NCBI GenBank assembly: GCA_002155105.1
Contig: MUZD01000010.1
Span: forward strand, 1-64,000
Direction: 5' to 3'
DNA length: 64,000 bases
Source of the DNA: Sedimentibacter sp. SX930
GTDB taxonomy: Bacteria; Bacillota; Bacilli; Lactobacillales; Aerococcaceae
Shown here: in pieces, positions 1 to 64,000 of the stretch
How the letters are laid out: every line of letters starts with the position of its first letter
Position numbering within the stretch: the first letter of the stretch is position 1
The notes under the pieces: generated by a model
The model's input: the letters and a program-made list of their open reading frames with translations, nothing else
What the model was told of the DNA's origin: nothing
The model's database searches: none
Position numbers and translations under genes: made by a program

Positions 1-19
1 TCAAATCCCTCCTTCTCCG
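1..19 (+). tRNA. tRNA 3' fragment, probably tRNA-Ser (cut by window start)
   Basis: The first bases read as a T-loop remnant (TCAAAT), a T-stem half (CCCTC), an acceptor half (CTTCTCC) and discriminator G. A G73 discriminator with an acceptor of this type fits tRNA-Ser of Bacilli. The anticodon lies outside the window, so the identity is inferred. Confidence 0.6.
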
Positions 20-47
20 TAGCTTTATCAAAAAAATAAAAAAACAT

Positions 48-119
48 GGTCCGTTGGTCAAGCGGTTAAGACACCGCCCTTTCACGGCGGTAACACGGGT
101 TCGATTCCCGTACGGATCA
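48..119 (+). tRNA. tRNA-Glu (TTC)
   Basis: Complete cloverleaf: acceptor GGTCCGT/ACGGATC, anticodon stem CCGCC/GGCGG around loop CTTTCAC (anticodon TTC), and T-loop TTCGATT. CCA is not encoded. First complete member of the array. Confidence 0.95.
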
Positions 120-196
120 TTGTCATGGTTGTTACAGCTTCAGCTGTTTTACAGGCATGATACACTTGAGCGTCAGCTCACAGTGTTTCTACACCT

Positions 197-269
197 GGAG
201 GTTTAGCTCAGCTGGGAGAGCGTCTGCCTTACAAGCAGAATGTCGGCGGTTCGATCCCGTCAACCTCCA
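197..269 (+). tRNA. tRNA-Val (TAC)
   Basis: Acceptor GGAGGTT/AACCTCC, anticodon stem TCTGC/GCAGA with loop CTTACAA (anticodon TAC), T-loop TTCGATC. CCA is not encoded. It is separated from tRNA-Glu by about 77 nt in which no gene is seen. Confidence 0.95.
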
Positions 270-271
270 TT

Positions 272-344
272 GGTTCCGTGGTGTAGGGGTCAACATGCCT
301 GCCTGTCACGCAGGAGATCGCGGGTTCAAATCCCGTCGGAGCCG
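272..344 (+). tRNA. tRNA-Asp (GTC)
   Basis: Acceptor GGTTCCG/CGGAGCC with one G-T pair, anticodon stem CCTGC/GCAGG and loop CTGTCAC (anticodon GTC), discriminator G. It starts 2 nt after tRNA-Val. Confidence 0.95.
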
Positions 345-363
345 TTTTTTAAATTTTTATTTT

Positions 364-436
364 GGTCTGATAGCTCAGTTGGTAGAGCACTTGATTGAAG
401 CTCAAGGTGTCGGCGGTTCGAATCCGTCTCGGACCA
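364..436 (+). tRNA. tRNA-Phe (GAA)
   Basis: Acceptor GGTCTGA with 3' partner TCGGACC, anticodon stem CTTGA/TCAAG with loop TTGAAGC (anticodon GAA), T-loop TTCGAAT, discriminator A. Confidence 0.95.
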
Positions 437-449
437 TTTTTTATATGAT

Positions 450-530
450 GGAGGGATAGCGAAGTGGCTAAACGCGGCGGACTGTAAATCCGCTCTTTCG
501 GGTTCGGCAGTTCGAATCTGCCTCCCTCCA
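450..530 (+). tRNA. tRNA-Tyr (GTA)
   Basis: 81-nt tRNA with a long variable arm. Acceptor GGAGGGA/TCCCTCC, anticodon stem GCGGA/TCCGC with loop CTGTAAA (anticodon GTA). The long variable arm and length fit bacterial tRNA-Tyr. Confidence 0.95.
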
Positions 531-540
531 TTCTTATTAT

Positions 541-614
541 GGCGATCGTGGCGAAGTGGTTAACGCACCGGTTTGTGGATCCGGCATTCGTGGGTTCAAT
601 TCCCATCGGTCGCC
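541..614 (+). tRNA. tRNA-His (GTG)
   Basis: Anticodon stem CCGGT/TCCGG with loop TTGTGGA (anticodon GTG). Counting G541 as the extra G at position -1 pairs it with C73, leaving acceptor GCGATCG/CGGTCGC, the normal layout for bacterial tRNA-His. Confidence 0.93.
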
Positions 615-622
615 CTCTTTAT

Positions 623-694
623 TGGGCTATCGCCAAGCGGTAAGGCAACAGACTTTGACTCTGTCATTCGTTGGTTCGAATCCAGCTAGCCCAG
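623..694 (+). tRNA. tRNA-Gln (TTG)
   Basis: Acceptor TGGGCTA/TAGCCCA, anticodon stem ACAGA/TCTGT with loop CTTTGAC (anticodon TTG), discriminator G. Sequence and length resemble Bacillus tRNA-Gln. Confidence 0.95.
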
Positions 695-717
695 TTTTTT
701 CAAATTAACAGCATTTC

Positions 718-788
718 GGCGGTATAGCCAAGTGGTAAGGCACAGGTCTGCAAAACCTCTATCACCGGTTCAAATCCGGTTACCGCCT
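718..788 (+). tRNA. tRNA-Cys (GCA)
   Basis: Acceptor GGCGGTA/TACCGCC, anticodon loop CTGCAAA (anticodon GCA), T-loop TTCAAAT, discriminator T as usual for tRNA-Cys. Confidence 0.95.
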
Positions 789-827
789 TTCCATGAGTAA
801 GATGGAAAATTGCATTCTTCATATCAT

Positions 828-911
828 GCCGGCGTGGCGGAATTGGCAGACGCGCTGGACTCAAAATCCAGTGCCCGCAAGGGCGTGCCGGTTCGACCCC
901 GGCCGCCGGTA
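828..911 (+). tRNA. tRNA-Leu (CAA)
   Basis: 84-nt class II tRNA with a long variable arm. Acceptor GCCGGCG/CGCCGGT with a terminal G-T pair, anticodon stem CTGGA/TCCAG with loop CTCAAAA (anticodon CAA). Last tRNA of the array, directly followed by a terminator. Confidence 0.94.
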
Positions 912-916
912 TCACA

Positions 917-964
917 CAAAACAGGCTCCTGACGATGACAGCATCGTTGGGAGCCTGTTTTTTT
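917..964 (+). terminator. Terminator of the tRNA array
   Basis: Stem AACAGGCTCC/GGAGCCTGTT with an inner stem ACGATG/CATCGT, followed by a run of seven T. It sits right after the last tRNA. Confidence 0.9.
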
Positions 965-995
965 GCATAGTTATACACGAAGCTGAAAGGAATAT

Positions 996-1024
996 TTGAA
1001 ATTGTTTCATTTTAAGTATATAAT
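996..1024 (+). promoter_or_regulatory. SigA promoter of the HxlR gene
   Basis: -35 TTGAAA (996-1001), exactly 17 nt, -10 TATAAT (1019-1024). The regulator's start codon follows 48 nt later. Confidence 0.8.
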
Positions 1025-1071
1025 TCGTTGTAACTTACAAAAAGAAACTTAATATCTATGAGGTGAACAAA

Positions 1072-1401
1072 ATGCTGACCAAAGAAGAATTGCCATTTTG
1101 TCCGGTTGCGACAACCGTCGATCTGATCGGAAATAAATGGAAACTGCTGATAATGCGCGAATTGTTGACTGGGACCAAGCGTTTTAATGAAATGCACCGA
1201 TTGGTGGATGGCATCAGCCAAAAAGTATTGACCGAAAATCTTCGGAAAATGGAGTCTGATGGGATTGTGAAACGGGAAGTATTTCCTGAAGTGCCACCCA
1301 GAGTGGAATATTCGTTAACCGATCTTGGAGATTCCTTAAGACCGATCATCAACAGTATGAGTGATTGGGGAACCGATTATATCAAAAATAACCGAGTGTA
1401 G
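1072..1401 (+). CDS. HxlR-family winged-helix transcriptional regulator
   Basis: A 109-aa DNA-binding protein of the HxlR family, cytoplasmic and probably dimeric. The N-terminal CPVATTVDLIGNKWKLLI stretch is the family signature: a Cys ahead of the first helix, then IGNKWK. It is followed by the GTKRFNEMHR helix-turn-helix start and a wing ending RVEYSLTDLG. The ATG at 1072 is chosen because AGGTGA at 1061-1066 gives normal spacing; a GTG at 1063 would lie inside that ribosome binding site. HxlR proteins often sense aldehydes, quinones or redox stress and control a neighbouring gene. Here the downstream neighbour is an insertion sequence, so the target cannot be read from context. It has its own promoter and terminator. 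Confidence 0.88.
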   Translation: MLTKEELPFCPVATTVDLIGNKWKLLIMRELLTGTKRFNEMHRLVDGISQKVLTENLRKMESDGIVKREVFPEVPPRVEYSLTDLGDSLRPIINSMSDWGTDYIKNNRV

Positions 1402-1476
1402 GCAAATGAAAAGTGGGTCGCGAATCCAGTATTTTCTGTTATCCGATGCAGAGCCAAAAGCTATATCATTTTCATC

Positions 1477-1521
1477 CTCCCTTTTGAAGCGTTATAATGC
1501 TTCAAAAGGGAGTTTTTTTTT
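1477..1521 (+). terminator. Terminator of the HxlR gene
   Basis: Perfect 14-bp stem CTCCCTTTTGAAGC/GCTTCAAAAGGGAG with an 8-nt loop and eight or more T. The T run leads straight into TTAC, the predicted target site of the insertion sequence. Confidence 0.9.
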
Positions 1522-1616
1522 ACCGAAAGAGCGTCGTAAAGCCCCTTGCTTTAGCTATGGGGATATAAGACGTGCACTTAGTTGTGTTATGTGGTGATTC
1601 GTTGCATAATCAATAT

Positions 1617-2027
1617 ATGGAAAATAAAAAATATAAATCAAATCATAACATCGTTTATTCTTGTACCTACCATGTTGTCTGGTGTCCAAAATATCGGCGA
1701 AAGGTCCTTGTCGGACCAGTAGCGGCACGCTTAAAGGAGCTCATTGTAGAAACGTGCACCGGTCTATCCGTCGAAATTCAGGAAATGGAGATCATGCCAG
1801 ACTACGTTCACCTCCTATTGGATATAGACCCACAATTCGGGGTTCACAAAGCAGTCAAACGCATCAAGGGAGTTTCTTCCCGCGTGCTGAGACAGGAGTT
1901 TAAGGAACTGACGACGAAGCTACCCACTCTTTGGTCGAATAGCTATTTCGTTTCCACAGTGGGTGGGGCACCGCTTGAAATGATTCAGCAATACATCCAA
2001 AGCCAAAAGACCTCACAACGCCAATAA
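1617..2027 (+). CDS. tnpA: IS200/IS605-family transposase TnpA (Y1 HUH), probably inactive
   Basis: 136-aa single-strand DNA transposase of the Y1 relaxase type; such enzymes cut at TTAC-like sites and join circular single-stranded intermediates. The start is ATG 1617 (MENKKYKSNHNIVYS); a longer frame upstream lacks family similarity. The catalytic tyrosine is Tyr126 in QQYIQSQK, the position used by IS608 TnpA. The metal-binding motif normally reads His-x-His (DHVHLL). Here it reads DYVHLL, so the first histidine is Tyr63 (codon TAC at 1803-1805) while His65 remains. One C-to-T change from CAC explains it. Family knowledge says both histidines hold the catalytic metal, so loss of activity is inferred, not shown. 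tnpB follows after 34 nt. Confidence 0.88.
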   Translation: MENKKYKSNHNIVYSCTYHVVWCPKYRRKVLVGPVAARLKELIVETCTGLSVEIQEMEIMPDYVHLLLDIDPQFGVHKAVKRIKGVSSRVLRQEFKELTTKLPTLWSNSYFVSTVGGAPLEMIQQYIQSQKTSQRQ

Positions 2028-2061
2028 ATGCAAAGCAATCATCAAGAAAGGAGGAACACGT

Positions 2062-3576
2062 ATGGCTAAAAGCAAAACAGCTTCATTCGTCGTAGAGCTG
2101 GGACTTGTTACACATCAAAATGAACAAGCAGTGCTGGATAAGCGTTTCAAAATTGCTGAAAAATTGTATAACAAGGTCTTGTACCATGCGCAGACGCAGC
2201 TAACAGAGTTGTATAAGAACCGTCGATACCAAGACGTGCTGGCAGAACGCCGCTTGTCCATCAAAGCAAACGACAAGAATCGTGTGACGGCGTGCAAAAA
2301 GGAATTGCAAGCTATCCAAAAGACCTTCGGCATGACGGAATACGCTTTGCATGCCTACATCGGACGGATGCGCGAGGCGTACAAGAAGCGTATCGACAGC
2401 TTCACAGCACAAAAAATCGCTTCAACGGTCTGGACAAGTGTGTCCTCCCTTCTGTATGGCAAAGGAAAAAAGGTACGTTTCAAAAAGTTCGGCCAGCTGG
2501 AATCGTTGGAAGGCAAGTCGAACGCTACAGGCATGCGCTTCAAAGGCGACCGTTTGGAGTGGAACGGGCTGATTCTGCCCGTCACTATCCGTACCAATGA
2601 CCTATTTGTTCAGCAATCCCTTTCCTTGCACCGGGTGAAATATTGCCGCATCGTACGCAAGGCGTTCAAGGGCGGTAATCAGTACTTCCTGCAACTGGTG
2701 CTGGAAGGTATCCCGCCAGTGAAACGCAACAATAATACAGGCATGTCCCGCCGAAACCCCGCTCCGAATGCGGAAGTGGGCATCGACATCGGCACCTCTA
2801 CGGTGGCGGTGGTAGGTGATGACGGCGTCATCTTGAAGGAATTATTTCCAGAAGGAGCGTCCTATGACCGCGCGATTCATCTGTTGCAACGAAAAATGGA
2901 CCGGAGTCGCCGCGCAACCAACCCCGCCAACTTTAATGTCGACGGCACCGTCAAGCAGGGTGTCAAGTTGACTTGGGTACGGAGCAAGAACTACATGGAA
3001 ATAATGTTTCGCTTGAAGGACCTCTACCGCCGTCGGGCGGTGGCATTAAAAGAAGCCCACAACAAAACCGCCAATGCCATCCTGGCACTGGGTAATCAGG
3101 TTTATGTGGAGGACATGGATTTCCGTGCATTGATGAAGCGGGCTAAAGAAACGACCGTCAACAAGAACGGGCGGTTCAACCGCAAGAAACGCTATGGTAA
3201 GTCCGTCGGCTATCATGCGCCGGCCATGTTGGTCGGCATCGTGAAGCAAAAAGCACTCCAAGAAGGGGGCACCCTGCAAGAGGTGGATACCTTTAAATTC
3301 CGTGCCAGCCAGTATAACCACGTAAACGATACCTACATTAAGAAGACACGTGAGGAACGTACGACCATTGTTGGCGGGCAGCTTGTCCAACGGGATCTGT
3401 ACAGTGCGTTCCTCCTGAAAAACAGCCAACCGACACGCAACAAGACTGACCGCACAAAGTGTAGCACGACGTTCGCCACTTTTATGACACACCACGACAC
3501 CTGCATCCAAACACTCTGCCAATCAACCGAACGCCAGTCCCGTAATTTCGGACTGCGAGACTTTCAATTTGCTTAA
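2062..3576 (+). CDS. tnpB: TnpB-type RNA-guided nuclease of the IS200/IS605 element
   Basis: 504-aa TnpB. Members of this family are RuvC nucleases guided by an RNA transcribed from the 3' end of their own element, and are the ancestors of Cas12. The RuvC triad is visible: Asp242 in VGIDIGTST, Glu350 in VYVEDMDF and Asp445 in VQRDLYSAF. The zinc ribbon usually found between the second and third motif (two CxxC pairs) is absent: the matching stretch reads SQYNHVNDTYIKK and holds no cysteine, as in a TnpB subgroup that ends with a QRDLYSAFL motif. The start ATG follows AAAGGAGG with good spacing. Size is above the ~400 aa of many TnpBs because of a long N-terminal wedge/recognition region. Intact frame, so it may still be active although TnpA looks dead. 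Confidence 0.9.
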   Translation: MAKSKTASFVVELGLVTHQNEQAVLDKRFKIAEKLYNKVLYHAQTQLTELYKNRRYQDVLAERRLSIKANDKNRVTACKKELQAIQKTFGMTEYALHAYIGRMREAYKKRIDSFTAQKIASTVWTSVSSLLYGKGKKVRFKKFGQLESLEGKSNATGMRFKGDRLEWNGLILPVTIRTNDLFVQQSLSLHRVKYCRIVRKAFKGGNQYFLQLVLEGIPPVKRNNNTGMSRRNPAPNAEVGIDIGTSTVAVVGDDGVILKELFPEGASYDRAIHLLQRKMDRSRRATNPANFNVDGTVKQGVKLTWVRSKNYMEIMFRLKDLYRRRAVALKEAHNKTANAILALGNQVYVEDMDFRALMKRAKETTVNKNGRFNRKKRYGKSVGYHAPAMLVGIVKQKALQEGGTLQEVDTFKFRASQYNHVNDTYIKKTREERTTIVGGQLVQRDLYSAFLLKNSQPTRNKTDRTKCSTTFATFMTHHDTCIQTLCQSTERQSRNFGLRDFQFA

Positions 3577-3786
3577 CAAATGTAAATAGCAACCAAAAGG
3601 TTCAGCTGTGAGCCTTCAACGCGAATGGTGCCATCGGGCGCCTTGTTGAGAAAGTCTAAGGGCTTTTGGGAATAGAACGGAAATAGAAAAACGACATCTC
3701 CACTTTTTTGGAAATATCGCCAGTACGGTCCGTGACGTCCCAACAGCCCTTGGAACCCCCTGGATTTATCCATGGGGAGCAGTCAG
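3577..3786 (+). ncRNA. Candidate TnpB guide-RNA scaffold (omega/reRNA) at the IS right end
   Basis: The 210-nt tail between the tnpB stop and the right-end hairpin has no gene. It holds several short inverted repeats, for example GGTGCC/GGCGCC at 3627-3642 and the terminal CCCC...GGGG hairpin. In studied TnpB systems the guide scaffold occupies exactly this place and the guide is the flank after the right end, here from about 3787. This assignment rests on position only; transcription is not shown. Confidence 0.4.
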
Positions 3787-3984
3787 AAAAAGGTAAGTAC
3801 CTGATAAAAAAGTGCGTACTATTGCAAGGGCATCTTTAAAGATATAGTAAGAGTATGGGAAGGGAGCAATATCAGCGAGGCGTTAAGCAACTCAGACAAG
3901 AACGAATGCCCATCACGATGATATTGCTTGTACGAAAAAGCTGGTTCGGCGGTAATTTTAGGTGAGTATCTGTTGAATGGGGGA

Positions 3985-4285
3985 ATGCGGATAATGATAG
4001 ATCCTTTATTGGTATTTGCAACAATCTTTGATGCTGACATTAAGTTTGCCATTGTGTCTCTGTTCCTTTACTACCCGAGTATGAGCTGCAATGACATCGT
4101 CCGAATGACGGGTGAGAAAAAAGTAAAATGTCATCACCAGTCTGTGGCGACTGCAAATGGATACGATTGTGGTCAATCAGATTGAGGACGACAGAAACTG
4201 CTATTACTCCTTGACGAGCAGCGGCACAGCCAGTTTGAAGGTGTTTAGCGAGATAGCAGATTTTTCGGAGCGTTGTATGAAGTGA
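3985..4285 (+). pseudogene. ArsR-like winged-helix regulator, frameshifted
   Basis: The first part (from ATG 3985 or 3994) reads MIDPLLVFATIFDADIKFA and continues to a helix-turn-helix stretch SCNDIVRMTGEKKVKCHHQ. After about position 4141 similarity moves to another frame, which reads LWRLQMDTIVVNQIEDD and then RNCYYSLTSSGTASLK, typical of an ArsR recognition helix, wing and C-terminal helix, ending at the stop 4283-4285. One extra base near 4141 explains the break. In its place upstream of the osmoprotectant transporter operon the gene was probably its local regulator. Programmed frameshifting is not indicated because no slippery sequence is seen. The ~200 bp between the IS and this gene (3787-3984) show no gene. 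Confidence 0.6.
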
Positions 4286-4298
4286 AAGGAGGTCCAAA

Positions 4299-4928
4299 AT
4301 GCTAGTTGAAGACATACTGCAATACTTTCAAGAGAATTTTAGTCAATATCTTATTTACGTATATCAGCACCTTGGGTTGAGTATCCAAGCGATCGTCATT
4401 TCATGTCTGATCGGCATTCCGCTGGGATATATCAGCCACCAGCACCGGAAACTCAGCCAGATGATCACCTTCAGTTCTCAAGCCTTGCGGATTATTCCCA
4501 GTCTGGCAGTCCTCTTTTTGTTGATTTCCTTCATAGGTGTCGGCAGGGCACCCGCATTGATCGCTTTGGTGTTGTTGGGCATTCCGCCGATTTTGGTCAA
4601 TACGACTGTCGGCTTCCTGGAAGTCCCCGCTGTTATGATAGAGACAGGCAAAGGTTTGGGGATGACCGATTGGGAGCTCCTGAAAAGGGTGAAGATTCCG
4701 CTGGCTTTTCCTTTTGTGATGACCGGTGTGAAGCTTGCTTTGGTGGAAATCATCTCGAGTGCGACGCTGGCAACATACATCGGTGCTGGTGGATTAGGAA
4801 CATTGATTTTTACAGGATTGGGTTTGAACAGGATGGATCTGCTTCTCATTGGAGGGGTATCGGTAGCGATGATTGCCTTCACGACAAGCATCTTTCTTGA
4901 TTACATAATTAAAAGGAGCGTAAATTAA
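4299..4928 (+). CDS. opuCB: Osmoprotectant (QAT-type) ABC transporter permease
   Basis: 209-aa inner-membrane permease of the OpuB/OpuC family that imports quaternary amines such as glycine betaine, carnitine or choline. It has five to six hydrophobic segments and the ABC permease EAA-like loop (about residues 125-145), including ETGKGLGMTDWELLKRVKIP, and ends with the family's TYIGAGGLGTLIFTG stretch. The start ATG is behind an AGGAGG site. First gene of a four-gene operon: permease, binding protein, ATPase, second permease. Substrate is inferred from family only; no aromatic-cage analysis was possible. Confidence 0.88.
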   Translation: MLVEDILQYFQENFSQYLIYVYQHLGLSIQAIVISCLIGIPLGYISHQHRKLSQMITFSSQALRIIPSLAVLFLLISFIGVGRAPALIALVLLGIPPILVNTTVGFLEVPAVMIETGKGLGMTDWELLKRVKIPLAFPFVMTGVKLALVEIISSATLATYIGAGGLGTLIFTGLGLNRMDLLLIGGVSVAMIAFTTSIFLDYIIKRSVN

Positions 4929-5828
4929 ATGAAAAGAAAAAATATTATCAGTACGATTGCAATGTTGGCCGTAACACTTTTAGTATCAGGGTGTTCAAGT
5001 TTGGGTGGCGGAAGTACGGAAGATACAGTCATCCGAGTGGGTTCCAAGGATTTTACCGAAAACTTGGTTGTTTCGGAAATTTATGCCTTGGCTTTGGAAG
5101 ATGCCGGTTATGAGGTTGAACGGATCCCGAATATCGCCAGCTCGGTCGTTCATACATCGATCACCAATGATGAAATCGATCTTTATCCGGAGTATACAGG
5201 TACAGGTCTGTTGGTAATATTGGAAATGGAGATGGAAACCGATCCGCAGAAAGTCTATGACACAATCAAAGCAGAATACGCAGAGCAGTTTAATCTGACT
5301 TGGTTGGATTATGCGGAAGCCAATGACAGCGCTGGGCTGGTCATCAAAACGAGCGTAGCCGAAAAATACGGCATTGAGACCATTTCCGATCTGCAGAAAA
5401 ATGCTTCAGAGCTTCGTTTTGCTTCCCAAGGTGAATTCGATCTGAGGGAAGATGGCATTCCTGGATTGACTAAAGCTTACGGAGAATTCAACTGGAAGAG
5501 CTCGACAGTCTACGACAACAGCTTGAAATATGAAGTCTTGAAAAATGATGAAGCCGATGTCGCACCAGCCTACACGACGGAAGGTCAACTGACCAATAAA
5601 GAAGAATTCACAGTTTTGGTGGATGACAAAAATTTCTGGCCGCCGTATAACTTGGCTCCAGTAATCCGTAATGAAGTATTGGAAGAAAATCCTGAGATTG
5701 CAGAAATTTTGAACAATATCAGCAGCACGCTGGATACAGAAACAGTGACCGGGTTGAATGCCAAAGTGGACGTCGATGGACAAGAATATGAAGCGGTAGC
5801 GAAAGAATACTTCGAATCAATTAATTAA
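4929..5828 (+). CDS. opuCC: Osmoprotectant ABC transporter substrate-binding lipoprotein
   Basis: 299-aa extracellular solute-binding lipoprotein. The signal peptide ends in lipobox LLVSGC with the lipidated Cys at residue 22. The mature part starts with RVGSKDFTENLVVSEIYALA and has the EYTGTGLL motif, both typical of the OpuCC/OpuBC group that binds choline, carnitine or betaine. Starts 1 nt after the first permease stop, so translation is probably coupled. The next gene follows after 17 nt. Cell-surface anchored partner of the two permeases. Confidence 0.9.
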   Translation: MKRKNIISTIAMLAVTLLVSGCSSLGGGSTEDTVIRVGSKDFTENLVVSEIYALALEDAGYEVERIPNIASSVVHTSITNDEIDLYPEYTGTGLLVILEMEMETDPQKVYDTIKAEYAEQFNLTWLDYAEANDSAGLVIKTSVAEKYGIETISDLQKNASELRFASQGEFDLREDGIPGLTKAYGEFNWKSSTVYDNSLKYEVLKNDEADVAPAYTTEGQLTNKEEFTVLVDDKNFWPPYNLAPVIRNEVLEENPEIAEILNNISSTLDTETVTGLNAKVDVDGQEYEAVAKEYFESIN

Positions 5829-5845
5829 GGAGGCGTTGAGGCCGC

Positions 5846-6619
5846 ATGGAGCAAACCGCGATAGAATTCAAAAATGTGACGAAGCTCTACGGGGAAGGGG
5901 GTACGAAAGCAGTCGATGATATCTCCTTCGAAATTAAGGAGGGCGAGTTCATCACTGTCCTGGGCTCTTCCGGCTCCGGCAAAACGACGACTTTAAAAAT
6001 GATCAACCGACTGATCCGTGAAGATGAAGGACACATAACCTTCTTCGGAGAAGACATCAGTTCAATGAACGAAGTGGATCTTAGGCGGAAAATCGGCTAT
6101 GTCGTCCAACAGATTGGCCTGTTTCCGCATATGACCGTTGCCCAAAACATCGCGACAGTTCCGGAACTGCTGAAGTGGGACAAGAAGAAAATCCAATCCC
6201 GCATCAAAGAACTGCTGGAACTTGTCCAACTGGATCCGGAAGTGTTTGCCGACAGAAAGCCGAAACAATTATCCGGCGGGCAACAACAGCGTATCGGCGT
6301 TGCGAGGGCGCTTGCCGCCAATCCGAAAGTGATGCTGTTGGATGAACCGTTTGGAGCGGTCGATGCGATTACGCGCCTGCAACTGCAAAATGAACTGCAA
6401 AAGATTCATAAAGAATTGGGCGACAAAACTTTTGTGCTGGTCACCCATGACATCAATGAGGCGTTCAAGCTAGGGATGAGAGTTCTGATAATGGACAAAG
6501 GCAAGATTTGTCAATTTGATACGCCGCGGGAAATCATGCGGAATCCGAAAACGGAGTTTGTTGCGAACTTGATTGCCACCGTAAAGGAACAAGAGGCATT
6601 TTGGAGTGAATTGAAATGA
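5846..6619 (+). CDS. opuCA: Osmoprotectant ABC transporter ATP-binding protein
   Basis: 257-aa cytoplasmic ATPase. Walker A GSSGSGKTT (about residues 37-45), signature LSGGQQQRIGVARAL, Walker B VMLLDEPFGAVD and switch His in VLVTHDINEA are all intact. Classical OpuCA/OpuBA proteins are near 380 residues because of C-terminal CBS domains that help sense ionic strength. This one stops soon after the ABC domain, so CBS-based regulation is missing. The ATG of the next permease overlaps its stop by 4 nt (ATGA), indicating coupled translation. Confidence 0.9.
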   Translation: MEQTAIEFKNVTKLYGEGGTKAVDDISFEIKEGEFITVLGSSGSGKTTTLKMINRLIREDEGHITFFGEDISSMNEVDLRRKIGYVVQQIGLFPHMTVAQNIATVPELLKWDKKKIQSRIKELLELVQLDPEVFADRKPKQLSGGQQQRIGVARALAANPKVMLLDEPFGAVDAITRLQLQNELQKIHKELGDKTFVLVTHDINEAFKLGMRVLIMDKGKICQFDTPREIMRNPKTEFVANLIATVKEQEAFWSELK

Positions 6620-7239
6620 TTGCATACTGGAATACTTACCATGAAAAACTGTTGACCGCCACGATGCAGCACATCGAATTAGTGGGGACGACGCTGACGA
6701 TTGCGATCCTCATTGCAAGTGGCATAATTCTGGCTTGCATGCATCAGGAACGCGTGATGAACGGTTTGATCTACTTGACGTCATTGCTTTATTCGATCCC
6801 AAGTCTGGCTCTGTTTGCCATTTTGATTCCGTTGACTGGCCTGGGAAGGAACACGGCCATTATCGTGTTGGTGATTTATTGCCAATATGTCCTGTTGCGC
6901 AGTTTTTCTGCAGGAATCAAAGAGATCGATCCAACAATCATCGAAGCCGCTGTAGGGATGGGCATGACGAGGAATCAAATGTTCCGGAAAATCCAACTGC
7001 CGTTGGCAATGTCATCCATCATCGCAGGGATACGGATCGCCGCAACCTCGACAATCGGCATCGCAACCATCGCCGCAACGATCAATGCGGGCGGGTTGGG
7101 AACCGTCCTTTTCGATGGCTTGCGGACATTCAGCGTCGTAAAACTGTTGTGGGGCACTGCGTTGTCGATCTTGTTGTGCGTCCTTGTCAATGTAATCTTG
7201 TATTTTCTTGAGAATGCGTTGCGTCGGAAATTCGCCTGA
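6616..7239 (+). CDS. opuCD: Osmoprotectant ABC transporter permease (second)
   Basis: 207-aa membrane permease paralogous to the first gene of the operon. It shows the EAA-like loop around AVGMGMTRNQMFRKIQLP and the ATINAGGLGTVLF stretch near the C-terminus. Overlaps the ATPase gene by 4 nt. It would pair with the other permease to form the channel. Last transport gene of the operon; a DUF5131 gene follows after 21 nt without a visible terminator, so the operon may continue. Confidence 0.9.
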   Translation: MIAYWNTYHEKLLTATMQHIELVGTTLTIAILIASGIILACMHQERVMNGLIYLTSLLYSIPSLALFAILIPLTGLGRNTAIIVLVIYCQYVLLRSFSAGIKEIDPTIIEAAVGMGMTRNQMFRKIQLPLAMSSIIAGIRIAATSTIGIATIAATINAGGLGTVLFDGLRTFSVVKLLWGTALSILLCVLVNVILYFLENALRRKFA

Positions 7240-7260
7240 TCTTTTCAAAGGAGTGATCGC

Positions 7261-8136
7261 TTGAGTGATATCTGGAACCCGTGGCACGGCTGCAAAAAGG
7301 TCAGCCCGGGATGCCAAAATTGTTATATGTTTCATTTGGACAGTCAACGAGGAAAAGATGGCGCGGATATTTATAAAGTCCAGAGCAGCTTCGATCGGCC
7401 GCTGAAAAGGAACCGGAACGGCGACTACGTCATACCTCCCGGTTCCACGATACGCGTCTGCATGACTTCGGACTTCTTTCTTGAGGAAGCGGACGAGTGG
7501 CGCGGCGAAGTCTGGAAGATGATCGAGAAGCGGTCGGACGTGCTTTTCTACTTGTTGACGAAAAGAATCGAACGCGTGAAGGATTGCCTGCCTGGAAATT
7601 GGGGAGACGGTTGGGAAAACGTGTGGATGAATGTCTCTGCCGAAAACCAAAAGATGGCCGACAGGCGGATCCCGGTACTCCTGGATCTGCCTTTCAAACA
7701 CAGAGGCATCATGGACGCACCGCTGATCGGTGAAATCGACTTGACGAAGCATTTGTCTTCCGGAAAAATCGAACGCGTCATCGTCGGCGGGGAAAACTAT
7801 GACGGGGCAAGGGAATGCCATTATGAATGGGTGCAGAGGATGCACCAAGATTGCGGGGATCATCATGTGAACTTCGAATTCATCGAAACCGGGAATCATT
7901 TTGTGAAAAACGGACGGAAGTATGAAATTTTAGACAAAAGAAAGCAGCAGGAGCAAGCAAAGAAATCCGGCCTGTCTTATGAAGGGCGTGCGGTTTCGGT
8001 TCACCTGACGGAAGTTGCCCAGGGTGAATCGGTGCCGCTTTTTCGAACCGATGCTGTGACTTTGTGTGACTCCTGCGCCTACAGGAAATTTTGCGGTACG
8101 CAATCGGGCAGACCCAGCTGCATGTTATCATTATGA
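7261..8136 (+). CDS. DUF5131 (phage Gp37/Gp68-like) iron-sulfur-type protein
   Basis: 291-aa protein of the DUF5131/Gp37-Gp68 family, function unknown. It starts SDIWNPWHGCKKVSPGC and goes on QNCY, giving a C-x6/7-C-x2-C pattern that looks like a radical-SAM type cluster site, as others have noted for the family. A second cysteine group, C-x2-C-x5-C-x8-C, closes the protein (from CDSCAYRKFCG to the PSC near the end). Start is TTG at 7261 behind AAAGGAG; no ATG fits. Its spacing suggests co-transcription with the osmoprotectant operon, but no functional link is known. Members occur in both phage and chromosomes, so horizontal origin is possible. Confidence 0.8.
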   Translation: MSDIWNPWHGCKKVSPGCQNCYMFHLDSQRGKDGADIYKVQSSFDRPLKRNRNGDYVIPPGSTIRVCMTSDFFLEEADEWRGEVWKMIEKRSDVLFYLLTKRIERVKDCLPGNWGDGWENVWMNVSAENQKMADRRIPVLLDLPFKHRGIMDAPLIGEIDLTKHLSSGKIERVIVGGENYDGARECHYEWVQRMHQDCGDHHVNFEFIETGNHFVKNGRKYEILDKRKQQEQAKKSGLSYEGRAVSVHLTEVAQGESVPLFRTDAVTLCDSCAYRKFCGTQSGRPSCMLSL

Positions 8137-8160
8137 AAAATTAAGACAGAGGGTGGAAGA

Positions 8161-9144
8161 ATGAAGGCAGTCGTAGTGCATGAAGCGGGTGGACCGGAAA
8201 AACTGGTGCATCAGGAAGTTCCTCTTCCGGAAATCCGGGAATGCTGGTCGCTCGTGAAGGTCATGGGCTTCGGCATCAACCATTCGGAAATCTTTACGCG
8301 GGAGGGGAAATCCCCTTCGGTCAAATTTCCCCGCATTTTAGGGATTGAATGTGTAGGGATTGTGGAACGTTCGAGCGACGAGGAGAGATTGCCGCTCGGT
8401 CAAAAAGTGGTGTCGATCATGGGTGAGATGGGGAGAGCATTCGACGGGAGTTATGCGGAATATGCTTTGTTGCCGAATGACCAAATCTACCCCATCCACA
8501 CCGATCTGCCTTGGGCCCAACTGGCTGCCATTCCGGAAACCTACTATACAGCTTTCGGTTCCATGAAAAATCTGCGGATCCAATCATCCGATCAAATTTT
8601 GGTTCGGGGGGCAACGAGCGGTGTCGGGGTTGCCTTTGCCAAGTTAGTCAAAGCCCAATTCCCTGATGTCCGGATTTACGGAAGCACCCGAAAAGCCGAA
8701 AAGGGCGAGAGACTGAAGGAAGCCGGCTTCACCGACTACGTCGAAGATCGCAACGGCATTTTGGATACCGAAGAGACTTTCGACAAGATTCTGGAATTGA
8801 TCGGGCCCGCGACGATCAAGGACAGCCTTTCCCATATCCGGGAAGCTGGCATTGTCTGCAGCACCGGTCAACTCGGCGGAAAATGGTTTCTGGAGGATTT
8901 CGATCCCATCATGGAATTGAAGCACAACAGCTACTTGACTACTTTCCATTCGAGTGAAGTTTCCGGCGAAAAGTTGAATGAACTGCTGGCTTACATCGAG
9001 GGGAAAGGCGTTGCGGTGGATCCGGAGAGGGTTTTCACGCTCGAAGGGGTTGCCCAAGCCCATGCCTTTTTGCAGAGCCAGGACAGTTTTGGGAAAGTCA
9101 TCGTGTTGGATCCGAGTGCTGAGGGAGAACGAACTTCAGAATAG
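8161..9144 (+). CDS. Zinc-independent MDR-family alcohol dehydrogenase/quinone reductase
   Basis: 327-aa NAD(P)H-dependent oxidoreductase of the medium-chain dehydrogenase superfamily. It has an N-terminal GroES-like catalytic domain (GFGINHSEIFTREG), followed by a Rossmann domain with the nucleotide motif VRGATSGVGVAFAKL. The catalytic zinc Cys and the four structural-zinc Cys of true alcohol dehydrogenases are not seen, which fits the quinone-reductase branch. Preceded by GAGGGTGG as ribosome binding site. Substrate unknown. It ends about 45 nt before the first TPP riboswitch. Confidence 0.82.
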   Translation: MKAVVVHEAGGPEKLVHQEVPLPEIRECWSLVKVMGFGINHSEIFTREGKSPSVKFPRILGIECVGIVERSSDEERLPLGQKVVSIMGEMGRAFDGSYAEYALLPNDQIYPIHTDLPWAQLAAIPETYYTAFGSMKNLRIQSSDQILVRGATSGVGVAFAKLVKAQFPDVRIYGSTRKAEKGERLKEAGFTDYVEDRNGILDTEETFDKILELIGPATIKDSLSHIREAGIVCSTGQLGGKWFLEDFDPIMELKHNSYLTTFHSSEVSGEKLNELLAYIEGKGVAVDPERVFTLEGVAQAHAFLQSQDSFGKVIVLDPSAEGERTSE

Positions 9145-9187
9145 GGTTGCGTTTCTGCGTATTATTGGTTAGAATTGAATGAGAAAC

Positions 9188-9270
9188 ACTGGGGGTGCGC
9201 GCGAGCGCTGAGACCGGCATTGCCGGAACTCTTTGTCCCTGATCTAGTTCATACTAGCGTAGGGAATGTG
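9188..9270 (+). ncRNA. TPP riboswitch aptamer 1
   Basis: Contains the THI-box blocks GGGGTGC, GCTGAGA, CCTGATCTAG, and ATACTAGCGTAGGGAA in order. One change from consensus is seen: the usual GAACCTGATC is GTCCCTGATC. It is followed within about 30 nt by its own hairpin terminator. First of two aptamers in front of thiW. Confidence 0.9.
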
Positions 9271-9299
9271 GCGTTTGACTATTCGCATAAATAGATATC

Positions 9300-9348
9300 A
9301 AAACGTTATATTTTCTGATTTTCGCATCAGATCATATAGCGTTTTTTA
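9300..9348 (+). terminator. Expression-platform terminator of TPP riboswitch 1
   Basis: Stem AAACGTTATAT/ATATAGCGTTT with one G-T pair and an inner TCTGAT/ATCAGA stem, then six T. It lies between the two TPP aptamers. Confidence 0.85.
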
Positions 9349-9355
9349 ATTTCAG

Positions 9356-9434
9356 TAGGGGTGCGCAACTGCGCTGAGACCGACACTGTCGGAACCCTTC
9401 AAACCTGATCCAGTTCGTACTGGCGGAGGGAACT
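9356..9434 (+). ncRNA. TPP riboswitch aptamer 2
   Basis: Second THI-box with near-consensus blocks: GGGGTGC, GCTGAGA, ACCCTTCAAACCTGATCCAG and TACTGGCGGAGGGAA. Followed by a compact terminator at 9464-9492. Thiamin pyrophosphate binding is expected to stop transcription before thiW. Confidence 0.95.
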
Positions 9435-9463
9435 GAGCTCGGTCTGGAGTCCGTATGTATATC

Positions 9464-9492
9464 CAAGACATCTCAGGGGAGATGTCTTTTTA
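9464..9492 (+). terminator. Expression-platform terminator of TPP riboswitch 2
   Basis: Perfect 10-bp stem AAGACATCTC/GAGATGTCTT with a 4-nt loop, then a T run. It is placed 30 nt after the second aptamer and 87 nt before the thiW start. Confidence 0.9.
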
Positions 9493-9578
9493 TTTTCATT
9501 CAATTCAGGGAGGAGGGGAAACGGTTCGCATAGGTCAGGCTTAAAAAGGAATCATTCAAACTGAAAAGGGGAAAACAT

Positions 9579-10070
9579 ATGAACACAAAAAAATTAGTCA
9601 CCACTGCTTTGATCATCGCCATGGGGGTTGTCAGCAACAGCATCTTCGTGATCCCGATCGGACTGGCAAAAGTAGCACCGATGCAGCATCTTTTGAACGT
9701 ATTGACCGCTGTCTGGTTAGGACCCGGATATGCCGTCCTGCAGGCCTTCGGTGTTTCCGTGCTGCGCAACCTGTTGGGTACAGGGACCGTCTTTGCTTTC
9801 CCAGGAAGCATGATCGGGGCTGTTTGCGCAGGTCTGTTTTATGCCAAAACGCAAAAAATCGGTTACGCGGCATTGGGTGAGTGGATAGGCACCGGAATTC
9901 TGGGATCGTTGGTGAGCACTTTGCTGGCGCAGTTCTTTATGGGCATGGAAGCAGCGCTGTTGCTCTTTTTACCTAGCTTTGCGATCAGTTCCGCCATCGG
10001 AGCGGGTATGGCTTATTTCATCATCCTGGAAATGGGAAAAAGAAACGTGTTGGACCGGAACAGAACTTAA
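9579..10070 (+). CDS. thiW: ThiW, ECF transporter S component (thiazole precursor of thiamin)
   Basis: 163-aa integral membrane substrate-binding subunit of an energy-coupling-factor transporter. It has about five hydrophobic helices and no ATPase domain; the shared EcfA/A'/T module must be encoded elsewhere. The sequence pattern VPIGLAKVAPMQHLLNVLTA, with LLGTGTVFAFPGSMIGA, is that of ThiW, predicted to import the thiazole moiety of thiamin. Control by two upstream TPP riboswitches supports a thiamin-related role. The ATG follows AAAAGGGG. It is a single-gene unit closed by a terminator. Confidence 0.9.
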   Translation: MNTKKLVTTALIIAMGVVSNSIFVIPIGLAKVAPMQHLLNVLTAVWLGPGYAVLQAFGVSVLRNLLGTGTVFAFPGSMIGAVCAGLFYAKTQKIGYAALGEWIGTGILGSLVSTLLAQFFMGMEAALLLFLPSFAISSAIGAGMAYFIILEMGKRNVLDRNRT

Positions 10071-10101
10071 GAAAAGGCTGTTATATAAACTAACGAAGAA
10101 A

Positions 10102-10130
10102 CAACCGGAAAGCAAACCGGTTGTTTTTTT
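10102..10130 (+). terminator. Terminator of thiW
   Basis: Stem CAACCGG/CCGGTTG followed by seven T, 31 nt after the thiW stop. Confidence 0.88.
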
Positions 10131-10265
10131 GCCGTTCTCCGGCGAACTGAAGCTTCGCAGAAGTTGAAGTCCGTATTCTGATCTGTTCTCCGATGGGTAC
10201 AACTTCGCCGGAGTTAATCCCTGTTGTGTCCGGTGTCCTCCGGGCTAAAGCCGCTCACCGGAGCA
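10131..10265. repeat. Intergenic CTCCGG/CCGGAG repeat, copy A (inverted relative to copy B)
   Basis: The reverse complement of about 10137-10213 lines up with 62504-62574: shared CATCGGAGAA, then a spaced ACGG block, GCGAAGC and (A/G)CCGGAG(A/T)AC. It contains several CTCCGG or CCGGAG hexamers able to pair into small hairpins. No reading frame is credible. The family is not one I recognise. Confidence 0.6.
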
Positions 10266-10287
10266 GGCGACTAACATTAACGCGAAA

Positions 10288-10341
10288 GAAAATAATTTTC
10301 ATAAAATAATAATTGAAAAAACTATTTTCATGTGTTATTCT
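10288..10341 (+). promoter_or_regulatory. Promoter and candidate RpiR operators of the nag operon
   Basis: -35 TTGAAA (10313-10318), 17 nt, -10 TATTCT (10336-10341). A perfect palindrome GAAAATAATTTTC (10288-10300) lies just upstream, and TGAAAA-AAC-TATTTTCA overlaps the core promoter. Both are plausible sites for the RpiR-type product of the first gene, inferred from position. Confidence 0.55.
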
Positions 10342-10418
10342 ATCAGCGTAGAGAAAAGGCGAAGTCAAAAATGCGTACCTCGCTTTTGGCGTTTGCGCAC
10401 AGCAGGAGGCAACAAGCA

Positions 10419-11234
10419 ATGACAATCATCGAGGAAATCCAAAACCAGTATTCCGCTTTTTCCGCAAATGAGAAAAAAATCGCGGATTACATTCTCCGGA
10501 ACAAAGCTTCCATCAAAAATATGAATATCAAGGATTTAGCGGCGAAGGTGGATACCTCGACGTCCAGCATCACCCGTTTCTGCAAACATATCAACATCGA
10601 TGGGTTTGTGGATATGAAGATTGCGTTGCGCTCAGCGACAAGCAACCAGCAGTTGAAAGAAATGCCGACCGTCTATGATGATATTTATGGCTACTATACG
10701 CAAGTCATCGATGAAACCAATCAGATGATCGAGGACCAAGCAATCGAAACGGTTGTCGATTGGATCAAAAACGCAAAAAAAACGGTCATCTACGGCATCG
10801 GCAGTTCCGGATTTACGGCCGCTGAATTGGCGCAACGCTTGATCCGGATGGGCTTGAATGTCACTGGGGTCACCGACTCCCACTTAATGATCATCAACAG
10901 CTCGATCATCAAGGAAGACGAATTGGTGATCGCCATTTCTAATTCGGGGGAAACGCCGGAGTTGATTGCGTCCTTGGAAATCGCGAAAAAGAAAAAAGCG
11001 AAGATCATCGCGCTGACCAGCTTCAAAAACAGTTCTCTGACGAAGCTAGCGGATGTCACTTGCTTCGGTTACCACTCTCGGTTCGTCAACAACACGGTGT
11101 TCGTCAATACGCAGTTCGGGATGGTGTACCTGATCGATGTGATTTCGACACTCCTGCTGCAGGACGAGGATTTCCAATACAACATGGATCTGACGAGAGC
11201 AAATGTGCAGGGTTATTCAAAAAAAACGGAATAG
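10419..11234 (+). CDS. MurR/RpiR-family regulator (HTH + SIS domain)
   Basis: 271-aa regulator. The N-terminal HTH_6 domain (about 1-77) includes FSANEKKIADYILRNK and TSTSSITRFCKHINIDGF. The C-terminal SIS sugar-phosphate isomerase-like domain (about 120-250) contains VIYGIGSSGFTAAELAQRL and ISNSGETPELI. SIS domains bind amino-sugar phosphates, so GlcNAc-6-P or GlcN-6-P is a likely effector given the following nagA and nagB. The start at 10419 is chosen for AGGAGG at 10404-10409. nagA begins 68 nt after the stop. Confidence 0.88.
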   Translation: MTIIEEIQNQYSAFSANEKKIADYILRNKASIKNMNIKDLAAKVDTSTSSITRFCKHINIDGFVDMKIALRSATSNQQLKEMPTVYDDIYGYYTQVIDETNQMIEDQAIETVVDWIKNAKKTVIYGIGSSGFTAAELAQRLIRMGLNVTGVTDSHLMIINSSIIKEDELVIAISNSGETPELIASLEIAKKKKAKIIALTSFKNSSLTKLADVTCFGYHSRFVNNTVFVNTQFGMVYLIDVISTLLLQDEDFQYNMDLTRANVQGYSKKTE

Positions 11235-11302
11235 CAAGTGGCGCGCATAGCCTGTGCTTTCATGATAAAAATTCAGGTCATAATCAAAGAGGGGAAAGAC
11301 AA

Positions 11303-12448
11303 ATGGGAAAAGTAATCATCCATGCAGAAGTGTATACGGGAGAAACGGTCATTGCCGATGGGTTTGTCCGGTTCGGAAAAGAAATCAGCGCGGTCGGGAA
11401 CATGGCGGAATACGTTGCCGAAACAGATGAGGAAGTTATCGACGCATCCGGGAGCAGGTTGGTGCCTGGCTTCATTGATGTCCACAGCCATGGCGGTTAC
11501 GGCATGGATAATATGGACGGTGATGCCGATGAAATCAACCGGATGATCGGAAAGATGCATCAAGAAGGGATCACCAGTTATTTTCCGACAACGATGACGC
11601 AATCAAATGAAAATATCGAGAAGGCATTGGTCGGCATCCGCAAGGCCGCGGAAAAAAATCCGGTCATCCAAGGCGTCCATCTCGAAGGACCATTCATTTC
11701 CGCAGTATTTAAGGGGGCACAACCGGAAGAACACATTAAATTGCCGGATGCAGACCTGATGCGCAGGTGGCAGGAATTGAGCGGGGGATTGATCCGTTTG
11801 GTCACCTATGCGCCGGAGACGAGCGATGCGACAGCTTTTGAAAAGTATTGTCTGGACAACCAAATCGTGCTTTCGGTAGGGCATTCAAATGCTCGTCGTA
11901 GCCAATTGCAACAATCCAAGGCATCGCACATCACCCACCTCTATAATGCGCAGAGAGGGCTCCACCACCGCGAACCGGGTGTGACTGGGCATGCGTTCCT
12001 GGAGGACGACATCTATGTGGAAATGATTGTCGATGGACTGCATATCGATCCGGAAATGGTGAAGATTGCCTTCAAACAGAAGGGGGCCGACCGCATCGAA
12101 TTGATTACCGACGCGATGCGCGCCAAAGGAATGGGCGACGGCATCAGCGAGTTGGGCGGGCAGAAGGTCATCGTCAAGGATGGCGAAGCCCGTCTGGAAA
12201 GCGGAAATCTGGCAGGAAGTGTGCTGGAATTCCAGAAAGCCTTCGAGAACGTCATCAGCTTTACCGGATGCAGCATTTCCGATGCGGTAAAAATGAGTTC
12301 GGTCAATCAGGCGCGCGAATTCGGTCTGGTGCAAAAAGGGAGTATCGCACCTGGAAAAGATGCGGATATGGTGTTGCTTTCGAAGGCATTCACAGTAGAG
12401 CGGACAATCAGTTTTGGAAAAACAGTATTCAATAAAAACGGAAAGTAG
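11303..12448 (+). CDS. nagA: N-acetylglucosamine-6-phosphate deacetylase
   Basis: 381-aa amidohydrolase that turns GlcNAc-6-P into GlcN-6-P plus acetate, in the cytoplasm. Visible family motifs are PGFIDVHSHGGYGMDNMDG (first metal site), QGVHLEGPF, VGHSNA, the HLYNAQRGLHHREPG loop and the catalytic Asp in LITDAMRAKGMGDG. The length is normal for NagA. ATG 11303 follows GAGGGGAAAG. It is sandwiched between an RpiR regulator and nagB (10-nt gap), so the three genes form a GlcNAc-use operon. No amino-sugar transporter is next to it. Confidence 0.93.
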   Translation: MGKVIIHAEVYTGETVIADGFVRFGKEISAVGNMAEYVAETDEEVIDASGSRLVPGFIDVHSHGGYGMDNMDGDADEINRMIGKMHQEGITSYFPTTMTQSNENIEKALVGIRKAAEKNPVIQGVHLEGPFISAVFKGAQPEEHIKLPDADLMRRWQELSGGLIRLVTYAPETSDATAFEKYCLDNQIVLSVGHSNARRSQLQQSKASHITHLYNAQRGLHHREPGVTGHAFLEDDIYVEMIVDGLHIDPEMVKIAFKQKGADRIELITDAMRAKGMGDGISELGGQKVIVKDGEARLESGNLAGSVLEFQKAFENVISFTGCSISDAVKMSSVNQAREFGLVQKGSIAPGKDADMVLLSKAFTVERTISFGKTVFNKNGK

Positions 12449-12458
12449 GTTACCTATC

Positions 12459-13166
12459 ATGAAATTAATTATTAAAGCGAATCCAGAAGAGGCGAGCCGT
12501 TATGCATTCGAAAAAATCCAGGAGGCAATGGGAAGTGGGGCGAAGGTTCTCGGTTTGGCAACCGGCAGCACACCGGTCAAGCTGTACCGGATCATGCGGG
12601 AAAGCGATATTGATTTCTCGGGGATGACATCGATCAATCTTGATGAATATATGGGATTGTCCGAGGACAGCCCACACAGCTACCATCACTTTATGCATGA
12701 GCAATTATTTGATGCAAAACCCTTCAAAAAAAACTATCTGCTGGATGGCATGGCGGATGAGAAGGAAGAGTGTGCGCAATTCGAAGAAATCATTGCAGCG
12801 AACCCAATCGATGTTCAGATACTGGGCATCGGCACGAACGGGCATATCGGTTTCAATGAGCCGGGTACCGCTTTTGATTCCCGGACCCAGAAAGTTGCGC
12901 TGTGGCAATCCACAATCGATTCCAACAAGCGTTACTTCGCGGATGAGAAGGATGTACCGCGTTTTGCTTATTCAATGGGAATCCAAACGATACTCTCAGC
13001 TAAAAAAATCATCCTGATGGCTTTTGGAAAGGAAAAAGCCTCTGCCATCAAAGCAGCGTTGGAAGGACCAATCACAGAAGAACTGCCTGCTAGCGTTCTG
13101 CAGACGCACAAGGATGTGACCGTGATACTGGACGAAGAAGCAGCGCAAATGCTCAGCAAAAAATAG
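12459..13166 (+). CDS. nagB: Glucosamine-6-phosphate deaminase
   Basis: 235-aa NagB converting GlcN-6-P to fructose-6-P plus ammonia. Motifs: LGLATGSTPVKLYRIM (phosphate loop), LDEYMGLSEDSPHSYHHFM with the base Asp, and GIGTNGHIGFNEPG. The length matches the short Gram-positive NagB type, which lacks the allosteric tail of the E. coli enzyme. A longer in-frame start at 12414 overlaps nagA and is not needed. Followed by a terminator. Confidence 0.94.
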   Translation: MKLIIKANPEEASRYAFEKIQEAMGSGAKVLGLATGSTPVKLYRIMRESDIDFSGMTSINLDEYMGLSEDSPHSYHHFMHEQLFDAKPFKKNYLLDGMADEKEECAQFEEIIAANPIDVQILGIGTNGHIGFNEPGTAFDSRTQKVALWQSTIDSNKRYFADEKDVPRFAYSMGIQTILSAKKIILMAFGKEKASAIKAALEGPITEELPASVLQTHKDVTVILDEEAAQMLSKK

Positions 13167-13173
13167 TGAATCA

Positions 13174-13220
13174 GACAATCCGCAGGCTACTACCCATGAG
13201 TCTCCGGATTGTCGTTTTTG
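13174..13220 (+). terminator. Terminator of the nag operon
   Basis: Stem GACAATCCG/CGGATTGTC with a 22-nt loop and a GTTTTTG tail. Confidence 0.8.
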
Positions 13221-13235
13221 ATTAAAACGTTTACA
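13221..13235 (+). promoter_or_regulatory. Candidate CcpA site (cre) upstream of dhaL
   Basis: ATTAAAACGTTTACA fits the cre consensus WTGNAANCGNWNNCW with one mismatch. It lies about 60 nt before dhaL in a short intergenic region. Confidence 0.4.
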
Positions 13236-13293
13236 ATGGAAGCAGAGGTAGCGTGGAAAGCATGTGATCCAGGAATCCAAGGCGGTGATGTAA

Positions 13294-13881
13294 ATGTTGA
13301 CTGTTGAGACGGTCAGATCGTGGCTGAGCTTGTTCATCGAAAAGCTGGAAAAAAATGAGAAGTATCTGAACACGCTGGATGACCCCATCGGTGACGGCGA
13401 TCACGGGGCCAATATGCTTCGGGGCGCGAAAGACCTAAGGGGGAAATTGGCAGAAGGGCTTCAGGCAGGATTGTCAGATCTGTTCAAAATGGCGGGTATG
13501 TCATTCATCCAGAAAACGGGAGGAGCAGCTGGACTCCTTTATGGACAAGTCTTTCTGCATATGTCGGAGGCTTTTCAAGAAGACACCAATCTGCTGGACA
13601 GCCTTGCAAGCGGGCTTGAAGGCATCCAAACGTTCGGCCCTACGGAACTGAAGGAAAAGACCTTAGTGGATGTTTGGATTCCGGTCATGGAAGACATCCG
13701 GAATAAGCGCCTGACGTTGGACAGAATCAATGAACATGTCATAAGCACGAAGGATTTTCAGGCAAAAAAAGGACGCGCGGCGTTTGTGTCGGAACAGCTG
13801 AATGGCCATATCGATCCGGGAGCTGCCTCCTGCGGTTATTTCTTTGAGGCCATGCTGGAAGCGGGGGTGTACGATGAGTGA
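13294..13881 (+). CDS. dhaL: DhaL-type dihydroxyacetone kinase ADP-binding subunit
   Basis: 195-aa nucleotide-binding subunit. In the PTS-type kinase DhaL carries ADP that DhaM rephosphorylates, and it phosphorylates dihydroxyacetone held by DhaK. Family motifs are present: DDPIGDGDHGANM (Mg/ADP-binding aspartates), KTGGAAGLLYG, and GHIDPGAASCGYFFEAM at the C-terminus. It overlaps dhaM by 8 nt. No dhaK is seen in the window, so the substrate-binding subunit must be elsewhere, or this pair serves another acceptor. Confidence 0.88.
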   Translation: MLTVETVRSWLSLFIEKLEKNEKYLNTLDDPIGDGDHGANMLRGAKDLRGKLAEGLQAGLSDLFKMAGMSFIQKTGGAAGLLYGQVFLHMSEAFQEDTNLLDSLASGLEGIQTFGPTELKEKTLVDVWIPVMEDIRNKRLTLDRINEHVISTKDFQAKKGRAAFVSEQLNGHIDPGAASCGYFFEAMLEAGVYDE

Positions 13882-14248
13882 GCAGTACGGTATCTTATTG
13901 GTTTCGCATGTTGAGGAGCTCGCTGACGGACTGGCCCGTTTGCTGAAACAAGTAGCGAAGGACGTCACCGTGAAAGCAGTCGGTGGAGTGGAAGAAGGCG
14001 GCATCGGCACTAGTTTCGACAAACTCATGGCGGCACTCAATGAAATGTCAGAGCGTAACATATTGGGCTTTTATGATTTAGGCAGCGCCAAGATGAATCT
14101 TGAGTTGGTGAGTCAAATGACCGAAAAAAAGTTGATTATTTGCGATGCGGCATTTGTGGAGGGATCCTATCTGGCAGCGGCCTTGCTGCAGGCGGATACG
14201 CCCTTTGAAAAAATCCGTGAACAGTTGCAGGAATTGTACGTAAAATGA
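13874..14248 (+). CDS. dhaM: DhaM-type PTS EIIA phosphotransferase subunit
   Basis: 124-aa EIIA-Man-like domain. The phosphorylated histidine is His12 in ILLVSHVEEL. Also visible are VGGVEEGGIGTSFDKLMAAL and FYDLGSAKMNLEL, the usual DhaM signature. Only the EIIA domain is present, as in Lactococcus, not the HPr/EI fusion of E. coli. The start ATG 13874 overlaps the dhaL stop by 8 nt. It would pass phosphate from HPr to DhaL-bound ADP. Confidence 0.88.
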   Translation: MSEQYGILLVSHVEELADGLARLLKQVAKDVTVKAVGGVEEGGIGTSFDKLMAALNEMSERNILGFYDLGSAKMNLELVSQMTEKKLIICDAAFVEGSYLAAALLQADTPFEKIREQLQELYVK

Positions 14249-14265
14249 AATATTGAAGCCAAAAG

Positions 14266-14317
14266 AAACCCATGAGGTTTTCCTTTTCAAAAGGAGAAAC
14301 TCATGGGTTATTTTTTT
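14266..14317 (+). terminator. Terminator of dhaLM
   Basis: Stem AACCCATGAG(GTTT)TCC paired with GGA(GAAA)CTCATGGGTT, followed by a run of seven to eight T. Confidence 0.88.
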
Positions 14318-14350
14318 GAAAAGAGATTAGAACGCTCAGCAATCGATTTC

Positions 14351-14494
14351 TACCCGGGAATCATCACGCACTTATTAGACGCGTTCTGATTCGCAGGGGG
14401 TTCCGCCTAAGCTGCTATTACGTCACGGCCAAAAAACGGCCGTTCTCGTAATAGCCTCTTAGTGCTCACTCCCTAAACGCGAATCATCACGCTC
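14351..14494. repeat. Framed hairpin repeat, copy 1
   Basis: Core hairpin 14387-14486: outer stem TGATTCGC/GCGAATCA, GGG/CCC, CTAAG/CTTAG, GCTATTACG/CGTAATAGC, and the inner ACGGCC/GGCCGT around an A-rich loop. It is preceded by a CCCGGGAATCATCACGC half-unit and followed by TCACGCTCT. The same frame occurs twice at 29.8-30.1 kb with a different core. It fills the gap between dhaM and the convergent iclR, ending just before the iclR stop. Confidence 0.8.
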
Positions 14495-14495
14495 T

Positions 14496-15272
14496 TTATT
14501 TTGTATAGGCGAGTTTTTTTGAGATTTCTTTCGACATGCGCAGCATGTACTCTTTTATTTTCTCAACTTTTTCATCAGTCATACGGAATACGGGGCCGCT
14601 GATGCTGATGGCTGCCACGACTTTTCCGGTGTAGTCGATAAGCGGTACCGAAATGCATTTGGCTCCGATTTCGCATTCCTCGTTATCCATCGCCACACCT
14701 GTTTCTTGGACAGTTTCCAACTCTTTAAAAAGAGCCTCAGGTGTTGTGAGGGTTTTGGCGGTCAATGCCGGCATTCCTTTTTCTTTCAGGATGTCCTCGA
14801 TTTCCTTCTCCGTATAGTTTTGAAGAATATTTTTTCCGACGCTGGTCGCATGCAAAGGAGCTCTTTTTCCGATCCGTTGCATCGTCTTCAGCATGTTGTC
14901 CGGCCCGTTGATGACATCGATGTAAACCACTTCATGATCTTCTTCGATAGCCAAGCATGAGGATTCCTGGAATTCCTTCGATAACGCGACCAGATCGTCA
15001 TGGACTAAGTCACGGATATCATATTGCCCGCTCACTAGACTGCCCAGCTGGGCCAATTTCAAGGTAAGTGCATATTTGGATGAGTCGGCGTTTTGGTAAA
15101 CATATCCGAAGGAACTCAACGTGCTTAAATAACGCAATACGGTGCTGCTTGGAGAATTCACTTGATCAGCAATGTCCTGCAGCCGCATTTCACCACCTTG
15201 AGATACCAGTAATTCGATGATCTGTAATACTTTTTCGACCGATTGATTTTTTTTAACTTTTTTTTCAATCAC
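14496..15272 (-). CDS. IclR-family regulator (AllR-like), divergent from gcl
   Basis: 258-aa regulator. The N-terminal winged helix (about 10-75) has SVEKVLQIIELL and IADQVNSPSSTVLRYLSTL. The C-terminal IclR effector domain (about 90-255) has APLHATSVGKNIL and EECEIGAKCISVPL. The start is taken as GTG at 15272 because GAGGGGG (15281-15287) is well placed; an in-frame ATG at 15320 has no visible ribosome binding site. In E. coli the glyoxylate carboligase operon is held off by AllR, an IclR protein responding to glyoxylate/allantoin. The same role is inferred here from divergence with gcl and from two matching inverted repeats between the genes. Confidence 0.88.
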   Translation of the reverse strand: MIEKKVKKNQSVEKVLQIIELLVSQGGEMRLQDIADQVNSPSSTVLRYLSTLSSFGYVYQNADSSKYALTLKLAQLGSLVSGQYDIRDLVHDDLVALSKEFQESSCLAIEEDHEVVYIDVINGPDNMLKTMQRIGKRAPLHATSVGKNILQNYTEKEIEDILKEKGMPALTAKTLTTPEALFKELETVQETGVAMDNEECEIGAKCISVPLIDYTGKVVAAISISGPVFRMTDEKVEKIKEYMLRMSKEISKKLAYTK

Positions 15273-15345
15273 TTTGTTTTCCCCCTCATGAAAGGATTTC
15301 TCTTGATTGCAGTTTACCATAGACAGATAAATTTCTCAATTTTAA

Positions 15346-15360
15346 TTTCACTAAGAGAAA
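15346..15360. promoter_or_regulatory. Candidate IclR operator 1
   Basis: TTTCAC-TAA-GAGAAA, an imperfect inverted repeat with the same half-site and 3-nt spacer as operator 2. It lies in the iclR-gcl divergent region. Confidence 0.5.
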
Positions 15361-15430
15361 ATGTATTTCAAAAAATGTTGACAGCGGAAAAAGCCTCTGC
15401 TAAACTGTGGTTACACAAAACAAAAACCGA

Positions 15431-15445
15431 TTTCACAGAGTGAAA
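15431..15445. promoter_or_regulatory. Candidate IclR operator 2
   Basis: Perfect inverted repeat TTTCAC-AGA-GTGAAA, 18 nt upstream of the gcl start and just before its ribosome binding site. Binding there would block transcription of gcl. Confidence 0.6.
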
Positions 15446-15463
15446 TTGTATGGAGGGAAAGAC

Positions 15464-17131
15464 ATGTTAGTAGCAGAAGCGATTGTACAAATTTTGGAAA
15501 AAGAAGGAATTGAAGACGTTTTCGGAATCCCAGGTGCAGGCATCAACCCAGTATACAAATATTTGGAGAAATCCGATTCGATCAAACATATGGTCATGAG
15601 ACACGAAGAAGCCTGCACCCACGCAGCTGATGGCTATTATCGTTCCAGCGGAAAAATGGCAATGGCTACTTGCACAGCAGGTCCTGGCGCGACGAATTTT
15701 ATAACCGGAATTTATACTGCGAATATCGACTCGATTCCATTCTTGGCATTAACGGGGCAATCCGTAAGATCCCAGTTGAACAAGGACGCTTTCCAGTCTG
15801 TCGACATCGTGTCAATCGCTAAACCGATCGCAAAGGGCGCTTGGTGCGTCATGGATCCTAACGATACCGTCGAGATTTTCCGCGAAGGCTTCCGGATTGC
15901 ACGTGAAGGCAAACCAGGTCCGATCCTGATCGATTTGCCGCTGGATATACAGATGGCTGAAATCGATTTTGACATCGATAGCTACATCCCTTATGAAATC
16001 GAAAGACCTGCTCCAGAAACAGACCAAATCAAAGAGGCTCTGCAATTGATTTCAGAAGCGAAAGCGCCTGTCATGATCATGGGTGGGGGCGTCATCCTTT
16101 CCGAAGCAACAAGCGAATGTGTTGAACTTGCTGAAATGCTGCAGTTGCCAGTTATCACAACTTATATGGCAAAAGGCGGCATCCCCGTCAATCATCCTTT
16201 GAATGCGGGTCATGCCGGAATCCAAGTCGGCGGACCTCTAGGGAACAAAGTATTGAGTGAAGCAGATGTCGTTTTAGGAATCGGGTGCCGCTTCACAGAT
16301 CGCCACACTGGTGACATCAAAGTGTATTCGGAAGGGCGTAAATTCATCCATATCGATATCGAACCAAGCCAAATCGGTAAAATCATTCCGGCTGAAATCG
16401 GTATCGTAGCGGATGCAAAAATGGCGATCGAAGCATTGCTGGCTGAGGCGAAACAAATGGGAGCATTCGGTGCGAAAGGGCTTGTGTCGGAATTGCCGCA
16501 GTTGAGCATCGATCTGAAACGAAAAACTGACTATGACAGCAGACCGATCAAACCACATCGTGTATTCCAAGAGATGAATGCAGTGTTCGGTGATGAAGTA
16601 ATGTATACGACTGGTTGCGGATTGACGCAGATTTGGTCAGGCCAACTGCAGGACATCAATCGTCCAAGAAAATACTTGCCATCAGGCGGCGCAGGTACGT
16701 TAGGATTCGATATCCCAGGCGCAATCGGAGCTTCCGTTGGTGCACCGGGAATCAAAACAGTCTCCGTTTTGGGTGATTTCGGCTTCACTTTCATGGTTGA
16801 GGAAATCGCGGTTGCGGCAGTCAACGATATTCCGTTGGTTGTAGTCATCGTCAACAACGCTTATTTGGGACTGATTCGCCAAAATCAAAATTATGGCTAT
16901 GGTTTTGACTATGCTGTCCGTATGGCGGAAAACCAAGGCTTGATGGACTACGTTAAGGTAGCGGAAGGCTTCGGCTGCGAAGCAGAACGCGTCTTCAATC
17001 CGGAAGACATCAAACCAGCGTTGGAGCGTGCATATGCATCCAAAAAACCTTATGTCATCGATATCGTGTGTGAAGAAGCTACAGACTGCTCAATGGGACC
17101 AAGCATCACAGCCGTGAGAGAATTCGTGTAA
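15464..17131 (+). CDS. gcl: Glyoxylate carboligase (tartronate-semialdehyde synthase), Glu variant
   Basis: 555-aa ThDP enzyme. Gcl condenses two glyoxylates to tartronate semialdehyde and CO2. N-terminal PYR domain to about 175, central domain about 190-330, C-terminal PP domain with ThDP/Mg motif GDFGFTFMVEEIA...VNNAYLGLIRQ, which is very close to E. coli Gcl. E. coli Gcl is unusual in having Val where nearly all ThDP enzymes have the activating Glu (RHVEGASH). Here the matching stretch is RHEEACTH, with Glu48. The start ATG 15464 follows GGAGGGAAAG. The context (hydroxypyruvate isomerase-like, hydroxypyruvate reductase, glycerate kinase) supports glyoxylate use; an acetolactate synthase-like activity cannot be excluded from sequence. 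Confidence 0.85.
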   Translation: MLVAEAIVQILEKEGIEDVFGIPGAGINPVYKYLEKSDSIKHMVMRHEEACTHAADGYYRSSGKMAMATCTAGPGATNFITGIYTANIDSIPFLALTGQSVRSQLNKDAFQSVDIVSIAKPIAKGAWCVMDPNDTVEIFREGFRIAREGKPGPILIDLPLDIQMAEIDFDIDSYIPYEIERPAPETDQIKEALQLISEAKAPVMIMGGGVILSEATSECVELAEMLQLPVITTYMAKGGIPVNHPLNAGHAGIQVGGPLGNKVLSEADVVLGIGCRFTDRHTGDIKVYSEGRKFIHIDIEPSQIGKIIPAEIGIVADAKMAIEALLAEAKQMGAFGAKGLVSELPQLSIDLKRKTDYDSRPIKPHRVFQEMNAVFGDEVMYTTGCGLTQIWSGQLQDINRPRKYLPSGGAGTLGFDIPGAIGASVGAPGIKTVSVLGDFGFTFMVEEIAVAAVNDIPLVVVIVNNAYLGLIRQNQNYGYGFDYAVRMAENQGLMDYVKVAEGFGCEAERVFNPEDIKPALERAYASKKPYVIDIVCEEATDCSMGPSITAVREFV

Positions 17132-17148
17132 ATCGATTAAAGAAAGGA

Positions 17149-17192
17149 GGCAGCACGCTTGTTTGCGAAATGCCGCAAGCGGGAATGCTGCC
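17149..17192 (+). promoter_or_regulatory. Hairpin between gcl and the isomerase gene (possible attenuator)
   Basis: Long stem GGCAGCA-CGCTTG paired with CAAGCG-(GGAA)-TGCTGCC, 17 nt after the gcl stop, followed only by a weak CATCTTT. It may lower downstream expression or protect the gcl mRNA; a true terminator is doubtful. Confidence 0.4.
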
Positions 17193-17244
17193 ATCTTTAT
17201 CGGAAAATAAGTAAGCAATAAAGACAGTGAAGGTAGGGAAAACC

Positions 17245-18156
17245 ATGATAGAACCAATGAACAAATATTTGCAGATCGGCTTGATCCATTTTATGGCCTA
17301 TCCACAAGCGATGAACTTTAAAGATCAAGGGAACATTGTAGAGACTGTAAAAAAAATAGTTGTGGATGATTACTTTGATGCTATTGAAGTATCGCATATC
17401 GAGAAGGATGAAGACCGTGCAGCAATCAAAAAAATGCTGGATTCCAGCCATATGAAAGTCTGCTACGGAGCTCAGCCACGCTTGCTGACAGCTGGTTTGA
17501 ACCCGAATGCCATCGACGAAACAGAAAGGCTGAAAGCGGAAGCCATCCTGATCGATTCGATCGACGAAGCGGAATACTTGGGCGCCAAAGGGATTGCGTT
17601 CCTTTCCGGGAAGTATGAGGAGGATACAAAGGAACAAGCTTTCCGTCAATTGGTCAAAACGACAAAGACAATTTGCGAATACGCAGCCAAGAAAGACATG
17701 ACCATCACGTTGGAAGTTTTTGACTACGATCTGGATAAGAAATCTTTGATTGGTCCAGCACCTTATGCTGCGACATTTGCCGCTGAAATGCGTAGTCTGG
17801 TCGAGAATTTCGGTTTGATGATGGACTTGTCCCATATCCCGCAAACTCATGAAACATCAAAATATGCTATCCAAGTCACTAAACCTTATATCACACATCT
17901 GCACATGGGAAATGGTGTATTGAAAGAAGGCGCGGAAGCTTTCGGAGATACGCACCCACGCTTCGGTTTCCCGAACAGTGTAAATGATGTGCCTGAATTA
18001 TTGGACTTTTTGAGAGTTCTGCAAGCAGAAGGATTTTTTGACAGCGTTAACCCGCCAGTGCTATCCTTCGAAGTGAAGCCGTGGAAAGATGAAGATCCGG
18101 ATATCGTCATCGCGAATGCCAAACGGACATTGAATCGCGCTTGGAGCCTGTTATGA
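17245..18156 (+). CDS. Hydroxypyruvate isomerase-like TIM-barrel protein
   Basis: 303-aa xylose-isomerase-like (AP endonuclease family 2) TIM barrel. Metal-ligand type residues are seen in ITLEVFDYD, MMDLSHIPQTHE, THLHMGNG and the C-terminal LSFEVKP. E. coli Hyi is about 258 residues, so this is a longer relative. In this operon the likely reaction is tartronate semialdehyde to hydroxypyruvate, feeding the reductase gene that follows after 17 nt. The ATG 17245 is chosen over a GTG at 17227 because AGGTAGGG lies between them. Substrate is inferred from neighbours only. Confidence 0.75.
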   Translation: MIEPMNKYLQIGLIHFMAYPQAMNFKDQGNIVETVKKIVVDDYFDAIEVSHIEKDEDRAAIKKMLDSSHMKVCYGAQPRLLTAGLNPNAIDETERLKAEAILIDSIDEAEYLGAKGIAFLSGKYEEDTKEQAFRQLVKTTKTICEYAAKKDMTITLEVFDYDLDKKSLIGPAPYAATFAAEMRSLVENFGLMMDLSHIPQTHETSKYAIQVTKPYITHLHMGNGVLKEGAEAFGDTHPRFGFPNSVNDVPELLDFLRVLQAEGFFDSVNPPVLSFEVKPWKDEDPDIVIANAKRTLNRAWSLL

Positions 18157-18173
18157 CACAAGGAGGAAACAAA

Positions 18174-19130
18174 ATGAAGATAGTTGTATTGGATGGATAT
18201 ACGTTGAACCCAGGGGATCTCTCTTGGGAACGTCTGGAAAAAATAGGGGAATGCGCCATCTATGATCGCTCGCCAAAAGATGAAGTCATTTCGCGCATCG
18301 GGGATGCTTCGATCGTATTCACAAACAAAACGCCATTAACGGCTGAAATTTTCGCGGCTTGTCCGAATATCCGCTATGTCGGTGTTTTGGCGACAGGTTA
18401 TAACGTAGTGGACACAGTGGCGGCCAAAGAGCACGGCATCACTGTGACGAACATTCCGACTTACGGGACCGCATCAGTGGCTCAGTTCACCTTCGCCTTG
18501 CTGCTGGAAGTCTGCCACCATGTGGGCGCGCACGACAAAGCAGTCAAACAAGGCCGTTGGCAAGAATCAGGGGATTTCTGCTTCTGGGATTATCCGCTGA
18601 TCGAATTGGCCGGTAAAAAAATGGGCATCATCGGTTTCGGCCGGATTGGCCAGGCCGTGGCAAAAATCGCGATCGCATTCGGCATGGACGTGCTGGCATA
18701 CGATCACTATGCTGATAAGAGCTTAGAGAACGAGCACACGAAGATCGTGGATTTGGATGAGCTGTTGGAGCATTCCGATGTTGTTTCCTTGCATTGCCCG
18801 TTATTCCCGGAAACCGAAGGAATCATCAATGCAGCAGCTTTGGATAAAATGAAATCCAGCGCCATTTTGATCAACACGTCACGTGGACCATTGATCGTTG
18901 AAGAAGATTTGGCTGCAGCATTGAATGCCGGCAAATTGCATGGAGCGGCCGTTGATGTCGTTTCGACAGAACCAGTGACGGAAGAAAATCCATTGTTCAC
19001 TGCGAAAAATTGCCTGATCACACCGCATATCGCATGGGCGCCGATTGAAGCCAGACAGCGCTTGTTGGATATTGCGATTGATAATGTTGAAGCATTTTTG
19101 GAAGGGAAGCCAGTGAACAGCGTTTCCTGA
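18174..19130 (+). CDS. D-2-hydroxyacid dehydrogenase (hydroxypyruvate reductase / D-glycerate dehydrogenase)
   Basis: 318-aa NAD(P)-dependent dehydrogenase. The Rossmann motif is GIIGFGRIGQAVAKIA (about residues 145-160). The catalytic Arg lies in NTSRGPL and the catalytic His in NCLITPHIAW. Start ATG 18174 follows AGGAGG. In this operon it would reduce hydroxypyruvate to D-glycerate. No tartronate-semialdehyde reductase gene (6-phosphogluconate-dehydrogenase type) is present, so the route via hydroxypyruvate is the natural reading. Confidence 0.87.
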   Translation: MKIVVLDGYTLNPGDLSWERLEKIGECAIYDRSPKDEVISRIGDASIVFTNKTPLTAEIFAACPNIRYVGVLATGYNVVDTVAAKEHGITVTNIPTYGTASVAQFTFALLLEVCHHVGAHDKAVKQGRWQESGDFCFWDYPLIELAGKKMGIIGFGRIGQAVAKIAIAFGMDVLAYDHYADKSLENEHTKIVDLDELLEHSDVVSLHCPLFPETEGIINAAALDKMKSSAILINTSRGPLIVEEDLAAALNAGKLHGAAVDVVSTEPVTEENPLFTAKNCLITPHIAWAPIEARQRLLDIAIDNVEAFLEGKPVNSVS

Positions 19131-19167
19131 TGAACTGAATTTGCAATGATTGAGAAGGAGAACAGAT

Positions 19168-20424
19168 ATGAAACTGAGAGATGATGCAACGTATATCATA
19201 AATCAATCGATCCAGGCGGTATTACCGGATAAGGCGGTCGTAAATGCCTTGAGTAACATGGATATAGCTGGTGACATCCATATCATCGCGATCGGAAAAG
19301 CGGCCTGGCGCATGACGAAGGCGGCTGCGGATTGTCTGGGCGAGCAATTCCAAGGCGGGATGGCCTTGACAAAATACGGACATTCCCTTGGCGAAATTGA
19401 GCGGGTGACTATTTTTGAAGCCGGGCATCCGATACCGGATCAGGCATCCATCGATGCAACAACTGAGATTCTGCGTTATGTATCCGCGATCCCGGAAGAA
19501 GATACGATTCTGTTTTTGATTTCCGGTGGTGGATCCGCCTTGTTCGAAAAAGCGCGGGATCAGATTTCCTTGGATGAATTGGAGGATATCAACAAGCAGC
19601 TTTTGAATAGCGGCGCGAACATCATCGAAATCAACACGATCCGTAAGCATCTCTCGGAAGTGAAGGGCGGCCAATTTGCCCAGTTGTGTTCTCCTCGTCA
19701 AATACATGCTATTATCCTGTCCGATGTTTTGGGTGATCGATTGGACACGATCGCATCAGGCCCGGCGTACCCTGATTTTTCGACGAGCGCAGAGGCGCAG
19801 AGAATTGTCGAGAAATACGCTCTGAAATTGTCGGAAAAAGCTCGGACAGCCTTGCTGAGGGAAACACCCAAGTCATTGGATAACGTAAAGAATACGCTGA
19901 TCGGGAGTGTGGATATTTTGTGCCGCGAAGCGGTAACGCATGCACAGTCGCGTGGATACCATACTTGCGTGTTATCGACAGCCCTTGAAGAGGAAGCTGC
20001 TTCGATAGGGGAGCGTCTTGGTCAACTCGCCAGAAAGATTGTCTCTGGGCAAGAAGATGCGCAGCTTCCGTGTGCCATCATCGCCGGCGGTGAGCCTATT
20101 GTCACGATCAAAGGGGATGGATTGGGTGGCAGGAACCAGGAGCTGGCGCTGGCTGCGGCTTTTCAGATCTCCGGATTGCCGCAAGTTGTCTTGGCATCGG
20201 TCGGATCGGACGGAACGGATGGACCAACGGATGCGGCGGGAGGATTGGTTGATGGTTGCAGCTTGGCGCGCATGCGGGGAAGCTACGCGGATGTCGAAGG
20301 TTTGCTGGCGAACAATGACTCCAATAGAGCCCTCGCAAGCAGTGGAGATCTGATCGTTACCGGTCCCACCGGCACAAACGTCAATGATCTGATCATTCTG
20401 CTGATCGAGAAAACCCCTGCCTGA
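19168..20424 (+). CDS. Glycerate kinase, MOFRL type (glycerate 2-kinase)
   Basis: 418-aa kinase of the GCK/MOFRL family, not the GlxK/GarK fold. It has an N-terminal nucleotide-binding domain with FLISGGGSALFE and a C-terminal MOFRL domain with GDGLGGRNQELALAAA and GPTGTNVNDLIILLI. Such enzymes make 2-phosphoglycerate, which enters glycolysis. ATG 19168 follows AGAAGGAG. Last gene of the glyoxylate operon, closed by a strong terminator. Confidence 0.9.
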   Translation: MKLRDDATYIINQSIQAVLPDKAVVNALSNMDIAGDIHIIAIGKAAWRMTKAAADCLGEQFQGGMALTKYGHSLGEIERVTIFEAGHPIPDQASIDATTEILRYVSAIPEEDTILFLISGGGSALFEKARDQISLDELEDINKQLLNSGANIIEINTIRKHLSEVKGGQFAQLCSPRQIHAIILSDVLGDRLDTIASGPAYPDFSTSAEAQRIVEKYALKLSEKARTALLRETPKSLDNVKNTLIGSVDILCREAVTHAQSRGYHTCVLSTALEEEAASIGERLGQLARKIVSGQEDAQLPCAIIAGGEPIVTIKGDGLGGRNQELALAAAFQISGLPQVVLASVGSDGTDGPTDAAGGLVDGCSLARMRGSYADVEGLLANNDSNRALASSGDLIVTGPTGTNVNDLIILLIEKTPA

Positions 20425-20440
20425 AAAAGGCAGTCACAAA

Positions 20441-20492
20441 ACAGAAAAAGAAGGCCCGGGAAATTTTTTCCGGACCTTCTTTTTCTGTTTTA
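20441..20492. terminator. Bidirectional terminator between the glycerate kinase and hydrolase genes
   Basis: Stem ACAGAAAAAGAAGG-CCCGG paired with CCGG-ACCTTCTTTTTCTGT, AT-rich on both sides, between two convergent genes. It overlaps the stop of the hydrolase. Confidence 0.88.
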
Positions 20493-21359
20493 TTCCTCGC
20501 ACAGTCCATCAAGCCAGCGGATCAATTGCTGATAGATGCGTCGGCCGGCGGGTTTTGACAGATCCGCGTCGAAGTCGTGGGGCATTCCCAGGATAGGATG
20601 AAGGGCAGCAATTGGTATCAGCTGAGCAGCTTGTTGGGTGAGCCGATAGGGCACGTCCTTGTCTGCCGTGCTGGCTGTAAGAAACGTTGGGGGCAATGAT
20701 TGCACCTCTTCTTCAGTCAGATTGAAGGCTGTTGTTTTTGATTTGTCCTCTAGGAACAGCGGAACCCATTTTCCGGTCTGGCGGGCATGGAGGTATAACG
20801 GAAATCTTTCCGTAACTGCGCCCACCGCCAGCGGCTTCTTCCTGATCTGTTGCTGCACATACGCCGCAGGCACCTTAGGGAAGGTGTTGTAGTGCGCGTT
20901 CGGCAACCGGAAAGAAGGATCCTCCAGCGAATAATAACCGTAAAAACTGGCCAGGCCTTTCAGTTGGGGGTCCGCCGAGCGGGCTGCCAAGAGAAAAGCC
21001 AGATAAGCGCCGGCAGAACGGCCAAAAAGCACATAATCCGCCGAACCCAAATTGAACAAATTCTTGCTTTCTTCTTTGAACCAAGTCAATGCCTGGTGCA
21101 GGCACAGCGTGATTTCGGGCAATTGTGCTTCCGGTGCCAGCGGATAATCGATCGTCAGCAGCGAATATCCGGCATCCGCCAGCATTTCGCTGTACGCATC
21201 GGGAAGGTCATTGCGGTCTCCGAAAACCAAGCCACCCCCGTGCAAGTAGAGGAGCGTCAACGGTTTAGCAGAGGCTTCCGCAGCTGGATAGAACGTCGCC
21301 TGCAGCGGCAGGCCTTCATAAACGAAGTAAGTATGAGTTGAACTGTTCATGTTTTTCAT
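20490..21359 (-). CDS. Alpha/beta hydrolase, esterase/lipase type
   Basis: About 289-aa alpha/beta hydrolase. The oxyanion motif HGGG occurs in LYLHGGGLVFGD, and the nucleophile elbow is GRSAG (FGRSAGAYLAFLL). A late His in GMPHDFDAD and Asp in TASTADKDVP complete a plausible triad. This is the hormone-sensitive-lipase/carboxylesterase group; substrate unknown. Three in-frame ATGs lie close together (21362, 21359, 21350) behind AAAGGA; 21359 is a compromise. It stands alone between two ureide operons with no clear link to them. Confidence 0.78.
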   Translation of the reverse strand: MKNMNSSTHTYFVYEGLPLQATFYPAAEASAKPLTLLYLHGGGLVFGDRNDLPDAYSEMLADAGYSLLTIDYPLAPEAQLPEITLCLHQALTWFKEESKNLFNLGSADYVLFGRSAGAYLAFLLAARSADPQLKGLASFYGYYSLEDPSFRLPNAHYNTFPKVPAAYVQQQIRKKPLAVGAVTERFPLYLHARQTGKWVPLFLEDKSKTTAFNLTEEEVQSLPPTFLTASTADKDVPYRLTQQAAQLIPIAALHPILGMPHDFDADLSKPAGRRIYQQLIRWLDGLCEE

Positions 21360-21433
21360 CATTCCTTTCGGTGCTTTCTTTTTCACTTTAGCATAATCTT
21401 TCTCATTTAAAACGGCTCAATGTGTACATATGG

Positions 21434-21457
21434 CACAAAAATATATCCGTTTTTGTG
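21434..21457. promoter_or_regulatory. Candidate PucR operator upstream of allC
   Basis: Perfect 8-bp inverted repeat CACAAAAA/TTTTTGTG with an 8-nt spacer. A closely related ACAAAAAT...TTTGT block lies between pucR and pucG and upstream of the permease gene. A weak cre-like AGAAGCGCTTACA follows at about 21482. Confidence 0.55.
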
Positions 21458-21530
21458 TATTATGTTAATGATATACAATCAAGAAGCGCTTACAATATGG
21501 TTATGATATTTCGGAGGAGGAAATGGAAAA

Positions 21531-22757
21531 ATGGACTGGTTTAAGACTATTCAAGAGAATGTAGATTTATTATCGGGTATCGGCAGCGATCCGACAGGCG
21601 GCATGACGCGCTTGCTTTACTCCGATTCTTGGTTGGAAGCTCAGAATGCCGTCAAAAACAAACTGGAAGAGATCGGAATGGAAACGCATTTCGATGAAAT
21701 CGGAAATCTGTTCGGAAGAATGGAAGGTTCAAAATATCCTGATGAAACAATCATGTCCGGTTCCCATATAGATACCGTCATCAACGGCGGCAATCTCGAT
21801 GGGCAATTTGGTGTGATAGCTGCCTATGTCGCCATGGCTTACTTGAAAGAAACATACGGCCAACCCTTGCGTTCAATGGAAGTCATCTCGATGGCCGAGG
21901 AAGAGGGCAGTCGTTTCCCGACTGTGTTCTGGGGAAGCAAAAACTTTGTCAATGAAGCCAAAATCGAAGACGTCGAATCGATCAGCGATTTTGAAGGGAT
22001 CAAATTTGTCGATGCGATGCGCCAAGCCGGATTTGACTTCAAGAAAGGCGAACAGAAACGCAGGGAAGACATCAAAGCCTTCGTGGAACTGCATATCGAA
22101 CAAGGGAATGTCCTTGAAAATCAGGGGCTGCAAATCGGCGTCGTCAACAGCATCGCCGGCCAGCGCCGTTACACTGTCGTTCTGAAAGGGCAAGCGAACC
22201 ATGCGGGTACGACGCCGATGGGTTATCGCCGCGATGCAGTCTATGCCTTCAGCCGGATTTGTGCTGAGTCGATCGAAAAGGCGAGAGCGATCGGTGATCC
22301 TTTGGTGTTGACCTTCGGAAAAGTGGACCCGAAACCGAATACGGTGAATGTGGTGCCGGGAGAAGTTCTGTTCACAATCGACTGCCGCCATACGGACAGC
22401 GATGTGCTGATCGATTTCACCCAAAAACTGGAGCAACGAATCAACGAAATCGCGAACGAAATGGATATCGAAGCAACTATCGATCTTTGGATGGATGAAG
22501 CGCCTGTTCCGATGGATGCAGCTATCGTATCGATTCTCGAAGAAGCAGCTAAAAAAGCAAATATGAAATACCGTGTGATGCACAGCGGAGCCGGACATGA
22601 CTCCCAAATCATCGCCCCGCATTATCCAACTGCCATGATCTTTGTTCCGAGCATCGGGGGCATCAGCCACAACCCGGCTGAAGCAACCAAGCTGGAAGAT
22701 TTGGTGGAAGGCGTCAAAATGATGGCAAGCGCGCTTTATGAATTAGCATATAAATAG
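21531..22757 (+). CDS. allC: Allantoate amidohydrolase
   Basis: 408-aa metallo-amidohydrolase of the M20 family that splits allantoate to (S)-ureidoglycine, ammonia and CO2. Metal-binding motifs are GSHIDTVINGGNLDGQFG, MAEEEGSRFP and the His in GGISHNPAE. The dimerisation-domain stretch QANHAGTTPMGYRRDA is also present. GGAGGAGG precedes the ATG at 10 nt. First gene of a seven-gene operon allC-E-D-F-G-H-carbamate kinase. N-carbamoyl-L-amino acid hydrolases are close relatives, but the neighbours settle the role. Confidence 0.93.
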   Translation: MDWFKTIQENVDLLSGIGSDPTGGMTRLLYSDSWLEAQNAVKNKLEEIGMETHFDEIGNLFGRMEGSKYPDETIMSGSHIDTVINGGNLDGQFGVIAAYVAMAYLKETYGQPLRSMEVISMAEEEGSRFPTVFWGSKNFVNEAKIEDVESISDFEGIKFVDAMRQAGFDFKKGEQKRREDIKAFVELHIEQGNVLENQGLQIGVVNSIAGQRRYTVVLKGQANHAGTTPMGYRRDAVYAFSRICAESIEKARAIGDPLVLTFGKVDPKPNTVNVVPGEVLFTIDCRHTDSDVLIDFTQKLEQRINEIANEMDIEATIDLWMDEAPVPMDAAIVSILEEAAKKANMKYRVMHSGAGHDSQIIAPHYPTAMIFVPSIGGISHNPAEATKLEDLVEGVKMMASALYELAYK

Positions 22758-22788
22758 AAAAATTTCAAATAGATAGGGTGGAAAGAGA

Positions 22789-23574
22789 ATGGGGTACAAA
22801 AACAATAATACGGGCTACAGAGACGGACTTTTGGAATCGAGAGCCGTAATCAAGAGACACAACTATGCTTTACTTCCGCATGATGGATTGGTGAAAAACG
22901 TCGTTCCCGGCTTTGAAAATTGCGAGGTCACCATTTTGGCTTCGCCAAAATTGGGAGCCAGCTTTGTGGATTACATCATTTCCATGAAAGCGGGCGGTAA
23001 AAATGTGCAGGGCTTCGGCGCAGAAGGCGTCGAGACATTCGTGTATGTTATGGCCGGAAAACTGAAGGTAAGTGACGGAACCGAGAGCCATGAGCTGGAG
23101 ACAGGTGGCTATGTTTATTTGCCGGCTGGCGTGTTGATGCATTTGGAAAACAATCAGGAAGCTGACACAGAAATCTTCCTGTACAAAAAGCGTTATGAGC
23201 CACTCGAAGGACATAAAGCGCATAAAGTCGTGGGCAACAGCAACGACTTGGTGCCTAGCGAATATGAAGGGATGAAAGATGTCTTGCTGTGGGATCTGTT
23301 GCCTACAGATATCGGGTTTGACATGAATTTCCATATCCTTTCCTTCGAACCGGGCGCTAGCCATGGCTATATCGAAACCCATGTACAGGAACACGGAGCG
23401 TACATCCTGTCGGGTCAAGGGATGTACAACTTGGATAATGACTGGATGCCTGTAGAGAAAGGCGATTATATCTTCATGGGTGCCTATGTGCCGCAAGCCG
23501 CATATGCAGTCGGCAGAGGAGAGCCATTGCGCTACCTTTATTCGAAGGACTGTAATCGCGATCCTAAAATTTGA
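22789..23574 (+). CDS. allE: (S)-ureidoglycine aminohydrolase
   Basis: 261-aa two-cupin protein converting (S)-ureidoglycine to (S)-ureidoglycolate and ammonia, keeping the product in one stereoform. The C-terminal cupin has [20 protein letters not shown] with Mn-binding Glu and His residues. Length matches E. coli AllE (261). 31 nt after allC. Confidence 0.94.
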
Positions 23575-23591
23575 TGACAAGGAGCATAAAA

Positions 23592-24674
23592 ATGGAAGGG
23601 ACAGGAATAGAAGTTGAGGCGAAATTAGTTACTGTAATGCCTGATGAACTTCATCGACTGATCAAGAAAAAATTAGAGGGAGCAGGATTGTACCCCGAGC
23701 AAGCTCAGGAGGTCGCCAGCCATTTGGTGTTTGCGGATTCTTCCGGAATCCATTCCCATGGTGCCGTACGCGTCGATTACTATGCCGAAAGGATTGCCAA
23801 GGGTGGTTTGACGCTTGCTCCCGATGTTTCTTTCGAGAGGACAGGAGAAAGCACTGGAATCTTTCATGGCGATAACGGAATCGGTCAGTATGTAGCGAAC
23901 CTAGGCCTGAAGGAAGCAATCGCCATGGCAAAGGAGGCTGGTGTAGCGGTGGTGGGCATTTCCAGAATGAGCCACAGCGGCGCACTTTCCTATTATGTGA
24001 AACAGGCGGCTGAGCAGGACCTGATTGCGATTGCCATGTGCCAATCCGATCCGATGGTTGTTCCTTTTGGAGGTTCAGAAATTTATTACGGAACAAATCC
24101 GATTGCGTTTTCGGCTCCAAGGAAAAACGGTCCCCCGATCGTCTTCGATATGGCAACCACTGTGCAGGCTTGGGGGAAAATCCTTGATGCCCGTGCAAAA
24201 AATAAAGCCATACCGGATACCTGGGCAGTGGATAAAGAGGGGAACCCGACAACCAATCCGCATGACGTGCATGGACTGTTGCCGATTTCGGGTCCAAAAG
24301 GCTACGGGTTAATGATGATGATAGACATTTTATCAGGAGTATTATTGGGGCTACCTTTCGGAAAGCACGTTTCCTCTATGTATGACCAAATTTCTGAAGG
24401 ACGCAACCTAGGGCAATTATATATCATCATCGATCCAAAAAAATTCACTGATATAGACAGTTTCAAAGATAAAATCGAGACGACGGTGGCGGAATTGCAT
24501 GAAGTCAAACCGGCGACCGGGTTCAGCCAAGTTTATTATCCAGGGGAAATCAACCAATTGAACTATGAAAAGCATCAGCAGAAAGGCATCCCCGTCGAAG
24601 AGAGCATTTATGCTTATCTGAAAAGTGATCTGATACATTTTGATCAATACGGCGGCAAGGGAGCATTTGCGTAA
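23592..24674 (+). CDS. allD: Ureidoglycolate dehydrogenase (NAD+)
   Basis: 360-aa member of the malate/L-lactate dehydrogenase (Ldh_2) family that oxidises ureidoglycolate to oxalurate. Family motifs are SSGIHSHGAVRVDYYAERI, SRMSHSGALSYYV and GTNPIAFSAPR. ATG 23592 follows AAGGAG; the frame could extend 21 nt upstream but without a site. AllD starts the energy-yielding oxalurate branch that is continued by the next three genes. Confidence 0.92.
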   Translation: MEGTGIEVEAKLVTVMPDELHRLIKKKLEGAGLYPEQAQEVASHLVFADSSGIHSHGAVRVDYYAERIAKGGLTLAPDVSFERTGESTGIFHGDNGIGQYVANLGLKEAIAMAKEAGVAVVGISRMSHSGALSYYVKQAAEQDLIAIAMCQSDPMVVPFGGSEIYYGTNPIAFSAPRKNGPPIVFDMATTVQAWGKILDARAKNKAIPDTWAVDKEGNPTTNPHDVHGLLPISGPKGYGLMMMIDILSGVLLGLPFGKHVSSMYDQISEGRNLGQLYIIIDPKKFTDIDSFKDKIETTVAELHEVKPATGFSQVYYPGEINQLNYEKHQQKGIPVEESIYAYLKSDLIHFDQYGGKGAFA

Positions 24675-24732
24675 TAAAAAACTGATCGATTCACATATAA
24701 AGAAACGGGTAACCGGGGAAGAGAGGCAATCA

Positions 24733-26505
24733 ATGTTACACACAATCATTAAATCAAACAGCTACCAGGATTCCATCGTTTTGATGCTGTTGACGAATAA
24801 AATCAATACGGTTGCAGGAGTCACAAAAGTTTCCATCATGATGGGTACGCCTGCAAATAAAGACATCTTCAAAACAGGAGGGTTGTACACGCCGGAACTG
24901 GAGAAAGCATCATCGAATGATATGGCGGTTGTCCTGGAAGTGGAGGATGAAGCAGTCATTGCTACCGTCATGGAAGAAATCGATCTTTTCCTGGAAGAAC
25001 AGGCCAAAGGGAACAGCGGCGCTTCCGTGGAGGAAACTGCCCGTACGTGGGACAAAGCATTGGAAATGGCGAAAGATGCTCAAGTTGCGCTCTTTTCGAT
25101 CCCTGGAACCCATGCAGCGCTTGAAATCGAGCGAGCGCTTGATGCCGGCAAACATGTCTTCTGTTTCAGCGATAATGTCTCGGTCGAAGATGAAAAACGC
25201 CTAAAGATGAAGGCGCATGAAAAAGGTCTGCTGCTTATGGGGCCGGATTGCGGAACAGGAATCATCAATGGCATTCCATTGGCTTTCACAAATGTCATCA
25301 GACCAGGGAAAATAGGCATCGTCGGAGCTTCGGGAACAGGGATCCAAGAAGTTTCCACGCTTATCCATAAATTAGGAGGCGGCGTAACGAATGCGATCGG
25401 CACTGGCGGACGCGACCTGAAAGAGGACATCGGCGGCATCACGTTGATGGACGGTATCGTCACATTGGAGCAGGACCCGAACACGGAAGTGATCGTCGTC
25501 ATCTCCAAACCACCGGCAGCCAGCGTCAGGGACAGGGTTCTGGCTTTATTGAGAAAGATTTCCAAGCCTGCTGTAACCATTTTCTTGGGCGAAAAACCGA
25601 CTTATCATGAAGCTGATCTTTACCATGCCTATACGCTGGAGGAAGCGGCTGAGCTGGCTGTAAAATTGGTGAACAAAGAAACGATCGGCTCAGACACCGA
25701 TGCAATCGAAGTGCCTGCCGTCAAGTTCTCTGCTGATCAAAAATATATCAAGGGCTATTATTCAGGTGGCACTTTGGCTAATGAAGCAGCTATGCTGATC
25801 AAGGATGGCCTTAGTTTGATCGGGAACGCCGAGAAGAAGGAAGGCTACATCCTGAAGAACGAGGGCTATGAAGTCCTGGATCTGGGGGATGACATCTATA
25901 CGCAAGGCAAACCGCACCCGATGATCGATCCTGAGAAACGCATCGAAATGATCAGACAAGCCGCTGATGATGCTGAAACAGCCGTTATCTTATTGGATAT
26001 TGTTTTGGGCTACGGCTCGCACATGGATATGGCCAGCGAATTGGTGCCGGCCATCAAGGAAGCGAAGTCGAAGGCCGCTGCTGAAGGCAGAGAGCTTGCG
26101 TTCGTTGCGACAATCGTAGGGACTGACGCTGATCCACAAGACGGCCAAGCACAACAAAAAGTATTGGAAGATGCTGGAGTCATTATCCGGATGAGCAACA
26201 ACCAAGCGGTCCGCACGGCTTTGGCGATGCTGGGCATCCATATCCAAGACAACAAAAAGGACCTGAAAGAAATCGATGCGCCTGCATTTACGGAAGAATT
26301 AGTGCCTTCACAAGCTATGTTGGATCTTCTGCATGCGAAAGAATTTTTGAATATTGGTCTGCGCAGTTTCTCCGATACCATCCGTGAAAACGGTGGGAAA
26401 GCGACGCAATTCGATTGGCGTCCGGTTGCGGGTGGCAACGTCACCTTGCAGAAAGCTTTGTATTACTTGAATAATTATAAAACCGAACAAACAGATAGCA
26501 TATAA
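24733..26505 (+). CDS. allF: AllF/FdrA, oxamate carbamoyltransferase subunit
   Basis: 590-aa protein of the FdrA family, related to acyl-CoA synthetase (NDP-forming) domains. A Rossmann-like part contains IGIVGASGTGIQEVST and GGGVTNAIGTGGRDL. E. coli FdrA, YlbE and YlbF have been renamed AllF, AllG and AllH because together they form oxamate carbamoyltransferase, which splits oxalurate with phosphate into oxamate and carbamoyl phosphate. ATG 24733 follows GAGAGG. The gene order here (F-G-H-kinase) matches that module. Confidence 0.9.
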   Translation: MLHTIIKSNSYQDSIVLMLLTNKINTVAGVTKVSIMMGTPANKDIFKTGGLYTPELEKASSNDMAVVLEVEDEAVIATVMEEIDLFLEEQAKGNSGASVEETARTWDKALEMAKDAQVALFSIPGTHAALEIERALDAGKHVFCFSDNVSVEDEKRLKMKAHEKGLLLMGPDCGTGIINGIPLAFTNVIRPGKIGIVGASGTGIQEVSTLIHKLGGGVTNAIGTGGRDLKEDIGGITLMDGIVTLEQDPNTEVIVVISKPPAASVRDRVLALLRKISKPAVTIFLGEKPTYHEADLYHAYTLEEAAELAVKLVNKETIGSDTDAIEVPAVKFSADQKYIKGYYSGGTLANEAAMLIKDGLSLIGNAEKKEGYILKNEGYEVLDLGDDIYTQGKPHPMIDPEKRIEMIRQAADDAETAVILLDIVLGYGSHMDMASELVPAIKEAKSKAAAEGRELAFVATIVGTDADPQDGQAQQKVLEDAGVIIRMSNNQAVRTALAMLGIHIQDNKKDLKEIDAPAFTEELVPSQAMLDLLHAKEFLNIGLRSFSDTIRENGGKATQFDWRPVAGGNVTLQKALYYLNNYKTEQTDSI

Positions 26506-26521
26506 GGGAGGAGAAACAAGG

Positions 26522-27787
26522 ATGCATTATCAAACGATTGATGAAGCTAATCAAGCAGTAGCTGCTAAAATTGTCGCTGGATCCCCTTTCTTAGTGGATG
26601 TTGTACCAGCAAAATCAGTGATCAAAGAATTTAACGAAGGGAAAGTCCTGCTGCATGCAGGGCCACCCATCAAATATGAGCAAATGGTCGACCCAATCCA
26701 GGGAGCCTGTGTAGGTGCAGCGCTTTTCGAGGGATGGGCAGAAAATGAAGCGGATGCCAGAAAATTATTGGAATCCGGAGAGGTTAGCTTGATTCCTTGT
26801 CATCATGTCAATGCTGTCGGTCCTATGGGCGGGATCACTTCGGCAAATATGGCAGTTCTGATTGTGGAAAACAGGACAGATGGCAACCGAGCTTTCTGTA
26901 CAATGAACGAAGGAATCGGCGCAGTGCTGCGCTTCGGAGCATATTCCGATGAAGTGATCACCCGTTTGCGCTGGATGCGGGATGTCTTGGGCCCGACCTT
27001 AAGCAAAGCGCTGCAAACCAAACCAGGCGGATTGAACGTGAATGTATTGGTTGCTAAAGCAATCGCAATGGGGGATGAATTCCACCAAAGAAACATTGCC
27101 GCATCATTGGCTTTTTTGAAGGAAATGGCGCCGATCATCGTCGGATTGGATATGGATCAAAAAGAAAAAGAACAGGTCATGCAATTCTTGGCTGATACGG
27201 ACCAATTTTTCCTGAACATCATGATGGCAGCAGCCAAAGCTGTCCTGGATGGCGCAAGGATGATCCAAGAGGGCACGATTGTCACCGCAATGTGCCGCAA
27301 TGGCTACGAATTCGGTATCCGTATTGCCGGAATGGGGGATGAATGGTTCACCGGGCCGGTCAACACACCGCAGGGTCTTTATTTCTCAGGCTTCAGCGAA
27401 GACGATGCTGCTCCAGATATGGGAGACAGCGCCATCACCGAGACATTCGGTGTCGGCGGTATGGCGATGATTGCAGCTCCTGCAGTTACGCGCTTCGTAG
27501 GCAGTGGCGGGTTCCAGGATGCGCTACAGACAAGCAATGAAATGCGCGAAATCTGTATCGATCAGAATCCGAACTTCTCCGTACCGACATGGGATTTCCA
27601 AGGCATCTGCCTTGGAATCGATGCCCGCAAGGTAGTTGAAACGGGCATCACACCTGTCATCAATACCGGCATCGCCAACAAAAAGGCTGGATTGGGTCAA
27701 ATCGGAGCGGGAACGGTGCATCCGCCGATTGCATGTTTCGAAAAAGCTGTCTTGGCATACGCCAAAAAATTGGGTTTTCAGGAATAA
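26522..27787 (+). CDS. allG: AllG/YlbE (DUF1116), oxamate carbamoyltransferase subunit
   Basis: 421-aa DUF1116 protein. Characteristic stretches are VDPIQGACVGAALFEGWAE, PCHHVNAVGPMGGITSANM and NEGIGAVLRFGAYSDEV. Second subunit of the AllFGH enzyme by family and gene order. GGGAGGAG precedes the ATG, 16 nt after allF. Soluble, cytoplasmic. Confidence 0.9.
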   Translation: MHYQTIDEANQAVAAKIVAGSPFLVDVVPAKSVIKEFNEGKVLLHAGPPIKYEQMVDPIQGACVGAALFEGWAENEADARKLLESGEVSLIPCHHVNAVGPMGGITSANMAVLIVENRTDGNRAFCTMNEGIGAVLRFGAYSDEVITRLRWMRDVLGPTLSKALQTKPGGLNVNVLVAKAIAMGDEFHQRNIAASLAFLKEMAPIIVGLDMDQKEKEQVMQFLADTDQFFLNIMMAAAKAVLDGARMIQEGTIVTAMCRNGYEFGIRIAGMGDEWFTGPVNTPQGLYFSGFSEDDAAPDMGDSAITETFGVGGMAMIAAPAVTRFVGSGGFQDALQTSNEMREICIDQNPNFSVPTWDFQGICLGIDARKVVETGITPVINTGIANKKAGLGQIGAGTVHPPIACFEKAVLAYAKKLGFQE

Positions 27788-27805
27788 CAAAGGGGGATGG
27801 TCGCA

Positions 27806-28705
27806 GTGTTCATAAAGGCAGCATACCATGACGAACGCTTGACGGACACGCTGCAAAATAAGAGCACTTGGCGCGTCCATAGCCTTTTCAATAAAAGTTT
27901 GAACATTCAAAGCGCTGATCAGGAAAATCTGATGCTGATAGCAGGCACAACCTCACCGCGATTGCCGAAGGCGCTCTATCTTCCGGATGACATGTTGGGG
28001 AAACTGGTCGGAATCGTTCAAACTGGGCAAACCGTCTCCATCTCGGGCGGTAGGCTGATTTTCGACGGATGCACCATTGTTGCTGATGGAACACCGCAGT
28101 ATCAGTCCCGCTATGCAACGGAACGAGGTTTGCATCAGGGAAGTTTGCGATATTACGTGGCATTGATGGCAAAAATAGAAAAGTTGAACGGTTTCGATTT
28201 CATGATGGCTGACTTGACGCGGGATTCGTTTTTAGCGAATACCCCGGAAGGCAATCATATTCTGCGGCTGTATTCGGGTGACGCGGGAAAAAGAACCGAG
28301 GCGATTAGTTACTTCATCGGCAGAGGTAAAGGATTGACGCCGTCCGGTGACGATCTTCTGGTGGGCGCTTTGGCAGCCGATCAGCTTCTGGGGATGCTCC
28401 CGGCAGATACGGAAGGCCGTATCAGGAAGCGGTTATCGCAAACACCGAAGCCGACTACAACAGTAAGTGAGCACTATCTGGCGTGCGCCTTGGAGGGTCT
28501 ATATAACGAGCCCATCCATCGTTTGCTGCACGTTTTGCGGCAGGAAAGTGAAGAAAAAACCATAGAAGAATGCATCAAACAGATAATGGCTATAGGACAT
28601 ACGTCCGGAATGGATATGTTGACAGGCCTTACGGGTGCCTTGTTAGTATGGAACAGATTTGAAGGAGGGTACAATCAATGGCGAAAAGAGTTGTCATCGC
28701 TTTAG
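27806..28705 (+). CDS. allH: AllH/YlbF (DUF2877), oxamate carbamoyltransferase subunit
   Basis: 299-aa DUF2877 protein. The family core GRGKGLTPSGDDLLVGALAA lies near the middle and GHTSGMDMLTGL near the C-terminus. A GTG at 27806 is preferred because AAGGGGG (27790-27796) is correctly spaced to it; the upstream ATG 27797 directly abuts that site. Its last 28 nt overlap the carbamate kinase gene, which points to coupled translation of enzyme and kinase. Confidence 0.88.
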   Translation: MFIKAAYHDERLTDTLQNKSTWRVHSLFNKSLNIQSADQENLMLIAGTTSPRLPKALYLPDDMLGKLVGIVQTGQTVSISGGRLIFDGCTIVADGTPQYQSRYATERGLHQGSLRYYVALMAKIEKLNGFDFMMADLTRDSFLANTPEGNHILRLYSGDAGKRTEAISYFIGRGKGLTPSGDDLLVGALAADQLLGMLPADTEGRIRKRLSQTPKPTTTVSEHYLACALEGLYNEPIHRLLHVLRQESEEKTIEECIKQIMAIGHTSGMDMLTGLTGALLVWNRFEGGYNQWRKELSSL

Positions 28706-29619
28706 GCGGGAATGCAATCCTGCGTCCGAACCAAGAAGCGACGTTTGATAACCAGATGCACAATATCAAGATGAGTGCGGAGCTGATTGCGAAAATAGAA
28801 AAATTGGATTATGAAATCGTGGTGACGCACGGAAATGGTCCGCAGGTAGGGAACATCCTGCGCCAAAATGAGGAAGCGAAAGCTTTCGTACCGCAGATGC
28901 CGTTGGACGTCTGCAGCGCAGAATCGCAAGGCTTCATCGGATATATGATGGAACAATCTTTGAAAAATGCTTTGCATGAGGAAGAATTGACGAGCAGTGT
29001 ATTGACGTTATTGACGCAAACGGAGGTATCACCGGATGATCCTGCATTCGATAATCCTACAAAACCGATCGGAGTCTTCTATTCTGAGGATGAAGCCGAG
29101 TTGTTGTCGGAGGAGAAAGGTTGGGTCATGATGGAAGATGCGGGAAGAGGCTACCGTAGGGTTGTTCCTTCTCCTCAACCCCAGAAAATCCATGGCGTGG
29201 AGTCCATCTTGAAGTTATTGAAACAGAATACGATTGTAATCGCAGGCGGCGGCGGGGGGATTCCTGTAGTCCGCAATAAAATCGGCCAAATATCGGGGAT
29301 CGAAGCCGTGATCGACAAAGATCGCACCGGCAAAAAGTTGGCGGAACAACTGGATGCCGATGTATTCATGATGCTGACCGATGTCAGCAATGTCTACATC
29401 AATTACGGGAAACCGAACCAAGAAAAGCTTGAAGAGATTTCCGTTCTGAAAGCGAAACAATATTTGGATGAGGGCCAGTTTGCGGACGGCAGCATGGGCC
29501 CAAAAATGGAGGCAGCCATCGACTTTGCATTGCAAGGCAAAAAAGCCATCATCTGTTCATTGGACCAAGCGGCTGAAGCCTTATCCGGTTTTGCGGGTAC
29601 GCGCATCGTCAACATTTAA
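28678..29619 (+). CDS. arcC: Carbamate kinase of the oxalurate branch
   Basis: 313-aa amino-acid-kinase-fold enzyme making ATP and carbamate from carbamoyl phosphate and ADP. Motifs are VIALGGNAIL, VVTHGNGPQVGNIL, IAGGGGGIPV and the ATP site around FMMLTDVSNVYINYG. Overlap with allH ties it to oxalurate breakdown rather than to arginine deiminase; no arcA or arcB is seen. In E. coli the same-position kinase is called AllK. Closed by a terminator. Confidence 0.94.
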   Translation: MAKRVVIALGGNAILRPNQEATFDNQMHNIKMSAELIAKIEKLDYEIVVTHGNGPQVGNILRQNEEAKAFVPQMPLDVCSAESQGFIGYMMEQSLKNALHEEELTSSVLTLLTQTEVSPDDPAFDNPTKPIGVFYSEDEAELLSEEKGWVMMEDAGRGYRRVVPSPQPQKIHGVESILKLLKQNTIVIAGGGGGIPVVRNKIGQISGIEAVIDKDRTGKKLAEQLDADVFMMLTDVSNVYINYGKPNQEKLEEISVLKAKQYLDEGQFADGSMGPKMEAAIDFALQGKKAIICSLDQAAEALSGFAGTRIVNI

Positions 29620-29630
29620 ATGAAGAATTA

Positions 29631-29675
29631 AAAAACAGGAGGTTGTCTCATCCCGAGGCTAACTCCTGTTTTTGT
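29631..29675 (+). terminator. Terminator of the allC operon
   Basis: Stem AAAAACAGGAG/CTCCTGTTTTT with a TTTTTG tail, 12 nt after the carbamate kinase stop. Confidence 0.85.
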
Positions 29676-29698
29676 TATGCGACCAGCACGGCGAAATA

Positions 29699-29780
29699 AC
29701 CCGCCAAAATCAATTTGGCGGGCTTAAATGCAACGCTCCACACAAAATAACCTTCCGAAAGCTGTTCGGAAGGTTATTTG
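29699..29780. terminator. Two further hairpins behind the carbamate kinase gene
   Basis: CCCGCC...GGCGGG (about 29700-29722) and the 15-bp AAATAACCTTCCGAA/TTCGGAAGGTTATTT (29745-29779). The second is AT-rich on both flanks and can act in both directions between the convergent genes. Confidence 0.6.
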
Positions 29781-29802
29781 TTGTATGAAGCAGCAGATTT
29801 TA

Positions 29803-29937
29803 CCCGGGAATCATCACACTCTACGCAAACGTGTTCTGATTCGCAGACACCACTACCGTTTCGCACCCGGCTGTCATCCACAAAAGAAGTGAATGGCAGC
29901 CGGGTGCTCCAACGTACGGGTGTCTAAACGCGAATCA
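29803..29937. repeat. Framed hairpin repeat, copy 2
   Basis: Hairpin 29837-29937: outer TGATTCGC/GCGAATCA as in copy 1, then AGACACC/GGTGTCT, CCGT/ACGG and GCACCCGGCTG/CAGCCGGGTGC. The core is unrelated to copy 1 although the frame is the same. Preceded by CCCGGGAATCATCACAC and a CTCTACGCAAACGT linker. Confidence 0.8.
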
Positions 29938-30066
29938 TCACACTCTACGCAAACGTATTCTGAATCCCAGAAATCTGTGCCTAAGCTGACTAACCCACAC
30001 GGACAAAAGCGTCCGCTTTGTGTTAGTCCTCTTAGCGCTCGATTTCTAAAGCGGGATTCATCACGC
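29938..30066. repeat. Framed hairpin repeat, copy 3
   Basis: Hairpin 29961-30060: outer stem TGAATCCC/GGGATTCA, where both strands differ from copies 1 and 2 yet still pair fully. Then AGAAATC/GATTTCT, CTAAG/CTTAG, GACTAAC/GTTAGTC and GGAC/GTCC. Linker CTCTACGCAAACGT is shared with copy 2. It ends beside the pucR stop. Confidence 0.8.
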
Positions 30067-30067
30067 T

Positions 30068-31699
30068 CTATTCGTCGTCTTGGGATAATTCCAGGGCTAG
30101 TCTTAGGTTTAGGCTGAAGTTTGGATCATCAATCGGTGTTCCGAGTATCTCTTCGCAATGGTTGATTCTGTACTTGACTGTGTTGCGGTGTATGAACATC
30201 GCTTTTGACGTGCGCGTGATTTCGCATTGGTAGTCAAGGTAGGTCTTCAGCGTCCGGCGCAATTCGATCATGGCGTCTTCTTCAGGATAGGCCAGCTCGT
30301 GGAGAACCGACTGGCAGAAATATTTGATTTCGTCCGACTGCATCCTTTCGAAAAGGCTAAGCATGCCTTGCGGGCGATAATAGCTGATGCGTGGCTGTGG
30401 ATCTTTGGCAAACCCTTCATCGAAAGCTATCTTGGCTTCAATGTAGGAATTGGCGATCATATCGATTTTTTCATAAGGATGACCATAGGAGAACGCCAAG
30501 GAAATCGGAAGGACCTTCTCGAGTTCTTCTGCAGTTGTCCGCAGGATATCATCTATCGCCTCATTTTTGGACTGCAGCAAAAGAAGCAGATGGTTTGTAT
30601 TTTTCATCGGGAAAAGCAAGGCATCCCGGAAGTGGAAAGCCAGTGCGTCGGAAAGCCATTGGTTGACCAATTGAATTTTTTCCCGGCTCAATTTATCTTT
30701 GAAGATCGAACTCTTTTCGTTCCGACAATTGATGTAAATAACTTGATAATAATGGGAATTGATGATGCCAAAGCTTTGCCCAAGGTCGAGCCAATTTTTT
30801 TGCTTAAGTGTTGGAGATTGCTGGTTCTCTATCAATTGTTTGAAATAATCGCTGCGGATATCCTGCTTGGACTCCTCCACTTTCAGATTTTTGTAGATGA
30901 CAAACGACAGAACCATGGAGGCCTGATCAACCGCAAATTCCGATACGGGATAAGGGATCTGTTCAGGCCTCAATATGATCAAATAGTAAGGGAAATAGTT
31001 GTTCGCACGGATCGGATAGATGGAAATCTGCATCTCTTGGTTGTCCATATCGGTTATCAAAAAAGAGTCCGTTGTGTCTGCCGAAAGATGCGGCTTTTTC
31101 TCATGCACTTGCCCAACATAATATTCGGCAGGCTTGCTGGATTGGGTGAAATGCTTGGAATGGGCGATCACTTGCCGGAAAGGATTCAACAAGATGACCG
31201 GTGTTTTGATCATTTTGCCGAAATCGGAAATGAAGCGCGCAATACTCGCGTCGTTCATCAGCAGGTTCGAGAAACGCTTTTGGATGTCCAAAGCGTAGCT
31301 CATTTGTTCTGTCTTTTGGTTCCACAAATAGTTCAGCATTTGATGGGATAGTGTCCCGAGCGGGGTCGTACTTGGAATTTGGATCAAAGGGAAACGTACT
31401 GAATTGGCATAATTGATAATGACATGATCGATTTCTGGAAGGAAGCGACCGACTTTTATCCCCAGTCCAGCAGCGTTTACACGCATCAAAGAATCAATCA
31501 AAGGGATCAACCCTTGTTGGTCATTTTTGTAGCTCATGGCAGTCGTCAGCAAAAAAACATCCTTTGGTATGTAGAAAGCCACATCTGGTGTCTCGGATAT
31601 TTCGATGCTCGTCACTGCATGAGAGAGATCTGCTCCGGCATTGAGCACTTTGAGATCGGAGAAGCGGGGCAAATCCAACAGTTCTTTCATTGTAGTCAT
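30068..31699 (-). CDS. pucR: PucR-family regulator of purine/ureide catabolism
   Basis: 543-aa cytoplasmic transcription regulator. The N-terminal PucR domain (about 1-125) starts MTTMKELLDLPRFSDLKVL; a GGDEF-like middle part follows; the C-terminal helix-turn-helix carries SKAMFIHRNTVKYRINHCEEILG. In B. subtilis PucR activates the allantoin genes when allantoin-type inducers are present. The start at 31699 is chosen because AGGAGGG stands 6 nt upstream; a longer frame to 31750 starts with four Met and lacks a site. Divergent from pucG and placed centrally in the island, so it likely controls allC-, pucG- and permease operons. Confidence 0.92.
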   Translation of the reverse strand: MTTMKELLDLPRFSDLKVLNAGADLSHAVTSIEISETPDVAFYIPKDVFLLTTAMSYKNDQQGLIPLIDSLMRVNAAGLGIKVGRFLPEIDHVIINYANSVRFPLIQIPSTTPLGTLSHQMLNYLWNQKTEQMSYALDIQKRFSNLLMNDASIARFISDFGKMIKTPVILLNPFRQVIAHSKHFTQSSKPAEYYVGQVHEKKPHLSADTTDSFLITDMDNQEMQISIYPIRANNYFPYYLIILRPEQIPYPVSEFAVDQASMVLSFVIYKNLKVEESKQDIRSDYFKQLIENQQSPTLKQKNWLDLGQSFGIINSHYYQVIYINCRNEKSSIFKDKLSREKIQLVNQWLSDALAFHFRDALLFPMKNTNHLLLLLQSKNEAIDDILRTTAEELEKVLPISLAFSYGHPYEKIDMIANSYIEAKIAFDEGFAKDPQPRISYYRPQGMLSLFERMQSDEIKYFCQSVLHELAYPEEDAMIELRRTLKTYLDYQCEITRTSKAMFIHRNTVKYRINHCEEILGTPIDDPNFSLNLRLALELSQDDE

Positions 31700-31771
31700 T
31701 AAAAACCCTCCTAGTGGCTTTATTTTAAATGAAACCGCCATCATCATCAAGAGTTAATTTAGGCAAAAGCT

Positions 31772-31792
31772 ACAAAAATCATATGAATTTGT
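31772..31792. promoter_or_regulatory. Candidate PucR operator between pucR and pucG
   Basis: ACAAAAATCATATGAATTTGT, whose ACAAAAAT left half and TTTGT right half match the sites upstream of allC and the permease. It sits 72 nt upstream of pucR and 84 nt upstream of pucG. Confidence 0.5.
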
Positions 31793-31875
31793 TCATAACA
31801 TACAATGACATTTTTGCTGAGAGTGGTAGGATGTAAGTAAATTATCAGACCAATAACCACTCTGGAGGAATAGTT

Positions 31876-33087
31876 ATGTTCAAAGAAATCATCACACCTA
31901 TACGTACCATCATGACCCCTGGGCCTGTAGAAGCTCATCCGAATGTACTTCGTGTTATGAGCACGCCTATTTTGGGGCAATTCGATCCAGCATTTTTAGC
32001 CATTATGGATGAAGTGAAAGAAATGATCAAAATCCCATTCGGAACAAAGAATGAGCAAGCTTTTGCAATCGACGGCACCTCGCGTTCCGGGCTCGAAGCT
32101 GCGCTTATCGGACTGATTGAACCAGGTGATAAAGTGCTTATTCCTGCATACGGACGTTTTGCGTACTTGCTGGGCGAAATCTGTGAACGCGCGAAAGCGC
32201 AAGTGACCTACTTGGAAAAGGACTGGGATAGTGTCTTCGATCAAGATGCGATCATCGCGGAAATCAAGAGGGTCAATCCTAAAATAGTCGCACTCGTTCA
32301 TGGAGAAACAGCGAATGGCCAGATGCAGCCGTTGGAAAAAATCGGTAAATTCTGCCAAGAAACCGATGTATTTTTTGTCGTCGATACAGTCGCCACTTAT
32401 GGTGGGGCACCCGTGAAGGTGGATGAATGGGGCATTGATATCGCTATTGCAGGTACCCAAAAATGCGTCAGCGTACCATCCGGGCTGTCTTTGATTACCT
32501 ATAACGACCGCGTGGAGAAGGTTTTGACAGCACGTTATCAGAAAGAACTTGGTCTGAGCAAAGATTTCCGTAATGACCGCCACATCAGCAGCAACTACTT
32601 GGACTTGAGCCAACTGCAACGCTACTGGAACAAAGAACGCATCAACCACCATACCGAAGCAACCAGCATGATCTATGCACTGCACGAAGGCCTGCGGATG
32701 ATGATTCAGGAAGGTATCGAGAACGGTTATGAGCGTCATAGCCAAAATGACCGCGCCATTCAGGCTGGTATCGAAGCGATGGGATTGGCCATTTTCGGCG
32801 ACCGCACAACGAAAATGCCGACTGTTACGCCCATCCTGATTCCTGAAGGTGTCGACGGCGATGCGGTACGCAATACATTGTTGAATGATTTCGGTGTCGA
32901 AATCGCCTCTTCATTCGGTCCATTGCAAGGGAAAGTCTGGAGAATCGGCAATATGGGCTTCAGCAGCCGTAAAGAGAATGTATTGCACGTCCTGGCTGCT
33001 TTCGAAGCGGCACTCCTGTTCCACGGGGCAACCATAAACCGTGGGGAAGCCGTCCTGGCGGCTCTGCGAGAGTATAACCAAAAATAG
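31876..33087 (+). CDS. pucG: Ureidoglycine-glyoxylate aminotransferase (PucG-type class V)
   Basis: 403-aa PLP enzyme. The Schiff-base lysine is Lys196 in GTQKCVSVPSG. The N-terminal stretch has TPGPVEAHPNVLRVM and then ILGQFDPAF, where ordinary alanine-glyoxylate transaminases have a GHRSPEF-like motif. The Gln is a mark of the PucG branch, which moves the amino group of (S)-ureidoglycine to glyoxylate, giving glycine. GGAGGAAT lies before the ATG. With AllE also encoded, ureidoglycine has two possible fates in this organism. Plain alanine/serine-glyoxylate transaminase activity remains possible. Confidence 0.85.
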   Translation: MFKEIITPIRTIMTPGPVEAHPNVLRVMSTPILGQFDPAFLAIMDEVKEMIKIPFGTKNEQAFAIDGTSRSGLEAALIGLIEPGDKVLIPAYGRFAYLLGEICERAKAQVTYLEKDWDSVFDQDAIIAEIKRVNPKIVALVHGETANGQMQPLEKIGKFCQETDVFFVVDTVATYGGAPVKVDEWGIDIAIAGTQKCVSVPSGLSLITYNDRVEKVLTARYQKELGLSKDFRNDRHISSNYLDLSQLQRYWNKERINHHTEATSMIYALHEGLRMMIQEGIENGYERHSQNDRAIQAGIEAMGLAIFGDRTTKMPTVTPILIPEGVDGDAVRNTLLNDFGVEIASSFGPLQGKVWRIGNMGFSSRKENVLHVLAAFEAALLFHGATINRGEAVLAALREYNQK

Positions 33088-33110
33088 ACAAGGTTCCCAA
33101 TAATAATAGA

Positions 33111-33150
33111 AGGAACGATCAGGGAGAGAAATCCGCCTGGGTCGTTCCTT
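33111..33150 (+). terminator. Hairpin behind pucG
   Basis: Stem AGGAACGAT/GTCGTTCCT with one G-T pair and a 22-nt interior holding CAGG/CCTG. The T tract is weak (TTGCGTTATTTG), so termination may be partial. Confidence 0.5.
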
Positions 33151-33217
33151 GCGTTATTTGGAGATCATGACCACAGCTAATAGACGGCATAAAAAAACGT
33201 TGTCTGTTGTGCACAAG

Positions 33218-33261
33218 CACAAAAATCACTTTGTACATCTCTTCCGATGTAAACGTTTTAG
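33218..33261 (+). promoter_or_regulatory. Candidate PucR operator and cre site upstream of the allantoin permease
   Basis: CACAAAAATCACTTTGTAC (33218-33236) matches the left half-site found at allC and pucG. Immediately downstream ATGTAAACGTTTTAG (33247-33261) fits the CcpA cre consensus with one mismatch. Together they suggest induction by ureides and repression by good sugars. Confidence 0.5.
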
Positions 33262-33324
33262 AGCCCATGTACAATAAGCTTATCAATGATTGATAGCGAT
33301 TACAAAGATTGGGAGGGTTATTAC

Positions 33325-34809
33325 ATGCAAGCAAGCAATGAGGAAGTCAACATGCAAGAAACTGATCTTTTTGTCAGTGATGCACAAGTCGAAGATTTAA
33401 AGAAACGCGGTTATAATGAAGACGTCGTTCCAAAAACGGCGGAAAAAAGGAATATGAACGCAAAGAACTATTTCACACTTTGGATGGGATCGGTTCATAA
33501 TATTCCGAACTACACAGCTGTTGGGGGATTCCTGTTCCTGGGTCTGTCACCGATCAATGTTATGTTAGCTCTTATCATCAGTTCTCTGGCAGTCAGCGCC
33601 TTTATGGTATTCAACGGTAGAGCGGGATCAAAATACGGGATACCGTTTGCGATGCACCTGCGTTCGACCTATGGGGATCTAGGAGCCAAACTTCCTGGAT
33701 TCTTACGTGGCGGGGTTGCTGCCATCGCTTGGTTCGGACTTCAGAACTATGCGGGATCGTTGGCGCTGCTGATTTTGATCAGTAAATTCTGGCCGGGCTT
33801 CCTGACTATCGGCGGTGATTTCAGTTTCTTCGGAATCGATTTACCGGGTTTGATCACTTTCACGATTTTCTGGGCAATCAATGTGCTGATCGGTCTGGGT
33901 GGTGGTGGCGTGTTGAATAAATTCACCGCTATCCTGAATCCGTTGATCTACATCGTGTTCGGAGGTATGGCTATCTGGGCGATCAATGTGGGTGGAGGAA
34001 TGGGCAATATTTTGGCCTACAGACCAGCTGCTGACAGTGTTCAAGGATATGCGCCTTTATTGGCTTATTTCATCATCATCAATTCCGTCATTTCCGTTTG
34101 GGCCGCTCCTGGGGCAAGCGTATCCGACTTTACGCAGAACGCCACTTCAACGCGCGACCAGTCGATCGGACAAACCGCCAGCCTGTTGGTTGCTTACTTG
34201 ATTTTCGCATTATCCAGTGTCGCCATTTTGATAGGCGGATCCATCCACTTCGGGGTACAGGAATGGAACGTATTGAACATCGTGAACAAGTGGGAAAGCG
34301 TCCCTGCTGCGGCTTTGGCTGTGGTCGTATTCCTGATGACTACCGTATCGACAAATGCAACCGGTAACATCATTCCGGCAGCGTATCAATTGTCTGCCTT
34401 GTTCCCTAAATCTGTCGATTACAAGAAGGGCGTTCTGATTGCTTCTGTCATCAGCTACCTCATCATGCCATGGAAATTGATGGAAAATTCCGCGAGCATT
34501 TTCGCTTTCCTGAACATCATCGGCGCTGTTTTGGGGCCTGTAGCGGGTGTCATGTTGGCTCATTATTATATCGTCAAGAAACAGAAAATCGATATAGACG
34601 CTTTGTACATGGATTTCAGCAAAGATAACTCGCAAAATCCGTATAAGGGCATCAACATAGAAGCTTATATCGCAACAATCGCGGCTTTGCTGATTTCCGT
34701 GAGCGGACAAGTGATTCCTGCCCTGCAGATGATTTCCAATCTGTCTTGGTTGATCGGAGCTGCATTGGCTTTCGGGATCTATCTGATGTTGAAAAAAGGC
34801 AAAAAATAG
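33325..34809 (+). CDS. pucI: Allantoin permease (NCS1 family)
   Basis: 494-aa membrane transporter with about twelve hydrophobic segments, of the nucleobase:cation symporter-1 family. It has the family's NYFTLWMGSVHNIPNYTAVGG stretch in TM1 (split here as NYFTLWMGSVHNI and PNYTAVGG), SKYGIPFAMHLRSTYG and GGVAAIAWFGLQNY. The ATG 33325 follows GGGAGG; the frame is open 39 nt further up without a site. It is placed before allantoinase, so allantoin is the likely substrate rather than cytosine or uracil. Confidence 0.88.
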   Translation: MQASNEEVNMQETDLFVSDAQVEDLKKRGYNEDVVPKTAEKRNMNAKNYFTLWMGSVHNIPNYTAVGGFLFLGLSPINVMLALIISSLAVSAFMVFNGRAGSKYGIPFAMHLRSTYGDLGAKLPGFLRGGVAAIAWFGLQNYAGSLALLILISKFWPGFLTIGGDFSFFGIDLPGLITFTIFWAINVLIGLGGGGVLNKFTAILNPLIYIVFGGMAIWAINVGGGMGNILAYRPAADSVQGYAPLLAYFIIINSVISVWAAPGASVSDFTQNATSTRDQSIGQTASLLVAYLIFALSSVAILIGGSIHFGVQEWNVLNIVNKWESVPAAALAVVVFLMTTVSTNATGNIIPAAYQLSALFPKSVDYKKGVLIASVISYLIMPWKLMENSASIFAFLNIIGAVLGPVAGVMLAHYYIVKKQKIDIDALYMDFSKDNSQNPYKGINIEAYIATIAALLISVSGQVIPALQMISNLSWLIGAALAFGIYLMLKKGKK

Positions 34810-34872
34810 TTTCATCCAACTTGTGGTTTCAAAATTATTGATATAAATCATTTATTATTAGGAGGAAAAAGT

Positions 34873-36243
34873 ATGAATTACGATTTACTGATCAAAAATG
34901 GTTTGGTTATCCTGGATAATGGTGAAATTGAAACAGATGTAGCCATCAAAGATGGTAAAATAGCAGCTATCGGCAGTGACTTGGGTGACGCAGCTGAAGT
35001 CATCGATGCAAAAGGTCTTGTTGTCAGCCCTGGCATGGTGGATGCGCATGTGCATATCACAGATCCAGGCGGCAGCTACCGTGACGATTGGGAAGGCTAT
35101 CTGACGGGAACAAAAGCTTGTGCCAAAGGCGGCGTGACATCCTTCATGGAAATGCCTTTGAACCAAGTCCCAGCGACAGTCGATGCCAAAACGTTGCAAA
35201 TAAAAGTGGATGCCGGTCAAAATAAACTGACAGCGGACGTAGCTTCTTTTGGCGGGTTGGTTCCTTTCAACATCGAAGGTGGAATCCAGGAGTTGGATGA
35301 AGGCGGCGTTGCAGCCTATAAATGCTTCATGGCTACCTGCGGTGACCGTTCGATCGAAGGCGACTTCATGAATGCGGATGACTACACTCTGTATGAAGGC
35401 ATGAGACAAATCGCGAAAACTGGTAAAGTATTGGCGATCCACGCTGAAAATGCGACAATCACAGACCGATTGGGAGAGATTGCCTACAAAAACGGCGAAA
35501 CAACGCTGAAAGCCTATGTAGCGAGCCGTCCTGTCTTCACGGAAGTGGAACCAATCAGACGCGCGATCCTTTTCGCAAAAGAAACAGGCTGCCGCATCCA
35601 TATTTGCCACGTAGCTTGCCCTGAAGGCGTAGAAGAAGTGACCAGAGCCCGCAATGAAGGCGTTGACGTTACTTGCGAAACTTGTACGCACTATCTGTAC
35701 TTCGATACTTCCGAATTGGATGAAATCGGACCGATCGTTAAGTGCTCTCCTCCAATCCGTGACAAAGAAAACCAAAACGGTATGTGGGAAAAATTATTGG
35801 CTGGCGAAATCGCCTTCGTGACTTCCGACCACTCACCATGTACACCTGATCTGAAGGATAAAGAGAATGCCTTTGAAGCTTGGGGAGGTATTGCAGGCGT
35901 TCAGAACAACGTCGATGTATTGTTTGATGAAGGCGTTCAGAAACGCGGCATGTCCTTAAGACTGTTTGCCGATATTATCGCTGCAAATCCGGCAAAACGC
36001 TTCAACTTGAGTTCAAAAGGACACATCGCGATCGGCAAGGATGCCGACATCGTTCTGATCAAACCGAATGCGCCTTACACATTGCAAACGGAAGATTTAG
36101 AGTACAAAAACAAAATCAGCCCGTACGTAGGACGCGAAATCGGAGCGCAAGTAGCAAGAACGATTCTGCGCGGCGAAACGGTCTACAGTCTGGAAGATGG
36201 CGTTTCGGATACCCGTTCGGGAGAATTCGTCTTCGTCAAATAA
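34873..36243 (+). CDS. allB: Allantoinase
   Basis: 456-aa amidohydrolase opening the allantoin ring to allantoate. Metal site motif GMVDAHVHITDPGG, the carbamylated-lysine stretch AAYKCFMATCGD, and further ligands in LAIHAEN, IHICHVACPEG and FVTSDHSPCTPD are all present. Dihydropyrimidinase and dihydroorotase are relatives; the position right after the allantoin permease decides for allantoinase. AGGAGG precedes the ATG. Closed by a terminator. Confidence 0.93.
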   Translation: MNYDLLIKNGLVILDNGEIETDVAIKDGKIAAIGSDLGDAAEVIDAKGLVVSPGMVDAHVHITDPGGSYRDDWEGYLTGTKACAKGGVTSFMEMPLNQVPATVDAKTLQIKVDAGQNKLTADVASFGGLVPFNIEGGIQELDEGGVAAYKCFMATCGDRSIEGDFMNADDYTLYEGMRQIAKTGKVLAIHAENATITDRLGEIAYKNGETTLKAYVASRPVFTEVEPIRRAILFAKETGCRIHICHVACPEGVEEVTRARNEGVDVTCETCTHYLYFDTSELDEIGPIVKCSPPIRDKENQNGMWEKLLAGEIAFVTSDHSPCTPDLKDKENAFEAWGGIAGVQNNVDVLFDEGVQKRGMSLRLFADIIAANPAKRFNLSSKGHIAIGKDADIVLIKPNAPYTLQTEDLEYKNKISPYVGREIGAQVARTILRGETVYSLEDGVSDTRSGEFVFVK

Positions 36244-36253
36244 AACAACAAAT

Positions 36254-36290
36254 AAGAAGGATTCGGGTTTACGCCTGAATCCTTCTTTTG
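36254..36290 (+). terminator. Terminator of pucI-allB
   Basis: Stem AAGAAGGATTC-GGG paired with CCT-GAATCCTTCTT, followed by TTGTATTTTT. Confidence 0.88.
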
Positions 36291-36506
36291 TATTTTTAGG
36301 AGTCCCTGCTGCGGCATCTGCTTGGTCATTCTAAACAAAATAGCGCATATTATTGTATGGAATGTACAGGGTTAGTCCAGCCGTAAATGCTTATAATGGA
36401 AACAGTCAGAGAGGAAATGGAAGGGCTTACGGTTGTGTTTGGGGGAGTATCTGGAAGTCGTGCCCATAATAAAGAGATACAATAATAAGTGATGGAGGAG
36501 AATCAT

Positions 36507-37766
36507 ATGAGTGAGACTCAAGCAACAAAAGTAGTGGAAGTAGTACCAGAAAAAAAAGTGGAATACTGGAAACAAATCATTTATGTTATGACGGCCGGTT
36601 GGATAGCAATCTGGGTTTATCGCACAGCATTAGCGCCTATTTATCCTGAAATCAGTGCTTATTTTGGAGGTGCAACGGATTCCCAGCTCGGATCCATCTC
36701 CAGTTTTTATTTCCTGGGTTATGTTTTGATGCAGATCCCTTCAGGTCTGTTGGTGGATCGTTTCGGTAAGAAGACCATCCTGATCCCGGGATTCCTGCTG
36801 TTCGGACTGGGAACCTTGGTTGTCGGTATGGCGAATACCTTGTTGGTCGTGTACATCGGAAGTGTGCTGGCGGGGGTCGGGTGCGGGACTTACTATGGGG
36901 TAGCGTACTCTTTGACTGCGGAGCATGTGCCAAGTTCCAGAAAAAGCTTGGCAACAGCCATCGTTAACAGCGGTACGGCTGTCGGCAGCGGAATCGGCAT
37001 GATTTCTTCCAGTTACTTTGTCTCCCAGTTGGGATTGCCATGGCAATACATGTTGTTCTTTACGTTCTTCCTGATCATCGCAATGGTGTTTATCTTCTGG
37101 AAATTCATCAAGGGCAATAAAGAAAGTGCAGCAATCGTTTCGCAAACCAAAATGATCACGGAAATTCCGGAAGCAAAACCGTCATTAAAGACATTGATGC
37201 GTCCGCAGATGTTGGGTGCCTACGCTCTTTACTTCGCGACTTGCTATGCTTATTACCTTACGGATACGTGGTTGCCAAATTTCTTGTCGACTGAAAGAGG
37301 TTTTGAAGGAGCGACAATCGGATTGGCTTCATCGATGGTGTTTTTCGCGGCCATCCCGGGTGCTTTGTTCTTCAGTAGGATTGCGGATAAATTCAGTCAT
37401 AAAAAAGTTAGTTTGATCATCATTTTGGAAATAGTCGCAGCCATCATGCTTTTCTTGGCAGTTCAGGCTCCCAACCAAGTGTTGTTGATGGTCGGACTGA
37501 TTTCCTATGGTTTTTTCGGTAAGCTGGCGGTTGAGCCGATCATCATTTCGTGGTTAGGCGAGCACGCACCGAAACGGGGTATCGCTACAACACTGGGGTT
37601 CTTTAATTTCTTTGGGATGAGTTCTTCCGTAATCGTTCCGTCCCTTACCGGTGCGATCTCCGATGCGACCGGATCAAAAGTGTATGCTTTTTACCTGTCC
37701 GTCATCATTATCCTCGTAGGGACGACAATCTTCTACTTGGTGAACGGAAGGACAAAGAAAGCCTAA
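36507..37766 (+). CDS. MFS transporter, possibly of a ureide or carboxylate
   Basis: 419-aa major facilitator with about twelve membrane helices. The loop 2-3 motif of the superfamily is visible in GLLVDRFGKKTILIPG and repeated as RIADKFSHKKVSLI. ATG 36507 follows GGAGGAG. It has its own transcription unit, with about 260 bp upstream in which no gene is seen, and a terminator. Position at the end of the ureide island suggests import or export of a pathway compound such as oxamate, glycerate or a ureide, but nothing in the sequence fixes the substrate. Confidence 0.85.
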   Translation: MSETQATKVVEVVPEKKVEYWKQIIYVMTAGWIAIWVYRTALAPIYPEISAYFGGATDSQLGSISSFYFLGYVLMQIPSGLLVDRFGKKTILIPGFLLFGLGTLVVGMANTLLVVYIGSVLAGVGCGTYYGVAYSLTAEHVPSSRKSLATAIVNSGTAVGSGIGMISSSYFVSQLGLPWQYMLFFTFFLIIAMVFIFWKFIKGNKESAAIVSQTKMITEIPEAKPSLKTLMRPQMLGAYALYFATCYAYYLTDTWLPNFLSTERGFEGATIGLASSMVFFAAIPGALFFSRIADKFSHKKVSLIIILEIVAAIMLFLAVQAPNQVLLMVGLISYGFFGKLAVEPIIISWLGEHAPKRGIATTLGFFNFFGMSSSVIVPSLTGAISDATGSKVYAFYLSVIIILVGTTIFYLVNGRTKKA

Positions 37767-37772
37767 AATGAT

Positions 37773-37828
37773 AAAAGAAAGGTCTGTAGTATGAGCGAGC
37801 GTGCTCAGTGCCACAGACCTTTCTTTTA
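37773..37828 (+). terminator. Terminator of the MFS gene
   Basis: 15-bp perfect stem AAAAGAAAGGTCTGT/ACAGACCTTTCTTTT with an inner GAGC...GCTC hairpin. Confidence 0.88.
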
Positions 37829-37892
37829 TATGCTTGAATTTAATGGAGAGAATTTCAGTGAATGGAAGTCCAGGATAGTTGGCAAAAATTAT

Positions 37893-37920
37893 AGGGACTG
37901 ACTCAATGAGTCAGCCCCCG
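37893..37920 (-). terminator. Terminator of the cupin gene
   Basis: On the minus strand: stem GGGGCTGACTC/GAGTCAGTCCC followed by TATAATTTTT, just after the cupin stop. Confidence 0.75.
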
Positions 37921-37928
37921 ATCAAGCA

Positions 37929-38345
37929 TTATTCTTCGTGGGAAATGAAATCCATCGGCATAGGTCCTGCAACACCTATGAAAACAAACCGCTCATTGCC
38001 GGTGTTGACCATTCCGTGTTGTTGACCAGGTTCGGAGTAAATGATGTCCCCTTTTGTGATTTCCACGGCTTCGCCGTAACCTGGATAAAATGTTCCTGTC
38101 CCTTCCGTGCAGATCCAGATGTCGTCGGCATTGGAGTGCGAGTGATTTACAACTTTCTGACCAGGTTCCAGGCACCATACCGCAAGAGCCATTTTTTCAG
38201 TTTCGTAAAAAATCGTCTTTTTACCGGCCTCAGCATCGAACTGAACGACCTCATCCAGTTTGAATAAACGCTCCTTGATTTTTGAATGATTTGTGTGTTC
38301 CACCTCAACTGCTTCCATTTCAGAAATGCTTCCTCTTGTTTCCAT
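37929..38345 (-). CDS. Single-domain cupin protein
   Basis: 138-aa small cupin. The metal-binding box is seen as VVNHSHSNADDIWICTEGTG (HxH then Glu) with the second box PGQQHGMVNTGNE. Function unknown; such proteins are often sugar- or organic-acid-related isomerases, dioxygenases or sensors. AAGGAG stands 10 nt before the ATG. It is divergent from the oxaloacetate decarboxylase operon across about 440 bp and convergent with the MFS gene, each with its own terminator. Confidence 0.8.
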   Translation of the reverse strand: METRGSISEMEAVEVEHTNHSKIKERLFKLDEVVQFDAEAGKKTIFYETEKMALAVWCLEPGQKVVNHSHSNADDIWICTEGTGTFYPGYGEAVEITKGDIIYSEPGQQHGMVNTGNERFVFIGVAGPMPMDFISHEE

Positions 38346-38676
38346 ATCAACCGCTCCTTGTCTGTACTGTATATTGGGCTAACCGATTCAATTTCCCTGT
38401 GTTCAGATAATCACAAATGAAATATGACATTAGTATAACAAGGAGGTAAAGCGCTAACAATGCAGCGTTTTCCTAAAAATAAAAAAAACTTAGTCATTAT
38501 GCACAAACTATTCCCGAGGGGATTGTTGGTTGTCCATAATGTGTGGCTGGAATAGGCGGATGTGGACAAAAAACACCCATTAATTCTATTGCTCAAGCTG
38601 GATTGACTCATTATTATTACTACTATTTTTTATCTGCAGATTGAATTATCGGTCAATTTAGTGTAAGCTATCCTTA

Positions 38677-38691
38677 AGGAAACCGCTTACA
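38677..38691 (+). promoter_or_regulatory. Candidate cre site upstream of oadA
   Basis: AGGAAACCGCTTACA fits the cre consensus with one mismatch. It is the only recognisable element in the 440-bp region 38346-38788, apart from an AT-rich TCACAA/TTGTGA inverted repeat at about 38759-38776; no gene is seen there. Confidence 0.45.
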
Positions 38692-38788
38692 AAGTGAGGT
38701 GCTACCACAGAACTTCCTGACTGGTGAGGGGTATTTCAAAAATAAAGATAGATAAAAAAATCACAATTTTTTTGTGACGCTGGCACCA

Positions 38789-40255
38789 ATGAAAAGAATG
38801 GATGTGATCGGATTGGAAAAAGGAAAGAAAGTGCTTTTTACTGAGACCGTTCTGCGCGATGCGCATCAAAGCTTGATGGCGACGCGCATGTCTACGGCCG
38901 ACATGCTCCCTATTGTGGAGAAAATGGATGAAGCCGGGTATTACGCGCTCGAGTGCTGGGGCGGGGCCACTTATGATGCGGCAATCCGTTTTCTGCATGA
39001 AGATCCGTGGGAAAGATTGCGTCAAATCCGCAAGCGCGCTCCGCATGCGAAGCTGCAGATGTTGCTCAGGGGGCAGAACCTGATTGGATATCGCCACTAT
39101 GCGGATGATATCGTGGATCGTTTTGTCGGCAAAGCTGTCGAAAACGGCATCGATATTTTTAGGATTTTTGATGCCTTGAATGATACGAGAAACTTGAAAG
39201 CATCGCTGGAAGCCGTCAAGAAATATGGCGCCCATGCGCAACTGACGATTTGTTACACCATCAGCGATGTCCACACGATCCCATTTTACACCGACTTGGC
39301 CAAGGAATTGACTGAAATGGGTGCGGACTCAATCTGCATCAAGGATATGGCTGGTATATTGACGCCGAAAGTAGCCAAAGAGTTGATTCCGGCCATCAAA
39401 GCCGTTATCGATGTGCCGCTGAATATCCACACGCATGCCACCAGCGGCGTTTCACAGATGACCTACATGGCTGCCATCGAAGCGGGTGCGGACATCATCG
39501 ACTGTGCCATTTCGCCTTTTGCGGAAGGAACAAGTCAACCGCCTACCGAATCGATGGCGCTAGTGCTTGAAGAACTTGGATACAGTACGGGCTTGGACAT
39601 TGCCAAATTGGAAGAGATTGCTGATTATTTCAAACCGATTCGCGACAAGTACATCGCTTCGGGTGTGCTGGACCCAAAGATGCTGTCAGTCGATCCCAAA
39701 GCGCTCATCTATCAAGTGCCGGGTGGGATGCTGTCGAATTTGAATTCGCAACTCAAGCAGGCAAAGGCCAGCGATAAATATGAGGCCGTGCTGCGGGAGG
39801 TTCCCCGTGTCAGAGCGGACTTAGGTTTTCCGCCATTGGTCACCCCAATGAGCCAAATGGTCGGGACACAGGCCGTTTTCAATGTCCTGACGGGAGAACG
39901 CTACAAGATGGTCCCAAATGAAGTGAAGGATTACCTGCACGGAAAATACGGAAAGACACCGGTCCCGGTGAACGACAATTTCCGGCGCAGTATCATCGGG
40001 GATGATGCTGTCATCACGGATCGCCCGGCGGATCATCTGGAGCCGGAGTTCGCAAGATTGAAGGCGGAGTTGGGTGACTTGGCGCGTACGGACGAGGACG
40101 TATTGACTTATGCATTGTTCCCACAGGTCGGCAAAGCTTATCTGCAGGAAGTCTACTATCCAACCATTCCTGAAGAACAAGCAGAAATAAAAGCGCCATC
40201 TCAGGGTGAGACGGCGGAATCAGTTATTCGGATCCAAGCCCGCTACCGCAGTTAA
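38789..40255 (+). CDS. oadA: Oxaloacetate decarboxylase carboxyltransferase (alpha) subunit without biotin domain
   Basis: About 488-aa carboxyltransferase that moves CO2 from oxaloacetate to biotin. It has the conserved LFTETVLRDAHQSLMATRM stretch, metal ligands in ECWGGATYD and LNIHTHATSGVS, and a conserved-carboxylase (PYC_OADA) domain to about residue 460. Classical OadA carries a C-terminal biotinyl domain; here the protein stops before it and the biotin carrier is a separate gene downstream. Start uncertain: ATGs at 38789 and 38798 both lack a strong site. Pyruvate carboxylase subunit B is a relative, but the oadB neighbour indicates the decarboxylase pump. Confidence 0.87.
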   Translation: MKRMDVIGLEKGKKVLFTETVLRDAHQSLMATRMSTADMLPIVEKMDEAGYYALECWGGATYDAAIRFLHEDPWERLRQIRKRAPHAKLQMLLRGQNLIGYRHYADDIVDRFVGKAVENGIDIFRIFDALNDTRNLKASLEAVKKYGAHAQLTICYTISDVHTIPFYTDLAKELTEMGADSICIKDMAGILTPKVAKELIPAIKAVIDVPLNIHTHATSGVSQMTYMAAIEAGADIIDCAISPFAEGTSQPPTESMALVLEELGYSTGLDIAKLEEIADYFKPIRDKYIASGVLDPKMLSVDPKALIYQVPGGMLSNLNSQLKQAKASDKYEAVLREVPRVRADLGFPPLVTPMSQMVGTQAVFNVLTGERYKMVPNEVKDYLHGKYGKTPVPVNDNFRRSIIGDDAVITDRPADHLEPEFARLKAELGDLARTDEDVLTYALFPQVGKAYLQEVYYPTIPEEQAEIKAPSQGETAESVIRIQARYRS

Positions 40256-40273
40256 GAGGAAGAGGTGAAAGAA

Positions 40274-40570
40274 ATGGAAACATTCAATTTGGGAGATGGT
40301 CTGGTTGTCACGGTTGTTGCGATGATCGTTGTTTTTGCCGTACTGGCAAGCCTTTGGTTCTTGGTTGAACTGGTCCATAAATTAGTCGGGGAACCTGCAC
40401 AGGCAGCTATAGCACCGGTTCACCAAGAAGATGATCTACAGCCCGTTCTGCTGGATCCGGGTGTGGATGAGCAACGGGCCAAAGCCGCGGCGATAATGGC
40501 ATTGGTCGCCGCATATGAGGCTCATCCGGCTAAGAAGTTCGAGATCGTTGATGTAACGCGTATCAAATAA
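40274..40570 (+). CDS. oadG: Oxaloacetate decarboxylase gamma subunit (OadG family)
   Basis: 98-aa small protein with one N-terminal transmembrane helix (LVVTVVAMIVVFAVLASLWF) and an acidic soluble tail. OadG joins the alpha subunit to the membrane subunit OadB. Length and layout fit the family. ATG 40274 follows AAGAGG with 8-nt spacing. Lies 18 nt after oadA. Confidence 0.8.
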   Translation: METFNLGDGLVVTVVAMIVVFAVLASLWFLVELVHKLVGEPAQAAIAPVHQEDDLQPVLLDPGVDEQRAKAAAIMALVAAYEAHPAKKFEIVDVTRIK

Positions 40571-40604
40571 ATGCCATCTGCTGACTATAAAGGGAGGATT
40601 TTTT

Positions 40605-40952
40605 ATGAAAAATTATGAGATCGAAATTGACGGGCAAGTTTATCATGTCAAAGTGAGGGAGTTGCCGGATGATGCAGTCATGACGGAGCAACCTAAGGCA
40701 GACAGCGGCAGACACGTTGCTGATTCTGCGACCCAAACAGAAGGGAAAACAATGTTGGCTCCTATGGCGGGCACCATCTTGCGCATCCTCGTCAAAGAGG
40801 GGCAACGGGTCAAAAAAGGCGAAAACCTCATCGTCCTCGAAGCCATGAAGATGGAAAATGAGATCGTTGCAGATGAGGATGGCGTCATCAGAAGTATTTT
40901 GGTGAAAGCAAATGACAGTGTCGAATCCGACCAACCATTGTTGATTCTCTAG
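40605..40952 (+). CDS. Biotin carboxyl carrier protein of the decarboxylase
   Basis: 115-aa biotinyl protein. The biotinylated lysine is Lys82 in EAMKMEN. The N-terminal ~45 residues are a linker that in one-piece OadA proteins joins biotin domain and carboxyltransferase. Carries carboxybiotin from the alpha subunit to OadB. Between oadG and oadB, 16 nt before the latter. Confidence 0.93.
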   Translation: MKNYEIEIDGQVYHVKVRELPDDAVMTEQPKADSGRHVADSATQTEGKTMLAPMAGTILRILVKEGQRVKKGENLIVLEAMKMENEIVADEDGVIRSILVKANDSVESDQPLLIL

Positions 40953-40968
40953 AAGAGGAGGGATTCCT

Positions 40969-42099
40969 ATGATTCAAGCTCTGACTGATCTGATCCGGAT
41001 GTCCGGATTGGCTCACCTTACGTATAAAGAAATCATTATGATCATCATTGCCTGCATTTTCCTTTATTTGGCCATCAAAAAGGGCTATGAGCCCTATTTG
41101 TTGATCCCGATTGCGTTCGGCATCCTGTTGGTGAATCTTCCGTTAGCCGGATTGATGACGCCGCCTACCGAAAGCGAACCGGGAGGGCTGATCTATTACC
41201 TCTACCAAGGTACTAATCTGGGCATCTATCCGCCGTTGATCTTCCTCTGTCTGGGGGCAGCGACCGATTTCGGGCCGCTCATCGCCAATCCGAAAACGTT
41301 GTTGTTGGGCGGGGCAGCACAGTTCGGCATCTTTGCGGCATTCTTCGGGGCCTTGGCCTTGGGGATGACGCCCCAGGAAGCCGCATCCGTCGGCATCATA
41401 GGTGGGGCGGACGGACCGACTGCCATCTATTTGACGACAAAATTGGCCAACCATCTCTTATCGGTCATCGCCCTGGCGGCCTATTCCTATATGGCCTTGG
41501 TTCCCCTTATCCAGCCGCCGATCATGCGCCTGTTGACGACCGAAAAAGAGCGGCAGACTGTCATGAAGCAGATGCGCGTAGTGTCCAAGAACGAGCGTAT
41601 CCTGTTCCCAATCGTCACCACGATCTTCGTCAGCTTGGTCGTCCCATCAGCCACAGCGCTTGTGGGGATGCTGATGCTGGGTAATCTGATCCGGGAAAGC
41701 GGCCAGGTTCCGAAACTGACGGAAACGCTGCAGAATGCCATGATGTACACCATCACCGTCATCCTGGGCGTAACCGTCGGAGCCAAGGCGAACGGCGAGC
41801 TCTTCCTTTCACTGACCACGATAAAAATCATCGTTCTTGGCCTTTTTGCTTTCTCGATCGGGACTGCAGCCGGCGTGCTGATGGGAAAATTGATGTACAA
41901 ACTGACGAACGGCAAAGTGAATCCGCTGATCGGTGCTGCCGGTGTTTCAGCCGTTCCGATGGCTGCGCGGGTCGTGCAGAAAGAAGGCATCAAATACAAC
42001 CCTTCCAATTACTTGCTGATGCATGCGATGGGTCCGAATGTGGCAGGCGTCATCGGGTCGGCTGTGGCTGCAGGTGTCCTGTTGGCGTTCTTCGGCTGA
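40969..42099 (+). CDS. oadB: Oxaloacetate decarboxylase beta subunit, Na+ pump
   Basis: 376-aa membrane protein with about nine to eleven helices. It decarboxylates carboxybiotin and exports Na+. The conserved core SVGIIGGADGPTAIYLTTKLA contains the functional Asp of this family (GGADGPT); also seen are PPLIFLCLGAATDFGPL near the N-terminus and MHAMGPNVAGVIGSAVAAG at the end. Links oxaloacetate use, for example from malate, aspartate or citrate, to the ion gradient. No citrate lyase or citrate carrier is in the window. Confidence 0.92.
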   Translation: MIQALTDLIRMSGLAHLTYKEIIMIIIACIFLYLAIKKGYEPYLLIPIAFGILLVNLPLAGLMTPPTESEPGGLIYYLYQGTNLGIYPPLIFLCLGAATDFGPLIANPKTLLLGGAAQFGIFAAFFGALALGMTPQEAASVGIIGGADGPTAIYLTTKLANHLLSVIALAAYSYMALVPLIQPPIMRLLTTEKERQTVMKQMRVVSKNERILFPIVTTIFVSLVVPSATALVGMLMLGNLIRESGQVPKLTETLQNAMMYTITVILGVTVGAKANGELFLSLTTIKIIVLGLFAFSIGTAAGVLMGKLMYKLTNGKVNPLIGAAGVSAVPMAARVVQKEGIKYNPSNYLLMHAMGPNVAGVIGSAVAAGVLLAFFG

Positions 42100-42114
42100 G
42101 TGCGGACTATTAAT

Positions 42115-42155
42115 CATCTCCTTCTGATTTTTCATGTCAGAAGGGGATTTTTTAT
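42115..42155 (+). terminator. Terminator of the oad operon
   Basis: Stem ATCTCCTTCTGA/TCAGAAGGGGAT (one G-T pair) followed by a T run. Confidence 0.87.
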
Positions 42156-42252
42156 TGTTTCGAAGACGCAAGATTGCTAAATCCATCTGTTCTACACATG
42201 GAGGATGTATAATGAAGGCAACAAAAGAGTCAGAAATGGAGGGCGAATTACA

Positions 42253-43767
42253 ATGAATAAAAGAACATCATTGATTGTCGCTTTGGTCGTTTCGCTAACT
42301 TTATTGCTGTTTGTATCGGTCAATCTTTTTTCGACGTTATTTAATGACGGGGAAAGCCGGACATCTGTGACGACTATCGATACAGATTTGAACAGTTCAG
42401 GGAATTTCAGCGGGATGGGGCATATGATGGGGGCAGATCGGGCTACAGTCTTGGACGAAAGCGGGCAGGAAATGACCGCGCTCCGGTTGCCGGAACTGAT
42501 GGAACCTGATTCCGAATCCGCTACTGAAATCACTTATACGGTCACGGCTCAAGCAGGGGAGACTGCCTTCCTGGAAGGGGAAAAGACGGAGACGCTCGGC
42601 TACAACGGTTCCTATCTTGGCCCGGTTTTGGTTGTGCATGAAGGCCAAGAGGTGCATATCAAGACCGAAAACCAGTTGTCCGAAGCAACCTCTTTCCATT
42701 GGCACGGCGTGAAGCTCCCTTCTGATATGGATGGCGGGCCGCATCATCCGGTCGGACCGAATGAAACGATGCAAGTGGATTTCACGGTCAAACAGGAGGC
42801 GGCGACGTTGTGGTTCCACCCGCATGCCTTGGGAACGACTGCTGAACAAGTGTATGCCGGTTTGGCCGGATTGATTTTTGTCGAGGACGACAACTCCGAT
42901 CAGCTTGATTTGCCGAAGGACTATGGGGTGAATGACTTTCCTTTGATTGTTCAGGACCGGACCTTCGATGTGGACAATCAATTTGATTACGCAGGGACTT
43001 ACAATCCCGACGGTACCTATGGCGATACCTTGCTGATTAACGGGACCATCAATCCCTATGTGGAAGTCACAAATGAACTGGTCCGGTTGCGTCTGGTGAA
43101 TGGCTCGAATGCCCGCAATTACACGTTTGGATTGGAAAATGGCGCGGTGTTCAATCAGATCGCCAGCGACGGCGGTTTCCTGGAGCAGCCGGTTGCGTTG
43201 AAATCTGTGACGTTGACGCCTGGTGAACGGGCGGAAATCATCGTGGACCTGAGCGAATACGCCGAAGGGGACACCGTGAAACTGATGGACGGGAACGTAA
43301 CCGTTCTTGCCCTGAATGTCACGGAAGAGACGGACAAGCAAACGGCGCTTCCGCAAACGTTGAACGATATTCCTGAAATGGTGACGGAAGGGGCGGCCGT
43401 CCAACAGTTCACGCTGAGCGGCATGTCCTTCATGGTCAACATCAACGGCAATCAGTTCGACATGGCTCGGATCGATATCGAACAACGCCTGAATGAAACA
43501 GTTATCTGGGAAGTCCGCAATGCGCAGGATATGATGGGCAGCATGGTTCACCCTTTCCACATCCATGGCGTCCAATTCCAGGTGCTCTCGCGTGATGGAG
43601 TAGAGCCGCCGCAGAACGAGCAAGGCTGGAAGGACACTATCGCCGTTTATCCCGGCGAAACGGTCCGGCTGGCGGTGACTTTTTCTGAGAAGGGAGTCTT
43701 CATGTATCATTGCCACATTTTGGAGCATGAGGATAATGGCATGATGGGTCAGGTCAGTGTACAATAA
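42253..43767 (+). CDS. Multicopper oxidase (CueO/CotA-like)
   Basis: 504-aa exported or membrane-anchored multicopper oxidase. The N-terminal helix (about residues 7-28) may be an anchor or signal. All four copper motifs are present: HWHG (149-152), HPHALG, HPFHIHG and the C-terminal HCHILEHEDNGMM (from 486), with axial Met. A Met-rich stretch GMGHMMGAD near the N-terminus may bind Cu(I). Likely oxidises Cu(I) outside the cell and protects it. ATG 42253 follows GGAGGGCGA. A TATAAT box stands at 42210-42215. The sensor-regulator pair lies directly downstream. Confidence 0.92.
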   Translation: MNKRTSLIVALVVSLTLLLFVSVNLFSTLFNDGESRTSVTTIDTDLNSSGNFSGMGHMMGADRATVLDESGQEMTALRLPELMEPDSESATEITYTVTAQAGETAFLEGEKTETLGYNGSYLGPVLVVHEGQEVHIKTENQLSEATSFHWHGVKLPSDMDGGPHHPVGPNETMQVDFTVKQEAATLWFHPHALGTTAEQVYAGLAGLIFVEDDNSDQLDLPKDYGVNDFPLIVQDRTFDVDNQFDYAGTYNPDGTYGDTLLINGTINPYVEVTNELVRLRLVNGSNARNYTFGLENGAVFNQIASDGGFLEQPVALKSVTLTPGERAEIIVDLSEYAEGDTVKLMDGNVTVLALNVTEETDKQTALPQTLNDIPEMVTEGAAVQQFTLSGMSFMVNINGNQFDMARIDIEQRLNETVIWEVRNAQDMMGSMVHPFHIHGVQFQVLSRDGVEPPQNEQGWKDTIAVYPGETVRLAVTFSEKGVFMYHCHILEHEDNGMMGQVSVQ

Positions 43768-43799
43768 AAATATGGGAAATATGATGGAGGTGGATGCCG

Positions 43800-44483
43800 A
43801 TGAAGGTTTTGATCGTCGATGATGAACCAAATATTTTGGATATCGTGGAGGCCTATCTGGCCGCCAAAAAATATCAAGTGTACCGTGCCGAGACCGGGGC
43901 GGAGGCATTGGAGAAATTTCATGCCTTCCATCCGGATCTGATTGTTTTGGATCTGATGCTGCCGGATATGGCAGGCGGCGATGTCTGCGCCAAAATCCGC
44001 GAAGAATCCAACGTTCCCATCATCATGCTGACGGCAAGGTCAACCGAAAAGGATATCTTGAGCGGCTTGCAGATCGGAGCGGATGATTACATGGTCAAGC
44101 CATTCAGCCCTAAGGAGCTGGTGGCGCGGGTCGAGACAGTTTTGAGGCGCGCTGCCCCAGCCGATGCTGAAGAAAAATGGAGCTTCGATGGCGGCGAATT
44201 GGTCATTCATCCCAAAACGAAGCAAGTTTTCGCGCAGCAGCAGGAAGTCGCATTGACGGCTACCGAATATGAACTGTTGACGTTATTGGCCAAGAATCCG
44301 AGCCGACTCTTCACGAGGGAAGAATTGCTGGAGACCGTAAAAGGGATGGATTTTGAAGGTTTGGATAGGGTCATCGATACGCATATCAAGAACATCAGGC
44401 AAAAGATAGAGCCGGAACCGAAACAGCCCATCTATATTCTGACTGTCCGGGGAAGCGGCTATCGGTTTGGAGGGAAACGATGA
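43800..44483 (+). CDS. OmpR-family response regulator (copper island)
   Basis: 227-aa response regulator. The receiver domain has acidic pocket Asp7-Asp8, phospho-acceptor Asp51 (LIVLDLMLPD) and Lys in VKPFSPKEL. The C-terminal winged helix ends with DTHIKNIRQKI and GSGYRFGG. The ATG at 43800 has GGAGG at 9 nt; the one at 43794 would be too close. It overlaps the kinase gene by 4 nt. Copper sensing is inferred from neighbours. Confidence 0.92.
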   Translation: MKVLIVDDEPNILDIVEAYLAAKKYQVYRAETGAEALEKFHAFHPDLIVLDLMLPDMAGGDVCAKIREESNVPIIMLTARSTEKDILSGLQIGADDYMVKPFSPKELVARVETVLRRAAPADAEEKWSFDGGELVIHPKTKQVFAQQQEVALTATEYELLTLLAKNPSRLFTREELLETVKGMDFEGLDRVIDTHIKNIRQKIEPEPKQPIYILTVRGSGYRFGGKR

Positions 44484-45880
44484 GGAGGACGATCAGTTGG
44501 CAGCTGATTTTTTCCTTCCTGCTCTTTTCAATCGTCATCATCGGGCTGTTCGGCTGGTTCAGCGTACGCTTATTGGACAGCCACTTCTCGGAATATGTCA
44601 GCGAACGGCGCACGGAAGAAATAACCGGTTTTACGGATGAAATCGAGGCGGTCTATGCCCAACAAGGCGGTTGGGACGAGGCTGCCGTAGCGGTCATCGG
44701 CAGACAGGCATTGCAGGCCGACATCATCCTGAAAGTCTATGATAGCCAAGGAACGCTGATCTGGACCCCCACTGCGATGGAGGAACAGGACAACCGCCAG
44801 ATGATGTCCAGCCATATGTCGCAGATGAACGAGATGATGGGCGGGACAGAGAGCGAATATACGGTGACCACTGTTGAACTTAATGATGGTACCCGGACAA
44901 TCGGCAGCTTGGCAATCGGAACGATGGGGACGTACTTCTATACGGAACATGATGTCTCATTCATGAGCGACATCCGCAACAATCTGCTGATCGTGGCGCT
45001 GCTGGCTTTCGCCTTGTCGCTTTTCTTCGCGGTCTGGATCGCCAGAAAGTTGAGCGTGCCGGTCTTTGCGGTGAGCCGCTTCACTGGAGAAATCGCCAAA
45101 GGCAACTACACGGAGCATCCGCCTAAGGAAACGAACATCGTCGAAATCGATGCGTTGATCCGTTCGGTGGACAGCCTATCCCGTCAACTGGACAGCCAAC
45201 AGGAAATCCGGAACCGCCTTTCTTCCGATATTGCGCATGAAATCCGAACCCCGCTTACGACATTGAAAGGAAATCTGGAAGCGATGCTGGACGGCATTTG
45301 GGAGCCGAGCAGCGAGCGGTTGAAGATCTGCTATGATGAAGTGAACCGGATTTCCCGCCTGATCGGGAATATCGACAAAATCAACGAAATGGAAAGCAAT
45401 CACGAAAAATTGGAATTCAGCCGTTTTGACCTGCAGGCTTTGAGCAAGAAAGTCGCGACGAACTTTACGGCTGCAGCCGCCAAAAAGAATATTATCTTGG
45501 CGGTAACCGGGGAGCCGCTGATGATAACGGCGGATCAGGACAAAATCAGCCAAGTGCTGACGAACCTTTTGGCTAATGCGATCAAGTTCACTCCGAAGCA
45601 AGGGAATATCCATATCGAAACTCATCTGGAGGGTAATAGGGCGGTACTGAAAGTGTCCGATGACGGCATCGGCATCGATCCGGAAGATCAGGAGAAAATT
45701 TTTGAGCGCTTCTATATGACGGAGCCGTCGCGCAACAGCCGATCCGGAGGGCAAGGGCTCGGCCTGGCCATCGTCAAAAGCATCATCAAGAAGCACAACG
45801 GGACTGTGCGGGTTGCCAGCGATATCGGCAAGGGAGCTACGTTCACGGTTACCATTCCGTTGGATCAACACAGATCATGA
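44480..45880 (+). CDS. Membrane sensor histidine kinase (copper island)
   Basis: 466-aa kinase. Two transmembrane helices (about 10-30 and 170-190) frame an extracellular domain of about 140 residues rich in Met around MMSSHMSQMNEMMGG, suited to metal sensing. HAMP follows, then the phospho-His253 in SDIAHEIRTPL, N-box ANAIKFTP, and G-boxes DDGIGI and GGQGLGLAI. Start ATG overlaps the regulator stop. The Met cluster supports Cu(I)/Ag(I) as signal; this is inference. Confidence 0.9.
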   Translation: MRRTISWQLIFSFLLFSIVIIGLFGWFSVRLLDSHFSEYVSERRTEEITGFTDEIEAVYAQQGGWDEAAVAVIGRQALQADIILKVYDSQGTLIWTPTAMEEQDNRQMMSSHMSQMNEMMGGTESEYTVTTVELNDGTRTIGSLAIGTMGTYFYTEHDVSFMSDIRNNLLIVALLAFALSLFFAVWIARKLSVPVFAVSRFTGEIAKGNYTEHPPKETNIVEIDALIRSVDSLSRQLDSQQEIRNRLSSDIAHEIRTPLTTLKGNLEAMLDGIWEPSSERLKICYDEVNRISRLIGNIDKINEMESNHEKLEFSRFDLQALSKKVATNFTAAAAKKNIILAVTGEPLMITADQDKISQVLTNLLANAIKFTPKQGNIHIETHLEGNRAVLKVSDDGIGIDPEDQEKIFERFYMTEPSRNSRSGGQGLGLAIVKSIIKKHNGTVRVASDIGKGATFTVTIPLDQHRS

Positions 45881-45921
45881 ACGAAAGAGATTCGAACTTT
45901 TACTGTCAGAAGAATGACAAG

Positions 45922-45965
45922 CAAAACGAGGGACAGCCACAAAATGTGACTGTCCCTCGTTTTGT
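45922..45965. terminator. Bidirectional terminator between kinase and SHOCT genes
   Basis: Stem AAAACGAGGGACAG/CTGTCCCTCGTTTT, A-rich on one side and T-rich on the other, between convergent genes. Confidence 0.88.
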
Positions 45966-45977
45966 ATTCATGCTGGA

Positions 45978-46214
45978 TTACAAAAGTTTCTTCTTGCGAT
46001 CGAACTCTTCCTCGGTGATGTTCCCTTTAGCCAGTTCTTTTTTCAGGATATCCAAAGCGGACTCGTCCGTTGAAGAAACTTTGCCTGATCTATCGTTCAA
46101 AAGCCTGGTTGCCAAATAAATGACGAGTATGATCAAAGCAATCCAGAAAATCCACATAAACATCATGCCGCCCATACCAAAACCTCCAAAATATTGTAAG
46201 CATCTGCCGAACAT
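45978..46214 (-). CDS. Small membrane protein with SHOCT domain
   Basis: 78-aa protein: glycine/Met-rich N-terminus (GGFGMGGMMFMW), one transmembrane helix (about 19-40), and a C-terminal SHOCT motif (ALDILKKELAKGNITEEEF). SHOCT proteins are often next to copper or stress genes in Gram-positives; the role is unknown. AAGGGGG precedes the ATG. It is on the strand of the copper ATPase, 101 nt downstream of it. Confidence 0.82.
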   Translation of the reverse strand: MFGRCLQYFGGFGMGGMMFMWIFWIALIILVIYLATRLLNDRSGKVSSTDESALDILKKELAKGNITEEEFDRKKKLL

Positions 46215-46315
46215 GCAAAAGCCCCCTTTTTTCTCTATATATGCAGTATACAGTCATATTGTGTAGATTGGATGTAGTTTTGCTGTCTGTTGCGGTGATT
46301 ATTGGAAATGCATGC

Positions 46316-48532
46316 TCAGTCTATCCTCAAGAGCCGCGCATTTACCGCGCATATAATTGTGCTGATCGACATGACCGCTGCCCCGATGGCTGGGGTGATA
46401 AGGAAGCCTTGATTGGCCAACACACCTGCAGCCAACGGGATGGCGATGACGTTATAACCGACAGCCCAAATCAGATTCTCGACCATCTTGCGGTAAGTGG
46501 CTTTCGAAAGGGTGATAATGGTTAATACGTCTTTCGGATTGCTGTCCACCAGAATGACGTCGGCGGTTTCGATTGCGACATCCGTTCCGGCGCCGATGGC
46601 AATACCAAGATCAGCTTCCGCCAGAGCGGGCGCATCATTGACGCCATCCCCGACCATCGCGACTTTTTTGTTTCCGGCTTTCAATGCGGCGATGTGTTTC
46701 GATTTCTCGGCAGGCAGAACTTCCGCAAATACTTGAGCAAGCCCTAACTGATCGCCCACGTATTGCGCTGCGCGGCTATTGTCGCCTGTCAGCATGATGG
46801 CTTCAATGCCTTGCTCCTTCAGGGCAGTCACGACTTCGTGCGAGGACGAACGGATGATATCAGCGTTGGCGATCATCCCCTGCAAGATGCCTTCCTTCAG
46901 GACGAAGACAACGGTTTTGCCTTGCTGGGCCAAGCTGGCGAATGTCTCCTTGTCGTATGTAATGCCGCGCTCGTCCATGGTGCCGGGGCTGACGACAGCG
47001 ACCTGCATGCCGTCCACAGTGACCTGCAGACCTTGGCCAGTAAGGTTTTGATAATCAGTTACCGGCAAAAGGGCGACAGATTCTGCTTCCCCTTTGCGGA
47101 CGATCCCTTTTGCGATCGGGTGTTCAGATTGGCTTTCGGCAGAATAGGCCAACGTCAGTAATTCCTTCTCGGAGACCCCAGCTGCGGGAAGGATGTCGGT
47201 CACGCCGAAGTTACCTTCCGTCAAGGTCCCGGTCTTGTCAAAGACGATTCGATTTACGTTGCGCGCCTCCTCGAATTGCGTCCGGTTGCGGATCAGCAAG
47301 CCGTTTCGGGCTGCGATTGAAGTGGACACCGCATTCACCAAAGGGACAGCCAGCCCGAGTGCATGGGGACAAGCGATGACGAGTACCGTCACCATCCTCT
47401 CCAAAGCGAAGGCCAAGTCGGCTGCAAAAATCCAATAAAGGAAAGTCAGGAGTCCGGCTGTGACGGCGATATAGAACAGCCAACCGGCCGCTTTGTCGGC
47501 CAATCCCTGCGACTTGGATTTTTGTTGCTGGGCCGCCTGGACCATATTGATCACTTGGGCCAAGTAGGTTTCATTCCCGACTTTTTCCACGGTCAGCTTC
47601 AGGACGCCTGACCCGTTGATGGAGCCGCCGATGGCCTGCATGCCCGGTTGTTTTTCGACAGGCACAGATTCGCCCGTCAGCATCGATTCATCAACCGTTG
47701 AGAGGCCTTCGTAGATTTTTCCGTCCAAAGGGATCTTTTCACCGGGCTTGACGAGAATGCGCTCACCCGGAACAAGGGCTTCGATCGACACTTCTTCAAT
47801 ATTGCCGGCCGCATCCAAACGATGGGCAACTTTAGGCATCAGTTTGATGAGTTCTTCCAGCGCTTTGGATGCCCCCATCTGGGATTTCATCTCGATCCAG
47901 TGACCTAGCAACATGATCAGGATCAAGGTTGCCAGTTCGAAATAAAAGTCCGATCCTTCTATGAAGAAGGCCGTGAAGCTGCTGTAGATATAGGCCGAAA
48001 CGATCGCCAAGGAAATCAGCATCATCATACCGAGCGACCGGTTCTTCCATTCCTCCCAAGCGCCCTCCAGAAACGGTTTGCCGCCGTAAAAGAAAATCAC
48101 GCTGGACAAGCCAAATACGATGAAATTGGCTCCGGGAAATTCAAAATGGTAGCCGAAGAGCATCATGATCATTGGGGACAACAAAGTGACGGGGATGGTC
48201 AGCAACAACACGATCCAAAATCTTTTCCTGTAATCAGCCACCATCTGTTCGTGGTGGCCTGCATGCCCTGTGGCGCCATGCCCGGCCGGACCGTGCGCCA
48301 TATGTTGTTCATGCTGTTCGTGGCTCTGGGGAGCGGCCTGTTTAAGTTGAGGCTCATGTGCCTCTGTATGCGCATGAGCTGCGTGCTTTTCTGACTGTGG
48401 TTCGGCAGCAACCGGCTGAGATGGGGCCATATGATGGCCCGAATGGTCGTGCCCAGCGTGCGGATCGATCGGTTTTGGGACCTCTAGAGTATGGTCTGTG
48501 TGCGTGTGCTCCGTATGTTTATGTTCATCCAT
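46316..48532 (-). CDS. copB: CopB-type copper-exporting P1B ATPase
   Basis: 738-aa P-type ATPase. The N-terminal ~125 residues are a very His-rich metal-binding tail (many HxH and HGH units) in place of CxxC domains. Transport motif is CPH (IACPHALGLAVP), the CopB mark, rather than the CPC of CopA. TGES, DKTGTLTEG and GDGVNDAPAL motifs for dephosphorylation, phosphorylation and ATP binding are intact. ATG 48532 follows AAAGGAGG; a longer frame upstream has no site. Exports copper or silver from the cytoplasm and completes the island with the oxidase and sensor pair. Confidence 0.93.
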   Translation of the reverse strand: MDEHKHTEHTHTDHTLEVPKPIDPHAGHDHSGHHMAPSQPVAAEPQSEKHAAHAHTEAHEPQLKQAAPQSHEQHEQHMAHGPAGHGATGHAGHHEQMVADYRKRFWIVLLLTIPVTLLSPMIMMLFGYHFEFPGANFIVFGLSSVIFFYGGKPFLEGAWEEWKNRSLGMMMLISLAIVSAYIYSSFTAFFIEGSDFYFELATLILIMLLGHWIEMKSQMGASKALEELIKLMPKVAHRLDAAGNIEEVSIEALVPGERILVKPGEKIPLDGKIYEGLSTVDESMLTGESVPVEKQPGMQAIGGSINGSGVLKLTVEKVGNETYLAQVINMVQAAQQQKSKSQGLADKAAGWLFYIAVTAGLLTFLYWIFAADLAFALERMVTVLVIACPHALGLAVPLVNAVSTSIAARNGLLIRNRTQFEEARNVNRIVFDKTGTLTEGNFGVTDILPAAGVSEKELLTLAYSAESQSEHPIAKGIVRKGEAESVALLPVTDYQNLTGQGLQVTVDGMQVAVVSPGTMDERGITYDKETFASLAQQGKTVVFVLKEGILQGMIANADIIRSSSHEVVTALKEQGIEAIMLTGDNSRAAQYVGDQLGLAQVFAEVLPAEKSKHIAALKAGNKKVAMVGDGVNDAPALAEADLGIAIGAGTDVAIETADVILVDSNPKDVLTIITLSKATYRKMVENLIWAVGYNVIAIPLAAGVLANQGFLITPAIGAAVMSISTIICAVNARLLRID

Positions 48533-48783
48533 CTTGTCACTCCTCCTTTGTTTCAAAACATCCAAACAATAAGGTATATAAAAATGACTGCAGTTTCTTA
48601 TGCTTATCATAGCAGAATTCGATACTTGGATGGTAACAGTTTCATTTGTGCAGACAATCTGAAAAGAAACATCGGAAATCGTAAATTGCAGAAATAAGGG
48701 TAAATGTTTTGGAGTTTATCTTACCAACGACACCTGGATTGCTCATATATACACAAGATAATGAGTTTAGACTTGATTAAGGC

Positions 48784-48894
48784 ATGATGTTGGCTGCGGG
48801 CCATCTATCATCTGCCTACAATGACGTCAAAGATTTTTTAAACCATGGTGGAGCCGAACCTGAAGATATCATCTATATTATGGAAAATCAGTAG
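48784..48894 (+). pseudogene. Unidentified C-terminal gene remnant
   Basis: A 36-codon frame ending in a stop, with protein-like composition (AGHLSSAYNDVKDFLNHGG, then AEPEDIIYIMENQ), no ribosome binding site and no complete domain. It looks like the tail of a lost gene. I do not recognise the family. Confidence 0.35.
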
Positions 48895-48933
48895 GAATAC
48901 AGGAGCAAACATGTTGTGTGTCGAGAGGGTGCT

Positions 48934-49077
48934 GATTTGATCAATATCCATGCTGCGGATACGTCAGGTTCTCAGTCTTTAGATTTAGAAGGACGATTTC
49001 CTAATCACATTTCCAATCCGGATCATAAGGGCGCGATGGCCAATATCAAGGGGAAATATGTGGCCTTCATAGCATGA
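48934..49077 (+). pseudogene. Phosphohexomutase (PGM/PMM) remnant
   Basis: The frame reads EGADLINIHAADTSGSQSL, then DLEGRFPNHISNPDHKGAMA and stops. The FPNHISNPD-type block is characteristic of the phosphoglucomutase/phosphomannomutase superfamily just before its metal-binding loop. Only about 45 codons remain. Its 3' part (from 49045) lies in the tandem duplication, so part of it also appears at 49212. Confidence 0.5.
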
Positions 49078-49120
49078 TGGTCTCAGCCGGCGGACCTTGG
49101 TCCAGAACGTATACAGACCA

Positions 49121-49149
49121 TTGTAAAGGATTACATCACTTGCTATGAT
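49121..49149 (+). promoter_or_regulatory. Promoter in duplication copy 1
   Basis: -35 TTGTAA (49121-49126), 17 nt, -10 TATGAT (49144-49149). An ACGTATAC palindromic motif lies on both sides of it. Confidence 0.65.
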
Positions 49150-49287
49150 GTATTTAGAGATACGTATACTCAATAATCTGAACGGAGAAAAAATATGAAG
49201 AGTAAGGTTTCATCAAGGGGAAATATGTGGCCTTCATAGCATGATGGTCTCAGCCGGCGGACCTTGGTCCAGAACGTATACAGACCA

Positions 49288-49316
49288 TTGTAAAGGGTTA
49301 CATAACTTGCTATGAT
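49288..49316 (+). promoter_or_regulatory. Promoter in duplication copy 2
   Basis: Same -35 TTGTAA and -10 TATGAT with 17-nt spacing, 47 nt before the intact PTS start. The flanking GTATAC repeats (ACGTATACAG upstream, ACGTATACTC downstream) may bind the local RpiR regulator. Confidence 0.7.
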
Positions 49317-49362
49317 GTATTTAGAGATACGTATACTCAATAATCTGAACGGAGAAAAAAAT

Positions 49363-52294
<2,932 letters not shown>

Positions 52295-52302
52295 ATAAAC
52301 TG

Positions 52303-52335
52303 CGGATGGAGCATTCTGGCTCCTTCCGATTTTTG
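52303..52335 (+). terminator. Terminator of the alpha-glucoside operon
   Basis: Stem CGGATGGAGC paired with GGCTCCTTCCG, 5-nt loop, ATTTTTG tail. Confidence 0.75.
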
Positions 52336-52387
52336 CATTTCCAGACCAGAGTCGATAAAATTAAGGAAAAAGATGTGAGGTGGCCAC

Positions 52388-53155
52388 ATGCATTTCTCAG
52401 ATATTGTTAATCAGCATTACGATGAGCTAAACGAGGTAGATCTCATCATGGGAAAATACATTAACAGTAACGTTAATCAAGTGATTTTGATGAGTACGAA
52501 CGAGTTTGCCAAATCCTGCCATACCTCCAAGTCGTCGGTGATTCGTTATTCACAAAAGCTAGGCTTTACCGGATTCAGTGAGCTGCGTAATTTTTTGAAA
52601 TGGCAAAAAGATCCTAAAACCGAAACGGCATTTGAAGCATTTGCCAGTCGGGTATGCGATGATGCTTCTCGTACGATAACCTATATAAAAGATGCAAACT
52701 GGAAGGAAATCTATCAAAAACTGGAAGAAAGTGAAAATGTCTATCTGTTGGCTACCGGCGTTACCCAGCAAAGCCAAGCAGCTGAGCTACAGCGGCTGTT
52801 ATTGCTGATTGGAAAGCCGGCACAGTTAATTCCCGCTTCTTCGCAATCCAATGAGTTTAGGCGTATCGTCGAAAGGCTATCCGAACGAGATCTAATCTTC
52901 ATTTTGTCTTTGTCGGGCGAGAATCAACATCTTTCCAATGTATTGAATATTCTTTCGGTCCAGCAATCGACGCTGGTTTCCATCACCAATATGCAAAACA
53001 ATTGGTTGTCTGGACGCGCTGACTATAGTTTGTACGCTTCGAGTAGCCGAAGTCCAATACCGAACGATTGGTGGTTGCAAACAGCATCTTCCTTTTTTTT
53101 ACTAATCGAAGCTTTTGCGTTTGGGTATATGGATTATCTGCGGGATGTGAACTGA
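52388..53155 (+). CDS. MurR/RpiR-family regulator of the alpha-glucoside operon
   Basis: 255-aa regulator. The N-terminal HTH_6 domain includes STNEFAKSCHTSKSSVIRYS and KLGFTGFSELRNFL. The C-terminal SIS domain has NVYLLATGVTQQSQAAEL and LIFILSLSGENQHL. The SIS core is more diverged than in the nag operon regulator. GAGGTGG precedes the ATG. It probably senses a phosphorylated glucoside and controls the upstream PTS promoters, as GlvR does in B. subtilis. Confidence 0.86.
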   Translation: MHFSDIVNQHYDELNEVDLIMGKYINSNVNQVILMSTNEFAKSCHTSKSSVIRYSQKLGFTGFSELRNFLKWQKDPKTETAFEAFASRVCDDASRTITYIKDANWKEIYQKLEESENVYLLATGVTQQSQAAELQRLLLLIGKPAQLIPASSQSNEFRRIVERLSERDLIFILSLSGENQHLSNVLNILSVQQSTLVSITNMQNNWLSGRADYSLYASSSRSPIPNDWWLQTASSFFLLIEAFAFGYMDYLRDVN

Positions 53156-53267
53156 CCAACACGCTCTCACAAAAAATAGGATATAAAGGGTTCCTATTGC
53201 TGTTAATTTTGAATAGATTGGCTGATTGGCCATTGGTCAGCTGTCTGTTTTGCTGAAAATCGCTTAG

Positions 53268-53405
<138 letters not shown>

Positions 53406-53444
53406 CAGGGAACCGAATATTGACTTGACACACTAATTATCAAT

Positions 53445-53492
53445 TGCAAGGCCAGACTGCACTGAAATGCGCAACTGGTCTTGTATTTTTTT
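53445..53492 (+). terminator. Terminator upstream of the cobalamin riboswitch
   Basis: Stem CAAGGCCAG/CTGGTCTTG with one G-T pair, inner TGCAC/GTGCA-like bases, followed by TATTTTTTT. It insulates the B12 unit from the remnant genes upstream. Confidence 0.75.
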
Positions 53493-53533
53493 CTCCTTTG
53501 GGTAAAATGGAAGGGATAGGAAAACCATTCAAA

Positions 53534-53628
53534 GACACTTGGAATTTGGAAGTTTGGTGAAAATCCAACGCGGTCCCGCCACTGTGATGACGTCCCGGAA
53601 CGTCTTAGTCAGGTCTTCATTCCAAGCT
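53534..53628 (+). ncRNA. Cobalamin (B12) riboswitch
   Basis: Contains the B12 box and flanking conserved parts: GGTGAAAATCCAACGCGGTC, CCCGCCACTGTGATG, GTCAGG and a closing GGAAT/ATTCC stem. It precedes a DUF4430 lipoprotein gene by 137 nt. Expected to switch the two downstream genes off when B12 is plentiful. Confidence 0.92.
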
Positions 53629-53764
53629 GCTATTTTTTGCAAGCGTGCCGTTTCGAGGTAAAACGGTCCCGTTACTTGTCTATGCGATGGCGCATGGGCT
53701 TTTTTTGCATGATCCCGGCCGTTGGCGATGCAACCCCTGTCGAATACAGATTAGGAGTGGAGAA

Positions 53765-54187
53765 ATGAAAAAATTATTGTTGGCCTTATCGTTGAGTTTG
53801 GTATTATTCGGGTGCTCCCCGACGGAAGAAACGGAAACAAGCTCCGTCCTGCAAGAGTCGACTGCTGCAGTCAGCTCCGAAGCGGCGGAGACAGTCAGCG
53901 TATCAATCTCCTTGACGGATGGCGGTACTATCATTGCAGGCTCAGAAAAAACGCTGGAAGTTGAAGCGGGCACGAACTTGTTGGATGCCATGAAAGACAA
54001 CTATGCTATCGAAGAAGCGGACGGCTTCATCACAGCTATCGACGGGTTGGCACAAGTGGAAGAAACAGCCGAAACCAAAGCGAAATATTGGTTATTTGAT
54101 GTAAACGGCGAGCCTTCAATGGTCGGAGCCGCTGACGTGGCGCTCCAAGAAGGAGACGTAATCGTGTGGAACCTGACAGAAATGTAA
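53765..54187 (+). CDS. DUF4430 lipoprotein, candidate surface cobalamin binder
   Basis: 140-aa lipoprotein. The signal peptide ends in lipobox LVLFGC with lipid Cys17. A Ser/Thr/Glu-rich linker follows (about 18-45), then a DUF4430 domain (about 50-140) with EAGTNLLDAMKDNY and AKYWLFDVNGEPSMVGAADV. DUF4430 resembles the C-terminal domain of transcobalamin and intrinsic factor. With the upstream B12 riboswitch and the ECF S component downstream, capture of cobalamin at the cell surface is a reasonable inference. ATG 53765 follows TAGGAGTGG. Confidence 0.83.
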   Translation: MKKLLLALSLSLVLFGCSPTEETETSSVLQESTAAVSSEAAETVSVSISLTDGGTIIAGSEKTLEVEAGTNLLDAMKDNYAIEEADGFITAIDGLAQVEETAETKAKYWLFDVNGEPSMVGAADVALQEGDVIVWNLTEM

Positions 54188-54717
54188 AGAAGACTGTGGG
54201 ATTCGGCGTGAGACGACTGGCGCTGCTGTCGATTTTGACGGCTTTGTGCTATGTCGGGAGAATGATGTTCCAGTTCATCCCGAATGTCCAGCCTGTAACA
54301 GCCGTCCTGATCATCCTGACGCTGACATTGGGCATGACGGACGGCTTTATTGTGGCCATCCTGTCGATTATTTTGACCAACTTCCTGCTGGGGATGGGGC
54401 CGTGGACGATCGCCCAGATCACCAGTTTTGGTGTTCTGATTGTGGTCACGGGGCTGTTCGTGAAGCCATTCTACAGCACAAACCAAAAGAGAGGCCGGAG
54501 AATCTTTTTCGCGCTGTTCGCCTTTTTTGGGGGTCTGCTTTACGGGTTCGTCATCTCCATCATTTCCGTAAAAATGCTGGGCATCAGCAGTTTTTGGGCT
54601 TATTACATTGCCGGGATCCCTTTCGATCTTCTGCACGGCATGGGGAATGCCGGGTTCTATCTGATACTGGAGCCGATTTTGGCGCCCTTGTTGCTGGCGC
54701 AATTGAAGAAAAGGTGA
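54166..54717 (+). CDS. ECF transporter S component, predicted cobalamin-specific
   Basis: 183-aa membrane protein with about six hydrophobic helices and a short basic N-terminus, as in ECF substrate-binding subunits. Characteristic stretches are RLALLSILTALCYVGRMMF and FIPNVQPVTAVLIILTLTLG, seen in CbrT/CblT-type S components. Start is taken as GTG 54166, which overlaps the lipoprotein gene by 22 nt and uses AAGGAG at 54149. The shared ECF energising module is not in the window. B12 control by the riboswitch supports the substrate. Confidence 0.8.
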   Translation: MEPDRNVKKTVGFGVRRLALLSILTALCYVGRMMFQFIPNVQPVTAVLIILTLTLGMTDGFIVAILSIILTNFLLGMGPWTIAQITSFGVLIVVTGLFVKPFYSTNQKRGRRIFFALFAFFGGLLYGFVISIISVKMLGISSFWAYYIAGIPFDLLHGMGNAGFYLILEPILAPLLLAQLKKR

Positions 54718-54779
54718 AAACAAGCCACATAAGGAGGAAACTCTCGTTGAAGAGTGCCTTCCATATGGCTTGTTTTTTT
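54717..54779 (+). terminator. Terminator of the B12 unit
   Basis: Stem AAAACAAGCCA-CAT-AAGGA paired with TTCC-ATATGGCTTGTTTT, inner hairpin ACTCT/AGAGT, seven T. Confidence 0.85.
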
Positions 54780-54896
54780 CTGGATTTTTTGGACTCCGGA
54801 ATGGATGGCCAGCAATAGAAATAGCTCACGTGCTCCAGTATAATGGAGTGTACAGATACACTTAGCGGTTCATTCATGGAGGAAGGGGTAATTTTG

Positions 54897-54935
54897 ATGG
54901 GGCTATCGAAAACTTGTATGGAGCTTCGGCTATGA
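54897..54935 (+). CDS. Possible 12-codon leader ORF
   Basis: ATG behind GGAGGAAGGGG, 12 codons (MGLSKTCMELRL), and a TGA that overlaps the ATG of the next gene (ATGA at 54932-54935). The site is stronger than that of the main gene, which suggests translational coupling. A -10 TATAAT lies at about 54839. Chance is possible for an ORF this short. Confidence 0.4.
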   Translation: MGLSKTCMELRL

Positions 54936-55840
54936 AAAAAATAAGGAATATTTTCCTGATTATTTTTCTGGCACTTGCAACTATCGGATTTGTCGCGGGT
55001 GGTTCCCAAGGTCTTCTTGTCACGGTACTGGTGTTGCTGTTTGCGGCAGGTTCCTATTTGGCCTTTCTGATGTCCTCAAAAGTGTCAGGATTTTACGAAA
55101 ATTATTTCAGCTTTGATAAGATGCGCTCATTTTTGGAATCTGCGTGGAAAAATCCTGAACTTGCAGAACTCTACGAAGCGATGCCGGCCGTTCCGATAAA
55201 TGATTTTATCCGAACGGATTACAGCTTATTCGCAGCTTTCCGCAGATATTTTGCCGACGGATCGACCGGGGTCTCAAAAGAAGACAGTCTGCTTATCAAC
55301 TACGGTGCTTCAAAAGTTCACGTGGATGGCGTTATCCGAGGGTTCTCATATAAGTTTGACCATGAAGAAGCAGACGAGGGTGGGAAAAGTGAAATAGAGC
55401 ATTGCTACGCAGTGCATAAAGACTATTTGCAAGAAACGCTCTTGAGGTATTATTTGGAAAAATATCGCAAGACATTCTTCCTTTTTCAAAAGAAGGCCTT
55501 GTGGACAAGATATTTGAAACCGAATATGATTGCTTTGAGAACGCTAGCCAGAGAAAATCAAGAAATAGCTGATGGGTTTACTGAGCGTGCTGAAAGTTGG
55601 GCGAAGGAACAGTATCAAGAATATTTGGCCACGGAAGACAGAAGCCGCTTGCAGTTGGACTTCAGAAGACAAGATGCAGCATTCAGACAAGAACTGTACG
55701 AATTCGTCACCCGATGCAAGTTGCTGATCGATAAAGATGAAGTGGAGAGAAAACTGGCAAAAGAAATATCTCAAAGCAAGGGAGATTTGGAAAGTTGCTT
55801 GCGCTATTTGACTTCGTTTCGAAAGCGGCAAACCTTCTAA
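54932..55840 (+). CDS. Conserved membrane protein of unknown function
   Basis: 302-aa protein with two N-terminal membrane helices (about 5-22 and 27-48) and a long cytoplasmic part rich in charged residues, predicted mostly helical and partly coiled coil near the C-terminus (about 200-300). I do not recognise a family or motif. ATG 54932 has GGAG at 8 nt and is coupled to a possible leader ORF; a TTG at 54914 is in frame but lacks a site. It forms a single-gene unit between the B12 operon and the broken flavin reductase. No repeats or signal cleavage site seen. Confidence 0.75.
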   Translation: MKKIRNIFLIIFLALATIGFVAGGSQGLLVTVLVLLFAAGSYLAFLMSSKVSGFYENYFSFDKMRSFLESAWKNPELAELYEAMPAVPINDFIRTDYSLFAAFRRYFADGSTGVSKEDSLLINYGASKVHVDGVIRGFSYKFDHEEADEGGKSEIEHCYAVHKDYLQETLLRYYLEKYRKTFFLFQKKALWTRYLKPNMIALRTLARENQEIADGFTERAESWAKEQYQEYLATEDRSRLQLDFRRQDAAFRQELYEFVTRCKLLIDKDEVERKLAKEISQSKGDLESCLRYLTSFRKRQTF

Positions 55841-56042
55841 GAGCTTGCTACGGAATCTGAAATACAGCATTAAAAAGTAAATATGCAAGCAGCCCGTGCG
55901 GATCCGAGCAGCGAATCTACAAGAGTTGTTTATTTTTGTCCGGGAGAAAAGTACTTCCTTCTATCCTGTATGTGCTCACATAAGATGGTACCGAGGAGTA
56001 AGTTGTAAATCTGATTTTATACGTAAAAGAGGGGGAACGATT

Positions 56043-56591
56043 ATGTCAATGGTGGAATTGCCTATCGAGAAGGCGTTTATGTTCATTGAGCCCGGGCCGG
56101 TTGTTTTGGTCACCACGAACGATGAAGGCAAGAACAATGCAATGACCATTTCTTGGCATATGGTGATGGATTTCACACCGTGAATCGCACTGTCAACGGG
56201 GCCGTGGAACCATTCATTCACAACATTTATGCGGACAAAAGAATGTGTCATAGCCATTCCAACGGTTGATCTTGCCGAAAAAGTGATCAGAATCGGCACC
56301 TGTTCGGGAGCAACGGTGGATAAATTCAAGGAATTTAGCTTGACCCCATTGCCAGCAAAAGGCGTCGAGGCTCCTTTGATCGGGGAATGCCTTGCATGCC
56401 TGGAGTGCAAAGTCATCGACTATGTGGAATCCCACGGAATAGTCGTTTTGCAAGCCGAACGCGTGTGGTGCGACAACGACCGAAAAAAACGCCGGACCTT
56501 TCATGCCAATGGTGACGGCACATTTGTAGTTGATGGGGAAACAATCGATTACCACAGCTTAATGGGGAAATGGGTTCCGGAAGGCGTTTGA
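56043..56591 (+). pseudogene. Flavin reductase-like (FMN-binding) gene with one in-frame stop
   Basis: The frame runs 182 codons from an ATG behind AGAGGGGG. It is interrupted only by TGA at 56181-56183, in the middle of HMVMDFTP-stop-IALSTGPWN. Both parts stay in the same frame and together give a full flavin reductase domain, including IPTVDLAEKV, GTCSGATVDKF and RRTFHANGDGTFVVDG. CGA (Arg) to TGA by one C-to-T change is the simplest history. A second start at 56229 could yield only the C-terminal two thirds, without the N-terminal flavin loop. Programmed readthrough or selenocysteine is not supported by anything seen nearby. Confidence 0.8.
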
Positions 56592-56641
56592 ATGCAGCAG
56601 ATGCCATAATTCGGAGACCATCAGGGAACAGCTTCAAAAAT

Positions 56642-56692
56642 AAAAGAAGGGCAGAATCCATGAACGGATCTGTTCCTTCTTTTTTCTTCAGA
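56642..56692 (+). terminator. Terminator behind the flavin reductase pseudogene
   Basis: Stem AAAGAAGG-GCAGAATCC paired with GGATCTG-TTCCTTCTTT, then TTTTC. Confidence 0.78.
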
Positions 56693-56822
56693 AATTCTGG
56701 AGCATCAAACTGGAACTGATAGGGGCCCATATGAGCTAAGAGACGAAAAGTAAGGTCCGCGTAAAACTTCTGTGATATAGTAAGACTGACGAATCAAGAA
56801 ACAAGGAAGTAGGAAATAGAGT

Positions 56823-59018
56823 ATGGGAAAGAGTCTAGTATTAGCTGAAAAGCCGTCGGTGGCGCGCGACATCGCCCGTGTGCTGCAGTGCGAGAAAAAA
56901 GGTCAAGGGTATCTGGAGGGGAAAGACTACATCGTCACTTGGGCATTGGGGCATCTTGTGACGCTTGCTGATCCGGAAGCCTACGATGTGAAATACAAAA
57001 ATTGGAACTTGGCTGATCTGCCGATGCTTCCGGAAAAGCTGAAGCTGACTGTCATCAAGCAGTCAGGCAAGCAGTTCAATGCCGTCAAGTCCCAATTGGT
57101 GCGGAATGACGTTTCGGAAATCATCATCGCAACGGATGCCGGCCGCGAGGGTGAACTGGTAGCCCGCTGGATCATCGAAAAAGCGAAAGTCAATAAACCC
57201 GTCAAACGCCTGTGGATTTCATCCGTTACGGACAAAGCCATAAAAGACGGCTTCCAGAACTTGAAGCCTGGCAAGAACTATGAAAACTTGTACCAATCGG
57301 CCGTGGCCCGTTCGGAAGCTGATTGGTACATCGGTCTGAATGCGACTCGTGCGCTGACGACGAAATTCAATGCCCAGTTGAACTGCGGCCGCGTCCAGAC
57401 GCCGGTCGTCGCCATCATCGCCAGGCGCGAAGAGGAAATCAAAAAATTCCAGCCGAAGACCTATTACGGCATCGAAGCGCAGACAGATACGAAGCTGAAG
57501 CTGATTTGGCAGGACGAGAAAACGAACGACACGAAGAGTTTCGATCGTGAAAAAATCACGGCCATCGTCAAAAAATTGGATAGGCAGCAAGCGACCGTTG
57601 CGGCAGTCGACCGCAAACCGAAAAAAGCCTATGCGCCCGGACTGTATGACCTGACTGAACTGCAACGCGATGCCAACAAGCTTTTCGGTTATTCCGCCAA
57701 AGAAACGCTGAACATCATGCAGAAACTTTATGAGCAGCATAAATTATTGACTTATCCGCGTACGGATTCCCGCTACCTGTCGAACGACATCGTCGCCACA
57801 CTGCCGGACCGGCTGAAGGCTTGCGCCATCAAGGAATACCGTCCGCTTGTGAACAAAGTATTGGCGAAACCGATCAAGGCGAACAAATCGTTCGTCGACG
57901 ACAGCAAGGTCTCCGATCACCATGCCATCATCCCGACGGAACAAGTCGTCCAGATCGGGAAGCTGTCAGCGCAGGAACTCAAAATCTATGATCTGGTCGT
58001 GAAGCGCTTCTTGGCTGTGCTTTTCCCGGCTTACGAATACGAGCAGCTGACTTTGCGCGCGGACATCGGCGGCGAGCGCTTCGTGGCCCGCGGAAAGACC
58101 GTCATAGCTGCCGGCTGGAAAGAAGTCTACAGCAACCGCACGGAGGATGAGGAGTCCGAAGACGGTCTCCAGGAACAACTGTTGCCGAAAATCGAAGCAG
58201 GCGATGTGCTGGCGGTCCGTTACGTAAGCGAAACATCCGGCCAGACGAAACCGCCTGCCTACTTCAATGAAGCGACGCTGTTGACGGCGATGGAAAATCC
58301 GGCAAAATATATGGAGACGACGGACAAAGCTTTGGCGCAGACGCTGAAGGAAACGGGCGGTTTGGGAACCGTCGCTACGCGCGCCGACATCATCGAGAAG
58401 CTGTTCAATTCCTTCCTGATCGAAAGGCGCGGACAGGAAATCCATGTCACTTCCAAAGGCAAGCAACTGTTGGAGCTGGTTCCGGAAGAACTGAAATCCC
58501 CAGCCCTGACAGCCGATTGGGAGCGCAAGCTCGAACAGATCGCTGCCGGCAAGCTGAAGAAGGATGCCTTCATCAACGAAATGAAGGCCTACACGAAAGA
58601 AATCGTTTCGGAAATCAAAACGAGCGACGGCAAGTTCAAGCACGAGAACATCTCCACCAAAACCTGCCCGGATTGCGGCAAACCGATGCTGGAAGTGAAC
58701 GGGAAAAAAGGTAAGATGCTTGTGTGCCAGGACCGCGAATGTGGATACCGCAAAAATGTGGCGCGGGTCACCAATGCCCGCTGCCCGCAGTGCATGAAGA
58801 AAATGGAACTGCATGGCGAAGGCGACGGCCAGATTTTCACCTGCAAATGCGGTTACCGCGAAAAACTTTCGGCCTTCAATGAGCGACGCAAAAAAGGCAC
58901 CGGCGGAAAAGCCGCGAAGCAAGATGTCCAAAAATATCTGAAGAAACAAAATCAAGTTGAAGAGCCAGTAAATAATGCCTTGTTCGAGGCGCTTAAGAAA
59001 CTCAATCTGGGGGAATAA
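56823..59018 (+). CDS. topB: DNA topoisomerase III, paralogue 1
   Basis: 731-aa type IA topoisomerase that passes single strands through a transient 5' phosphotyrosine break. The TOPRIM domain begins KSLVLAEKPSVARDIARVL and has the acidic ATDAGREGE motif. The active tyrosine is Tyr311 in LLTYPRTDSRYLS. The C-terminus carries cysteine zinc-type fingers: CPDCGKPM...CQDRECGY and CPQCMKKM...CKCGY. Length is normal for Firmicute TopB. An independent gene with a terminator behind it; a second paralogue follows 155 nt later. Confidence 0.92.
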   Translation: MGKSLVLAEKPSVARDIARVLQCEKKGQGYLEGKDYIVTWALGHLVTLADPEAYDVKYKNWNLADLPMLPEKLKLTVIKQSGKQFNAVKSQLVRNDVSEIIIATDAGREGELVARWIIEKAKVNKPVKRLWISSVTDKAIKDGFQNLKPGKNYENLYQSAVARSEADWYIGLNATRALTTKFNAQLNCGRVQTPVVAIIARREEEIKKFQPKTYYGIEAQTDTKLKLIWQDEKTNDTKSFDREKITAIVKKLDRQQATVAAVDRKPKKAYAPGLYDLTELQRDANKLFGYSAKETLNIMQKLYEQHKLLTYPRTDSRYLSNDIVATLPDRLKACAIKEYRPLVNKVLAKPIKANKSFVDDSKVSDHHAIIPTEQVVQIGKLSAQELKIYDLVVKRFLAVLFPAYEYEQLTLRADIGGERFVARGKTVIAAGWKEVYSNRTEDEESEDGLQEQLLPKIEAGDVLAVRYVSETSGQTKPPAYFNEATLLTAMENPAKYMETTDKALAQTLKETGGLGTVATRADIIEKLFNSFLIERRGQEIHVTSKGKQLLELVPEELKSPALTADWERKLEQIAAGKLKKDAFINEMKAYTKEIVSEIKTSDGKFKHENISTKTCPDCGKPMLEVNGKKGKMLVCQDRECGYRKNVARVTNARCPQCMKKMELHGEGDGQIFTCKCGYREKLSAFNERRKKGTGGKAAKQDVQKYLKKQNQVEEPVNNALFEALKKLNLGE

Positions 59019-59035
59019 GCATAATTAGGTCGATA

Positions 59036-59082
59036 AGGACTGCAACGGCGCTTTTTGTGCCTGTTGCAGTCCTTTTTCGATC
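59036..59082 (+). terminator. Terminator between the two topoisomerase genes
   Basis: 12-bp perfect stem AAGGACTGCAAC/GTTGCAGTCCTT with a GGCGC...GTGCC-like interior and a T run. Confidence 0.88.
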
Positions 59083-59173
59083 GGGTTTCGGGAATGTGCG
59101 TATGTTATAATCGTAAGGTATCGATTGCCTTAAAAGTCTCAGACGGCAATCCTGTCAGGGAGGGAATTTCAGA

Positions 59174-61348
59174 ATGAAAACAGTCATTTTAGCCGAGAAA
59201 TCATCGCAGGCGGCTGCCTACGCGAGCTCTTTTCAAAAGAAGGCGACGGTTGCCGGGAACTACGTCATCCAGGACAGTCTGTTCGATGGCGAAACGGTCA
59301 TCGTGCATGCCTCGGGACATCTTTTGGGGCTGCTGCAGCCGGAAGAATATGATCCGAAATGGAAAAAATGGAGCCTGGACCACTTGCCGATTTTCCCGGA
59401 AAACTACAAATACAAGATCCAATACGGTAAAGGCAAGCAGATGGCGAACATCAAACAGCAGCTCAAGGAAGCCGACCGCATCATCATCGCCACCGACTCG
59501 GACCGTGAAGGGGAAAATATCGCCCGCTCGATCATCCGCCATGCTGGTGCCGAAAAGAAGGAAATGAAACGTCTCTGGATCAACAGCCTAGAATCCAATG
59601 AAATCCGTCGCGGGTTCAGCGAATTGCTGGACGGGAAAGATACCTATCCGTCCTACATCGAGGCCCAAAGCCGGGAAATCGCCGACTGGCTGGTTGGCAT
59701 GAACCTGAGCCGGCTCTACACCATTGCGCTCCAGAAGGCCGGAATCAAAGAAGGTGCCTTTTCGGTCGGCCGCGTGCAGACGCCGACGCTCTTCATGATC
59801 TATAAGCGCATGAAGGAAATCGCCGCCTTCAAGGAAGAGACGCATTACGAGTGTTTGGCCCGGATTACGGTAACGAATGGGACATTCGAAGCGAAGTATC
59901 AGCATGAATTTGAGTCCAAGCAGGAAATGAAAACCTTCATCACGGCACACGGCTTGGCGGCTGAGATGCCCGCCGTTATCAAGCGCTTCGAAGCCAACGA
60001 GAACAAGCGCGAGTTGGCGCCGCGTCTGTATTCCCTCAGCGATCTGCAGCGGGCAGCCAACGCCAAATTCAAGATGGGTGCGAAAGACACATTGGCAACC
60101 GTGCAGACGTTGTACGAAGCGAAGCTGCTTTCCTATCCGCGGACGGACGCGACGGTCATCACCAAAAATGAATTTGCCTATCTGAAGGACAATCTTTCCG
60201 GTTACTTGGGGATCTTGGGTCATACCATTGATAAGCCGAACCTGACTCCTCGAAAAAAATACGTCGATGATGCCAAAGTGCAGGAGCATTATGCCATTAT
60301 CCCGACAAAAAAAGTGCCGGATCAGGCCCGGATCGCGAAATTGAATGCGAACCAGCAGAAAATCTATGACCTCGTCCTGCGCCGGACCTTGGCGATGTTT
60401 GAAGAGGACTTCATCTACGATGAACCTACCATCATTACCGATATCGGCGGACTGGACTTTGTGGCATCCGGTAAGATCATCAAGAATCTCGGATGGAAGA
60501 AGCTGGAAGGCAACACAAGGAAAAAAGGCGAACCGGAGGACAAAATCCTGCCGATGGTTACGGTAGGGGAAGCCGGAACAGCCGTTTTGGCCACGAAGGA
60601 GAAGAAGACCACTCCTCCGAAGCCTTACACAGAAGGCACGCTGATTGCAGCCATGAAGAACGCCGGCAAAGAAGTGGATGATGCCGAGGACAAGGCAATC
60701 CTGAAGGAAACGCACGGCATCGGAACGGAAGCGACCCGCGCCGGCGTCATCGAAAACCTGAAGGACAGGGGCTACATAACTGCTTCGAAGAACCAGTTGG
60801 CGATCACCGAAAAGGGAATCCTGCTTTGTGAGGCCGTGGCCGGCAACAAGATGAGTGATGTCGCCTTCACGGCCGAATGGGAAAAGTATTTGGCGAAAAT
60901 CCATAAAGGCGAGGGTGACCAGGACTATTTCCTGGATAACATCAAACACTTCGTCATGGAAATACTCGGAACGAAGAACGAGATGCTTCAGTCAGAAGGG
61001 ATTGCGGAGCGCATCGATGCTGCCGGCGATGGTGCGGTCGTAGGTGCTTGCCCGGTCTGCGGGAAAGAAGCGATCATCAAGGGAAGTTACCTCCAATGCC
61101 AGGACTACGGTGAGGCCTGTTCGTTCCGGATTTCCCGCTATATCGCCCGCCGCTATCTGTCTCCTGAGGAAGCCAAAGAACTGTTGGCCCGGAAAGAAAC
61201 GAAGCGTCTTTCCGGTTTCAAGAAAAAAGACGGGAAGAGTTTTTCGACGGCTTTACTGTTGGGAAAAGACGAAGCCGGCAATTATGCCGTTTCCTTCAAA
61301 CCGTTCGCTCCGAGCAAGAAAAAGCCGGTGCGCAAAAAAATACAATGA
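59174..61348 (+). CDS. DNA topoisomerase III, paralogue 2
   Basis: 724-aa type IA topoisomerase. TOPRIM start KTVILAEKSSQAAAYASSF and ATDSDREGENIARSII; the active tyrosine is Tyr321 in LLSYPRTDATVIT. It differs from paralogue 1 in having Ser-Asp in place of Ala-Gly in the acidic motif and a single C-terminal finger, CPVCGKEA...CQDYGEACSFRI. This second type resembles the TopB-like enzymes often found on integrative elements and plasmids of Firmicutes, so it may serve a special role or have been acquired. It has its own ribosome binding site (GGGAGGG) and terminator. Confidence 0.9.
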   Translation: MKTVILAEKSSQAAAYASSFQKKATVAGNYVIQDSLFDGETVIVHASGHLLGLLQPEEYDPKWKKWSLDHLPIFPENYKYKIQYGKGKQMANIKQQLKEADRIIIATDSDREGENIARSIIRHAGAEKKEMKRLWINSLESNEIRRGFSELLDGKDTYPSYIEAQSREIADWLVGMNLSRLYTIALQKAGIKEGAFSVGRVQTPTLFMIYKRMKEIAAFKEETHYECLARITVTNGTFEAKYQHEFESKQEMKTFITAHGLAAEMPAVIKRFEANENKRELAPRLYSLSDLQRAANAKFKMGAKDTLATVQTLYEAKLLSYPRTDATVITKNEFAYLKDNLSGYLGILGHTIDKPNLTPRKKYVDDAKVQEHYAIIPTKKVPDQARIAKLNANQQKIYDLVLRRTLAMFEEDFIYDEPTIITDIGGLDFVASGKIIKNLGWKKLEGNTRKKGEPEDKILPMVTVGEAGTAVLATKEKKTTPPKPYTEGTLIAAMKNAGKEVDDAEDKAILKETHGIGTEATRAGVIENLKDRGYITASKNQLAITEKGILLCEAVAGNKMSDVAFTAEWEKYLAKIHKGEGDQDYFLDNIKHFVMEILGTKNEMLQSEGIAERIDAAGDGAVVGACPVCGKEAIIKGSYLQCQDYGEACSFRISRYIARRYLSPEEAKELLARKETKRLSGFKKKDGKSFSTALLLGKDEAGNYAVSFKPFAPSKKKPVRKKIQ

Positions 61349-61351
61349 ACC

Positions 61352-61397
61352 TAAAAAGGTATCCAGGAAATTGATTCCCGGATACCTTTTCTGATTT
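61352..61397. terminator. Bidirectional terminator behind topoisomerase 2
   Basis: Stem AAAAAGGTATCC-AGGAA paired with TTCC-CGGATACCTTTT, between convergent genes. Confidence 0.85.
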
Positions 61398-61398
61398 T

Positions 61399-61740
61399 TT
61401 AGCCTAAATATTCTGATTCATCCATCAATTTAACGGCGGTGCCGCTGCAGGTGACCATCAGCATGCCGTTATCGGCTCCCAGTACTTCATAATCCATCTT
61501 CATGCCGACGATGGCGTTTGCGCCTTTTGCAGAGGCGCGATCTTGCATTTCCGCCAAGGCGTTTTCGCGTGCCACAGTCAATTCATCCTCGTAGCTCTTT
61601 GAACGTCCGCCTACGATATTGCGGATGCCGGCTCCGAAATCCTTGAACACGTTGATGCCTGTGATGACTTCTCCGAAAACGATGCCTTGATAGGCAGTGA
61701 TTTTTTTGCCCTCGATATGGGCTGTTGTTGTAATAATCAT
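61399..61740 (-). CDS. YbjQ/UPF0145-family protein
   Basis: 113-aa soluble protein of the YbjQ (DUF74) family. It starts [20 protein letters not shown] and includes [20 protein letters not shown] and [16 protein letters not shown], all typical. Members form pentameric rings; the function is not established, though metal binding has been suggested. The start is the ATG at 61740, behind AAAGGA; a frame open to 61983 has no family similarity. Monocistronic. Confidence 0.88.
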
Positions 61741-61959
61741 GTGACTTACCATCCTTTCTCCTAACGGTGAAACAATCAGTGCAACAAATCGATTATAACT
61801 TTCTGGTGATGCCTTCATTATATCAAAAGTACGGCTTGAAAAGATACAGAAACCTGTCATCTTGGTGGCCGTTGGGCAGAAAAATGTTATGGTAAAAGTG
61901 TACAGATTGTTCGTTAATGGTAAAATTACGGAAGATTCGAAACAGAAGGGACTGTTACC

Positions 61960-62340
61960 ATGAAATTTGAAAAAATTCACCATGTGGCGATCATCGCCTC
62001 CGATTATGAAGCCTCAAAAGCTTTCTACACTGAGGTGTTGGAATTGCCGATTATCCGCGAAAACTACCGGGCCGAAAGGGATTCCTACAAACTTGATCTC
62101 AAGCTGGGGGAGAGCGAAATCGAGTTGTTCTCTTTTCCGAATCCGCCTGAGCGCCCGAGCGGTCCGGAATCAGTCGGGCTCCGGCATCTTTGCTTCTATG
62201 TGGAGGATGTCGAGGCGACTGTAGCGGAGTTGAATCGCAAAGGTGTGGAAACTGAGCCGATCCGCTTGGATGACTACACGAACAAAAAATTCACTTTTTT
62301 CAAGGATCCGGACGGCTTGCCGCTGGAGCTGCATGAATAA
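61960..62340 (+). CDS. VOC-family (glyoxalase I-like) metalloprotein
   Basis: 126-aa vicinal-oxygen-chelate protein with two beta-alpha-beta-beta-beta modules. Metal-ligand type residues are His in [13 protein letters not shown], Glu in EIELFSFP, His in [14 protein letters not shown] and Glu near the end (LPLELHE). It belongs to the small SMU508/YaeR-like group in Firmicutes, whose substrate is unknown; glyoxalase activity is possible. Divergent from the YbjQ gene and followed by a terminator. Confidence 0.87.
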
Positions 62341-62347
62341 AGCTTAG

Positions 62348-62393
62348 CTGAAACGGGTAGTGTCTCATTTGAGGCGCTCCCCGTTTTTTCGGC
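62348..62393 (+). terminator. Terminator of the VOC gene
   Basis: Stem GAAACGGG...CCCGTTTTTTC enclosing TGTCTC/GAGGCG, followed by TTTTTT. Confidence 0.7.
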
Positions 62394-62441
62394 CGTTCTT
62401 ACCAATCTTGTTGGTTGGGGATTCCACGTATTTTCCATTCA

Positions 62442-62574
62442 GCTCCGGTGAGGGCCCCTTCGCCGGAGTACAACGGCAGCAATCTGTTATCAACTCCTGC
62501 GAGTCCGTCCTCATCGGAGAAAGCATGGGAAATTACGGTCCGAACTCCGGCGAAGCCTGCGTTCACCGGAGTAC
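62442..62574. repeat. Intergenic CTCCGG/CCGGAG repeat, copy B
   Basis: Holds CTCCGGTGA...TTCGCCGGAGTAC at 62443-62471 and CTCCGGCGAA...TTCACCGGAGTAC at 62545-62574, both able to fold into hairpins. Its right half matches the reverse complement of copy A at 10137-10213. No gene is seen in it. Confidence 0.6.
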
Positions 62575-62623
62575 AGAACAGAAGCCTCCATTCGAGGCGG
62601 CGCCTTCTTTGGTTCAAACTGAT

Positions 62624-62681
62624 AATTTGTAAACACAAATTTTAAATAGGTATTTACAACGAAAGAGAAAGGGGTTACAAT
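62624..62681 (+). promoter_or_regulatory. Promoter and operator of the cellobiose-type PTS gene
   Basis: Perfect inverted repeat AATTTGT-AAAC-ACAAATT (62624-62641) followed by -35 TTTACA (62653-62658), 17 nt, -10 TACAAT (62676-62681). The inverted repeat is a likely regulator or catabolite-control site. Confidence 0.65.
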
Positions 62682-62757
62682 GTGAAAAAGAGAGTTGGAG
62701 GAGGCAACTCAATCATCAATCAGAACAAGCAGAGCAAAAAGTTTAGGAGGAAAAAGA

Positions 62758-64000
62758 ATGGAAAATGCGAAGTGGATTGAACGTTTGAATATGATCGCCT
62801 ATAAGATCAATGATTTGAAGTATATCATCGCAATCAAAAATGCCTTTTCAATGCTGTTGCCGGTCATCATCACAGGTGCTTTTGCTACTTTATTTTCGAA
62901 CATGGTGTTCGATTCGACGAATGGGTTGGCCCAATTTGAGGCTTTACGGTTCTTGGAACAAATGAAACCGATTACGCAGGCGATCAACTATGCCACCATG
63001 AATCTGATGACGATCGGTGCGGTCTTTTTGATCGGGATTGAAGTCGCTAAACTGAACAAAGTATCCGATCATTTCGCCGGTCTTTTGGCGGTCATCAGTT
63101 ATATTGCGACCATCCCGACAGCAATCGAAGTTCTCTTTGAAGAGACGCCGGTTCCGGTGACAAATGTCCTTTCCAGCAATTATACAGGGTCACGCGGCTT
63201 ATTCCTGGGTATGTTCATCGCCATCTTATCCGTTGAACTTTACACCTGGTTGAGCAAACAGGATAAACTGAAAATCACCATGCCTGATACGGTACCTACG
63301 AATGTTTCCCGCGGTTTCTCTGCTTTGATTCCGACTATTTTGACGGTTTCGTTGATTGCGGCAGGTGCCCATCTGATTTTCATGATCACGGGATTGACTT
63401 TGTATGACATCATCTATACGACCATCCAAGCGCCGCTTGCGAAAGTCGTTCAAGGTTTGCCGGGTATCCTGTTGCTGATGTTCGTCTCGCAGATTTTTTG
63501 GGTGATCGGGATCCACGGTAACCAAATGATCAAACCGATTCGCGAGCCTATTTTATTGGCTGCGATCGCCGAAAATACAGCCGCTTTTGAAGCCGGCAAG
63601 GAAGCTCCGAACATCATCAACATGCCATTCTGGGATATGTACATGAGCATGGGTGGATCCGGCGTTACGATCGGTCTCTTGATCGCCGTCTTCTTGGTTT
63701 CGAAACGAGCCGACTTCAAGGAAATCGGCAAACTGTCTGTAGGCCCTGGCCTCTTCAATATCAATGAACCACTTATTTTCGGGATGCCGATCATGCTGAA
63801 TCCGATCATGGCGATCCCATTCATCTTGACGCCTCTGGTTACAGGTACAATCGGTTACTTCGCGACGGCAATCGGATTTGCCGGCAAGGCGGTCGTGATG
63901 GTTCCTTGGACAACGCCACCATTGATCAGCGGCTATCTTGCGACAGCCGGCAGCCTGGGTGCGGTTGCTACGCAACTGATTTGTATCGCTGTTTCCGTGC
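62758..64000 (+). CDS. PTS EIIC, cellobiose/diacetylchitobiose (lactose) family, 3' end missing
   Basis: At least 414 residues, open to the window end. The frame begins MENAKWIERLNMIAYKIND behind AGGAGG. The Lac-family EIIC marks are present: FSMLLPVIITGAFATLFSN, the IGIHGNQMIKPI loop and the substrate loop FNINEPLIFGMPIMLNP. EIIC only so far; EIIA and EIIB would be separate, as usual for CelB. Imports and phosphorylates cellobiose-like beta-glucosides or chitobiose. Likely controlled by the inverted repeat overlapping its promoter region. Confidence 0.9.
   Translation, partial: MENAKWIERLNMIAYKINDLKYIIAIKNAFSMLLPVIITGAFATLFSNMVFDSTNGLAQFEALRFLEQMKPITQAINYATMNLMTIGAVFLIGIEVAKLNKVSDHFAGLLAVISYIATIPTAIEVLFEETPVPVTNVLSSNYTGSRGLFLGMFIAILSVELYTWLSKQDKLKITMPDTVPTNVSRGFSALIPTILTVSLIAAGAHLIFMITGLTLYDIIYTTIQAPLAKVVQGLPGILLLMFVSQIFWVIGIHGNQMIKPIREPILLAAIAENTAAFEAGKEAPNIINMPFWDMYMSMGGSGVTIGLLIAVFLVSKRADFKEIGKLSVGPGLFNINEPLIFGMPIMLNPIMAIPFILTPLVTGTIGYFATAIGFAGKAVVMVPWTTPPLISGYLATAGSLGAVATQLICIAVSV

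Follow-up and report, generated by a model that had tools for sequence, protein, structure and literature searches.

EFAR was reportedly described in 2007 as a modular element of about 170 bp with stem-loop targets. In the accessible parts of the sources, EFAR is listed as a MITE of enterococci (PMC3733652), and Efa-1 of E. faecalis is given as a 163-bp intergenic element with 65 copies that consists of a pair of adjacent stem-loops (PMC2267715). The family of hairpins analysed here is also multi-copy, intergenic and palindromic, with 31 matches in its own genome and up to 139 in genome G268. In its two adjacent stem-loops and its size, Efa-1 comes near the ~180-bp repeat of genome G201, whereas the units of the window (the whole stretch of DNA that was analysed, 64,000 nt) are single hairpins. 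Enterococcus plasmids carry relatives and are the best named ones. EFAR and Efa-1 are the closest known repeats, and by their descriptions in the parts of the sources available they look like the same kind of thing. The constant GA/GA mismatch, the bulge, the gene-end register and the order-wide range of the present family are not described for EFAR or Efa-1 in those parts. Across the literature searched, largely outside subscription journals, no report of the family in Trichococcus or of an order-wide family was found, nor a description of its register, polarity, shape rule and range; measured against that literature, the family appears EFAR-like.

Several other systems share some of these features. 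The attC sites of integron cassettes are hairpins behind a stop codon that are recognised by unpaired bases and shape, have a variable terminal part and are arranged as tandem cassettes. The present units have the hairpin behind the stop codon, the variable terminal part and the tandem order in common with them, but no gene lies between the units. MITEs of the YPAL, ERIC, NEMIS, RUP and Bcr1 type are usually defined by sequence conservation and not by shape, and we know of no tandem arrays with exchanged cores among them. They resemble the present units as small non-coding palindromic repeats near genes, and are named among bacterial MITEs in the accessible parts of PMC3733652 and PMC2229807. 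REP/BIME elements and their RAYT transposases are similar in gene-end position, palindromic structure and possible recognition by shape, but the present units are about 100 nt long, have variable flanks and no GTAG or CGTC end, and Y1 is absent from some high-copy genomes. In the available text of PMC12306157, ribosomes are reported to stall at E. coli REPs that lie no more than 15 nt from a stop codon.

The window hairpins and their common shape

Three complete hairpins were found on the minus strand of the window (Table 1). Each is a single hairpin of ~118 nt without its own terminator, and the two at 30 kb stand in tandem, unit A being the first behind the PucR-domain gene. For the hairpins at 14377-14494, 29827-29945 and 29951-30068, in this order, the RNA folding energies were -59.9, -64.1 and -44.8 kcal/mol (z -9.80, -9.66 and -7.52), and none of 200 shuffles folded as well in any of the three cases. 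The minus strand is the informative reading strand, on which the frame starts at or near the stop codons of the PucR- and IclR-domain genes. All three hairpins, with the stems and cores quoted by the first-pass annotation, are present in the sequence. The linker that it gave as shared is CTCTACGCAAACG in the 30-kb pair, but the 14.4-kb copy has CACTTATTAGACGCG at that place.

Table 1. Features at the 30-kb and 14.4-kb sites of the window
Feature	Position	Strand	Details
Hairpin unit A	29951..30068	-	left flank GAGCGTGA; outer stem TGAATCCC/GGGATTCA; second stem AGAAATC/GATTTCT
Hairpin unit B	29827..29945	-	left flank GAGTGTGA; outer stem TGATTCGC/GCGAATCA; second stem AGACACC/GGTGTCT; other inner frame
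14.4-kb unit	14377..14494	-	left flank GAGCGTGA; outer stem TGATTCGC/GCGAATCA; second stem AGGGAGT/ACCCCCT; behind IclR-domain gene
GCGTA (minus strand)	29946..29950	-	between matched ends of units A and B; part of linker resembling gene end
Left-arm remnant	about 29796..29821	-	GAGTGTGATGATTCCCGGGTAAAATC; behind unit B; by eye
Left-arm remnant	about 14344..14371	-	GTGCGTGATGATTCCCGGGTAGAAATCG; behind 14.4-kb unit; by eye
PucR-domain gene	30068..31750	-	stop codon 30068-30070 shares one base with left end of unit A
IclR-domain gene	14496..15320	-	stop codon 14496-14498 one base from 14.4-kb unit
Separate terminator-like hairpin	29746..29780	.	A/T tails; downstream of 30-kb array; by eye
Separate terminator-like hairpin	14268..14318	.	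beyond 14.4-kb unit; by eye

An Rfam scan of the window gave 12 matches at gathering score, none of them covering the hairpins. A scan of 12 loci with relatives gave two matches, both below gathering score: cspA (35.7 bits, gathering 78) at L203 1769-2116, and Plastid-psbA-4 (31.1 bits, gathering 56.8) inside the L209 hairpin. The earlier remark that this is not recognised as a named element is correct only in part, given the likeness to EFAR and Efa-1. The window element had no match in plasmid and phage collections, nor had the 3-kb region among plasmids. Among the Rfam matches in the window were two TPP riboswitches in tandem (9181-9283 and 9347-9448, 63 nt apart, both above gathering score) and an AdoCbl riboswitch (53521-53677). 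Another repeat, with the pattern CCCGCCAAA..TTTGGCGGG(C)TATTT, is present at about 29700-29722 and in L003, L007 and L071; it lies near gene ends in the own genome and in relatives.

On the gene-sense strand, a unit consists of a left clamp, GA, an outer stem of 8 bp, a left bulge, a second stem of 7 bp, an inner frame with a variable hairpin, the mirror half, GA and a right clamp, so that a tandem G-A/G-A mismatch separates the clamp from the outer stem. The second stem mostly begins with AG, and the inner frame is of several kinds. Among the non-redundant units, 32 of 47 from Trichococcus and 41 of 49 from elsewhere have a left bulge of 4 nt, and these 96 units are 94-108 nt in length. In a wider set, 240 candidates obtained by pairing and flank rules were reduced to 136 by a second-stem rule, then to 134 distinct units, and to 133 after L029, which looks coding, was removed by hand; the 133 units measure 98-105 nt between the outer stem ends. 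Two departures from this plan were seen: in L011, L015, L016, L027 and L127 the right part is swapped for another module containing CTCAAACGTCACAGTGCGACGTTTGAGGTCTTT, and L009 and L017 have a longer insert, common to both, in the inner hairpin, giving unit lengths of 164 and 129.

RNAalifold predicted 25 pairs on 43 diverse units, and 24 of these pairs had changes on both sides, so that the covariation among copies implied by the first-pass annotation was found. A comparison of 71 distinct frames with shuffles, conditioned on pairing because its units were picked by pairing rules, gave both-side changes in 17 of 19 pairs (shuffles: mean 13.4, maximum 16), 286 both-side cells (mean 73, maximum 92) and 92.7% pairing cells (shuffle maximum 73.2%). 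The number of further pair types in these frames, 42, was within the shuffles (mean 38.4, maximum 45). A scan without a flank rule yielded 108 palindromes, with the left GA in 107 and the right GA in 105; the exceptions were two unrelated palindromes and one unit with AA. The constancy of GA is taken from this flank-blind scan, as the sets used for position, linkers, turnover, strand and length required GA on the left and either GA or AA on the right. The clamps of the 105 palindromes with both GA were GCGT/ACGC (30), ATAC/GTTC (19), GTGT/ACAC (16), ATGT/ACTC (10) and ten rarer combinations. A likeness of GUGAUGA to a C/D box, a hammerhead or a kink-turn was considered and rejected, since units with other outer stems (GAAAAGTC, CAAAAAGC) keep GA alone. 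The hairpin is kept by shape while its letters change, the stems by compensation. A fixed frame, exchangeable cores and compensatory stem changes, as first noted for the window copies, are supported by the unit alignment, the covariation, the flank-blind scan and the comparison of sites.

Distribution and turnover

The family is widespread in lactic-acid bacteria and some relatives, including a few other Bacilli. It was searched for with R1, a covariance model whose alignment includes unit A and the 14.4-kb unit, two of the three window units, so that their scores are circular. There were 31 R1 matches in the own genome, where a DNA search returned 29 places at E up to 1, including remnants, one other-strand duplicate and one apparently coding place. 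All 13 Trichococcus genomes had 12 to 36 matches each at E up to 0.001, and R1 matches were present in 43 of 76 genomes and 11 of 21 genera of the family; the many genomic copies expected from the three in the window are thus borne out in own genome, genus and family. Counts reached 80 in G018, 126 in G019 and 139 in G268, and presence within genera was patchy; in the g3 genomes, for example, the scored matches ran from 0 to 47. In the order Lactobacillales, matches at E up to 1e-4 were obtained in at least 95 of 395 sampled genomes and at least 33 of 80 genera, and a class-wide sample gave at least 9 of 398 genomes, five within the order and four outside it, the counts being lower bounds since these scans scored at most 9 candidates per genome under stricter filters. 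The frame is visible by eye in the four genomes outside the order. A pattern scan of named relatives gave 16 stretches, from T. palustris, Jeotgalibaca caeni, Desemzia incerta and Carnobacterium jeotgali.

With an element of G363 (family f3) as query, 125 plasmid records matched, 120 of them from Enterococcus, and R1 gave 25.9 bits on two of the matching records. Two plasmid records matching the Enterococcus-type element, OL539428.1 and NZ_CP151545.1, are labelled E. coli and P. aeruginosa. The E. faecium plasmid pAA242_1 (L277) has a second, partial copy some 570 bp further on that the other E. faecium plasmid, L278, lacks. Enterococcus-type elements are also carried by Listeria and Enterococcus 'phage' clone records such as OR846874.1, several per phage name, which are possibly host DNA.

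The units at one gene end differ between genomes. Behind the PucR-domain gene, G000 has A-B, G012 has C-A-B, G010 a single A with another core and G008 a single C, while G001 and G002 have remnants and no unit was seen in G006. Among the loci examined, 21 gene ends were common to at least two Trichococcus genomes, and site 1 had six compositions in nine genomes when one-base variants were pooled. At the 14.4-kb site the outer stem is the same in G000 and G012 but the inside is different. Even G000 and G009, which are of the same species, differ at the gene ends of L027 and L040; this, like some other site comparisons, was judged by eye. A clean empty/filled pair within one species did not occur among the genomes compared, and gene conversion between copies could be an alternative source of the differing arrays.

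Tandem hairpins are separated by 19-25 nt in 45 of 46 pairs, and the sequence just ahead of the second unit is similar to the gene end that precedes the first: 3.24 of 6 letters matched against 2.61 in 34 first pairs and 3.44 against 2.68 in all 46, each reached by 0 of 5000 permutations, with orthologous sites of several species counted separately so that the pairs are not independent. Nearly identical dispersed copies were found in G201, where a repeat of ~180 bp, made up of the large hairpin and a terminator-like hairpin, lies at 15 places beside the query, 11 covering about 180 bp and four about 145 bp. These copies are 94-99% identical, 13 of the 15 at 97-99%, and a terminator-like hairpin is part of the repeat in the G064 and T. 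palustris copies as well. Behind the orthologous gene in G098, G084 and G119, no unit was seen by eye in about 160 nt; at this gene end the terminator follows right after the stop codon in G098 and some 40 nt on in G084 and G119. In a test for target hairpins, the flanks of 12 G201 copies were complementary (23 of 5000 permutations), and those of 9 G064 copies were not complementary beyond chance (2727 of 5000).

Gene ends, strand and candidate mobilisers

The units are oriented with, and mostly stand directly behind, the 3' end of the preceding gene, singly or in tandem, and their content varies between species. In 71 of 122 distinct arrays the left end fell between -10 and +20 nt from a stop codon that closes a same-direction frame of 100 codons or more, and in 56 of these 71 the distance was -2 to +4, compared with 4 of 124 right ends at an opposite-strand stop and 138 of 3728 random places. 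In the enlarged locus set, with 148 array starts, the preceding frame had 100 codons or more in 81 cases and 60-99 codons in a further 9, orthologous sites of several species again being counted separately, which leaves the starts non-independent. The other 58 of the 148 were behind no frame of at least 60 codons; some of these were preceded by a decayed unit or remnant, and none of the 58 by a tRNA gene. Four copies were located 4-5 nt behind the end of the 23S rRNA and before the 5S gene (L193 in G268; L280, L281 and L283 in G538). These rRNA sites suggest that the elements are directed to gene 3' ends of any kind, without need for a stop codon.

Of 96 non-redundant units, RNA energies favour the fold of the gene-sense strand in 91, with a mean advantage of 6.4 kcal/mol, and DNA energies favour it in 93. 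The difference between the strands is mostly due to interior loops (10.45 vs 15.84 kcal/mol) and little to stacks (-69.86 vs -68.91). Wobble counts in the two stems, 14 vs 7 of 1440 cells, were not decisive in separating the strands. One strand appears to be under selection; since RNA and DNA energies give the same bias, RNA and single-stranded DNA are not separable by folding.

Two kinds of gene were compared with presence of the element over 76 genomes of the family. The Y1 transposase (PF01797) occurred in 28 of 43 element-positive and 8 of 33 negative genomes (p 0.0005), or in 16 of 30 and 8 of 33 without Trichococcus (p 0.02), and reverse transcriptase in 23 of 43 and 8 of 33 (p 0.018). 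Y1 matches were missing from seven genomes that carry 10 or more copies (G004, G018, G019, G020, G028, G029 and G053), and four of them (G018, G028, G029 and G053) had neither Y1 nor reverse transcriptase. Both were therefore rejected as the required mobiliser despite the statistical association, and no mobilising enzyme was found between these two candidates across the 76 genomes. The window has a Y1 (IS200-like) transposase gene (PF01797) at 1623-2024 and onward, and a frame from about 2063 has, by eye only, the look of an IS605-type partner.

Origin and possible roles of the hairpins

We consider it likely that the units belong to a superfamily of non-coding, MITE-like hairpin cassettes that is present in the Lactobacillales and a small number of other Bacilli, is maintained by shape and is brought to gene 3' ends. 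Of the three possibilities named in the first-pass annotation, a small mobile hairpin is the best fit, given the dispersed near-identical copies, the differing arrays at orthologous gene ends and the linker repeats; an mRNA-end protector or a structured RNA is compatible with the position and the strand bias. Units would spread by inserting either between gene end and terminator or within the hairpin of the terminator; each new unit would enter on the gene-proximal side, and a few gene-end letters would be repeated. A putative enzyme would recognise one folded strand through its tandem G-A mismatch and left bulge, much as shape is what is recognised in REP and attC sites. When transcribed, the hairpin would form a structure in the 3' UTR, with a possible effect on mRNA decay or on the ribosome at termination. 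By analogy with the E. coli REPs near stop codons, as given in the accessible text of PMC12306157, a role at the RNA level, on the ribosome or on decay, may be considered; a purely translational one is disfavoured because copies sit behind 23S rRNA.

More tentatively, the units may make up a gene-less cassette system running through the Bacilli, in which hairpins of ~100 nt would be recognised by their shape and not their letters, through the tandem G-A mismatch, left bulge and near-constant length. A putative enzyme would deliver them in register with gene 3' ends, where they would stack newest first so that the array at a gene end keeps changing, and the folded sense strand would have a function in the transcript as well.

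It is rather unlikely that the units are instead a functional 3'-end RNA family, acting in mRNA or rRNA end processing, stability or ribosome release, that is inherited with its genes under selection for RNA shape and changes by mutation and gene conversion and not by transposition. Such a family would account for the sense-strand fold bias, the invariant mismatch and bulge and the gene-end position, but it fits poorly with the patchy presence within genera, with the near-identical dispersed copies of G201 and with different units at one gene end, and RNA is not singled out since DNA energies show the same strand bias. We think it still less probable that these are elements of the REP type that owe their movement to a resident Y1 transposase (IS200/RAYT-like). 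The association of Y1 with the element would agree with this, as would the position of REPs behind genes and their dependence on shape, as described in the accessible part of PMC3733652. However, the seven high-copy genomes lack a Y1 match, the units are four to five times the size of REPs (20-40 bp) and have no constant GTAG or CGTC end, and the similar association of reverse transcriptases suggests a general load of mobile genes. That the units are ordinary intrinsic terminators, long by chance, is very improbable: they do occupy terminator positions, and the G201, G064 and T. palustris copies contain a terminator-like hairpin within the repeat, but the window units have no T run and are followed by a linker or remnant and only later by a separate terminator-like hairpin, and terminators are not characterised by a fixed length, internal purine mismatches or tandem arrays.

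If the units are indeed shape-kept hairpin cassettes delivered to gene 3' ends, many lactic-acid bacteria would have from tens to more than a hundred structured hairpins only a few letters away from gene ends, differing between close relatives and providing a source of 3'-end variation. The covariance model R1 makes the family directly searchable, and one structural definition could join repeats that are now separately named. The family would also point the way to an enzyme for which the shape of nucleic acid is the recognition signal.
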